From positions 1-35,394 of the IMG/VR virus record IMGVR_UViG_3300005253_000546: a stretch of 35,394 nucleotides of DNA. One strand, written 5' to 3'. This DNA comes from a virus. The translations under genes were made by a program, and so were the position numbers. How positions within the stretch are numbered: position 1 is the first letter of the stretch; every line of letters begins with the position of its first letter. Positions 1 through 35,394 of this stretch are shown here, in pieces. The notes under the pieces are model-generated. The model worked only from the letters and a program-made list of their open reading frames with translations, was not told where the DNA came from and did no database searches.

Positions 1-909
1 TCATGGGACGGCTGGCAGCCCATCAAGGACTCGGTCGGGGGAGGGGAGATTGACAAGGCCGACCTGCGGTTCAATGTCTCAAAGGTACTGGACAACCTGT
101 GCCATGGCGGCACCCCGCTCCTCAAACGCATCGGGCGGCGTGGTTACTTCCGCGTCATCGACTACGAACTCGACACCATGGACCTCAAGGCCGCCAGGGG
201 AGCGCCGACGCTTGACCTCCGCTGGCCGTTCGCACTCGAGCGGTACATCTTGCTCTACCCGGGGAACCTTGCCGTGCTGGCGGGTACGTCAAACTCCGGC
301 AAGTCGGCATTCGTCAATGGGTTCATTGCGGGGAATATGTGGCGGAAAGATACGCACCTGTTCTCCAGCGACATGGTTGCCGAGGAGCTGGCTGACCGGT
401 TGGAACCATACGACTTCCCTGAGGACGCTCCAATCTGGAACAACTGCCACGAAAGGGTATCGGACTTCGCCGACGTCATCAAGCCCGATTCCCTGAACGT
501 GGTGGATTACGTCGAGTATCAGGAGAACGTCGTCGAGATCAAGCAGGAAATCGAAGAGTGCTACCGCCGCATGCTTGGCGGTAGGGGAATGTGCCTGATA
601 ATCATTCAGAAGAAGGGTGACGAGAAGGGCTACAAGGGTCAGACCATCAAGCACCCCCTGGGCTACGGCGGGGTGACCACGCTGGCCCGACCGAGGCTTT
701 ACCTCACCCTGGACCCCTCTACGCTGAGCATCTACAAGGCCAAGAAGAGAGCGCAGCGTGGGGTCAATCCGAACGGCAAGACCTGGCGGTATGCTCTCGT
801 CGAGGGCGCCAGGTTTGTCAGTATCGTGGAGATCGACAACGACGGGAACGAGATTGCCCAGCCGGACCTGCCTGCCGACAAGGACAGCCCGGCGCCGGTG
901 GAGTTCTGA
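1..909 (+). CDS. DnaB/RecA-like phage ATPase, 5' end outside window
   Basis: The reading frame is open from the first base, so the gene is truncated by the window edge; 302 codons are visible. Residues 95-102 read GTSNSGKS, a Walker A loop after a hydrophobic strand (LAVLA). A Walker B-like NVVDYVEY follows, then LIIIQKKG, which sits where DnaB/RecA folds place the sensor glutamine, then ARPRLYLTLDP and a basic KAKKRAQRG segment. This succession is typical of phage DnaB-like helicase or RecA-like ATPases that act at the replication fork. The first 60 residues could be part of a winged-helix domain. It heads the rightward operon and overlaps the next gene by one base. The fold class is secure; helicase versus recombinase is not resolved. 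Confidence 0.75.
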   Translation, partial: SWDGWQPIKDSVGGGEIDKADLRFNVSKVLDNLCHGGTPLLKRIGRRGYFRVIDYELDTMDLKAARGAPTLDLRWPFALERYILLYPGNLAVLAGTSNSGKSAFVNGFIAGNMWRKDTHLFSSDMVAEELADRLEPYDFPEDAPIWNNCHERVSDFADVIKPDSLNVVDYVEYQENVVEIKQEIEECYRRMLGGRGMCLIIIQKKGDEKGYKGQTIKHPLGYGGVTTLARPRLYLTLDPSTLSIYKAKKRAQRGVNPNGKTWRYALVEGARFVSIVEIDNDGNEIAQPDLPADKDSPAPVEF

Positions 910-1298
910 TGACTGAGGCTGAGTTCGCCACGCAGTTCGAGGGCAGCAAGAAGACGTCCGGCCTCTTTGAGCTCGGCGGGTGGAGGTGGTGCCACTTCCG
1001 GCCAGCCATGAGCCAGAAAGGATGGCGCACGCCGCTCTCCGGAGACAAGGGCTTACCAGACTACATCGCCACCCGCCGGCGGGAGAACGAGTACCGCAAA
1101 GAGACTCTATTCATTGAGATCAAAGGGGAAGGCGGTCGGCTGACACTGGAAGAGAAGGACTGGGTTGCGGATCTGCGCGCTGCTGGCCAGTCCGTCCACG
1201 TCTGGTGGCCAAAGGACTATCAAGACGCCCAGGAAGTGTTGTTGGCAAACTGCGACTTTGATTTTGCTCGCGTGAAAGAGAACGGGAGGTTGTTATGA
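909..1298 (+). CDS. VRR-NUC domain nuclease
   Basis: This 129-aa protein carries the PD-(D/E)xK VRR-NUC pattern: GDKGLPDYIA (D51), then a strand ending in FIEIKGEGG (E70, K72), then a helix around LTLEEKDWVADLRAAG and a VHVWW strand. Stand-alone VRR-NUC proteins of about 100-130 aa are common in phage replication regions and are thought to cut branched DNA or process ends. The ATG overlaps the previous stop (TGATG), which implies translational coupling with the ATPase. The family call is strong; the substrate is not shown by the sequence. Confidence 0.85.
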   Translation: MTEAEFATQFEGSKKTSGLFELGGWRWCHFRPAMSQKGWRTPLSGDKGLPDYIATRRRENEYRKETLFIEIKGEGGRLTLEEKDWVADLRAAGQSVHVWWPKDYQDAQEVLLANCDFDFARVKENGRLL

Positions 1299-1555
1299 GC
1301 TTATTGACAGACGCGGAACTACGTTATCACTGGACTGTGCCGGAAGCCCTTAGCAGTACGCACTATGGTATTCTGAGTGCTGTCGCCGACGCCTCTCAGA
1401 CCGTGACCCTAAAGGCTGTGGCTGAGTGGATGGATGGTAGATGCACTGGTCGTCATGCTAATGTGGGCAACGCATGGAGAGTGAGATGCGACAGTTGTTT
1501 AGCGCTGTTGGCGATTGCTCTCCGTGAAGGCAAGATGCCAGGGGAGGAGAAATGA
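1295..1555 (+). CDS. Hypothetical 86-aa protein
   Basis: I do not recognise a family. The ATG overlaps the previous stop (ATGA), with a GGGAGG ribosome site about 6 bases upstream, and the 3' end overlaps the next gene the same way, so it is a real operon member. The protein has a predicted helical middle and two closely spaced cysteines near residues 65-68 (RVRCDSCLALLAIA). It lies between a nuclease and a MazG-like enzyme, which suggests an early nucleic-acid-related role, but nothing in the sequence proves this. GC content looks lower here than in the structural genes. Confidence 0.6.
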   Translation: MSLLTDAELRYHWTVPEALSSTHYGILSAVADASQTVTLKAVAEWMDGRCTGRHANVGNAWRVRCDSCLALLAIALREGKMPGEEK

Positions 1556-1827
1556 TGGTACAGGAATATCTCGATGTAAGACCGGCAGTCATAGCTTTTG
1601 CGAAAGTGATGGAAGAGACCCTGCGGTTGCACGACAGTAAGGGCGGTTGGGATGGCAACATTGACGAGTTTCTAAAGGCGAAGATGTGCGAGGAAACGGC
1701 GGAGATGTTCATGCGGCACGTTGAAGGGGAAATGGGCGAAGCGGCCAACGAAGCAGTGGATGTTGCCAATATATGTATGATGCTATGGACTCGTTGGACA
1801 GAACGGGGCGAGGAGTATCTAAAATGA
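1552..1827 (+). CDS. MazG-like NTP pyrophosphohydrolase
   Basis: The 91-aa protein has the all-alpha NTP-PPase signature EExxE-(15)-ExxD: EETAE at residues 47-51 and EAVD at 67-70, preceded by LRLHDSKGGW as in phage dATP/dGTP diphosphohydrolase-type MazG homologues. These enzymes hydrolyse (d)NTPs to monophosphates with Mg2+ held by the acidic cluster; in phages they are thought to adjust nucleotide pools or alarmone levels. It overlaps both neighbours by four bases. A second ATG follows immediately (ATGATGG), so the start may be one codon later. GGAGGAGAA precedes the start. Confidence 0.8.
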   Translation: MMVQEYLDVRPAVIAFAKVMEETLRLHDSKGGWDGNIDEFLKAKMCEETAEMFMRHVEGEMGEAANEAVDVANICMMLWTRWTERGEEYLK

Positions 1828-2246
1828 GTGACACCCCATTGACTGAAATAAGAGAACCAACCGTAGAGGAGCAGATAGCCAAGGGGAATCCACACAAGAA
1901 TGTACTTGAGGCCGTTGGGCATGAACCTGCAATAGAGAGAGACAAGCATAATGCATGGGAAGAGGGCACTAAGTTTGTCCTCGACCTCAAAGTAGCCGGC
2001 GAGCCGGAGACATACACCGATATGGGCGGGAACACTCACAAGTTACGCGACCACAGCATCACTCTGTCTGAACTCATTGAGAAGGCTGAGAGTGGGAAGC
2101 TGGTGGAGTTGGGTGATACAACTTGCCAGCATGACCAAGAGGGTTACATGGCAAAAGCCGCCGATGAGTTTGGGGTAGTAACTTGCCTAGGATGCGGACT
2201 GCAACTACAGTGGGTCAAACCGCTGGCTTCCGGCGAGTCAAGGTGA
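1824..2246 (+). CDS. Hypothetical protein with C-terminal zinc-knuckle
   Basis: I place the start at the ATG overlapping the MazG stop (AAATGA), which has AGGAG 8 bases upstream; an ATG 51 bases earlier lies inside the MazG gene and has no such site. The 140-aa product is hydrophilic, with a helical stretch around residues 80-100 and a C-terminal segment with CQHD followed by CLGCG, a possible Cys/His zinc site. The next gene also has a CxxC pair, so this part of the operon encodes several small metal-binding proteins. Function unknown. Confidence 0.65.
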   Translation: MSDTPLTEIREPTVEEQIAKGNPHKNVLEAVGHEPAIERDKHNAWEEGTKFVLDLKVAGEPETYTDMGGNTHKLRDHSITLSELIEKAESGKLVELGDTTCQHDQEGYMAKAADEFGVVTCLGCGLQLQWVKPLASGESR

Positions 2247-2250
2247 AGGG

Positions 2251-2427
2251 ATGAAACACACTTGGACAAGTAGCGAGCACCACTTGGGTCTCGTCGGGAG
2301 CTTTTGGAAGTATGTCTATCCTCTCGTATGTAAGACATGCGGGGCCCTAGCGGGAAGTGCTAAGGACGATTCGGAGTGCCGCGAACGCCCTAGCCCACCA
2401 GACGACACCATACAGGAGGGAGGCTGA
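2251..2427 (+). CDS. Small CxxC protein, 58 aa
   Basis: A short gene starts 4 bases after the previous stop, with AAGGG just before the ATG (AAGGTGAAGGGATG). The product starts MKHTWTSSEHH, contains a VCKTCGALAG zinc-knuckle (C27, C30) and a third cysteine at 43, and ends at a TGA that is two bases before the next ATG. The tight spacing, ribosome site and CxxCG motif support a real gene. Its layout resembles the last 40 residues of the preceding protein, so the two may be related. Function unknown. Confidence 0.55.
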   Translation: MKHTWTSSEHHLGLVGSFWKYVYPLVCKTCGALAGSAKDDSECRERPSPPDDTIQEGG

Positions 2428-2429
2428 CG

Positions 2430-2615
2430 ATGCTCGTCTGGGACCTTCTCAGCCCTGAGGCCATTGGCAAGCTCTTTGCCTTCCAGATGGAGCACCACGG
2501 CCTGAAGCTCGTTGACCCGCACGAGCCGGTGAGGGCCGTCACGGTGGCGGGGGAAGTGGAACCTCCAGAAGAGGTTGAACGCCTTATGAAACAACCGAGG
2601 AGCAGGGATTCTTGA
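2430..2615 (+). CDS. Hypothetical 61-aa protein
   Basis: It starts at an ATG preceded by a strong AGGAGGGAGG site and ends just inside a promoter-like element. The product begins MLVWDLLSPEAIGKLFAF and has an acidic C-terminal half (VEPPEEVERLMKQ). No family is recognised. It is the last gene of the first polycistronic block before the HNH gene. Confidence 0.5.
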   Translation: MLVWDLLSPEAIGKLFAFQMEHHGLKLVDPHEPVRAVTVAGEVEPPEEVERLMKQPRSRDS

Positions 2616-2640
2616 CAGGGCGTACCATTTGGAGTAGACT
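2612..2640 (+). promoter_or_regulatory. Sigma70-type promoter upstream of HNH gene
   Basis: TTGACA at 2612-2617, 17-base spacer, TAGACT at 2635-2640. The -35 box is a perfect consensus and the -10 matches 4 of 6. Predicted transcription start is near 2647, about 29 bases before the GTG of the HNH gene. The element overlaps the end of the preceding gene. Confidence 0.6.
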
Positions 2641-2675
2641 GTAGGCATGGTGCAAGTCGCTTCAGGAGAATGGTT

Positions 2676-3140
2676 GTGAGAAGCAAATACGACTGGCGGT
2701 TCAACGGGTTCACAGTGACGCCCGATGCGAAGGGATACCCGCGAATCTATGTCGGAGGGCACATGATAGCCGTTCACCGTTTCGTTTGGGAGCAGGCGCA
2801 CGGAGCACTGCCCCGTGGATTCGTAGTCCACCACCAGGACGGCGATGTGGCTAACTATGCGCTGGACAACCTCATGCTTCTGAAGCAATCCGATCATATG
2901 CGCATCCATTTGGGGTGGATACGAGAGAACGGCCTTTGGGTCGCCAAGCCATGTAGTCGCTGTGGGCAGGTTCTGCCGCTTGAGCGGTTTTACGTGAGGA
3001 GAGGGGTGCCTACCGGCTTCTGTAAGGCTTGCCACGGTCAGGATACCGTCGCTCACCGTAAACGGCAGGACCCGAAAGCCCGCGAGGCTATTTACCAACG
3101 CTACCGCAAGCGCCGGAAACTCGGCATCGTAGGTACATAG
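2676..3140 (+). CDS. HNH endonuclease (HNH_3-like) with zinc ribbon
   Basis: The HNH core runs from about residue 34 (HRFVWEQAHG) through FVVHHQDGD (H52, H53) to LDNLMLLKQSDH. After it come CSRCG (C93, C96) and CKACH (C116, C119), which form a second zinc-binding unit, then a basic tail (RYRKRRK). Free-standing phage HNH proteins of this type are usually homing endonucleases or nicking enzymes. AGGAG at 2664-2668 is only one base from the ATG at 2670 but seven bases from the in-frame GTG at 2676, so I prefer the GTG. The gene has its own promoter and so may be a self-expressed mobile cassette. Confidence 0.8.
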   Translation: MRSKYDWRFNGFTVTPDAKGYPRIYVGGHMIAVHRFVWEQAHGALPRGFVVHHQDGDVANYALDNLMLLKQSDHMRIHLGWIRENGLWVAKPCSRCGQVLPLERFYVRRGVPTGFCKACHGQDTVAHRKRQDPKAREAIYQRYRKRRKLGIVGT

Positions 3141-3150
3141 GAGGAGTCGA

Positions 3151-3570
3151 ATGCGCGACTGGTTTGGGCCTGGCGAGTTGACATTTGCAACGCGAGAAGA
3201 AGTCGAATGGGGACTGGCCCATATCGAACAGCTATCAAACGGTTCGTGGCCGAAGCAAGAGTCTGGTTACTCTATTGAGCCGGACGCCCACAGTCGCCGA
3301 TCGAAGATGGGCGGTTTCGAGGTCCCTATTCAGGCGTCCGCCGAACTGGAGCGGCGCGTCGACAGCATAGGCCCGGACGCATTTATGGCCGAACTGAACC
3401 GCGGTTACGGCTTTAGTTTTGAGCGACTGGGGAAGATTCATAACCTCGAGGAGCATGTCGTCACGTATCGATGCCACTGCGCCATCAGATTCATGATCGG
3501 CCAGAACTTCAAGGCCAGTAAGTATCGCAGGGATCATGTAGCTGCCTATACCGGGAAGGTCAATGCCTGA
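3151..3570 (+). CDS. Hypothetical protein, possible DNA-binding regulator
   Basis: This 139-aa gene has AGGAGTCG before its ATG and ends 10 bases before the next start. Residues 60-120 are helix-rich (SAELERRVDSIG, then GYGFSFERLGKIHN, then HCAIRFMIG), which loosely recalls sigma-region-4-like phage regulators such as the ArpU/RinA group. I cannot point to a diagnostic motif, so the regulatory role is only a suggestion. Confidence 0.55.
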   Translation: MRDWFGPGELTFATREEVEWGLAHIEQLSNGSWPKQESGYSIEPDAHSRRSKMGGFEVPIQASAELERRVDSIGPDAFMAELNRGYGFSFERLGKIHNLEEHVVTYRCHCAIRFMIGQNFKASKYRRDHVAAYTGKVNA

Positions 3571-3580
3571 GGGGCGGGGC

Positions 3581-3805
3581 ATGAGCGACCACCAACAGGG
3601 GATAGAGGCGCGGGAGCTTGACGAACTCGGGTCGGCGCTGAGTGAGGCGATTGACTGTTCTGTAACATACAGAAGCTACGAACTCTACGGGAAGCCAGCC
3701 TTCACCTGCAAGCACGGGCTGGTATTCCCCAAGTTTGCCATCAAGGGCGCCATGGCCCTCGATGATTGGTCGGCTATACTGGCAGGGCACAGGCAGTCAG
3801 CATGA
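3581..3805 (+). CDS. Hypothetical 74-aa protein
   Basis: The ATG at 3581 is preceded by GAGGGGCGG at good spacing; an in-frame ATG at 3563 overlaps the previous gene but has a poorer site. The product is acidic at the N-terminus (EARELDELGSALSEAID) and has a CKHGLVFPKF segment. It overlaps the methyltransferase-like gene by four bases (ATGA). No family recognised. Confidence 0.55.
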   Translation: MSDHQQGIEARELDELGSALSEAIDCSVTYRSYELYGKPAFTCKHGLVFPKFAIKGAMALDDWSAILAGHRQSA

Positions 3806-4434
3806 GTAAACCAATTATCCTTGACCTTTGCGGCGGCACTGGGGCTTGGTCACAGCCATACCGGGATGCCGGATACGACGTGCGCTTGGTGACGTTGCCT
3901 GATGATGTGAGATACTACAAGCCCCCGCGTCGAGTCCACGGTGTCTTGGCGGCTCCGCCCTGTACTGACTTCGCTTCGAGCGGCACTCGCTGGTGGAAGG
4001 CGAAAGACAAAGAGAAGGGCTTGCTGGAGGGCCTGTCTATCGTCGCTGCATGCCTGCGTGTTATCGAGGATACTAAACCGAAGTGGTGGGCGCTTGAAAA
4101 CCCCGTGGGCAGGTTGCCGAGATACATCGGGAAATGGCGCTATACATTCCAGCCTTTCGACTACGGCGACCCTTGGACAAAGAGGACGTGCATTTGGGGG
4201 GAACATACCATACCTACCAAGACCCCAGTTGCGCCAGTTGGGACATGGCAAGGCAGTCACGCTGCGGGCAAGCCGCTGGGCATAGTAGACCACCCGCTGT
4301 TGCTCCTCGAGGAAGGGGCCGTGTTTCTTCCGCCCGATTGGATTCACAAACTGGGGCCGTCTGCCGACCGGGCCGAGAAACGCAGCATCACGTCGCCGGG
4401 ATTCGCCCGGGCGTTCTTCGAGGCCAACCCGTAA
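3802..4434 (+). CDS. C5-cytosine methyltransferase-like protein
   Basis: The 210-aa product has a SAM-binding motif I (LDLCGGTGAWS, residues 7-17), a motif IV with the catalytic proline-cysteine (APPCTDFASSG, Cys54), a motif VI-like ALENPVG (ENP rather than the usual ENV, residues 99-101), and a KRTCIWG segment at 127-133 where motif VIII is expected. It is about half to two-thirds the length of a full restriction-type C5 methyltransferase, so the target-recognition domain is reduced or absent. Small proteins of this kind are common in phages. They probably modify cytosine in phage DNA against restriction, although a non-DNA substrate cannot be excluded. Start chosen at the ATGA overlap; an upstream ATG at 3766 lies inside the previous gene. 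Confidence 0.75.
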   Translation: MSKPIILDLCGGTGAWSQPYRDAGYDVRLVTLPDDVRYYKPPRRVHGVLAAPPCTDFASSGTRWWKAKDKEKGLLEGLSIVAACLRVIEDTKPKWWALENPVGRLPRYIGKWRYTFQPFDYGDPWTKRTCIWGEHTIPTKTPVAPVGTWQGSHAAGKPLGIVDHPLLLLEEGAVFLPPDWIHKLGPSADRAEKRSITSPGFARAFFEANP

Positions 4435-4508
4435 CCCCACCCTCCGTGCGCTGGCCAGCCGAGCCACAAAGGGAAGCGGCGCAGGTCTATCAAAGGTGCA
4501 TTGTCCAC

Positions 4509-4538
4509 TTTACCTGTTATAGTGCAGTGTGCTACACT
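4509..4538 (+). promoter_or_regulatory. Possible extended -10 promoter before second HNH gene
   Basis: TTTACC (4509-4514), 18-base spacer, TGC-TACACT with the -10 at 4533-4538 and an extended TGn. Both boxes match consensus in 4 of 6 positions. The predicted start would lie close to the GTG at 4545, which would make the message nearly leaderless. Weaker than the promoters at 2612, 6281, 8341 and 8484. Confidence 0.3.
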
Positions 4539-4544
4539 TGTGTT

Positions 4545-4979
4545 GTGAGCAAGCACGTCAAGGGGGATTATTACTACACTCGCATCTGCGAGAGATGCGG
4601 ATGCAGCCATGAGTTTCGTCGTTCCTACAAGATCACTAGCCCATCACATGTGCGCCGGTTTTGCCGTCCGTGTCTCCTGGAGATGAAGATTGAGCGAGCG
4701 AGTCGCAACAAAGGGGAGCGATATGTTAACAGCCAGGGTTATGTTCGTGTGCGGGACTACGGCGCATATGTAGAGGAACACCGCCAGGTAATGGCCAAGA
4801 TGCTTGGCCGGCCGCTTCGCGCAGGGGAGTCCGTACATCACAAAAATGGGGTCAAACATGATAACCGGCCGGAGAATCTGGAACTGTGGGTCGGGAAGAC
4901 GCACCACGTTGGGCAGCGAGCCAAAGATATAGCCTGCCCTCATTGCGGCAGGCTATATCTCGCGGGTGACTTGGCGTAG
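4545..4979 (+). CDS. HNH endonuclease with N-terminal zinc site
   Basis: Starting at GTG 4545 (no ATG is available before codon 47) the product is 144 aa. C15-x2-C18 and C40-x2-C43 form an N-terminal zinc site. The HNH core covers EEHRQVMAKMLGRPL, SVHHKNGVKHDNRPENLELW (H98, H99, N111) and KTHHVGQRAKDI. A final CPHCG (C131, C134) lies in the last 15 residues. The HNH layout matches HNH_3 homing-type endonucleases. The DNA for the last residues forms a perfect hairpin (4926-4959). It stands 110 bases after the methyltransferase-like gene, which suggests insertion as a separate cassette. No clear ribosome site is visible, so the start is uncertain. Confidence 0.7.
   Translation: MSKHVKGDYYYTRICERCGCSHEFRRSYKITSPSHVRRFCRPCLLEMKIERASRNKGERYVNSQGYVRVRDYGAYVEEHRQVMAKMLGRPLRAGESVHHKNGVKHDNRPENLELWVGKTHHVGQRAKDIACPHCGRLYLAGDLA
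4926..4959. terminator. Perfect 13-bp hairpin between convergent units
   Basis: GATATAGCCTGCC (4926-4938) and its exact reverse complement (4947-4959) are separated by 8 bases. It lies within the last codons of the HNH gene and 20-50 bases before the converging leftward gene ends at 5008. There is no long T-run on either side, so a bidirectional terminator is an inference from position and symmetry. Confidence 0.45.
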
Positions 4980-5007
4980 AAGCGGCCCTTGGGGATGCTG
5001 CGGTCTC

Positions 5008-5805
5008 TCAGGGCGTCTCAGGGCGCGGCAGTTCCATAATCCTGGCGGTGGCAGCTTCGGATACACTCACAATCCAGCCCGGGTGCCCGGCGTATGCGTG
5101 GGCTTCCTCGACGATGATAGCCCGCACGCTCTCCTTGTAGGACGCCGATGTGATGGTCTCAGGCACCTCCGGCCCGTTGGCCTCGGCCATCACGCGCTTG
5201 GCGTCGGTGTGGCGCGCGGTCTTGCCCGTCACCATGGCCCAGAACGCATCCCATTTGTCATTCGACCAGTCACGGTACTGGGTCAGGACCTCGAGCGCCT
5301 TGCCCGAGACCCACACGCCGCGCAGGGGTTCGGGAACGGGGACGGGGTTGCAGTAAACTCTATGCCCTGCCGTGGAGCACATAAAGCCAAGTTGGGGCAT
5401 CATCACCTTTGCGTGAGGAACGCCCCACCGGCAGTCGCTGTCCCCGCATTCCCGCCAAGTATCGCACCTGACCTGCGCCGGCACCTCCTTGCAACTGACG
5501 ACCTGGTGGGTAAACCCGCACTCCCGCGGGCCATGAAGCGGAGGCTCGTTATGAGTGTGGGCCTCGGCGGCTGTGCATTCCGCAATGCCGCACTCGCTGG
5601 CCTCGTTGCAGACGTACGACTTGGGGCCTCGAGGTGGGGGGAGCGGGTAAGTGAGGTCGCTGTAGGGCTCGCACGTGGAGCCCTGCGCTTGGCCCCGGTA
5701 TCCCTCGCAGGGCTCCGTGCAGCCCTTGCCGATCGTGTGGGGCTCTGCGTGGATGCACCCCTTGTCCGGGCAGTAGTCTCTTCCGGGGCATCTTACCTCA
5801 TTCAT
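5008..5805 (-). CDS. Cys/His-rich protein with three tandem zinc-like repeats
   Basis: The N-terminal 150 residues contain three copies of C-x5-C-x4-C-x5-H-xn-C: C6/C12/C17/H23/C29, C66/C72/C77/H83/C96 and C114/C120/C125/H131/C143, with n = 5, 12 and 11. Extra cysteines lie between them (33, 45, 105, 152). The C-terminal 110 residues are helical and cysteine-free, with two short helices ending in RIMELPRPE. I do not recognise the family; the regular spacing suggests three small metal-binding modules. It is the last gene of the leftward operon, its ATG overlaps the stop of the upstream HNH gene (ATGA) and GAGGAGG precedes it. Confidence 0.75.
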   Translation of the reverse strand: MNEVRCPGRDYCPDKGCIHAEPHTIGKGCTEPCEGYRGQAQGSTCEPYSDLTYPLPPPRGPKSYVCNEASECGIAECTAAEAHTHNEPPLHGPRECGFTHQVVSCKEVPAQVRCDTWRECGDSDCRWGVPHAKVMMPQLGFMCSTAGHRVYCNPVPVPEPLRGVWVSGKALEVLTQYRDWSNDKWDAFWAMVTGKTARHTDAKRVMAEANGPEVPETITSASYKESVRAIIVEEAHAYAGHPGWIVSVSEAATARIMELPRPETP

Positions 5806-6260
5806 TTGACCTGTGCCTCCTCAAGTAATTCCGGGTTCTCGTGATGCTCCTGCCTGTGATGGCGGAAGCAAAGCCACCTCACTTTTAGCGGCCGTTCGTA
5901 GTCGACGTGATGCGCCTCGGTTGGCGTACCCTCGCAGACGAGGCAGGGCATTCGATAGATAATGCCATCTCTCACTGCGTGGTTGGTCGTAGAGCGACAC
6001 CATGCCCGGAGACGGCGCTCTTTCTCTGAGTGTCCCTTGCCAAAAGCGTTCTGCTCCTCCTTGGGCATCTTCTCGTGCCTGTAGGCCGCGTAGCACTTGG
6101 TTGAACAAAAGTGTCTGCGTTTCTTAGCGTAGACCGCTGGCGTGGTCAAGGCCTCTTGTCCACAGTAGTCGCAAAGGAACGGACATGGCCGTGAATTGGC
6201 CCTACCTATCTTGCACTTAGTCTCCTCTGAATGCCTGTGGCCCGGTTGAAATCCCTTCAT
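5802..6260 (-). CDS. NUMOD3/HNH homing-type endonuclease
   Basis: The product begins MKGFQPGHRHSEETKCKIG, a NUMOD3 DNA-binding signature. It continues with a zinc site (C30-x2-C33, C52-x3-C56) in which YCGQEA and FCSTKCYAAY resemble phage zinc fingers. It ends with CLVCEGTPTEAHHVDYERP (C106, C109, H117, H118) and LCFRHHRQEHH (C131, H134, H135), the His-Cys HNH-type core. The ATG at 6260 has AGAGG 8 bases upstream; a GTG three codons earlier overlaps that site and is less likely. It has its own strong promoter, as expected of a mobile endonuclease gene. It overlaps the next gene by four bases. Confidence 0.8.
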   Translation of the reverse strand: MKGFQPGHRHSEETKCKIGRANSRPCPFLCDYCGQEALTTPAVYAKKRRHFCSTKCYAAYRHEKMPKEEQNAFGKGHSEKERRLRAWCRSTTNHAVRDGIIYRMPCLVCEGTPTEAHHVDYERPLKVRWLCFRHHRQEHHENPELLEEAQVK

Positions 6261-6280
6261 GCTATGCACCTCTAGTTACC

Positions 6281-6309
6281 AGTATACCACAATTAGGAGT
6301 TGTTGTCTA
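6281..6309 (-). promoter_or_regulatory. Sigma70-type promoter, leftward, for HNH gene
   Basis: Read on the minus strand: TAGACA (plus 6304-6309), exactly 17 bases, TATACT (plus 6281-6286). Both boxes match consensus at 5 of 6. The predicted start is about 15 bases before the ribosome site of the HNH gene at 6260. The -35 overlaps the last codons of the YopX gene. Confidence 0.7.
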
Positions 6310-6649
6310 GGAGATGGGGCGACTCGTAGATGTTGCCGACGACTTCCCCGACGCCGTCTCCCATCTCAGCCAGTGTCACCGTGTAGGACTCAGAGTTAGT
6401 CAAGCCCCAGCAGAGTTGTTCCTTATCCCAGCCAACTCTCTCTCGATAGGACTTCCCCTCGTCCTCACTGACGTACCCCAGGATGTCTCCCTCGTATATC
6501 TCCACCCCGTTCTTGTCCTTGAGGCCGGTGTATTGCAGAACCTCGATGTCCTCGTCTTCGATGAAAGCGTGGAAATAGGCGGTAGTTTGTATCTCATGCC
6601 ACATCTTCTGATGCTTACGCGACCACGCCCTGAACTTTGACTCTCTCAT
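6293..6649 (-). CDS. YopX family phage protein
   Basis: The 118-aa product starts MRESKFRAWSRKHQKMW and contains LQYTGLKDKNGVEIYEGDI, the hallmark of the YopX family: small beta-rich proteins found in many phages of Firmicutes and other bacteria, with unknown biochemical function. Start chosen at the codon matching the family N-terminus (K-F-R-A-W). A longer reading frame extends upstream to 6781 but overlaps the neighbouring gene. GAGGAGG is about 11 bases upstream. The 3' end overlaps the HNH promoter. Confidence 0.85.
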   Translation of the reverse strand: MRESKFRAWSRKHQKMWHEIQTTAYFHAFIEDEDIEVLQYTGLKDKNGVEIYEGDILGYVSEDEGKSYRERVGWDKEQLCWGLTNSESYTVTLAEMGDGVGEVVGNIYESPHLLDNNS

Positions 6650-6918
6650 CTCGTCTTGGCCTCCTCTTTCTTGCCGTTCCGGATCTTGACCGGGCTCCAC
6701 GTGTGGCCACACCGGGGATTCCGGCACTTGTGCAGCTCGTGGGTCCGGCCGTCGATCTCGACGTCCTTGAGGTACCGGCAAGCGTAGCCGTCAAGCGGGC
6801 AGTTCATTCTCTCTCTCCTTGTCTCAGTCCTCGCTGTCGCCGGTATCAGACGAGTCCCGCCTGCCGGTAGGACCCACCCCGGGGGTATCACGTTCTCGGG
6901 CTTGTCTACCATCATCAT
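6646..6918 (-). CDS. Zinc-ribbon-like small protein
   Basis: Up to 90 aa. The C-terminal half has CPLDGYAC, then HELHKCRNPRCGHTW, a four-cysteine zinc ribbon with histidines, and a basic tail. Three successive ATGs (6918, 6915, 6912) follow AAGGGGAG; the first overlaps the upstream stop, the later two have better spacing. A second plausible start is the internal ATG at 6807, preceded by AAGGAG, which would give a 53-aa protein consisting only of the ribbon. The 3' end overlaps the YopX start by four bases. Confidence 0.6.
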   Translation of the reverse strand: MMMVDKPENVIPPGWVLPAGGTRLIPATARTETRRERMNCPLDGYACRYLKDVEIDGRTHELHKCRNPRCGHTWSPVKIRNGKKEEAKTR

Positions 6919-7145
6919 CTCCCCTTTAGCCAGGTCCAGAAGCCATACAGCAGAATCAGACCCAGCAGGGCAAGCTCGCTGTTCAGTATCAGGCTGTCAG
7001 GCTCGTAGTGATACTTGCCCGTTACCTTGATCGTGAGCATCACCCACAGCAGGGCCAGGCTCATCCCCACGATCAGGCTGGACTTGAACCTGCGGGTGAT
7101 GTCCTGTCGCCTTGCATCTTTGCGTTGCTTTCTAGAGTCGTTCAT
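6915..7145 (-). CDS. Small membrane protein with two TM segments
   Basis: The 76-aa product has a basic N-terminus (NDSRKQRKDARRQDITRRFK), a first hydrophobic helix at about 25-43 (SLIVGMSLALLWVMLTI), a short loop and a second helix at about 55-72 (LALLGLILLYGFWTWL). By the positive-inside rule the N-terminus should be cytoplasmic. Two-TM proteins of this size can be holins, but no lysis genes lie nearby and it is inside the early-type leftward operon, so I call it only a membrane protein. Strong purine-rich ribosome site (GAGGGAGAGA). Confidence 0.65.
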   Translation of the reverse strand: MNDSRKQRKDARRQDITRRFKSSLIVGMSLALLWVMLTIKVTGKYHYEPDSLILNSELALLGLILLYGFWTWLKGR

Positions 7146-7228
7146 TCTCTCCCTCGCTCCCCCTTTGGTGGGTAGTAGCCCATGCTTTGGGGCAGTTCGC
7201 TACTGTTGGCTTGGTCGTTACCTTCCAA
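7142..7228 (-). CDS. Possible 28-aa peptide, start uncertain
   Basis: In the 142-base gap between two leftward genes one minus-strand frame reads like protein: EYLEGNDQANSS, SELPQSMGYYPPKGERGRE, stopping at a TGA that overlaps the ATG of the membrane-protein gene. The frame opens just after a TAG (7262-7264) with CGCPIPLTG and contains no ATG or GTG before codon TTG 7228. Either the TTG is used or an upstream frameshift or error hides the true start. Confidence 0.3.
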   Translation of the reverse strand: MEGNDQANSSELPQSMGYYPPKGERGRE

Positions 7229-7287
7229 GTACTCACCGGTAAGGGGTATTGGACAGCCGCACTAGGCGGCGTTGTCCCTGGGTTGGG

Positions 7288-7446
7288 TTAGTCTTTACTG
7301 CCTACTGGCTGGCAGGCCTCAGTACATTCACCTTCTAGCCACCCGCACTCGTCGCCGTCTGCAAAACTCCAGTGGTCACATACATGGGTGTCGGGGTCAG
7401 TGTGCGCGGTACAATCCTTCCAGATTCGCCGGCGATTATTTCTCAC
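7288..7446 (-). CDS. Small Cys/His-rich protein, 52 aa
   Basis: The frame has no ATG near the previous stop but a GTG at 7446 overlaps the end of the upstream gene, with CCAGG-type purines before it. The product is basic at the N-terminus (RNNRRRIWK), then has cysteines at 12, 23, 34, 41 and 45 with several histidines (DCTAHTDPDTHVCDHW, DECGWLEGECTEAC). The cysteine-dense pattern and position favour a real gene in the leftward series of metal-binding proteins. No family recognised. Confidence 0.5.
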   Translation of the reverse strand: MRNNRRRIWKDCTAHTDPDTHVCDHWSFADGDECGWLEGECTEACQPVGSKD

Positions 7447-7774
7447 CTGGCGGGCAATGCTCGTCGCCCTCGCCGTGTGCTCTTCCGCACTTCCAGCAGG
7501 GCTCCCGCTCAGCCTTCCACTTCGCCGCGGCTTCGTCGTTGCGCTGGTCGTGATCGGCGTCCATCGGCAGGACGTCAAGGCTCGTCGGTATGGTGCCAGT
7601 CGCTTCGGCCTCGCACGCTTCATGTTGCCGCCGGCGGTGCTCGCAGTCCTGCCAGGTCCGGTTGCAGCAGGGCTCCCCAGTGCCCACCAGCTCGGCGTCG
7701 GCGTGTTCGCAACCCCCGCAGTTGCGGCGCTGGTAGTCGGCCAGCGCTTCGTTCGGTGGTGTGCGTGCTTCCAT
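7436..7774 (-). CDS. Cys/His-rich hypothetical protein, 112 aa
   Basis: It begins at an ATG preceded by TAAGGGGGAA at good spacing. The N-terminal half has NCGGCEH, EPCCN and QDCEHRRRQHEAC; a linker with DADHDQRNDEAAAKW follows; the C-terminus has PCWKCGRAHGEGDEHC. This gives two separate candidate zinc-binding clusters. A long rightward frame exists opposite it, but that one lacks a good ribosome site and has a low-complexity Arg/Ala/Ser composition. Function unknown. The 3' end overlaps the next leftward gene. Confidence 0.65.
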   Translation of the reverse strand: MEARTPPNEALADYQRRNCGGCEHADAELVGTGEPCCNRTWQDCEHRRRQHEACEAEATGTIPTSLDVLPMDADHDQRNDEAAAKWKAEREPCWKCGRAHGEGDEHCPPGEK

Positions 7775-7779
7775 GATTT

Positions 7780-7797
7780 CCCCCTTACCTTTGGTCA
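7780..7797 (-). repeat. 18-bp leader repeat, copy 1
   Basis: The minus-strand sequence TGACCAAAGGTAAGGGGG occurs here and again at 8027-8044. In both places it supplies the AAGGGGG ribosome site of the downstream leftward gene. Confidence 0.8.
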
Positions 7798-8021
7798 GCC
7801 CTTGCCGGGGCCGCCGTGTCTAGTTTGCCTCTGTGTTCGGCGTGAAGGTGCTTCACCATCGCGCCACGCATACGGTTGAACTTGCCTAGTCCGCTCCGAC
7901 TATGACCGGGGTTATAAATTGGTCGCCACACGATGAAGTCGCAGAAGTGGCAATTGAGGTTTGATATGACCCCATCCACTCGGCGTGTGGTGATACCGTA
8001 GTCCCGGCTCGTGACTTTCAC
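7785..8021 (-). CDS. Zinc-finger-like small protein
   Basis: Starting at GTG 8021, which has TAAGGGGGAGTCA ahead of it just like the ATG of the next gene, the product is 78 aa. A longer form from GTG 8045 would include the ribosome site itself, so the shorter form is preferred. It contains CHFCDFIVW near residue 24 and AMVKHLHAEH around 54-63, giving a C-x2-C...H-x4-H pattern typical of C2H2 fingers with a long spacer. The TAA stop lies in the ribosome site of the next gene. Function unknown; DNA binding is possible. Confidence 0.6.
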   Translation of the reverse strand: MKVTSRDYGITTRRVDGVISNLNCHFCDFIVWRPIYNPGHSRSGLGKFNRMRGAMVKHLHAEHRGKLDTAAPARADQR

Positions 8022-8026
8022 TGACT

Positions 8027-8044
8027 CCCCCTTACCTTTGGTCA
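8027..8044 (-). repeat. 18-bp leader repeat, copy 2
   Basis: Identical to 7780-7797; placed directly before GTG 8021. It suggests that the two adjacent small genes arose by duplication of a leader or share a conserved translation-initiation module. Confidence 0.8.
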
Positions 8045-8099
8045 CCGTCTAGCGGTGCCACGCTGCCGGCGACCACGTCACCAGCAGCAGGGCGCCAGG

Positions 8100-8294
8100 C
8101 TAGCCGCCGAAGTAAAGGTCGATGTGGTCTCTAATCTCTGTGGCGTCCTTACTGATTGCCAGCGGCACCGGAGCGCCGTTCTTGCAGATGTGAAGAAGGT
8201 GGTACTTTCCCTGGTAGCGCGTTACCTCCTCGGTGTCGCCGCATCCCCTTTTCTTGAGTAGCTTGTTGAGTGTCGCGACTGTCTCGGTTGCCAT
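8100..8294 (-). CDS. Hypothetical 64-aa protein
   Basis: First gene downstream of the leftward promoter at 8341-8369. ATAAGGGGGAT precedes its ATG. The product has a helical N-terminus (TETVATLNKLLKKRG), a YQGKYHLLHICKNGAPVPLAI beta segment and an acidic/helical end. No family recognised; it might be a small DNA-binding or regulatory protein because it is the first gene of the operon, but this is only positional. Confidence 0.6.
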   Translation of the reverse strand: MATETVATLNKLLKKRGCGDTEEVTRYQGKYHLLHICKNGAPVPLAISKDATEIRDHIDLYFGG

Positions 8295-8340
8295 GATAGT
8301 CTATCCCCCTTATCGTTCAGGCCCCCATGCCTGTAGCCTC

Positions 8341-8369
8341 ATAATGAGCCTGCGGCTCGGTGTTGTCAA
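8341..8369 (-). promoter_or_regulatory. Strong leftward promoter
   Basis: On the minus strand: TTGACA (plus 8364-8369), 17 bases, CATTAT (plus 8341-8346). Perfect -35 and 4 of 6 at -10. The predicted start is about 40 bases upstream of the gene at 8294, so this should drive the leftward operon. Confidence 0.65.
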
Positions 8370-8483
8370 TAGGTTTCGCGGGTCCAGTTGTGGAGATTTC
8401 ATAAAGGTTTTGCCCCCTCGTGCCTACTGGCCGGCGCCGCCCCTGACATACTTCGGTCAATCCACCCAACGCGCCGCCGCCCT

Positions 8484-8512
8484 TTGACAACCTGCCGAGC
8501 CTGTGGTAGAAT
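8484..8512 (+). promoter_or_regulatory. Near-consensus rightward promoter for tRNA-like RNA
   Basis: TTGACA at 8484-8489, 17-base spacer, TAGAAT at 8507-8512. This is the best sigma70-type match in the window (6/6 and 5/6). The predicted start near 8519 is about 25 bases before the tRNA-like structure and no protein start follows on this strand until about 1 kb later. It faces opposite to the genes on both sides. Confidence 0.75.
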
Positions 8513-8543
8513 GGCAACCGATGGGGCACTTTGCGCCCACGTC

Positions 8544-8647
8544 TGACCTGTAGCTCAACGGCAGAGTGCTGGTGCCTGAGGGTGAGAGCCCCTCTTGGAG
8601 CCAGTAAGCGGCAGCCAGTAGGAGCGGGTCCGACTCCCGCCAGGTCG
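8544..8647 (+). ncRNA. tRNA-like RNA with enlarged anticodon arm
   Basis: A cloverleaf frame can be drawn. Acceptor stem TGACCTG (8544-8550) pairs with CAGGTCG (8641-8647), six Watson-Crick pairs plus a terminal T-G. TA links to a D stem GCTC/GAGT with loop AACGGCA (8557-8563). The T arm is GCGGG-TCCGACT-CCCGC (8624-8640). The anticodon stem CTGGT (8569-8573) pairs with GCCAG at 8614-8618, leaving a normal 5-base variable loop TAGGA, but the enclosed loop is 40 bases instead of 7. That insert contains its own hairpin (GAGGG 8578-8582 with CCCTC 8590-8594) and a second, competing GCCAG at 8600-8604. No T33, no clear anticodon and no encoded CCA are seen; T-loop position 55 is C. It may be a pseudo-tRNA, an intron-containing tRNA or a tRNA mimic. 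Confidence 0.6.
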
Positions 8648-8723
8648 GTAGCGGCGCAAGGTGCCTCTTCATGTCGCCAGGGCCGGCCGGGGTTGTTCCT
8701 CCACCTCGGCTGGCTCGGGGCGG

Positions 8724-9143
8724 CTAGAATGGAACGTAACTCGGATCGTTGTCGGTGGGCTCTGGCCCGGGCTTCGCCTCGGGGTTGTCCTTACCTTGGC
8801 GGTAGGGCTTCTGACGGTCATATTCAGACTGGTACTTGCCCCAGTTGGTAATGTGGATACCGGTCTCGTCCTGGCTGATGCGCCCGTCTTGCTCGCAGAC
8901 CTCGAGCGTCCGCTTGAGCAGGGCCAGCCGGATGTTCAGGCGATTGGCAATGAACGAGAGGGGAAAGGGCACGCCTTCCCGATCACAGATGGTGCCGGTG
9001 TTGGTGCAGAGTGACGAGAAGGCGAGCAGATCATACCAGGTCCCCCGCTCGGCCGGGGTACATTGATAGCGGATTGAGCCGTTGATAGATTCGGCGGCGT
9101 AGAACTTGAACCACCGTCTTTTCTGCGTCCTGTGTGGTGACAC
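8724..9143 (-). CDS. Replisome-organiser-like phage replication protein
   Basis: The 139-aa product contains WFKFYAAESINGSIRYQC, TPAERGTWYDLLAFSS, GVPFPLSFIANRLN, an LLKRTLEVCEQDGRI helix and ITNWGKYQSEYDRQKPYR. This matches the winged-helix N-terminal domain of phage replisome organisers (DnaD-like/Lin1244-type N-terminal domains), which bind the origin and recruit helicase. The C-terminal helicase-loading region normally found is missing; the protein ends with an acidic Pro-rich tail. Start: GTG 9143 with GGAGG six bases upstream. A longer TTG-initiated frame runs through the tandem repeats and has no ribosome site. The gene lies directly downstream of an iteron-like array. Confidence 0.7.
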   Translation of the reverse strand: MSPHRTQKRRWFKFYAAESINGSIRYQCTPAERGTWYDLLAFSSLCTNTGTICDREGVPFPLSFIANRLNIRLALLKRTLEVCEQDGRISQDETGIHITNWGKYQSEYDRQKPYRQGKDNPEAKPGPEPTDNDPSYVPF

Positions 9144-9154
9144 TTCGGACCTCC

Positions 9155-9198
9155 ACGGTACAGTGACGATACAGCCACGGTACACCCACGATACATTG
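9155..9198. repeat. Four tandem 11-bp iteron-like repeats
   Basis: Four head-to-tail units with core ACGRTACA plus three variable bases: 9155-9165, 9166-9176, 9177-9187 and 9188-9198. The fourth base alternates G, A, G, A. An 11-bp period places each core on the same face of the helix. The array sits 12 bases upstream of the replisome-organiser-like start and downstream of a leftward promoter, as expected for an initiator-binding origin or an autoregulatory operator. Confidence 0.7.
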
Positions 9199-9221
9199 GA
9201 AGCTAAGGAGAGCAAACACAA

Positions 9222-9493
9222 ACCGTATCGCTCACCCTCCGGCTTCCACGCTCACCCCCTCGCCTACAAGTTACCACAATAGTTACACAATGTCAATCAC
9301 TCTGCGTCGCACCTTTGCCCCCCCAGTAGAGAGAGAGAAGAGTAGAGTACGTTGTATAACAACCAGGGTGCCCGGTGGGCCAGTTTCTCTGCCGCTTCAC
9401 CGCGCTGCTCCAGGGGCGCGCGGTTCAGCTTGTCCCCAACACGACCCGCCGGCACCAGTCGAGAGCTGGTAGCGATCAGGAACGGACGAGACT
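9222..9493. promoter_or_regulatory. Intergenic control region between leftward and rightward genes
   Basis: This 272-base stretch separates the leftward replication gene from the rightward packaging operon. It holds the leftward promoter at 9268-9296 and a palindrome GTTGT-ATA-ACAAC at 9351-9363, which includes TATAAC as a possible rightward -10 without a good -35. A rightward late promoter is expected here, but I cannot identify it with confidence. Several frames are open by GC bias. Confidence 0.4.
9268..9296 (-). promoter_or_regulatory. Candidate leftward promoter for replication gene
   Basis: On the minus strand: TTGACA (plus 9291-9296), 17 bases, TGG-TAACTT (-10 at plus 9268-9273). The -35 is perfect, the -10 matches only 3 of 6 but carries an extended TGn. 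Transcription from it would place the 11-bp repeats in the leader of the replication gene. Confidence 0.4.
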
Positions 9494-9694
9494 ATGGCGG
9501 TACCTGGAACAGCAATCAGTCAAGATACCTGCGCCCACTGCTTCTGTAGCCTCAACACGGGCGGTCAATCTGTCTGTTGCAAGTGTGGTTACTGTCCTTC
9601 AGTGACAGTGGTGTGGTTGGGCTCGACTACCTGGACCCCTGGCGTCCCCTACAGCTGGGACCAGACAGCCGGCGATTGGAGGCCCCATCCATGA
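9494..9694 (+). CDS. Zinc-ribbon-like 66-aa protein
   Basis: The product contains DTCAHCFCSL and SVCCKCGYCPS, a dense Cys cluster able to form a zinc ribbon, followed by a Trp-rich tail (VVWLGSTTWTP, YSWDQTAGDW). Its stop overlaps the next ATG (ATGA), which supports it over two other open frames in the same stretch. The ribosome site is weak (AGGAAC some 13 bases upstream). It is the first gene of the rightward packaging operon. Function unknown. Confidence 0.5.
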   Translation: MAVPGTAISQDTCAHCFCSLNTGGQSVCCKCGYCPSVTVVWLGSTTWTPGVPYSWDQTAGDWRPHP

Positions 9695-10314
9695 CTGAGA
9701 CTCCAAATCCTCCAAAGATTCCAAAGTCTCCAAATCCTCCAAAGTTACTCCTGCCAGGACGTCGGCCGGGGCAGGCGACGACTGGACGCCGCGGCATCCT
9801 CAACGACGACATGATTGAGGCCCTGGCGGTTCAGATGCGGAAGGGGCTCTACGCCATCCATGCCTGTGCCATCGTGGGCGTCAGTGAGGATAGCTACTGG
9901 AACTGGATGAAGCGTGGCGGAGACGCGGACGAGACTGACTTGGTGTTCCTCAGGTTCGCCGAGGCGATGAAAAAAGCCCAGGCTGACTCCATCGAGGAAC
10001 GTCTGTCCCGGATCGACGCCGCCGGCGAGGGTGGCGCCGTCACGTCACGCACGACCAAGACCACCACGCACAAGAACGGCAACGTCGTCGTCGAAGAGAC
10101 GGAGAAGCTATCGGGACCGGCCTGGCAGGCCGACGCCTGGAGCACGGAGAGGCGTAACCGCGAGCTGTACGGCCAGCCCCGCAGTGTTGCAGAGGTCGCC
10201 GCCGGCGTGGCCATGCTGCTGTTTGCCCGGGTGGAGTTCGTCGACTGCCAAGATGGCGTTGCGCTTGACGAGATGAAGGTCGCGGAGATCGGCCAGGGGG
10301 ACGGGAAGACATGA
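9691..10314 (+). CDS. Terminase small subunit-like protein
   Basis: The 207-aa product has a low-complexity Pro-rich N-terminus with a repeated NPPK pattern (residues 6-18), then an HTH-type segment (DDMIEALAVQMRKGLY, AIHACAIVGVSEDSYWNW) and a helix FLRFAEAMKKAQADSIEERL. It then has a beta-hairpin rich in Thr/Lys (TTKTTTHKNGNVVVEETEK) and AWQADAWSTERRNRELYG, which matches the W-xxER-xxxxxG signature of phage small terminases. Small terminase recognises the packaging site and hands DNA to the large subunit. The start at 9691 has TTGGAGG at proper spacing; an upstream in-frame TTG at 9577 lies in the preceding gene. It stands 2.3 kb ahead of the large subunit. Confidence 0.65.
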   Translation: MTETPNPPKIPKSPNPPKLLLPGRRPGQATTGRRGILNDDMIEALAVQMRKGLYAIHACAIVGVSEDSYWNWMKRGGDADETDLVFLRFAEAMKKAQADSIEERLSRIDAAGEGGAVTSRTTKTTTHKNGNVVVEETEKLSGPAWQADAWSTERRNRELYGQPRSVAEVAAGVAMLLFARVEFVDCQDGVALDEMKVAEIGQGDGKT

Positions 10315-10529
10315 TGTATGACGAGTTTGCTCATGCGTGGACTGACGCCCAGTTGGCACTATGGCGTGACATCCGGCGCCGTATGCTGGCCACTCCGGGC
10401 CGGTTGCTGATGACGACGTCGTTCCAGACGCCGTGGTTCGACAGCCAGACCGGGCGGGAGGTGGTGCCAATCCCGGCGCCGTTCCTTGCCGCCTTTGGAG
10501 AAGATGGCCCCACGGGTAGGAAGGACTGA
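10311..10529 (+). CDS. Hypothetical 72-aa protein
   Basis: The ATG overlaps the previous stop (ATGA). The product begins MMYDEFAHAWTDAQLALW and has a basic middle (RDIRRRMLATPGRLLM) and a Pro-rich end. No family recognised. Followed after 12 bases by a gene with a GGAGGAAGG ribosome site. Confidence 0.55.
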   Translation: MMYDEFAHAWTDAQLALWRDIRRRMLATPGRLLMTTSFQTPWFDSQTGREVVPIPAPFLAAFGEDGPTGRKD

Positions 10530-10541
10530 AGGAGGAAGGAC

Positions 10542-10805
10542 ATGCCTGAGTGCGGACTACACATACCTGGGACCGGCTGCGACGCCTGTGATGCGCCCCT
10601 TGCCCTCAAGGACCTGAGGCAACGGGCGGCCGACAGGGACGGGAAGAGGACGGCTCACAGAGAGGCGTCCATTGCCTACATGGTGGAGCTACACGGCGAC
10701 CAGTACCAGACGGCACCGTGCGACTGCGTGCCCCAGCTCTGCCACCGCGTGCCACCTGAACGGTGGGGGTCTGGCTTGGGCGATATGCAGGTGTGGAAGG
10801 ACTGA
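10542..10805 (+). CDS. Hypothetical Cys-rich 87-aa protein
   Basis: Strong ribosome site (GAAGGAGGAAGG). The N-terminus has CGLHIPGTGCDACDAP, with cysteines at 4, 13 and 16 and a histidine at 7, a possible zinc knuckle. The second half has APCDCVPQLCH with three more cysteines. The middle is helical and charged. The end of this gene and the start of the next repeat the motif GTGTGGAAGGACTGAAGGAG-like, similar to the junction at about 10520-10540. Function unknown. Confidence 0.6.
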   Translation: MPECGLHIPGTGCDACDAPLALKDLRQRAADRDGKRTAHREASIAYMVELHGDQYQTAPCDCVPQLCHRVPPERWGSGLGDMQVWKD

Positions 10806-10817
10806 AGGAGAAAGAAC

Positions 10818-11234
10818 ATGGTACAGGTGATTGGTGACCCTGAGGTGATACGCCGGAGCATGATGCGGGAGATCATGGACGTCCTGGAGGTGGGTGATGC
10901 TGCTCTGGGCCTCGATGAGCTGTACATGCTGGCGGCCAAGAGGGACGAGGCGGCGGATCGCCTCCTTGAGAGGGGCGAGGCCATAGAGCAAGCCATCGGC
11001 ACGGGCGAAGGCGACGGTCACCGAGTTGGGCCTTGCTGCCCCACGTTGAGGCTCCTCCCGTGCCCTGAAGGCAGCCTGCCCCATATCAGTGACGACAGGC
11101 TGCACAGGTGGACGCCTCAGGACGGCTGGTACTGCCTCACCAGAGACGAGGTCGCCTGCTTCAGTGATGATGCGCTCTACGCAGCCCACGCTTACATCAC
11201 CACCGGCGACGCAGCACCGGCGTCACCCCAGTAG
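10818..11234 (+). CDS. Hypothetical 138-aa protein
   Basis: GAAGGAGAAAG precedes the ATG. The N-terminal 60 residues are predicted helical and acidic (EVIRRSMMREIMDVLEVGD, ELYMLAAKRDEAADRLL, ERGEAIEQAIG), suggesting a coiled-coil or helical hairpin. The second half has CCPTLRLLPCPEG and a WTPQDGWYCLTRDEVACFSD segment. No family recognised; two-domain structure likely. Confidence 0.6.
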   Translation: MVQVIGDPEVIRRSMMREIMDVLEVGDAALGLDELYMLAAKRDEAADRLLERGEAIEQAIGTGEGDGHRVGPCCPTLRLLPCPEGSLPHISDDRLHRWTPQDGWYCLTRDEVACFSDDALYAAHAYITTGDAAPASPQ

Positions 11235-11424
11235 GAAGCGCGCCCATCGCTCACAACCACCCCTGTCCACCACCGACGACCTGGCTCACCATACCCCGTG
11301 CTGTCACCAGAGGCAAGGAGAAAGAAGAGCAGCACCAGCAAGGGGGGTATAAGGGCCAAGAAGAACCACGAACAACAACAGTACCGGTAGGCCGCAGAGA
11401 TTTTTGAGGGAGGCCCTTAGCATC

Positions 11425-11650
11425 ATGTCTCAACGCAGAACCACCCCCCAACGCTCAAAAGACCAACCATTCAGGCACCGGTTTGCCTCCGCTAGGCCGT
11501 TCGGGTTGAGGATGGTCAAAAAACTCAAACCCGCGGGAGTACAGCGATCGACCCCGGCGGGAGTATGTCGACCAGATTCGCAAGTTCCCCCTGTGGAACA
11601 AGCTGCTGTGGTGCCGGTTCGTTCTGACGCACAAGGAATGCCGGGTCTGA
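11425..11650 (+). pseudogene. Small gene split by a +1 frame change at A6 run
   Basis: From ATG 11425 the frame reads to an A6 run at 11518-11523. Past that run the downstream +1 frame reads as convincing protein (NPREYSDRPRREYVDQI, RKFPLWNKLLWCRFVLTHKE) and stops at TGA 11648-11650, which overlaps the next ATG (TGATG), as in the other junctions. That frame alone has no start codon because a TGA lies at 11507-11509. Removing one A joins both parts into a 74-aa product. A sequencing error, a decayed gene or programmed +1 slippage would all explain this. Upstream, GAGGGAGG is 11 bases from ATG 11425. Function unknown. Confidence 0.45.
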
Positions 11651-11988
11651 TGGCCACGTGGCGACTCAAGGCTTGCCCGAGGTGTGGCGGGGACGTCATT
11701 GTCGACCGCGAAGAGAGCCAGTGTTTGCAATGTGGGTTTGACCGCCTCGAGCCGCCGGCCTTTGCCCTGGCCGTTCAGGCCCGAATCCGCGAGGAGCCGA
11801 TGAGCGACACCGACGGGCGGGGCAGGTGGGATCGCGGTCGCGTTGGCCGGCCAGCGCTGGCGCAGAACGGCGATCGGAACCACCATATCCGCGAGATGGC
11901 ACAGGAGCACGTGCCGTTGAAAGAGATAGGGTGCCGGTATGGGCTCACCATCTCGGCTGTCTCTCTGATCGCCCGAGGGCTTAGATGA
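11650..11988 (+). CDS. Zinc-ribbon plus helix-turn-helix protein
   Basis: Starting at ATG 11650 the product is 112 aa. Residues 9-28 form a zinc ribbon (CPRCGG at 9-14, CLQCGF at 25-30). After a Gly/Arg linker (GRGRWDRGRVGRPAL) the last 30 residues read IREMAQEHVPLKEIGCRY and GLTISAVSLIARG, a clear HTH of the resolvase/HNH-associated type. The protein probably binds DNA. The frame continues upstream to 11404, but the stop overlap of the preceding small frame supports this start. It overlaps the next gene by four bases. Confidence 0.65.
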   Translation: MATWRLKACPRCGGDVIVDREESQCLQCGFDRLEPPAFALAVQARIREEPMSDTDGRGRWDRGRVGRPALAQNGDRNHHIREMAQEHVPLKEIGCRYGLTISAVSLIARGLR

Positions 11989-12485
11989 ATCCCATCAGCG
12001 CGTTCTTCCACATGCTGGCCGGCATCTTCAGCGGCACGGGCGAGCGGCCCAGTCCGAGCGATATTGTCCCCATCAGTTCGATTCGGTACGACCGCGACAC
12101 CGGTATCCTGCAGGTTGACCTGAATCACCTCAACATCCCGCTCGCCGAGCGTCCTCGCGTCATTGCGCCCCAGATACCCAACACCAACAGCATGGACCCG
12201 GCTTACGACTGGGGTCACACGGTTGTCTACCTGAAGGGCGCGACCGAGGCCGACCATGCCTTGCTGCTCGACTGGCTGGCCGCGCAACCGCCACGCCACC
12301 GGGGCAACATCATGGTTGGCGGCGGACCCGGTACGGGCTACTACGTCACCCACCGGGTCGTCAAGGTGGGCCACGACCGGCAGGGACGGTACTGGCGCCT
12401 CAAGGGCGACAACAGCGCCGTTGCGGACCGCAAGATTCTGCGCGATGCCGACATGCTTTGGGTCGGCGCGGTGATAATCTACTAG
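11985..12485 (+). CDS. S26-type (SipW-like) signal peptidase-like protein
   Basis: The 166-aa product has NSMDPAYDWGHTVVYL (Ser69, Met70, Pro72), matching the serine box SMxP, then YVTHRVVKVGHD (His123) and YWRLKGDNSAVADRKIL (G141-D142-N143, D148). Ser plus a histidine in a T-H-R-V-V box, followed by KGDN...D, is the arrangement of archaeal/ER/SipW-type signal peptidases (S26B), not the Ser-Lys arrangement. The N-terminus has a modest hydrophobic stretch (ISAFFHMLAGIF) but no strong membrane anchor. In a packaging operon it might process a virion protein or be a LexA-like relative. Start overlaps the previous stop. Confidence 0.6.
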   Translation: MNPISAFFHMLAGIFSGTGERPSPSDIVPISSIRYDRDTGILQVDLNHLNIPLAERPRVIAPQIPNTNSMDPAYDWGHTVVYLKGATEADHALLLDWLAAQPPRHRGNIMVGGGPGTGYYVTHRVVKVGHDRQGRYWRLKGDNSAVADRKILRDADMLWVGAVIIY

Positions 12486-12493
12486 GAGGAAGT

Positions 12494-12658
12494 ATGAAGA
12501 GACTCTGGGCATTCATTCTACGGCACGTTTACGTCCGCGGGGCGCTCAAGGTCACCGGTATCGGGGGCGGCTCGGTTGATTATGACGATACCGAGGTCCC
12601 CGAGGAGCGCCGCTTCGAGATACTGAAGATCGGTGGAAGTTTCGGTATTCGATGGTAG
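12494..12658 (+). CDS. Hypothetical 54-aa protein
   Basis: TAGGAGGAAGT precedes the ATG at 12494, and the stop overlaps the terminase start. The product starts MKRLWAFILRHVYVRG, a short basic-hydrophobic segment, then a Gly-rich turn (GIGGGSVDYDD) and a charged end. This layout resembles small connector or assembly proteins, but no family is recognised. Confidence 0.55.
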   Translation: MKRLWAFILRHVYVRGALKVTGIGGGSVDYDDTEVPEERRFEILKIGGSFGIRW

Positions 12659-15030
12659 CTGGGGCCAAACCGGCTTTCAGGCCGTTCATGGAGGAGATCC
12701 CCGCCACCAAGACCATTAAGGTGAGCCTGAGCCCTCCACAACAGAGGGCATTGTTCAGTCTCAAGCGGTTCGTCCTGATGATTGGCGGCACACAGGGGGG
12801 CAAGGCACTCCCGCTCGACACCCCCATCGCTTGCCCTGACGGTTTCACCACAATGGGCGCGCTCCAGCCGGGCGACGTTGTCTACGATGAGCATGGGCGT
12901 GAGTGCCGCGTCGAATTGGTGACGCCGACCATGTACGGTCACGACTGCTACCGGGTTGAGTTTGATGACGGCGTTTCGATTGTTGCTGATGCTGAACACC
13001 TCTGGCGTGTCCAGACGGCCAGGCAGCGAAAGAATCAGGCGCGGCGTTCTGCGGCGGAGGGAGATGACTACTCCATACTGACGACGGCGCAGATGCAGGG
13101 TGACCTTATCCTGCACGCCCGGCGGGAGTGGCGCTCTAACTATTCCATCGATATGCCAGCGCCGACTCAATTCCCTGAGCGCAATCTCCCAATTCCTCCG
13201 TACAGCTTTGGTGTATGGCAAGGTGACGGCGGATCCACGTCTTCGGAGTTCTATTCCGCTGACCCCGAAGTCGCCGGGATGGTTGCCGCCGAGGGGGTCT
13301 TGGTCGGTGCCGGAAAAGCTGTAGTCCAACAGGGTAAGGCACTCACGTACAGCATTGGTCAGGTGGGCAAGACCCGCGACCCCCTAACCGGCGTCTACAC
13401 CGCCAACGACAGCATATCATCGAAACTGAAGGCTCTCGGCGTCTGGGGCGACAAGCATATCCCTGATGTCTACCTGACTGCCTCTGTAGAACAGCGCATG
13501 GCGCTGCTTCGCGGTCTGATGGATACCGATGGCTACTGCGCCGATGATGGCGGCTGCGAGATCAGTACGGTAAAGCCTGTCCTGGCGAGAGACATCTTGA
13601 CTCTGCTCAGGTCTCTCGGCATCAAGGCGCGGTGTCGAAAGAAAGAGACGAAGTGCGGTACGGTGCTGGGCACTGCCTGGCGCATCACGTTCACGAGCGA
13701 TGTCCCCGTCTTTGGGCTCGCACGCAAGCAGCGGCAGCATGCAACCGTTCGCCCCGAGGTGAAGCGGCGCTATATCCGGTCAATCACTCCCGTTATGTCC
13801 GTCCCGGTCAAATGTATCCAAGTCGATAGTCCCAATCAGATGTATCTGGCCGGCAGGGACTTTCTGCCGACTCACAACACCTGTTTCGGCCCCTTCTGGC
13901 TGCTCCGCGAGATTCAGCGTTGCGGGCCGGGCGACTACCTGGCCGTCTCGGCGACCTATCCGCTGATGAACGTCAATATGCTTGGCGCCTTTCTGCAGTT
14001 GTTTGAGGCCCAGTTCCATCTGGGCACGTTCCGGCGCTCCGAGATGACGTTCCACTTCCACGATGGGAAGACCAGAGTGTTCTTTGCCTCTGCGGCCAAC
14101 CCGGAATCCATCGAATCCGCGACCGCGCTGGCGGCTTGGATTGACGAGGGCGGGCAGGACCAGTTCCCCCGGCAGACGTGGGAGGCCATCATTCGCCGGC
14201 TGTCCATCAGCCAGGGCCGGGTGCTGATGACCACCACGCCGTACAATCTCGGCTGGGTCAAACAGGAACTCTACGACCGCTGGGAGAATGGCGACCCCGA
14301 CTACGATGTCATTCAGTTCGACAGCATCGACAACCCCTCATTCCCCAAAGATGAGTACGAGCGCGCCCGCCGCACCATGCCGCCGTGGAAGTTCGAGATG
14401 TTCTACCGCGGCCGCTTCACCCGCCCGGCCGGTCTCATCTACGATTTGTTCGATGACCACATCTGCGTCATTCCTCGGTTTGAGATCGACCGCTCCTGGC
14501 CGCGATATGTAGGCCACGACTTCGGCCCGATCAACATGGCGGCCATCTGGCTTGCGGAGAATCCCGCTACCGGCATGTTCTTCGCTTACCGCGAGTACCA
14601 CAAGGCCGGTGAGGCGGCTGAAGGTCATGTGCAGGCCTGGGCGGAGGACAGCAAGGGCGAGGTCGTCATGCGGCGGGTCGGCGGTTCGCCATCCGAGGAC
14701 GACTGGCGGCGGAACTTCGCCCAGGCCGGCTGGCCGATTGCCAAACCAATCAATCGCGATGTCGAGATGGGCATTGACCGCGTTTACGCCCTGACGAGAG
14801 ACAACAAGCTCTTCATCTTCGACGATATGGTCGGAATCTTGCACGAAATCATGACCTACAGCCGCAAGTTGGACGACCAGTTTCAGCCGACCAAGGTGAT
14901 TGACGACAAGCAGAAGTTTCACCGGCTGGACGCGCTGCGCTACATCGTGAGCGACTTCCCGACTGAGCGCCGGGACGCGCGGGCTGGCCAGCGCAACGTC
15001 GTAAAGGTGATTGGACCCGGGGGACCGTGA
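12652..15030 (+). CDS. Terminase large subunit precursor with intein
   Basis: The 792-aa precursor would give a 434-aa terminase after removal of a 358-aa intein (residues 52-409). The ATPase has Walker A GGTQGGK-T split at the Lys-Thr bond, Walker B ending in AAWIDEGGQ (D498, E499) and the coupling motif LMTTTPYN (527-530). The RNase H-like nuclease has YVGHDFGP (D623), LFIFDDMV and FHRLDALRYIV (D760). Terminase pumps DNA into the prohead and cuts the concatemer. The intein must splice for the P-loop to be formed. The gene overlaps both neighbours by a few bases and sits directly before the connector/portal genes. Confidence 0.92.
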   Translation: MVAGAKPAFRPFMEEIPATKTIKVSLSPPQQRALFSLKRFVLMIGGTQGGKALPLDTPIACPDGFTTMGALQPGDVVYDEHGRECRVELVTPTMYGHDCYRVEFDDGVSIVADAEHLWRVQTARQRKNQARRSAAEGDDYSILTTAQMQGDLILHARREWRSNYSIDMPAPTQFPERNLPIPPYSFGVWQGDGGSTSSEFYSADPEVAGMVAAEGVLVGAGKAVVQQGKALTYSIGQVGKTRDPLTGVYTANDSISSKLKALGVWGDKHIPDVYLTASVEQRMALLRGLMDTDGYCADDGGCEISTVKPVLARDILTLLRSLGIKARCRKKETKCGTVLGTAWRITFTSDVPVFGLARKQRQHATVRPEVKRRYIRSITPVMSVPVKCIQVDSPNQMYLAGRDFLPTHNTCFGPFWLLREIQRCGPGDYLAVSATYPLMNVNMLGAFLQLFEAQFHLGTFRRSEMTFHFHDGKTRVFFASAANPESIESATALAAWIDEGGQDQFPRQTWEAIIRRLSISQGRVLMTTTPYNLGWVKQELYDRWENGDPDYDVIQFDSIDNPSFPKDEYERARRTMPPWKFEMFYRGRFTRPAGLIYDLFDDHICVIPRFEIDRSWPRYVGHDFGPINMAAIWLAENPATGMFFAYREYHKAGEAAEGHVQAWAEDSKGEVVMRRVGGSPSEDDWRRNFAQAGWPIAKPINRDVEMGIDRVYALTRDNKLFIFDDMVGILHEIMTYSRKLDDQFQPTKVIDDKQKFHRLDALRYIVSDFPTERRDARAGQRNVVKVIGPGGP
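12805..13878 (+). mobile_element. Class 3-type intein with LAGLIDADG endonuclease
   Basis: 358 residues from Ala1 to His357-Asn358, followed by Thr+1 of the terminase. Instead of a Cys/Ser nucleophile it starts with Ala. Trp67 follows His65 by two (B10 His, B12 Trp), Cys337 occupies block F4 where class 1 inteins have Asp, and the +1 residue is Thr. This W-C-T set is the class 3 signature. Blocks C and E of the homing endonuclease are FGVWQGDGG (135-143) and LLRGLMDTDGY (234-244), both with acidic residues intact, so cleavage activity looks preserved. It interrupts the codons for the P-loop Lys-Thr. Confidence 0.9.
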
Positions 15031-15242
15031 TGGCACTCTATGACTACGAATGCAACGCCGGCCACCCCACAGAGGCGCGCCGGCCGTTTATGAGTGTCGA
15101 GGAAGACCCCGGAGTTATCTGCCGCCAGTGCCGTCGCGTGGCTCGGCGGATCTTCACTGCCCCCGTTGGTGTAGGGATTTGCGGGGAATGGGAGTTGGTC
15201 GCCATGCCGGGTGAGCCGGACGTTCCGACGAGGGTGGTGTAA
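15030..15242 (+). CDS. FmdB-like zinc-ribbon protein
   Basis: The 70-aa product starts MALYDYECNAGH and has CRQC at 31-34 followed by ARRIFTAP. This is the FmdB-family regulator ribbon pattern (YxYxCxxxGH...CxxC), common as small phage proteins of unknown role. A GTG one codon upstream is possible. It overlaps the terminase stop and the next start. Confidence 0.75.
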   Translation: MALYDYECNAGHPTEARRPFMSVEEDPGVICRQCRRVARRIFTAPVGVGICGEWELVAMPGEPDVPTRVV

Positions 15243-15388
15243 TGCCAGTGAGTGTTGAGTTCCGGGGTGGCAACAGACCGTGGAAACTGGTCGAGCGAGA
15301 CGGTACTGTCGTCGGCTCCTCCGTCACTCGGGAGAAGGCCGAAGCCGCAGCGAGAGCGCGCAATGCCGCGACGGAGGGGAAGAAGTAG
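15242..15388 (+). CDS. Small DUF2188-like protein, 48 aa
   Basis: Starts at the ATG in TAATG and ends at the base before the portal ATG. The product runs PVSVEFRGGNRPWKLVERDG, then VVGSSVTREKAEAAARARNAA. The W-x-V...G-x-x-x-x-S-x-T-x-x-E-A-x-x-x-A pattern resembles the DUF2188 fold (beta-beta-beta then helix). Role unknown; it fits tightly between head genes. Confidence 0.6.
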   Translation: MPVSVEFRGGNRPWKLVERDGTVVGSSVTREKAEAAARARNAATEGKK

Positions 15389-17161
15389 ATGCCGTTTGGA
15401 ACAGCCGCAGAAGAACTTGAGAAGAAACGCATCCAGCAGGAACGCCTGAAGCCTCTCTATGACAGGATGGGGCGGCACTTCGATCTCTGGACGCAAAAGC
15501 AGTTCAAGATGCCGGCGAGCGAGGGCAAGTGGGACTCCATCACGAGCAACAGCGCGGCCGTCCTGGGCAACGGTATCGTCGACCGCTTGGCGAGTGCCCG
15601 GCGCAAAACTTGGATTCCCGCCACAGATGAAGATAGAGACGAGAGAACCAATCTGCACAACACCGAGCTTCTCGTCAGTGCTGCCTTCCAACTGAATGAT
15701 GACCGCCTGTTGATGGTGCCTGAATCCGTCACCCTGCAGGCCGCTCTTGGCTGGCAGGCGACCATCAGGGGCATGATTGGCCTGCGCGTGTTCCTCTTTC
15801 AGGAAGGCGGCGAGGTTGTTTTCGACATGGCCCCGTGGGACCCGCTGCATATCTCGTGGATACCGGGCGGGCCGGGGAATCCGCTGCCGTGGGTGTGCTT
15901 TGAGCGGTGGGCCAGTGAGGACGAGATCATAGCAAAGCACGGCAGCGACGCGCTCTCCAAACATGGCGTGGCGGCCGACAAGAACGGGCGGGTGCTGATA
16001 AGCGATGTCTGGAATAATGACCAAGAAGGCATCATTGTAGGCGGTGGAACTTCCGGCAAGGGCAAGAGGGGCGGCGGGAAGGCCGGCTACCTTGATATAT
16101 CAGACCACGACATCGGCCACCCGCCCGTGCTGATACTGCCGGCGGGTTCGGCACCTTTCGTCCAGAGCGAGGGCCACACGGACTCCATCAAGTTCATGGG
16201 CGCCAGTGCGTACGTCAATAACGAGTTTCTGTACGAGCCCCAGAACCGGGTTCTCAGTTATCGCATGACGCTGGTCAAGCGGGCTGCCAAGACGAGTAAT
16301 ATACTGGAATATGACAGCACCCTCGGTACTCCCCCCGAGGTTCAGGGTGACCCCACTGAGGCAGGAGCCACATTGCCGGTAGATACAGGCAGAGGCCAGA
16401 AGTGGGTCCCGGGTCTCCAGCCGCAAATGACACGTGACGCCGATGTCTTCGACGGTCGGATTCGGCGGGACTTGGACACCGGTGGGGTGGCGCCCATCGC
16501 CAGCGGGGTTGTTGAGCAAGCCCAGACGTTCGGGGGTATCAATCTCCTCACCGATTCTGCCCTTCAGCGGCTTGCCGTATCGCAGAAGACAGTTGAGCAA
16601 GCATTGGAGTGGGCGGCTGGCGAGGTTGTCAGCCAGGTCAAGAGCGCGGACTTTGGCACCATGACGCTCAGGGGACTGGAGACGTCCAACAAGGCATTCG
16701 AGATAAAGGTGAACAGGGACGACATCGACGATTCGTGGCGCTTCTCGGTGAAGTTGCGGCCCGACCTGCCCCAGAATGAACAGATCATAGCCGCCGTCGC
16801 GACGCAGTTCAAGCAGAGCCGCCTGATGGCCACCAGGGACATTCAGGAGAAGTTTCAGCTTGTAGAGGACTTCGACCTGACGGAACAGCGGTTGGACCTT
16901 GAAGACGCCGACGCCATTGAGGGGATCAAGTTACGGAAGGTCGCCAGAGCGCTTCTTGAGGACGGCACTGAAGAGGGGCGCGAGAATGCCCGCGAGATAC
17001 TGGACGCCATTGAGGAGAGACGCGGTCGGCAGGCGCAGGAAGCTCAGGGCGGTCAGCCAGTACAGCCCGGTATCCCCATCCCCGCGCAGCTGCCGGCGCC
17101 GGAAGCGCCCGGACGCGCTGGAATTAGGTCAATGTCCGATCGGCAGGTGGGCCGCAAATGA
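15389..17161 (+). CDS. Portal protein
   Basis: At 590 aa this is a normal portal length. The N-terminus has MPFGTAAEELEKKRIQQER and residues 20-250 show a mixed alpha/beta region with DMAPWDPLHISWIPGG and FERWASEDEIIAKHG. The C-terminal half is helix-rich (QNEQIIAAVATQFKQSRL, LATRDIQEKF-type) with a Pro/Gln tail, as in portals that form the dodecameric ring at the packaging vertex. Its position directly after terminase and before capsid genes is diagnostic. GGAGGGG precedes the start. It overlaps the next gene by four bases. Confidence 0.8.
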   Translation: MPFGTAAEELEKKRIQQERLKPLYDRMGRHFDLWTQKQFKMPASEGKWDSITSNSAAVLGNGIVDRLASARRKTWIPATDEDRDERTNLHNTELLVSAAFQLNDDRLLMVPESVTLQAALGWQATIRGMIGLRVFLFQEGGEVVFDMAPWDPLHISWIPGGPGNPLPWVCFERWASEDEIIAKHGSDALSKHGVAADKNGRVLISDVWNNDQEGIIVGGGTSGKGKRGGGKAGYLDISDHDIGHPPVLILPAGSAPFVQSEGHTDSIKFMGASAYVNNEFLYEPQNRVLSYRMTLVKRAAKTSNILEYDSTLGTPPEVQGDPTEAGATLPVDTGRGQKWVPGLQPQMTRDADVFDGRIRRDLDTGGVAPIASGVVEQAQTFGGINLLTDSALQRLAVSQKTVEQALEWAAGEVVSQVKSADFGTMTLRGLETSNKAFEIKVNRDDIDDSWRFSVKLRPDLPQNEQIIAAVATQFKQSRLMATRDIQEKFQLVEDFDLTEQRLDLEDADAIEGIKLRKVARALLEDGTEEGRENAREILDAIEERRGRQAQEAQGGQPVQPGIPIPAQLPAPEAPGRAGIRSMSDRQVGRK

Positions 17162-18363
17162 CCGAGGATAGGGGCGGCGGCATTGACGAGGAACTGTTCC
17201 GGGCCCTTCGGGCCGACCGCGTCCCGCTAAATCAAGCAATACAGATCGCCGCTATTGCCAGAACGGCCAATCTTTCTGTCGATCAGTTGTTGTTCCTGAG
17301 TTCCCTGACCACTGATGCCAGTGGGCGGTTTCTCCTCAACGAGTTCCCATCCGGCATCCCTCTGCGCGGTGGCAACCAGGTTGCCTTTGACGACCGGTCG
17401 ACGATTGCCGACGCCATCGCGTTCATCCAAACCCCGCAGGGCGGGGAGTTTGTCGAGGGCATCTTTCAGGAGGAGAGGGACTTTCAGGCTGCTGTCGTCC
17501 AATATGACGAGACCGTGGGCCAGGTCCAAGCCCTGTCAGGCCAGTTGGCGACCCTGCAGGCCGCGGCCGTTCCCGATCAGGACCAGATTGATGCTGTCGT
17601 CAGCGATATGAACGCCCTGGCCGATGAGGCGGAGGGCCTGCTGGCTACGATTGCGCCCGACCTTGGGCCACAGACCAATCTTCAGGACCAGCGGGTTCTA
17701 GTCCAACTGCGACGAGACCAATTAGGTCAGACCTTTATCAGCGAGCTGTTTGCCGAGACGGCAGGGGCGCCGCCTCAGGGGCCCGGCGCCCGGCGGACGG
17801 GCCTGCAGGTGCCGGTTGCGGACATTGAGGCCGAGAGACAGGAAGCCTTCTTTCGGCTTGGCCTTACACCCGTTGAAGAGCCGGCCATTGAGGACGAACC
17901 GCAGTTGCCAGCCGCCCTGAGTATTGGTGAGGGAATCGCGCAGAGACTAGCGGCCGGGGCACTGTTGCGCGGGCCCGCCGGGGTACGGGCCCGACGGGAA
18001 CTGCAGCGGCAGGAGGACTTGCGGCAGGAGCAGTTGCAGTTGCGCCTTTCAGGACAAGCAGCAGCGGCACAGGCACGAGCGACGGCGCTACGCCCACCTG
18101 GGCTCCCCGGACCGCCTGAACCGCGTGAACCGCTTACATTTGCGGAGACGTTCGGCGCCCTGCCGACTGGTGCTGGTTCTCCGGCATTCCGGCGATTCGT
18201 TGAGCGTGCCCCTCAGACACTCCGCCAGCAGGTCGAGGAACTACCCGGTGGTGAACAGTTGCCCTTCCTGCGCCGCCGGTTTGCATCCCTTGGCCCGCAG
18301 GGTCGTGGAGACTTCGGCACAGCGCGCTTCGCTCCCCCCGCCCGCCGCCTTTTGAGGAGATAG
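17158..18363 (+). CDS. Hypothetical virion-associated protein, 401 aa
   Basis: I do not recognise a domain. The N-terminal 100 residues are mixed and a helical coiled-coil follows (QVQALSGQLATLQAAAVPDQ, MNALADEAEGLLATI). The C-terminal third is very rich in Ala, Gln, Arg and Pro (LQRQEDLRQEQLQLRLSG, PPGLPGPPEPREP), like structural linkers. It starts at an ATGA overlap with the portal and is followed by the 1610-aa gene, so it is probably a head-vertex or DNA-associated protein made with the portal. Function is otherwise unknown. Confidence 0.65.
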   Translation: MTEDRGGGIDEELFRALRADRVPLNQAIQIAAIARTANLSVDQLLFLSSLTTDASGRFLLNEFPSGIPLRGGNQVAFDDRSTIADAIAFIQTPQGGEFVEGIFQEERDFQAAVVQYDETVGQVQALSGQLATLQAAAVPDQDQIDAVVSDMNALADEAEGLLATIAPDLGPQTNLQDQRVLVQLRRDQLGQTFISELFAETAGAPPQGPGARRTGLQVPVADIEAERQEAFFRLGLTPVEEPAIEDEPQLPAALSIGEGIAQRLAAGALLRGPAGVRARRELQRQEDLRQEQLQLRLSGQAAAAQARATALRPPGLPGPPEPREPLTFAETFGALPTGAGSPAFRRFVERAPQTLRQQVEELPGGEQLPFLRRRFASLGPQGRGDFGTARFAPPARRLLRR

Positions 18364-21300
18364 ATGGCAGTTGGGCCTTTCGATGCAGGTCGGCTCAGAA
18401 GAAGGCCGGCCTTTGACAATCTAGTGACACGGATTCGCGAGGACGACGCCGCAGTCCGAGATGCTGCGCCACCGCCAGAAGTGGCACCTGAGCCCTTTTC
18501 CAACACGGTCGCATTGTTGCGCGAGCGTGGAGCGGATGCCGACCCTGCCGCCGCGGTTCCCGTGGTGGCCAGAGCCGACGAAACTCCGCTGGTCGATATT
18601 GACCTGGAGAACGGCTTTGTCCTGACACCTCAGGGGTTTGTGCAGAAGCCCGGGGCAAAGCCCGATCCGGTTGCGGTGTTTGACCGCGACACCGGACGCT
18701 TGAGCCCGCTGAGTGGTTTCCAGAGAGTGCTCCCCGGCAATCCGGTGGAGTTGCTGGCTGCCCTGCAGCACGATGTCGATAGAATACTGGGTCGCGAGGG
18801 CGAAGTTGAGGCTGAAGTACAGGTGCCTTCTGGGCCTGACCAGTTCCGAGAAGCTGCCCCAGAAGCCGCTGCGGAGCCGTTTGACCTGCGGGCATTCACG
18901 TTAGGCGAGGTTGAAGCTCGGGCACCGCTCACTTTTGAGGAGGCCGCGGCGCAAATTGAGCCCATTCCGCTCCAGCCTCATGTCTTCGTTAAGGACGGGA
19001 CAGAAATCCCCGAGGAACGTGTCGGCCCGGGTCTTCGCTTCAGCCGAGAGGAACTTGAGGCCAAAGGTTTCGTGCTCACTCGTGAAACCGAACTTGACCC
19101 CCCAACAAGGGGCGGGCGGGAATTGTTCTTTGACCCAGTCAACGGATGGACGACGGTAAAGCCACTGCCCGGTATTCTTGGGGACATTTCTTTAACCATC
19201 AGACGAGCGGCTGTAACCCCACTATTCGAGGTGGCGGGTGTCCCCATTTCAGCTACAGATATTGTTGGCATAATACTCATTGGCTACGGGGTTATCCAAG
19301 GTGGCCGCGCTGTTTGGCCATCGGTAAAGAACCTTCCAAGCACGACTGTTGACAAAGCGCTGAATGTACGGGTTGGGCAGGCCCAAGTCGATAAGTGGGT
19401 TGCCACGCAGGGCCGTCTGCCTCCTGAAACTCAATCAAGGTTGGGCCGGTGGTTAGTTGGCAACAGAACATGGCTGGTTGAACGAGCCACGAAGAACCTC
19501 ACGGCTCGCCAGGCGGCGGCTCGTGCTGCCGGTCAAACACCCCAGCAGGCGGCACAGCGGGCTGCCTCCGATACAATGACTGATGCGGCGGCTAAGGCAA
19601 GGGCTGATCTGGGCGGCGCTTTTCCGGTTCCTGCTGCCCCTGGTGTCGTTCCGGCCGCTCAACCCGCACCGTCCACAGGCAATGTCGTCTCCATCCAGCA
19701 GGTAATCTCCGGCATTATTGGACGGGCAGGCACGGCAGAGGCCCTCGGTGGCATTGTCGCCCAAGCTCCAGCAGGGCCGGTTGGTGGCGTGCCCCAGAGA
19801 CGTGACCTCCCGCCCCAACTAACCGACGCGGGCATTGTGCGCGCCAGCCTCGACCCTGCCACAGGTGAGGTATTGCCACCGCCGTCAGGGTCGGACTTGG
19901 TTCGTGCAGTCGGTGAGGCCTTCTACGTCCCTGAAGAACTGGGACTCGCTGAGGCAACGCGGATAATTCAGGCCGGGGGAGTCGCACCAACTGCGCCGCC
20001 GATTCCCCAGTCGGTCTCTGCGCCCCCACCTCCGGATGAAGTTGGCCTTATTGAGACCAGACCGCAGGCCATTCCTGCCCCAGAAACCCTTGTCGCCGAA
20101 GACGCCGCTGTCGCTCAGGTGGACTCCACCATACCGCCGGTGCCACCCGAACCGCCACGGAGCTTTCTTACTTTTGGCGATGCTCAGTTTGACAGATACA
20201 AAGGTACAACGCCGAACCCCATCCCCGGCACAAGGCCGTTCTCGGAGAGAATCCGCGGCTTTGGCAAAGAACTGGAGAAAGCCTTTACCGACGAGTTCGC
20301 TCGACTGAACGCCCTTGGTTGGCAGTCGGAAGTCGATGCGGCCCTTACGAGAGCGGCCTCGGGCCAGGCTCAGGAGATATACCGGCAGGCGTTCAACCAG
20401 ATCAGGAATGCACTCGGCAAAGACGGGTCACTTGTTGAGTTCGTCGACGACTATTTGGTTCTCCGGCATCAGCTGGAAGTGATGCGTGCCACCGGGCGCA
20501 AGACATTCAGGGTGACGAAGGGCGGGAAGACGCAGACGTTCACCCCGAAGCAGATACAAGGTCTCTTTGTTTCGATGAAGAACCAACTGGGGCCAGATGC
20601 CTACGCCAGAGTGAAACAGGCTGCCTCGGTTGTGCCTTCCATCTACCACGACATCCTGCGGGGGACTCAGGAACTTACGGCGGAACAGATTGAAGGTCTC
20701 ATCAAGAAGTTCCCGTGGTACAACCCCATTCTCTTTGAGGATGAGTTCTCGACCGGTGCGACTATCCTGAATCCAAACCGCAAGCTCCAGGGGCGGCAAA
20801 TCAAACGGCTGACGGAGTTCTCCTCAGACAAACAACTCACCACGCCGCTAACAGCCCTTGCCAACACTATCAACCGGCGCGTGGCTGCCAATGCCCGTAA
20901 TGATGCTCGCGGCTCTATTGCCCAAGACGCCATAGCCAATCCAAAGGCGGCTGGCGGCGATGTCGAGATTGTAGAGGCCAAGCCGTCCGGAGCGAGTTTT
21001 GACTTCTTTGAGAACGGCGTGCGCAAATGGGCGAAGTTAGGGCCGGGTTCCGAGTGGATTGCGAAGGACATCGAGCTTCTTACCAGTCAGCCGAAGAATA
21101 TCATCAATCGTTTCGCACGAGCGATCAACAGCATCCCGCGCCAGTTCTTCACGACCTATAACCCCGGCTTCGTTGCGACAAACACGCTCTTTGATGGCCT
21201 GACTGCCTTCTTCGCCGAGGGCATTGGCCCACGCGGCTTCACCAAGGCGCTACTGAAGAACGTCAAAGACATGTTCATCGAAAATGAGACTGTGAACCGT

Positions 21301-23196
21301 TTTCGCCTGGCGGGTGGTGACGTAGGCGGTTTTTTCCGTGCGAGAGAAGCAGCCGCAGCCGAGGAGTTTATCACCCGGAGCAAGACGGGCGTCATTACTC
21401 TGAAGAACCCCAAAGACCTCAAGCGATTTACCAATCCTTTCATCCTCATCAGGGAACTGGGACATGCGGGTGAAAACGCCGCCCGTGTTGCCGCTTATGA
21501 GAAAGGAATAAAGGACGGGTTGCCAGACCGGGAGGCCGGCCTGCGGGGCCGCCGCATCACAGTAGACTTCTCCCGGGCCGGCACGGCATCAAGAGTCATC
21601 AATGACTGGTTCCTTTTCTTCAATGCCGGGTTGCAAGGATTCATGTTGCCGGGCCGCCGTATTGCCAGCGACCCTCGTTCGCTCGGTCGGTTGGCGGTGT
21701 TGCTGGCTGGGTACCTTGGTCTGACCCTGTACAACACCTCATACGATGAGTACCAGGACGTCTCTCTCAGCGACCGCAAGGGCTGGCTCATAATCATGGT
21801 GCCCTCAGATGAGTACGACAATCGTGGCCGCAAGGTGCCGCACTACATTCGCGTCCTGCCCTTGCGGGAGTTTGCTTTGGTCACCGGCCCGGTTGAACTT
21901 GTGGTAGGTGGACTGAAGACAGATGCTCCGGAGGCATATCGGACACTGGCTCAGGAGTTCGAGGCTTGGTATCCCGTCTGGTCACCCCTGAGCATGATTA
22001 CGCAGACGGGAGGCGTGGAGTTACCGACCCAAGCCCTGCAGACGATTCAGCAGATTATCAATAATCACGATACCTTCCGTGACCGCGATATTGTTGATGA
22101 AGATATGAAACTGCTCCCGGCGGCGCTGCAATACGACCAGTTCACCGACAGTCTGGCTATCAAGATAGGCCAGGCGATCAACGTCTCGCCCAAGCAACTC
22201 GACTTCTTCGTCAGCAATATGTTCGGTTCGCTAGGCCGGGATGCCTTGAGGGCTCTCGATGTGGTTATTGGCCAGATAGACCGCGATTTGGTCGACGAGC
22301 GAATCGCGGCACTCGTAGACGACCTCCGTTCAATAGCCACGCAAGTTCCGCCCTCCCAGATTGAAGTTGCGCGTGAGACCTTTCTTGAGGGTCTGTCGGT
22401 TGAAGATAGAGACCTCGTTCTCAGTATGGAGCGGATACCGACTGAGAAGATACCATTTGTTGACAGCTTCTTTAGGCGCTTCTTCAAGGAACATGGCGGC
22501 CAGGTTGAACGCACAGTCCGCGAAAAGATACAGGAGACGCGGCCCTTCTCGGACCTCCCGCCAGAAGCATTGGCGCAGTTGCAGAAGGACGCCGTTGAAA
22601 ACGCAGAGAACCTGCTTGCCAGCAAGATAAGCAAGGAGCAGTACGACAGCCAGCGGACACGTTACCGAGCCGTGTTTTCCGGTGGGTCAACCGCAGAGTG
22701 GCGTCAGGCCCAACTGGAAGGGGCCGTCTCCCGCGCTGAGTTGGACGAGGCGCTGCCCGAAGCATACCGCCGGTCTGAGGAGTTCCAGGCAGTCAGCGCC
22801 TATCAGCAGATAAGGGCAGAACTCATCTCACAGGCAGGCGGTGCGTTCGATGCCGATACATGGACCTTCATCGAAACGGCTACGATACAGGAATTGCGGC
22901 AGTTCTATTCTGAAACTGCTGTGACTTACGCCCTCCTGCACAAGGATGATTGGATTGACCGCCTGCCGGAGCCCGCGCGGAGTCTGGAACGGCGCCGCGC
23001 ACTCCAACTGGACAGCGGGGCATGGTGGGACGGCTATAGTGAGCCGGGCCTCAGCGGACTACCGTCGGGCCCAGGTGCGGCACGGACCGCAGAGCCCTCT
23101 GGTGGCCGTCTGCAAAGGGGAGAGACTGGCGGCGCGCCAAGCGGCCGCCGGCTGGACAATACAAGGAGTCTGCTAGAAGGCAGGCTCGGAAGGTAA
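18364..23196 (+). CDS. Giant internal virion/ejection-type protein, LPD38-like
   Basis: 1610 aa. The N-terminal 550 residues are Pro/Ala-rich and low in complexity. A hydrophobic segment at about 289-310 (ISATDIVGIILIGYGVIQ) and another at about 1110-1125 (LAVLLAGYLGLTLYN) could insert in membrane. Residues about 900-1250 have FFTTYNPGFVATNTLFDGL, ITVDFSRAGTASRVINDWF and FFNAGLQGFMLPG, which match the large polyvalent protein-associated domain LPD38 family. Proteins with this domain are large, encoded near portal/capsid genes, and are thought to be packaged and ejected with DNA. The C-terminal 350 residues are charged helices. GAGGAGA before the ATG. No catalytic motif is evident. Confidence 0.7.
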   Translation: MAVGPFDAGRLRRRPAFDNLVTRIREDDAAVRDAAPPPEVAPEPFSNTVALLRERGADADPAAAVPVVARADETPLVDIDLENGFVLTPQGFVQKPGAKPDPVAVFDRDTGRLSPLSGFQRVLPGNPVELLAALQHDVDRILGREGEVEAEVQVPSGPDQFREAAPEAAAEPFDLRAFTLGEVEARAPLTFEEAAAQIEPIPLQPHVFVKDGTEIPEERVGPGLRFSREELEAKGFVLTRETELDPPTRGGRELFFDPVNGWTTVKPLPGILGDISLTIRRAAVTPLFEVAGVPISATDIVGIILIGYGVIQGGRAVWPSVKNLPSTTVDKALNVRVGQAQVDKWVATQGRLPPETQSRLGRWLVGNRTWLVERATKNLTARQAAARAAGQTPQQAAQRAASDTMTDAAAKARADLGGAFPVPAAPGVVPAAQPAPSTGNVVSIQQVISGIIGRAGTAEALGGIVAQAPAGPVGGVPQRRDLPPQLTDAGIVRASLDPATGEVLPPPSGSDLVRAVGEAFYVPEELGLAEATRIIQAGGVAPTAPPIPQSVSAPPPPDEVGLIETRPQAIPAPETLVAEDAAVAQVDSTIPPVPPEPPRSFLTFGDAQFDRYKGTTPNPIPGTRPFSERIRGFGKELEKAFTDEFARLNALGWQSEVDAALTRAASGQAQEIYRQAFNQIRNALGKDGSLVEFVDDYLVLRHQLEVMRATGRKTFRVTKGGKTQTFTPKQIQGLFVSMKNQLGPDAYARVKQAASVVPSIYHDILRGTQELTAEQIEGLIKKFPWYNPILFEDEFSTGATILNPNRKLQGRQIKRLTEFSSDKQLTTPLTALANTINRRVAANARNDARGSIAQDAIANPKAAGGDVEIVEAKPSGASFDFFENGVRKWAKLGPGSEWIAKDIELLTSQPKNIINRFARAINSIPRQFFTTYNPGFVATNTLFDGLTAFFAEGIGPRGFTKALLKNVKDMFIENETVNRFRLAGGDVGGFFRAREAAAAEEFITRSKTGVITLKNPKDLKRFTNPFILIRELGHAGENAARVAAYEKGIKDGLPDREAGLRGRRITVDFSRAGTASRVINDWFLFFNAGLQGFMLPGRRIASDPRSLGRLAVLLAGYLGLTLYNTSYDEYQDVSLSDRKGWLIIMVPSDEYDNRGRKVPHYIRVLPLREFALVTGPVELVVGGLKTDAPEAYRTLAQEFEAWYPVWSPLSMITQTGGVELPTQALQTIQQIINNHDTFRDRDIVDEDMKLLPAALQYDQFTDSLAIKIGQAINVSPKQLDFFVSNMFGSLGRDALRALDVVIGQIDRDLVDERIAALVDDLRSIATQVPPSQIEVARETFLEGLSVEDRDLVLSMERIPTEKIPFVDSFFRRFFKEHGGQVERTVREKIQETRPFSDLPPEALAQLQKDAVENAENLLASKISKEQYDSQRTRYRAVFSGGSTAEWRQAQLEGAVSRAELDEALPEAYRRSEEFQAVSAYQQIRAELISQAGGAFDADTWTFIETATIQELRQFYSETAVTYALLHKDDWIDRLPEPARSLERRRALQLDSGAWWDGYSEPGLSGLPSGPGAARTAEPSGGRLQRGETGGAPSGRRLDNTRSLLEGRLGR

Positions 23197-23212
23197 GGAG
23201 CTAGGAATATAC

Positions 23213-24106
23213 ATGACGGAGATAGTCACACAGGAGCAATCCGAGGAGACTGCGGAGGCAACTGAAGCGCGGCCAGACGCTCTGGCGCAAATCCAAAGCG
23301 GCATGAAAGAACTGCGCGGAGAGAAGTCTTCTAAGGAAACCGACGATGCTTCAAAAAAGACGAATACCGAGGACGCTACCGATGAAACCAAGACCGGCAC
23401 GGACACACCATCTGATGACGGCGAGGCTGAGGACGGCGGCGATGCCGCGCCTGAACCTCGAACGTTCACCGAAGGCTCGGAGGAGTTCAACGAAGTAGTT
23501 GACCGCCTCTCGCAGAGCAGGAAGGACAAGGAACTCAAACCCATTCAGGACGAACTGAAGACCGCCAGGGAGAAGATTGCCGAACTGGAGACCGGCGGCC
23601 ACCGCGCGTCCGAAGACGATGCCATGACTCGCCTTGAGAGCGCCGAGAAGGGGCAGTTGGGCGACGAGCCCGAAGTGCTCGACATTCAGACCACGCGGCG
23701 CAACGCCATGACGATGTTCCGCGAGGCCGAGGACAAACTGAAGGCGGCCACCAAGTCGGTCGGCGACCTCGAGGACGCTGAGAAAGACCATCAAGCCTGG
23801 CAGGCCATATTGCCGCTGCTTTTGCCTGATGACGAGACCGCTGTTGCGAATGTGAACAAACTGGTTGAAAGGTTAAAGACCGCGACCAGCGGCGAACACA
23901 TGGACGACATCATGGTCAACGTCAAGCGAGAGCTTGTGGATCTGGAGGCTGCCCGGTTGGCTCAGGAGAAAGCGGCCAAGAAACCGGCCCGACAGCCAAA
24001 AGCTCCTGATTCCTCCGCGACCACCAGTACGGCGGCCAAGCAGTCGGGGAGACCCGACCCATTGGAGCAAATCAACACCGCCGTCACCGAAGGCCGGAAA
24101 ACATGA
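23213..24106 (+). CDS. Capsid scaffolding protein
   Basis: The 297-aa product is hydrophilic, acidic in the first 90 residues (DDGEAEDGGDAAPEP) and strongly helical from about 95-135 and 160-250 (KDKELKPIQDELKTAREKI, FREAEDKLKAATKSVGDL). It ends in a basic segment (EKAAKKPARQPKAP). This composition and its place immediately before the major capsid protein are typical of internal scaffolds that direct prohead assembly and are later removed. No protease motif is visible. Confidence 0.7.
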   Translation: MTEIVTQEQSEETAEATEARPDALAQIQSGMKELRGEKSSKETDDASKKTNTEDATDETKTGTDTPSDDGEAEDGGDAAPEPRTFTEGSEEFNEVVDRLSQSRKDKELKPIQDELKTAREKIAELETGGHRASEDDAMTRLESAEKGQLGDEPEVLDIQTTRRNAMTMFREAEDKLKAATKSVGDLEDAEKDHQAWQAILPLLLPDDETAVANVNKLVERLKTATSGEHMDDIMVNVKRELVDLEAARLAQEKAAKKPARQPKAPDSSATTSTAAKQSGRPDPLEQINTAVTEGRKT

Positions 24107-24125
24107 GAATAGGAGGAGCTTCTAA

Positions 24126-25121
24126 ATGAAGACTCTTGCAGACTACGCAGAACTCGACGTCAATACGATGGAAAAGGGGGTAATGAACTGGCTTTTCAAG
24201 TTCGACCCCCTGCTCCAGCGATTGGGGTTCCGCCCAGTCAAAGGCAACGCACTGGCCTACAACGTCAAGACCGAGCGGGCCGGCGCCACCTGGATTGTGC
24301 CGACTGACGACGTCCCTGAGAAGGAGTTTGACTCCGATCAGCGGACAGTCGCCCTGAAGGAACTCATCAACGACGTCAAAGTTCCCCACTTCAACATCGA
24401 CACCAACTCCACGCAGGATGTTGAAGCCCTCGAGGTTGTGGAAGGTATCCGCGACCTGCGCTCCGGTTTCGTCGAGACCTTCCTCTTTGGCGGCACGACC
24501 ACCACGGTCAGTACGAAAGAACCGGATGGTATCCTGAAGCTCATCGCCGAGCTGGAAACTACGGGCACGACCGACCTGGATGGTATCGTGAACACGCAGG
24601 TTATTGCTAACGCGATAGCCTCCGGTGCCCTGACTCAGGCGAAAATCGAGGAACTGATTGACGCCACCCGCCCGGAACTCGACGAGATCACCATCCTGAT
24701 GACCGACCGCCGAGCCCGGCGCAAGATCAACGCTCTGGCACGCGCCAGCGGCAGCCCGCTGCGCGTCACGCAGAACGAGTTTGGGCAGTTCATCTCCATC
24801 TTCAACGAAATCCCGCTGGTAGTCAGCGACTACATGAGGGACAACTTCCAAGACAACGATGGCTCCTCGGTGCTGGACATCGCGGCCTACGTGAAGAACA
24901 AGACACGGGCCAGCGGATTCGACAACAGCATCATCCTGGCCCTCAAGATGGGCGACGAGCAGCTCACCGGCATCCAGAGCGGCACCCTCAGCGCCAAGAA
25001 GATCAGCGAGGATGCCCCCGATAAGGACGCCGTCCACTACCGGATGAAGTGGTACGCCGCGCAGGCACTCTTCAACAAGTTCGCCGCCGCCGTCCTGACG
25101 GGTATCAACGCCGACACTTAG
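24126..25121 (+). CDS. Major capsid protein, HK97-fold
   Basis: 331 aa, within the usual size of HK97-fold capsid subunits without a delta domain. Recognisable elements are an N-terminal arm (MKTLADYAELDVNTMEKGV), a beta segment around VPTDDVPEKEFDSDQ (E-loop region), a spine-helix-like KELINDVKVPH, a P-domain segment around VVEGIRDLRSGFVETFLFGG, and a late VHYRMKWYAAQALFNKFAAA that resembles the conserved capsid C-terminal helix. AGGAGGA precedes the ATG. It is placed between scaffold and decoration-like genes. Confidence 0.8.
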   Translation: MKTLADYAELDVNTMEKGVMNWLFKFDPLLQRLGFRPVKGNALAYNVKTERAGATWIVPTDDVPEKEFDSDQRTVALKELINDVKVPHFNIDTNSTQDVEALEVVEGIRDLRSGFVETFLFGGTTTTVSTKEPDGILKLIAELETTGTTDLDGIVNTQVIANAIASGALTQAKIEELIDATRPELDEITILMTDRRARRKINALARASGSPLRVTQNEFGQFISIFNEIPLVVSDYMRDNFQDNDGSSVLDIAAYVKNKTRASGFDNSIILALKMGDEQLTGIQSGTLSAKKISEDAPDKDAVHYRMKWYAAQALFNKFAAAVLTGINADT

Positions 25122-25141
25122 ACCCACCTCCGGGCCATAGC

Positions 25142-25190
25142 TGCCCAATAAGACAAGGAGGTCACTACCAACATGGCAAGTGACATTGTT
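25142..25190 (+). repeat. 49-bp leader repeat, copy 1
   Basis: Exactly repeated at 26044-26092. It includes the AAGGAGG ribosome site and the ATG plus first codons (MASDIV) of both paralogues. Confidence 0.9.
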
Positions 25191-26029
25191 CTCAGTAACA
25201 TTCGTGGGCGCGTGGAGCGTCTCACGGCCAAGTCTGGCGCCGCCTGGCGAAGAGGTGACCTGATTGGCTACGACTCTGGCTGGGTGAAGGCAGACGCAAG
25301 CGTCGCCACACCCATCTATGCCCAACTGGTAGCCTTGACGCCGGCAGACGGCAGCAACGAAGAAGTAAACCTGTTCAACGCCTGTCGCTCGTGCGACGTG
25401 CATGACGCCGACGCGCCTTTCACGGCAGTCACCGCCCAGTATCTCTCCGGCACTGCCGGCGCGATTACCGAAACCCGCCCGGCAACCGACTTCGACCTCA
25501 TCCAGGTCGTCGGCCACGCACTCGACACCAAGAACATGACACTGGACCTCAAGGCTCCCGTCGAGTATGAGCTGTTCCTTGAGCCGGACTTGCTTGACAC
25601 CTCTTCGGAGCCCGGTATCGGCGGGGGCGGCGCGGGCTGGCCGGGGCCGGAACCCCCCCGCGCGGGGGCGGGCCGCCTCCACGGGCGGCCGCCCTCAAGG
25701 GCCGTCTGCCTTCTGGCTTGGTGGGCAGCATCGTGGTCGCCGACATCATTCTCAACTCCATCAACGCCTCGGCGGGCGACCTCGGCGTCACCATTGTCGG
25801 CGGGGCTGACGGAGCGGCCAACAATCAGGACACCGGCACGGCCGTTTCGAGCGGTGACTGGGACCAGACCGATGCAGACAACATTCTCCTCACGGTCGAC
25901 ATCACGGCCAACTTCGATGCCGGGTTCTACCTGCCGGGCCGCAACTTCGCAGTCTTCCTCAACCCGACCACCATCACCGCCGAGGCGCAGGTTCTCGGCC
26001 TCTACATCCGGGGGTGGAAACTCCCATAG
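25173..26029 (+). pseudogene. Decoration-like structural gene, frameshifted
   Basis: The first 160 codons align closely with the next gene (MASDIVLSNI vs MASDIVLTNV, RGDLIGYDSGWVKADA vs RGTIIGYDSGWVRADA, then LSGTAG...ETRP). At 25653-25693 a GC-rich block of 41 bases replaces 27 bases in the paralogue, which shifts the frame; the unshifted frame continues as nonsense to 26096. In the shifted frame the homologous sequence resumes as GRLPSGLVGSIVVADIILNS and ends PGRNFAVF, IRGWKLP at TAG 26027-26029. Either the assembly has an artefact, or the gene is broken, or a recoding event joins the parts. Likely a capsid decoration or accessory head protein. Confidence 0.75.
25653..25694. repeat. GC-rich palindrome block at the frameshift
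   Basis: Contains a 14-bp perfect palindrome CCCCCGCGCGGGGG (25655-25668) and a 12-bp palindrome GGGCGGCCGCCC (25683-25694). GGCCGCC also pairs with the downstream GGCGGCC. The block is 14 bases longer than the matching stretch in the paralogue, exactly the length of the first palindrome. Confidence 0.7.
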
Positions 26030-26043
26030 CACCGGGCCTTCAG

Positions 26044-26092
26044 TGCCCAATAAGACAAGGAGGTCACTACCAACATGGCAAGTGACATTGTT
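26044..26092 (+). repeat. 49-bp leader repeat, copy 2
   Basis: Identical to 25142-25190. It indicates that the pair arose by tandem duplication, or that the leader was homogenised recently, since the coding parts beyond codon 7 have diverged. Confidence 0.9.
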
Positions 26093-26914
26093 TTGACAAA
26101 TGTCGTGGGGCAAGTGCAACGTCTCACGGCCAAGGCTGACGAAATCTGGCGCCGCGGCACCATCATCGGGTACGACTCCGGGTGGGTTCGCGCCGACGCC
26201 GACGCGGCAGCCAACATCTACGGACAGTTGATTTCCCTGACCGCTGCAGACGGCAATGACCCCGGCGACAACCAGTTCGTCGCCTGCCGGGCTTGCGACA
26301 TCTTCGACGTCGACGCCCCCTTCACCGCCGCCACGGCGCAGTACCTCAGCGGTACGGCCGGTGGGTTTACCGAAACGCGACCCACCACCGACGGCGACCT
26401 CATTCAGGTTGTGGGATGGTCGTATGACGACTCCCATGCCTTCCTGAAGATGAATGCTCCCATTGAGTATGAAATCTTCCTCAGCCCCGACCCACTGGAC
26501 ACCACCGGGGAGCCCGGTCTCGGTTCAGCCGACACCGGCTGGCCTGGGCCGCAGGTCGACGCCACCGGTGAGAGTTTCTACTTCAAGGGACGGTTCCCTT
26601 CGGGTCTTGTCGGTGCCATCGCGGAAGCGCGGGTTATCTTCAACTCCATCAACGCCAGCGCCTTCGACAACGACGTCTCAATCGTCGGCGGCTACGATGG
26701 CGCCAGCAACGTACAGGACACCGGGGCTCCCATCACGGCGGGCGACTGGAACGTAGATACGAACGACTTGCTGCTCTACCAGGACATCAGTTCGTTGATC
26801 GACGCAGACTTCTACAAGCCCGGCCGGAACTTCGCCGTCTTCTGTGACCCTGACGGAATCACCAACGACGCCACGGTAATCGGACTGTCAATAAGGGGCT
26901 GGCGTCTGCCCTAG
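26075..26914 (+). CDS. Decoration-like/structural protein, intact paralogue
   Basis: 279 aa with an intact frame. It begins MASDIVLTNVVGQVQRLT and has a beta-rich, Gly/Thr/Asp-rich composition, no transmembrane segments and few lysines. A probable two-domain structure has a hinge around residue 155-165 (TGWPGPQVDATG). The C-terminal half (FPSGLVGAIAEARVIFNSIN...) resembles jelly-roll folds. Placement right after the capsid gene suggests a capsid decoration or head-fibre protein. The preceding gene is its paralogue. AAGGAGG at normal distance. Confidence 0.7.
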   Translation: MASDIVLTNVVGQVQRLTAKADEIWRRGTIIGYDSGWVRADADAAANIYGQLISLTAADGNDPGDNQFVACRACDIFDVDAPFTAATAQYLSGTAGGFTETRPTTDGDLIQVVGWSYDDSHAFLKMNAPIEYEIFLSPDPLDTTGEPGLGSADTGWPGPQVDATGESFYFKGRFPSGLVGAIAEARVIFNSINASAFDNDVSIVGGYDGASNVQDTGAPITAGDWNVDTNDLLLYQDISSLIDADFYKPGRNFAVFCDPDGITNDATVIGLSIRGWRLP

Positions 26915-26938
26915 CCGAAAGGCAACTTCGGAACTACA

Positions 26939-26970
26939 CGGCGGGGACTGGCTTCGGCTGGTCCCCGCCG
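26939..26970 (+). terminator. 14-bp hairpin with UUCG tetraloop
   Basis: CGGCGGGGAC (26939-26948) pairs with GTCCCCGCCG (26961-26970); four inner pairs (two G-T wobbles) close a TTCG loop at 26953-26956. No T-run follows; the next ribosome site starts right after it. It could slow transcription after the abundant head genes or protect the upstream mRNA 3' end. Confidence 0.5.
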
Positions 26971-26980
26971 GAGGTTGAAC

Positions 26981-27361
26981 ATGAGTCTATTGCCAGAGAT
27001 TGTCGTCGAGGCTTTCAAAGACCTCACCACGCAGGAACTCCGCGACCTTCACTCGACGGAGGTCGTGACGAAAAACGGCGACTATATCGGAACCTTCATC
27101 GTCCCGCAATCGGACTACGTGAAAATGCAGGTCGAATACCTGGGCCAGATGTCCAACTCGGTGAAACCCGTCGAGGAGGCGGAGGCGGAACCCGAAGACC
27201 CCGATGCGTGGGTCAAGGCGCTTCGCGCACCCAACCCCGGCGAGTTCCTCTGCTCGAAGTGCAAGGCCATTCACCGCCGGTCGGACACGACCAAGAACGG
27301 CAAACACGCAAAGGACCACGAGTGGGTCGCACCTGAGCCGCCCGCTGAGGAGACTGAGTAA
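26981..27361 (+). CDS. Hypothetical protein with C-terminal zinc site
   Basis: 126 aa from ATG 26981, with GGAGG six bases upstream. The N-terminus is a helix-rich segment (EIVVEAFKDLTTQELRDLH); an acidic linker (EEAEAEPEDPDA) follows; the C-terminus has FLCSKCKAIHRRSD and GKHAKDHEW, giving a C-x2-C...H...H site. It lies between head and neck genes and overlaps the next ATG by one base. Possibly a small head-completion or assembly protein. Confidence 0.6.
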   Translation: MSLLPEIVVEAFKDLTTQELRDLHSTEVVTKNGDYIGTFIVPQSDYVKMQVEYLGQMSNSVKPVEEAEAEPEDPDAWVKALRAPNPGEFLCSKCKAIHRRSDTTKNGKHAKDHEWVAPEPPAEETE

Positions 27362-28524
27362 TGGGAATACCACCGGAAGCGGCTTCAGAATACAAAGGAA
27401 TCCCCTCAAGGGTCATCGCTGGCCTGAACGTTGACGGCGAGACGCGACCCATCCTGGTTAATAATGAAGGCGCTCTTATCGGAAGTGTCTTCGGAGCCCC
27501 CCTTCTCTACTCTGCCCGAAACGGTACGGCCAACTGGATGAAGAGTCCGCCGGGAGCGGTATTCCAGAAGGGACCGTCAATGTTCTCAGTCAAGATGTAC
27601 GTCGACAACACCAATGATGACTGGGCCTCGGTGGTTATTCCGGTGAACGAGATGAAGGTGACGGACCTCACCGAAGCCATGTGGACGTACTGGATGACAA
27701 ATGCGGAGTCGGGCGGTCTCAACATCGTCGTCTGGGTGCATGACCCCACTGATTTCAGCAAGCGCGCGGAGATAACGCAACTCATGGGTCTGGTGTCTAA
27801 GGATGCGGGCTTCAACGTCGAAACCTTGAACCTGACCGACACGGAATTGTTCTACTATGGTGAGAACGTCAGCGGCTCCGACCTGACGGCTGGCACCAAC
27901 TACACGTGGGCACAGTTCCAGGCTGACCCACTGTTCTCAACTTGGCGCATCTACCGCATCACGTTCGACCTTGGTTGGCTTGGGGCTACTGTCCAAGAGG
28001 ATGTCTGGCTGACTGAAATTACCATCAACGGCCAGCAGATTCCACTCAAGCCCAGCGGTGACTTCTACACGAACACTGTTATAGCACAGCAGACCATGGT
28101 GGCCGATGCCAAGGCAGCAGGGGATGTCTACTCAGGGAGCGCAGGCAGCGGCGTTGATTGGGACTTCCCGTTGGGTGGTTCGGGTGAGATTACCCAAGTC
28201 GTTATGCAGCACAACGCTCAACTTACCGACAGGTTCGTGCTTTATCTCTTCGGTCAGCCGCCGACAAGCATGAAGAATAACAATGTTGCCAACACCAGTC
28301 CAGTCTTAGCCGATGCGCTGTTCTTCCTTGGTGCTGTCGAGTTCGACGCCATGAGGTACATCCAAACAGGCGATGCCTGGACGCTCGCTTCGGTAAGCAC
28401 ACTTGGGGGTCTGCCAATTCACCATGACAACTTCACCGTCTTCGGTATCCTTGTCGGGCAGGATGGAGGCACTACGGTAGCCGAAGCCCTCACCATTACC
28501 ATGACATCGGTAAACGAGACGTAG
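27361..28524 (+). CDS. Beta-rich virion structural protein, 387 aa
   Basis: The product has the Gly/Thr/Asn-rich, cysteine-free composition of structural virion proteins, with long stretches of beta-prone sequence (DWASVVIPVNEMKVTD, GLNIVVWVHDPTDF, WRIYRITFDLGWLG). The segment around residues 55-240 may be a jelly-roll/carbohydrate-binding-like sandwich. No exact family is recognised. It sits after the capsid-decoration pair and before a LamG-like protein, so a capsid or head-fibre role is plausible. Confidence 0.6.
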   Translation: MGIPPEAASEYKGIPSRVIAGLNVDGETRPILVNNEGALIGSVFGAPLLYSARNGTANWMKSPPGAVFQKGPSMFSVKMYVDNTNDDWASVVIPVNEMKVTDLTEAMWTYWMTNAESGGLNIVVWVHDPTDFSKRAEITQLMGLVSKDAGFNVETLNLTDTELFYYGENVSGSDLTAGTNYTWAQFQADPLFSTWRIYRITFDLGWLGATVQEDVWLTEITINGQQIPLKPSGDFYTNTVIAQQTMVADAKAAGDVYSGSAGSGVDWDFPLGGSGEITQVVMQHNAQLTDRFVLYLFGQPPTSMKNNNVANTSPVLADALFFLGAVEFDAMRYIQTGDAWTLASVSTLGGLPIHHDNFTVFGILVGQDGGTTVAEALTITMTSVNET

Positions 28525-28533
28525 GAGGGCAAT

Positions 28534-29295
28534 ATGGTAATGAGTTCTCCTGCACTGAAATACAGGCGTAATCCGCGTTTCCCCAGGTTCAAGCCTGATG
28601 CCAACACTGCCCTGTGGTTTCCCGGCCAAGACGACGCGCAGAGTTCCACTATCAGAGACCGTAGTGGGAATGGGAATGATGGTACTCTAGCGAATACCAC
28701 TTGGGTTCAGAACAGCAAGGGTCTGTGGGTTCTTGACTTCAATGGTACTACCAGCATCGGCACTGTTTCTGACGCAGCGAGTATTCAGAACATCTTTGAC
28801 GGTGGTGGAACTATCGAGGCTTGGGTCAATCTTAGAAACGACGGTGAGAATGACCTCGGCTTCATCCTAGATAAGAGTGCCAACTTCATCAAAAGTTGGA
28901 CTCTTCGTGTAGCGAGTGAATTAGCGGGTCAAGTACAGTTGGTATTTCTATGTGTTTTCGATGGAACTGGGGGCCGGTGGACAACCCCACGAATAGTCAA
29001 CTTGGATAACTACTGCTACGTTGCAGTCATCTACAATGCAGATGCAACTACCAACAACCCCACAGTTATTGTGGATGACTCTATCTTTACTGTCGGTTCG
29101 GGCCTTGAGGAGCCTGCGGCTCCGGTTGGCACAAGGGTCAGTGATGCTGGTGTGGATTTAACCATTGGAAATGTAGCTGATGGAAGTAGAACCACCGATG
29201 GTGCTATCGGGCTAGTCCGTGCCTCGGACATTAGCCGAACCACTGGCGTACTCCAGGGAACTTACAGACAGGAACGAGGACTGTTCGGAGTATAG
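28534..29295 (+). CDS. LamG/concanavalin A-like surface protein
   Basis: 253 aa. Residues 20-240 follow the Laminin_G_3 pattern: TALWFPGQDDAQSSTIRDRSG-type opening, NGNDGTLANTTWV, LDFNGTTSIGTV, GTIEAWVNLRND, a middle strand set, and TIGNVADGSRTTDGAIG. These beta-sandwich domains bind sugars or host surfaces. AGGAGGG precedes the start. GC content is visibly lower than in the capsid genes, consistent with acquisition by exchange. As a stand-alone virion protein it may decorate the head or tail. Confidence 0.75.
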   Translation: MVMSSPALKYRRNPRFPRFKPDANTALWFPGQDDAQSSTIRDRSGNGNDGTLANTTWVQNSKGLWVLDFNGTTSIGTVSDAASIQNIFDGGGTIEAWVNLRNDGENDLGFILDKSANFIKSWTLRVASELAGQVQLVFLCVFDGTGGRWTTPRIVNLDNYCYVAVIYNADATTNNPTVIVDDSIFTVGSGLEEPAAPVGTRVSDAGVDLTIGNVADGSRTTDGAIGLVRASDISRTTGVLQGTYRQERGLFGV

Positions 29296-29297
29296 AG

Positions 29298-29357
29298 ATG
29301 CCAGGACATACGCCAGGCGAAAAGAAGAAAGCCAAGAAGAAGCCGAAGAAGGGGTAG
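29298..29357 (+). CDS. Lysine-rich 19-aa peptide
   Basis: ATG 29298 has GGAG eight bases upstream and the frame encodes MPGHTPGEKKKAKKKPKKG, then TAG, with the next gene starting 3 bases later. Ten of 19 residues are lysine. It overlaps no other likely frame. Such tiny Lys-rich frames occur at the same position in other tailed phages, probably as DNA-binding or leader peptides, but no function is established. Confidence 0.5.
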   Translation: MPGHTPGEKKKAKKKPKKG

Positions 29358-29360
29358 GCC

Positions 29361-30656
29361 ATGCCGCAACCAGTAATCTCCCAGACGCGCACGCAGATCC
29401 GCGAGCAAATTGGACGGAACCTCGGCAGCGACATCTTCCAGCTCGTCGAGGCGACCTCAACCATCGACACCGCCAGCCTGATAGCGACCTACAGCCTCGC
29501 CAAAGGCGGCGACAATGAGTACAGCGGCCGCCAGGTCGTGCTGGTCACCAAAGTCGGCTCCATCGTGCTGGGCGAGAAGTCGTGGATCAGTTCCTTCAGC
29601 GCCGCCACGTTCGACGCCACCGTGGCGCCAGTCTTCACGGCCAGCATTACTGACGGCGACATCTTCGAGATGTGGCAGGGCGTCACTTACGAAGAGATTA
29701 ACGACGCCATCGACCGGGCCATCATGCGGATAGCTGACGATGCCCTCCAGACGCACCAGATTGTCACGGTGGTCACTCAGGAGAGCATACTGGAGTACGG
29801 CCTCGACTCGAGCTACAAGGCCCTTCTGGGCATCGACTACGTGAAGAGAACGGGCATTGACCACCTCATTGAGGACTGCGACGCCGTCTGGTCGGAACTG
29901 GTCGACGGGGACGTTACCGCCACGGCCGACACGGCCATCAAGAAGGAAGGCAATGCCTCTCTCAAGTTGGTCGTTGCGGCTGGCACCGGTGCTGGCGACA
30001 TCCTGGCCACCGAGGCGATCGGGGAGCTTGACCTATCGGACAGCGACACCCTGGAGGTGTGGATTTACTCCACCGTGGCGCTCGACGCCGGCGACATCCA
30101 AGTGCTGCTCGACGACACCGCTCAGTGTGCCTCTCCTGTCGAGAGCCTTGACGTACCCGCCACCACGGCGGCCACCTGGACCCGCCATCTCATCAGCCTG
30201 GCAAACCCGGCCAGCGACACCGCCGTCATCAGCGTGGGCATCAAGATGGTTACCGACAAGGGGGCCTTCACGCTATACGTTGACGACATCCGCGCCGTCC
30301 TGGCGGGCAGCCGGGAGTTCGTCGAACTTCACCGCGACCACTGGGATGTCGTGCGGGACTCGACCAATAAGCTCCGCTTCACCCCTACCGGTCTCGGGCT
30401 GGTCGGCACCAACACGCTCTTGCGACAGAACGGCCTGAAACTGCCGTCGCTCATGACCGCCGACACGTCCACCAGCGAGGTCGACCCCGAGTGGGTCATC
30501 GAACAAGTGACGGCCGACCTGCTCCGCAGCAACGCCCTTGCCTCGCAGTTGGACATCGAGGCCCGCCGGCTGAAAGCCGACGACCACCAGAAGATTGCCG
30601 ATGGGATGAAACCGTCGGTCACGACGAAGTTTTCCGTCGTGCCCAGGTGGGTATAG
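29361..30656 (+). CDS. Neck/adaptor-like protein with inserted jelly-roll domain
   Basis: 431 aa. The N-terminal 60 residues begin MPQPVISQTRTQIREQIG; residues 109-170 (YEEINDAIDRAIMRIADDAL) resemble head-tail adaptor/tail tubular A-type proteins. Between about 172 and 313 there is an inserted domain of beta strands (EDCDAVWSELVDG, ASLKLVVAAG, LEVWIYSTVAL, GAFTLYVDDIRAV) of carbohydrate-binding-module type, with the YVDDI end motif. The C-terminal 115 residues are helical and rejoin the adaptor fold. Adaptors bind the portal from below. The assignment rests on order and composition. Confidence 0.55.
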   Translation: MPQPVISQTRTQIREQIGRNLGSDIFQLVEATSTIDTASLIATYSLAKGGDNEYSGRQVVLVTKVGSIVLGEKSWISSFSAATFDATVAPVFTASITDGDIFEMWQGVTYEEINDAIDRAIMRIADDALQTHQIVTVVTQESILEYGLDSSYKALLGIDYVKRTGIDHLIEDCDAVWSELVDGDVTATADTAIKKEGNASLKLVVAAGTGAGDILATEAIGELDLSDSDTLEVWIYSTVALDAGDIQVLLDDTAQCASPVESLDVPATTAATWTRHLISLANPASDTAVISVGIKMVTDKGAFTLYVDDIRAVLAGSREFVELHRDHWDVVRDSTNKLRFTPTGLGLVGTNTLLRQNGLKLPSLMTADTSTSEVDPEWVIEQVTADLLRSNALASQLDIEARRLKADDHQKIADGMKPSVTTKFSVVPRWV

Positions 30657-32927
30657 ATGGCAAGCGCGATTATCGGCGACAACGAAGTCAGCCTTGGCGG
30701 TGTGCGCTATCCCGTCACGGGCTCTATCCGCCGCCGTCTCATCAGCCGGTTTCCAGCAAAGGTCATCTTCGGGGACGACGCCTACGCCAATGAGCAGGTG
30801 TTGTCCAACTTCATCATCTCCGACCAGCGCGGCGGCATTGGCGTGGAAGAGATGGTTGAGGGGGTCCACGACGACCGCTGTTGGATAAGTGAGTGCGACC
30901 TGCGCTTCCGCAACCACATGCTGCTGCCTGTCCTGGCGACTGACGCCGGGGCTGGCGGTCTATCGGCCAAGGACGTGCAGGTGTTCTTCAGCTACGACGG
31001 TGCGACCTACGCCAGCTTTGACGAGTTCCTCCGCATCTACGACAACGGCAACACGGACTTCAACGACGTTATCAAGACGCTGGCGGCCAGCCCGACCGAT
31101 GCGGCAGTGGTCATCAACGCCGCCTTCATCTGCCTCAACACCAGCGGGTACGACGTCAACCCGAAATTGTGGCTGCCGGACCAACTGCTCGACAGCGACT
31201 TGGAGGTGTGGACAACATCGACCAACCTGACCAATTGGACGGAAGTTACCGTTGGCACGGGCACGGTCACGCAAGAGTCGGGGTTGGTCGAGAAGGGGTC
31301 GTTCTCCGCGCGGTTCGTAACGCTTGGGGCTACGACCCAGGCGCACATCACGCAGGTTCTGTCGTTCGGAAAGCTCCTGCGGGGCAAGGAGATCACCCTC
31401 ACGGCCAGAGTCAGGACAAACCAGGCCGCCGATGCGGTCATTAGCGTCAGTGACGCGGGGGGCACAACCTCTGCAAACCCAGTCGGGATAAACGCCTTTG
31501 AGACCGTTACGGTAGTTCATACTGTCGGTGCTACCGCCACCAACATCACCATACTGGTCGGAAATGTTCCTACCGAGACTGCAATCACCTACATTGACGA
31601 CGTCAACATCTCGTACTCCGAGACGACAGCGCCCTTCCAGAACCTCACCAGCCTTGAGCCGAAGTTCGTCGTCGAGTGGGACGACAAAGTATTCGGCATG
31701 GACGCGGCCGGTAAAATCTCGTACACAACGGACCTCTTAACGTGGACACTGAACGGGCAACTGAAGTTGCCGTCAGGCAGCGTCAACTCGCTGGCCATCT
31801 ACCGGGACGCCAACGGGACGGAAATCATCTATGCCAACGCCAAGCAGGGGGAGTTCGCCTACGACTTCGACAACGCCAAGTTCCTCGCTACCGAAGTCGC
31901 GCTCCCCAACCACGACAACGCCGGCAAGGGCGCTACCCGCTGGCGGGACGGATACTTCGTCAGCGCCGGTCTCGACGTCATCAAGTACATTGCGGGCAAC
32001 CCCGCCACCATTGACGAGCGAGGGCTGAACAACGACGACGGCCTGCCCACCGAGTATGACGGCGAGATTCAACACCTCATCAAGGGCTATCGCGAGATGT
32101 TCGCCCTCATTGACCCGACAGACTCCGCTCTCTCCAGCCGGATGAGTGTCGGGGCCTACGACGGGCGGGCGTGGCAGCTCAAGTACACGCTGGCGAGTGC
32201 GGACAAAGACGCGCTCCACGGCATCATCTCGACGGACTACGGCGAGTTTCGCCTGTGGTTCGGCGCCAACGAAAAGGCGTTTTCCCTGCCTCTCCAGAAG
32301 AGCCTGCAGAATCCCAAGAAGGACTCGAACTACACCTACGCTGCGGCGGCGGTCCACATTACGCCGTGGTTCGACGCCGGTACGGCGGCCTTTGCCAAGG
32401 TGGCCAAGAAGGTTACCATCACGGCCAAAGACACCACCGCCAACGAGACCATCGTGGTGCAGTACCGCATCGACCACGCCACGGTTGACCGCGACACCGG
32501 TTGGACCACTCTCGGCACCCTAACGGCGGCGGCAGACGGAGTGGAGACCACGCTGGAGTTTGCTTCCGGCGCCGGCTTGGTGTTTGACGCCATCCAGTTC
32601 CGGTTCAACTTTGTGCGAGGGGGCACGACCACCAAGAGCCCGGACTTGCAGAACTTCGTCCTGAGTTACACGCGCAAAGTCGATTCCAAGTGGGGCTTCA
32701 CCTTCACGATCAACACCGCGGAGGCCAAGCGGGTCGGGTCCAACCCGAAGAAGCTGTACGACAGCCTCATCGCCGCCATCGAGGCCCGCCTGTTCCAAGA
32801 GTTCATCTACCGGGACGGCAGTGACGCGACCGATACGCGATATGTGCTCCTCACGCCGGCCGATTCGATAGACCAGTCCGGCCAGGGCTTCAAGGGGCAG
32901 TTCCTCATCACGGCAGTAGAGGCTTGA
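30657..32927 (+). CDS. Tail nozzle-like protein with inserted jelly-roll domain
   Basis: 756 aa. The first 170 residues form a beta-rich N-terminus (VSLGGVRYPVTGSIRRR). At about 178-320 comes a second jelly-roll-like insertion (DLEVWTTSTNLTNW, ARVRTNQAADAVISVSD, ending TYIDDVNISY). Residues 330-600 look like a propeller or nozzle domain (KFVVEWDDKVFGMDAAGK, EIIYANAKQGEFAYDF, LWFGANEKAFSLPL). The C-terminus is also beta-rich. Size and order after an adaptor-like protein fit a podovirus nozzle/tail tubular B; a siphovirus tail protein remains possible. Confidence 0.55.
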   Translation: MASAIIGDNEVSLGGVRYPVTGSIRRRLISRFPAKVIFGDDAYANEQVLSNFIISDQRGGIGVEEMVEGVHDDRCWISECDLRFRNHMLLPVLATDAGAGGLSAKDVQVFFSYDGATYASFDEFLRIYDNGNTDFNDVIKTLAASPTDAAVVINAAFICLNTSGYDVNPKLWLPDQLLDSDLEVWTTSTNLTNWTEVTVGTGTVTQESGLVEKGSFSARFVTLGATTQAHITQVLSFGKLLRGKEITLTARVRTNQAADAVISVSDAGGTTSANPVGINAFETVTVVHTVGATATNITILVGNVPTETAITYIDDVNISYSETTAPFQNLTSLEPKFVVEWDDKVFGMDAAGKISYTTDLLTWTLNGQLKLPSGSVNSLAIYRDANGTEIIYANAKQGEFAYDFDNAKFLATEVALPNHDNAGKGATRWRDGYFVSAGLDVIKYIAGNPATIDERGLNNDDGLPTEYDGEIQHLIKGYREMFALIDPTDSALSSRMSVGAYDGRAWQLKYTLASADKDALHGIISTDYGEFRLWFGANEKAFSLPLQKSLQNPKKDSNYTYAAAAVHITPWFDAGTAAFAKVAKKVTITAKDTTANETIVVQYRIDHATVDRDTGWTTLGTLTAAADGVETTLEFASGAGLVFDAIQFRFNFVRGGTTTKSPDLQNFVLSYTRKVDSKWGFTFTINTAEAKRVGSNPKKLYDSLIAAIEARLFQEFIYRDGSDATDTRYVLLTPADSIDQSGQGFKGQFLITAVEA

Positions 32928-32933
32928 GGGCTC

Positions 32934-33473
32934 ATGGCAACTGAAATATTAAGACCAAATGCCCCTGGGGATGAAAGTAATATCCCCGAAGAGGTCGGAG
33001 CGGCTTCCCCCAACCATTACCAGAATGTTGATGAGGCATCACCAGACGAAGGCGCTACAGAGATTTCCGCTGGGCCGGAAGGATGGTTCCGAGACCTCTA
33101 TCAACTTGAAAACTCCACCGGGTCTGGCCTCATAAGCTCTGTTAGCGTGTGGTTTAGATGCCGGAGAGACGGTGGAGGGTATGCCAAGCCCTGTCTCAAG
33201 TCAGGCGGGGTTATAAGTGAAGGTAGCACTAGAAGTCTTATGGCTTCTTGGGCAAGTTACGCTTACCAATGGATTGAGCCCCCGGAGGGAGGTTCTTGGA
33301 CATGGGCGAAGATAGATGCCTTGCAAGCGGGGGTAGTCCTTATAGGCTTCGACGCTTCTGAGTATGCTCATTGCACCCAACTCTATGTAACGATTGATTA
33401 CACACCGATAGCCCCGCCCGTGGTTCTCTCACTGCGGCCGCGTTCATTGAGGCTAACGGTGCAGCGGAGGTAG
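32934..33473 (+). CDS. Tail-associated protein, 179 aa
   Basis: No recognised family. The N-terminus is acidic and Pro-rich (GDESNIPEEVGAASPNHYQ), the middle beta-rich with Trp and Gly (SSVSVWFRCRRDGGGYAKP, YQWIEPPEGGSWTWAK), and the C-terminus basic (LRPRSLRLTVQRR). It follows the nozzle-like gene after 6 bases and precedes another tail gene after 2 bases. GC looks lower than upstream. A tail-fibre adaptor or baseplate-like role is an inference. Confidence 0.5.
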   Translation: MATEILRPNAPGDESNIPEEVGAASPNHYQNVDEASPDEGATEISAGPEGWFRDLYQLENSTGSGLISSVSVWFRCRRDGGGYAKPCLKSGGVISEGSTRSLMASWASYAYQWIEPPEGGSWTWAKIDALQAGVVLIGFDASEYAHCTQLYVTIDYTPIAPPVVLSLRPRSLRLTVQRR

Positions 33474-33475
33474 CG

Positions 33476-33784
33476 ATGTCAATACGCGAAGTTGCCGAAG
33501 GACTGTTGGGGCAAGGCTCTGACGAATCCCTGATGTACAGCATCGACATAACCAACTGGGGCTCCGATCCCCCGAGTATCAGCGTAAAGGTCTACGATGA
33601 GAACCTCATGACAGATGTCACCCAAACGGTGATGCCCACCGGTTCTCTGAGCGTGGCCGACGATATTATCTCGCTCCCCTTGCTCAAGAACCTGACCATA
33701 GGGGCCTCCTACCGCGTTGAGGTTCTGTTCACCATTGGCCTAAATATCTGGCAATGCTACTTTCGAGTCCGGTGCGAGAGATAG
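33476..33784 (+). CDS. Small tail-associated protein, 102 aa
   Basis: Beta-rich 102-aa product (SLMYSIDITNWGSDPPSISV, YRVEVLFTIGLNIWQCYFRV), with a start two bases after the preceding stop and GGAGG before it. Small beta-sandwich proteins in this position are often baseplate/fibre-attachment subunits in phages. The match is by composition and position only. Confidence 0.5.
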   Translation: MSIREVAEGLLGQGSDESLMYSIDITNWGSDPPSISVKVYDENLMTDVTQTVMPTGSLSVADDIISLPLLKNLTIGASYRVEVLFTIGLNIWQCYFRVRCER

Positions 33785-33793
33785 AGGCTTGAC

Positions 33794-34615
33794 GTGGCAG
33801 ATAAGAAACTGAGTAGCCTCACCGAGCTGGCCGCCACCCCGGCGGTCAACGACGAAATCTACATACGGGACGTCTCTGAGGCGCCGTCCTCGGAGTCGAA
33901 GCGCATCAGCATTGCCAACCTGGCGGGCATTATCAAAGACATCTTTGATGCTCAGACGTTCCTGTTTGCCACCAACGATGATGACCCTGAAGCAAAGACG
34001 CGAGCCGAAGTGCTGGCTATACTCAGTGGCCAGGCCGCTGCAGCATTCGGCTGGAATGGCCAAAACCTCACCAACACGGGCACCATTCAGGCTACTAATG
34101 CTGTCTGGTGGAGAGAGCACCACTACAGCATTTTCTCCTTCAGCCCTGGTGCCAGTGGGGCGACTGAGACAGCGCCCAATGCAAACACGCTTGGCGGGTT
34201 CCAACTCGATGCGGTTGGCGAGGAGCTTTTTTTCAATTGCCACGTTCACCCAGATTGGAGCGCCGACAGCGATGTTGAGGTGCATGTCCACTGGGAAGTC
34301 AATGTCGATAATACTGGCGGCGCCGATGCCGATACGGTAGACCTTCGACTCATCGTCAGGCTCAAGGGCGAGGGCGAGACGGCCATCAAGACCCAGACGC
34401 TTGAAGAGGCCACTACGGTAGGCAAGTCGGCGCGGTACAAAGCGTTTGAGACTGTCTTTTCCATCGACTTCGACAGTGGCACCGACCCGGTGGATGCGGG
34501 CGACCTCATATCGGTGACGCTGAACTTTGAAACCGATACCTCGGAAGTGGACAACATTATCGTCACCCATGTCATGTGCCGCTACAAGACGAAGAAAGTT
34601 CAGAACGAGGTGTAG
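33794..34615 (+). CDS. Tail fibre-like protein, 273 aa
   Basis: GTG start with AGAGG upstream. The N-terminus (ADKKLSSLTELAATPAVND, EIYIRDVSEAPSSESKRIS) is the common attachment module of tail-fibre proteins. The middle and end are beta-rich (ADSDVEVHVHWEVNVDN, TADTVDLRLIVRLKGEGET-type) and look like a receptor-binding sandwich. Placed just before a second fibre-like gene that runs off the window. Confidence 0.6.
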   Translation: MADKKLSSLTELAATPAVNDEIYIRDVSEAPSSESKRISIANLAGIIKDIFDAQTFLFATNDDDPEAKTRAEVLAILSGQAAAAFGWNGQNLTNTGTIQATNAVWWREHHYSIFSFSPGASGATETAPNANTLGGFQLDAVGEELFFNCHVHPDWSADSDVEVHVHWEVNVDNTGGADADTVDLRLIVRLKGEGETAIKTQTLEEATTVGKSARYKAFETVFSIDFDSGTDPVDAGDLISVTLNFETDTSEVDNIIVTHVMCRYKTKKVQNEV

Positions 34616-34618
34616 CGT

Positions 34619-35394
34619 ATGGACTATATTCTTTGCATCCGAGACGCCGCTGGGGTTCTCCATCTGGTTGAGGATGGTGCTACTGCTGACCAGACAGGCT
34701 CTGAGGTTGTCGCGCTGTTGGAAGCTCTCGGTGGCGGTTCCCAGCTTTCCCATGGCCAACTTGATGACGTGAGTGCCAGTGACCATCACACTAAGTACAC
34801 CGATTCCGATGCCATCGCCGCCGTAGAGGGCGAAGGTACTCTTGACCTTACAGGCGATTTATCAACACCAGGTTCACTCATATCAACGGGTGGGGGGCAA
34901 ACAGGGAAATTCCAGACAGGTAGTGCTGGCAATACGGTTTTTTCTTTTAGTGGTGATAATTTTGATATAAGAGCAGGGAGTGGTTCGTCATCATCTCAAA
35001 ATGTTATGAGGGTTAAATCTGCGGGGGATTTTGGCATTGGAACGAATAATCCTGGAGCAAAACTTGAAATACGTAAGGCAGGAGACCAACTAAAACTATC
35101 CTTTGACGGAACTGATAATGTAGTCTTTGCAGTAGATACTGCTGGCGTTTTGACTATAACCCCAAGCGGGGCTGCAGTTGATTTTGCCTCCAAGAATCTA
35201 ACTGGGCTTGGAACTTTGTCTGCCTTTACTCTTGGTGGCACAATGGATGCTAACTCTCAAGCTTTACTTAATGTCTTAGATTTGGAACTTGGTACTGCGT
35301 CCGCCCTAGGTGCCTTCTGGGCTGCGTTAACCGCTGCAAATGCTGGCACAGCTTGGGACATTAGGTCAAGGGACACCTCCGATATCTATAGAGT
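34619..35394 (+). CDS. Tail fibre/spike protein, 3' end outside window
   Basis: The frame is open for 258 codons to the last base. The product begins MDYILCIRDAAGVLHLVED, then has LSHGQLDDVSASDHHTKYTD, the DDHxxY-type repeat of phage fibres, and FGIGTNNPGAKLEIRKAG, typical of phage tail fibres with intramolecular repeats. GC content drops strongly after about 34,850 and stays low to the end. Likely the receptor-binding fibre; function of the missing C-terminus cannot be judged. Confidence 0.65.
   Translation, partial: MDYILCIRDAAGVLHLVEDGATADQTGSEVVALLEALGGGSQLSHGQLDDVSASDHHTKYTDSDAIAAVEGEGTLDLTGDLSTPGSLISTGGGQTGKFQTGSAGNTVFSFSGDNFDIRAGSGSSSSQNVMRVKSAGDFGIGTNNPGAKLEIRKAGDQLKLSFDGTDNVVFAVDTAGVLTITPSGAAVDFASKNLTGLGTLSAFTLGGTMDANSQALLNVLDLELGTASALGAFWAALTAANAGTAWDIRSRDTSDIYR

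Follow-up and report, generated by a model that had tools for sequence, protein, structure and literature searches.

We found that the gene for the large terminase subunit (TerL) of a phage is interrupted by what is very probably (probability of about 0.93) a full-length, mobile class 3 intein, which is predicted to splice, to restore a TerL protein of 434 amino acids and to spread by homing. The reading draws on the anatomy and homology of the insert, an exact empty site in a related phage, a patchy distribution and the predicted fold, all documented here for the window, that is, the whole stretch of 35,394 bases that makes up one viral record. The two terminase genes, the intein with its parts and the capsid gene are on the plus strand.

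An Intein in the P-loop of the Large Terminase

The TerL precursor is encoded by a single open frame at positions 12652 to 15030 and was translated into 792 amino acids. The N-extein of 51 amino acids (12652 to 12804) ends in the Walker A sequence GGTQGGK and is followed by an insert of 358 amino acids (12805 to 13878), delimited by translation, alignments and structure matches, which runs from Ala1 to Asn358, starts with ALPLDTPIAC, ends with FLPTHN, and corresponds to precursor residues 52 to 409. Residue 410 is a Thr (Thr+1, 13879 to 13881), which completes the Walker A motif at the start of the C-extein, a segment of 383 amino acids (13879 to 15027) that opens with T(+1)CFGPFW and contains the Walker B motif AAWIDE and the C-terminal nuclease region. 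The C-extein matched the terminase profile phrog_2 (E = 2.5e-26), and the TerL ORF matched Terminase_6N with an E-value of 1.8e-4, slightly below the Pfam cut-off. When the insert was taken out, the 51 and 383 residues joined to a protein of 434 amino acids in which the Walker A motif was restored as GGTQGGKT. With Walker A, Walker B and terminase homology all present, the ORF at 12652 to 15030 minus the insert is a phage large terminase.

A search with the C-extein identified the IMG/VR contig L020, which encodes a TerL protein with 73% identity to the C-extein and an uninterrupted P-loop that contains GGHQSGKT and reads GGHQSGKTCLGPYW. Because this homolog is uninterrupted, both splice junctions could be placed exactly to the residue, and the insert is located between the Lys and the Thr of the Walker A motif. 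A preliminary description of the window had proposed this location, an insert of 358 residues with Ala first, and a ligated product of 434 amino acids, all of which agree with the translation and, for the location, with the intein-free homolog.

The gene for a probable small terminase subunit (9577 to 10314; phrog_4102, E = 3.4e-16) was located upstream of the TerL gene and the gene for the major capsid protein (24126 to 25121; phrog_212, E = 7.7e-30; Pfam Phage_capsid above the cut-off) downstream of it, and the virus is therefore considered to be a tailed phage. No cellular relatives of the terminase were found in a genome scan with the terminase as the query. It was also noted that the same phage has 2 ORFs for HNH endonucleases, at 2670 to 3140 and 4134 to 4979, the latter of which has a GC3 value of 0.585, below that of the other genes measured.

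A second contig (L001/L019) was 99.55% identical to the window over 7.1 kb, and its intein of 1074 bases was identical to that of the window. The 2 sequences differed almost solely in a patch of about 55 bases at 12583 to 12637, which forms the 3' end of an ORF for 54 amino acids just upstream of the terminase start. A tiny inversion was tested as the cause and rejected. The patch looks like a mosaic replacement, since the peptides encoded by the 2 versions are similar (RRFEILKIGGSFGIRW against KSFEVLKLGGSFGIRW).

Signature Residues of a Class 3 Intein

In a search of PDB sequences with the insert, the top matches were the class 3 DnaB1 inteins of Mycobacterium chimaera (MchDnaB1, 6rix; E = 1.7e-23) and M. 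smegmatis (DnaBi1, 6bs8), and the end of the insert was aligned to that of MchDnaB1 at SVPVKCIQVDSPNQMYLAGRDFLPTHN. The insert also matched other inteins end to end, with a best E-value of 4e-103, far beyond chance. The N-terminal splicing domain with blocks A and B (12805 to 13014) was identified from invariance among relatives and from an alignment in which residues 1 to 81 matched residues 1 to 81 of MchDnaB1 without gaps; it contains Ala1, Cys48 (12946 to 12948), Asp62, His65 (12997 to 12999) and Trp67 (13003 to 13005). The C-terminal splicing domain with blocks F and G (13771 to 13878) was aligned to residues 110 to 145 of MchDnaB1 and contains Cys337 (13813 to 13815), the predicted nucleophile, as well as Thr356 (13870 to 13872), His357 and Asn358. 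The Pfam Intein_splicing profile had no match in the record of the window, and the splicing blocks were found via the solved structures and the alignments.

The residues named in the crystal structure paper on M. smegmatis DnaBi1 are Ala1, Asp62, His65, Trp67, Cys118, Thr137, His138 and Asn139 (PMC6195587). The W-C-T triplet consists of Trp B:12, Cys F:4 and Thr G:5; as a further feature, separate from the triplet, class 3 inteins have Ser or Thr at position +1 (PMC5222942; PMC5050341). In the window intein, position 1 is occupied by Ala and thus has no Cys or Ser nucleophile, Trp B:12 is Trp67, which aligned with Trp67 of DnaBi1 and MchDnaB1, Cys F:4 is Cys337, Thr G:5 is Thr356, and the intein ends in the penultimate His and terminal Asn followed by Thr+1 (THN|T; Thr+1 is G:8). 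Among the window intein and 80 cellular relatives, Asp62, His65, Trp67 and Cys337 were invariant over the 81 aligned rows, and Thr356-His357-Asn358 was present in 80 of them, the single exception being a row that was cut short. Across 22 inteins of phages and viruses, drawn from several host proteins, the residues His65, Cys337, Thr356 and Asn358 were invariant and Trp67 was present in 21, while position 1 varied.

Because all of the defining sequence features are present and the insert is homologous to 2 crystallized class 3 inteins, the segment at 12805 to 13878 is assigned to class 3 on the strength of its sequence. The preliminary description had placed His65, Trp67, Cys337, the terminal His-Asn and Thr+1 at the positions confirmed by the translation. 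Its class 3 call from the W-C-T set stands with all residues present, but it had taken Thr+1 for the T of the triplet, which is Thr356 inside the insert; the mix-up is harmless for the class 3 call. It had also stated that a class 1 nucleophile as the first residue of the insert would refute the assignment; the residue there is Ala.

A class 1 intein, in which position 1 is Cys or Ser and F:4 is Asp, was considered as a candidate and rejected, given Ala1 and Cys337, in comparison with the class 1 inteins of the related terminases L168 and L202. The probability that the insert belongs to class 1 or class 2 and merely looks like class 3 is close to zero. The occurrence of class 1 inteins at the same site in L168 and L202 indicates that the class is not determined by the insertion site, which leaves some room for such a reading. 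However, Ala is found at position 1, Cys is found at F:4 where class 1 inteins have Asp, and the W-C-T triplet is complete; moreover, the closest relatives are class 3 inteins, and the same-site class 1 inteins fall far outside them (branch support 100/100).

Predicted Fold and Homing Endonuclease

An AlphaFold model of the intein, inferred with 8 sequences, had a mean pLDDT of 85 and a pTM of 0.86. In structure comparisons, the model matched PI-SceI, an intein with two domains, along its length (E = 5e-19); for the splicing domain of the model, matches to the class 3 inteins 6bs8, 6rix and 6riy had target-normalized TM scores of 0.82 to 0.86. The predicted structure thus has the HINT fold expected of a class 3 intein.

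Two Pfam profiles matched the LAGLIDADG homing endonuclease core at 13462 to 13656 with scores above their cut-offs, LAGLIDADG_3 at 33.9 bits and Hom_end at 32.4 bits. Motif 1 (PYSFGVWQGDG; 13198 to 13233, residues 132 to 142), located by alignment, contains Asp141, and motif 2 (LLRGLMDTDG; 13504 to 13533, residues 234 to 243) contains Asp240 and Asp242; the aspartates and the Pfam matches bear out the earlier statement that the motifs are intact. Together with the fold match, they support, but fall short of proving, an active endonuclease. Two residues of the window intein were unusual: Cys10 (12832 to 12834), which is Thr in all 80 relatives, and Gln139 (13219 to 13221) in motif 1, which is Leu in 98% of the rows. 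Either of these could reduce the activity of the predicted intein or endonuclease.

Distribution of Related Inteins

Relatives of the intein were identified in 759 of 50,697 public phage records, none of them with more than 60% identity. Many were located within proteins annotated merely as "terminase", at GK|T or GK|S. Matching stretches were also found in bacterial and archaeal genomes, 269 in total; among the 80 of these that were kept, most resemble actinobacterial DnaB, as judged from the flanking sequence. The preliminary description had called class 3 inteins mostly phage-borne, which holds in part, given the matches in phage records on the one hand and in cellular genomes on the other. 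Class 3 inteins in phage terminases have already been described, as have terminase inteins between the Lys and Thr of the P-loop, at the site TerL1-a (PMC5050341). With class, protein and insertion site all known before, the window intein is ordinary as an intein.

The inteins of L015 to L018 (probable Snf2-type helicase inteins) and L021 (Acidovorax phage ACF1 terminase) contain Cys1 in addition to the block F Cys, Trp B:12 and Thr G:5, and could be of mixed class 1 and class 3 character. The composition of the window intein gave no firm sign of recent import: its GC content was 59.6% versus 59.2% for the window, and its GC3 value of 69%, although lower than the 83% of the C-extein, was inside the range of the other window genes.

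Empty and Occupied Sites in the Terminase Family

An alignment-based search of IMG/VR contigs, which were the only source sampled for the family, yielded 82 distinct homologous terminases, 75 of which had a readable P-loop region. The P-loop was empty in 68 of the 75 and contained an intein in 7. Class 3 inteins at Lys|Thr were present in 4 members, namely the phage of the window (counted via its near-copy L117), L127 (the same contig as L002), L154 and L194. Class 1 inteins, with Cys1, a block F Asp and no block B Trp, were located at the identical Lys|Thr codon boundary in L168 and L202, and L137 contained a class 1 intein with Cys1 three residues upstream, between the Gln and the Ser of the loop. 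Within this terminase family, inteins predicted to belong to class 1 and to class 3 have thus converged on one and the same codon boundary of the P-loop.

The inteins of the window, L002 and L154 formed one clade (98/93) in a phylogeny of 42 inteins, and within it the window clustered with L002 (100/98); the 2 class 1 inteins were distant (100/100) and L194 was separate. In a phylogeny of 55 terminases, a quick tree in which L194 and L195 have long branches, each intein carrier was placed among intein-free terminases: the window paired with L118 (which is L020), and L127 with L123, which is 89% identical and intein-free. The intein state changed 7 times for 7 carriers on this tree, a count in which gain is indistinguishable from loss. 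These patterns indicate that inteins come and go in sister phages. Because related inteins at one site are found in scattered hosts, and because the intein and terminase trees conflict, the data point to homing, not descent alone, behind the spread of the 3 closest class 3 inteins.

Among the terminases with an unreadable P-loop, 3 (L155, L156 and L206) were examined for an intron; this candidate was rejected, as there was no Rfam match and short insertions were found instead. In L155 and L156, which come from 2 samples, 8 extra bases, TGACTGCG, separate the Gly codon of the P-loop from the Lys codon, just 5' of 788 and 2452, respectively. In L206, the same codons are separated by 5 extra bases, TGAGT, just 5' of 1136. 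Each insertion contains an in-frame TGA and shifts the frame by two. The P-loop is intact in L207, which is 92% identical to L206. The insertions may be scars left by the repair of endonuclease cuts, artefacts of assembly, or cases of recoding.

Proposed Mechanism and Alternative Explanations

The splicing chemistry, the endonuclease cutting and the dependence of packaging on splicing are extrapolated here from relatives of the intein. The intein would be translated as part of the terminase precursor, and Cys337 in block F would directly attack the Lys-Ala peptide bond, as in the established class 3 chemistry. The N-extein would then be transferred to Thr+1, and cyclization of Asn358, aided by His357, would be followed by re-formation of the extein bond, giving a terminase of 434 amino acids with an intact GGTQGGKT loop. 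Since the Walker A Lys and Thr are 358 residues apart in the precursor, it should lack ATPase and packaging activity before splicing, which we regard as a sound inference. The LAGLIDADG domain is expected to cut terminase alleles that lack the intein, at the codons of the P-loop, and recombination would spread the intein. The P-loop would be targeted because it offers a conserved DNA target within a gene that the phage cannot lose.

The intein of Gaia gp2 (TerL1-e), a related mycobacteriophage terminase intein, splices in Escherichia coli, and 2 other TerL inteins cut intein-free DNA (PMC5050341); in our search of the public phage records, the Gaia gp2 intein was about 35% identical to that of the window. 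Counting against the mechanism, at least one intein of similar kind, Arth_1007 in Arthrobacter FB24, is reported as a pseudogene (PMC3196547). A decayed intein, with inefficient splicing or a loss of DNA cutting that leaves the phage with a weakened terminase, would fit the deviation of Cys10 and Gln139 from otherwise near-invariant residues. We nevertheless consider decay improbable, as the reading frame is open, the catalytic residues are all in place together with the two endonuclease aspartates, the intein is identical in the second contig L001, and an intein left unspliced would keep the ATPase loop split in a gene that is essential.

Splicing might also be conditional, in that a Cys48-Cys337 disulfide formed under oxidative stress would hold TerL inactive and gate packaging by redox state, which would add to the main explanation. 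Cys48 corresponds in position to Cys48 of DnaBi1, whose disulfide with Cys118 reversibly halts splicing there (PMC6195587). It was present in 80 of the 81 rows formed by the window and its 80 cellular relatives, and in all of the 66 representatives at 80% identity, and the other nearby cysteines of the window, at positions 10 and 34, are not generally conserved in these relatives. However, the 80 relatives were chosen for their resemblance to an alignment whose lead sequence itself has Cys48, and the residue was found in only 14 of 22 inteins in the more diverse class 3 set. All tested substitutions of Cys48 in DnaBi1 abolished splicing (PMC6195587), and the conservation may therefore be structural. 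The authors of that study call Cys48 non-conserved (PMC6195587); C-48 is present in the DnaB intein of M. leprae (PMC8557812), and N-cleavage of MchDnaB1 is inhibited by H2O2 (PMC7664689). The conservation of Cys48 would fit a structural role as well as a redox switch of wider occurrence, and we consider redox gating of the window terminase unlikely, though less so than decay. Somewhat more doubtful still is the broader proposal that the pair of Cys48 and Cys F:4 is a redox switch across the class 3 subfamily, including phage terminases, so that packaging awaits reducing conditions, taken together with convergence of class 1 and class 3 inteins on the P-loop boundary, the part that the family survey and the trees bear out.

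The value of the window intein, read as a mobile class 3 intein, is comparative, in that the empty, class 3 and class 1 states can be seen side by side at one codon boundary. The terminase family provides a clean setting in which to ask why homing endonucleases of 2 splicing classes pick the same P-loop codons. Because Cys48 is nearly invariant in close relatives, the idea of a redox switch in mycobacterial DnaB becomes testable beyond the mycobacteria.

Comparison with Known Systems

The inteins of M. smegmatis DnaBi1 (6bs8) and M. chimaera DnaB1 (6rix and 6riy) share with the window intein the same numbering up to residue 81 (Ala1, Cys48, Asp62, His65 and Trp67), the Cys at F:4 and the THN end, and DnaBi1 is likewise inserted in a P-loop. 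Both are, however, mini-inteins of about 139 to 145 amino acids without an endonuclease and reside in a replicative helicase, whereas the window intein has 358 amino acids, a LAGLIDADG domain and a terminase as its host protein; DnaBi1 is followed by Ser+1 and the window intein by Thr+1. The TerL1-a inteins of mycobacteriophages (PMC5050341) are located at the same residue boundary, between the Lys and Thr of the P-loop, in the same kind of enzyme, but in other phages and with another sequence. The terminase inteins of Acidovorax phage ACF1, Vibrio phage 489E54-1, Escherichia phage MIZ4 and Synechococcus phage B23, whose host proteins carry no annotation beyond "terminase", share the class 3 triplet, the GK|T site and the endonuclease domain, but these inteins are 34% to 38% identical to that of the window, and their terminases have no BLAST-level similarity to the window terminase. 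A further counterpart is L002/L127 (and L003 to L005), which belongs to the same terminase family (49% identity) and has at the same site a class 3 intein with 45% identity, the L002 intein being the sister of the window intein in the intein tree, although its own nearest terminase, L123, contains no intein.
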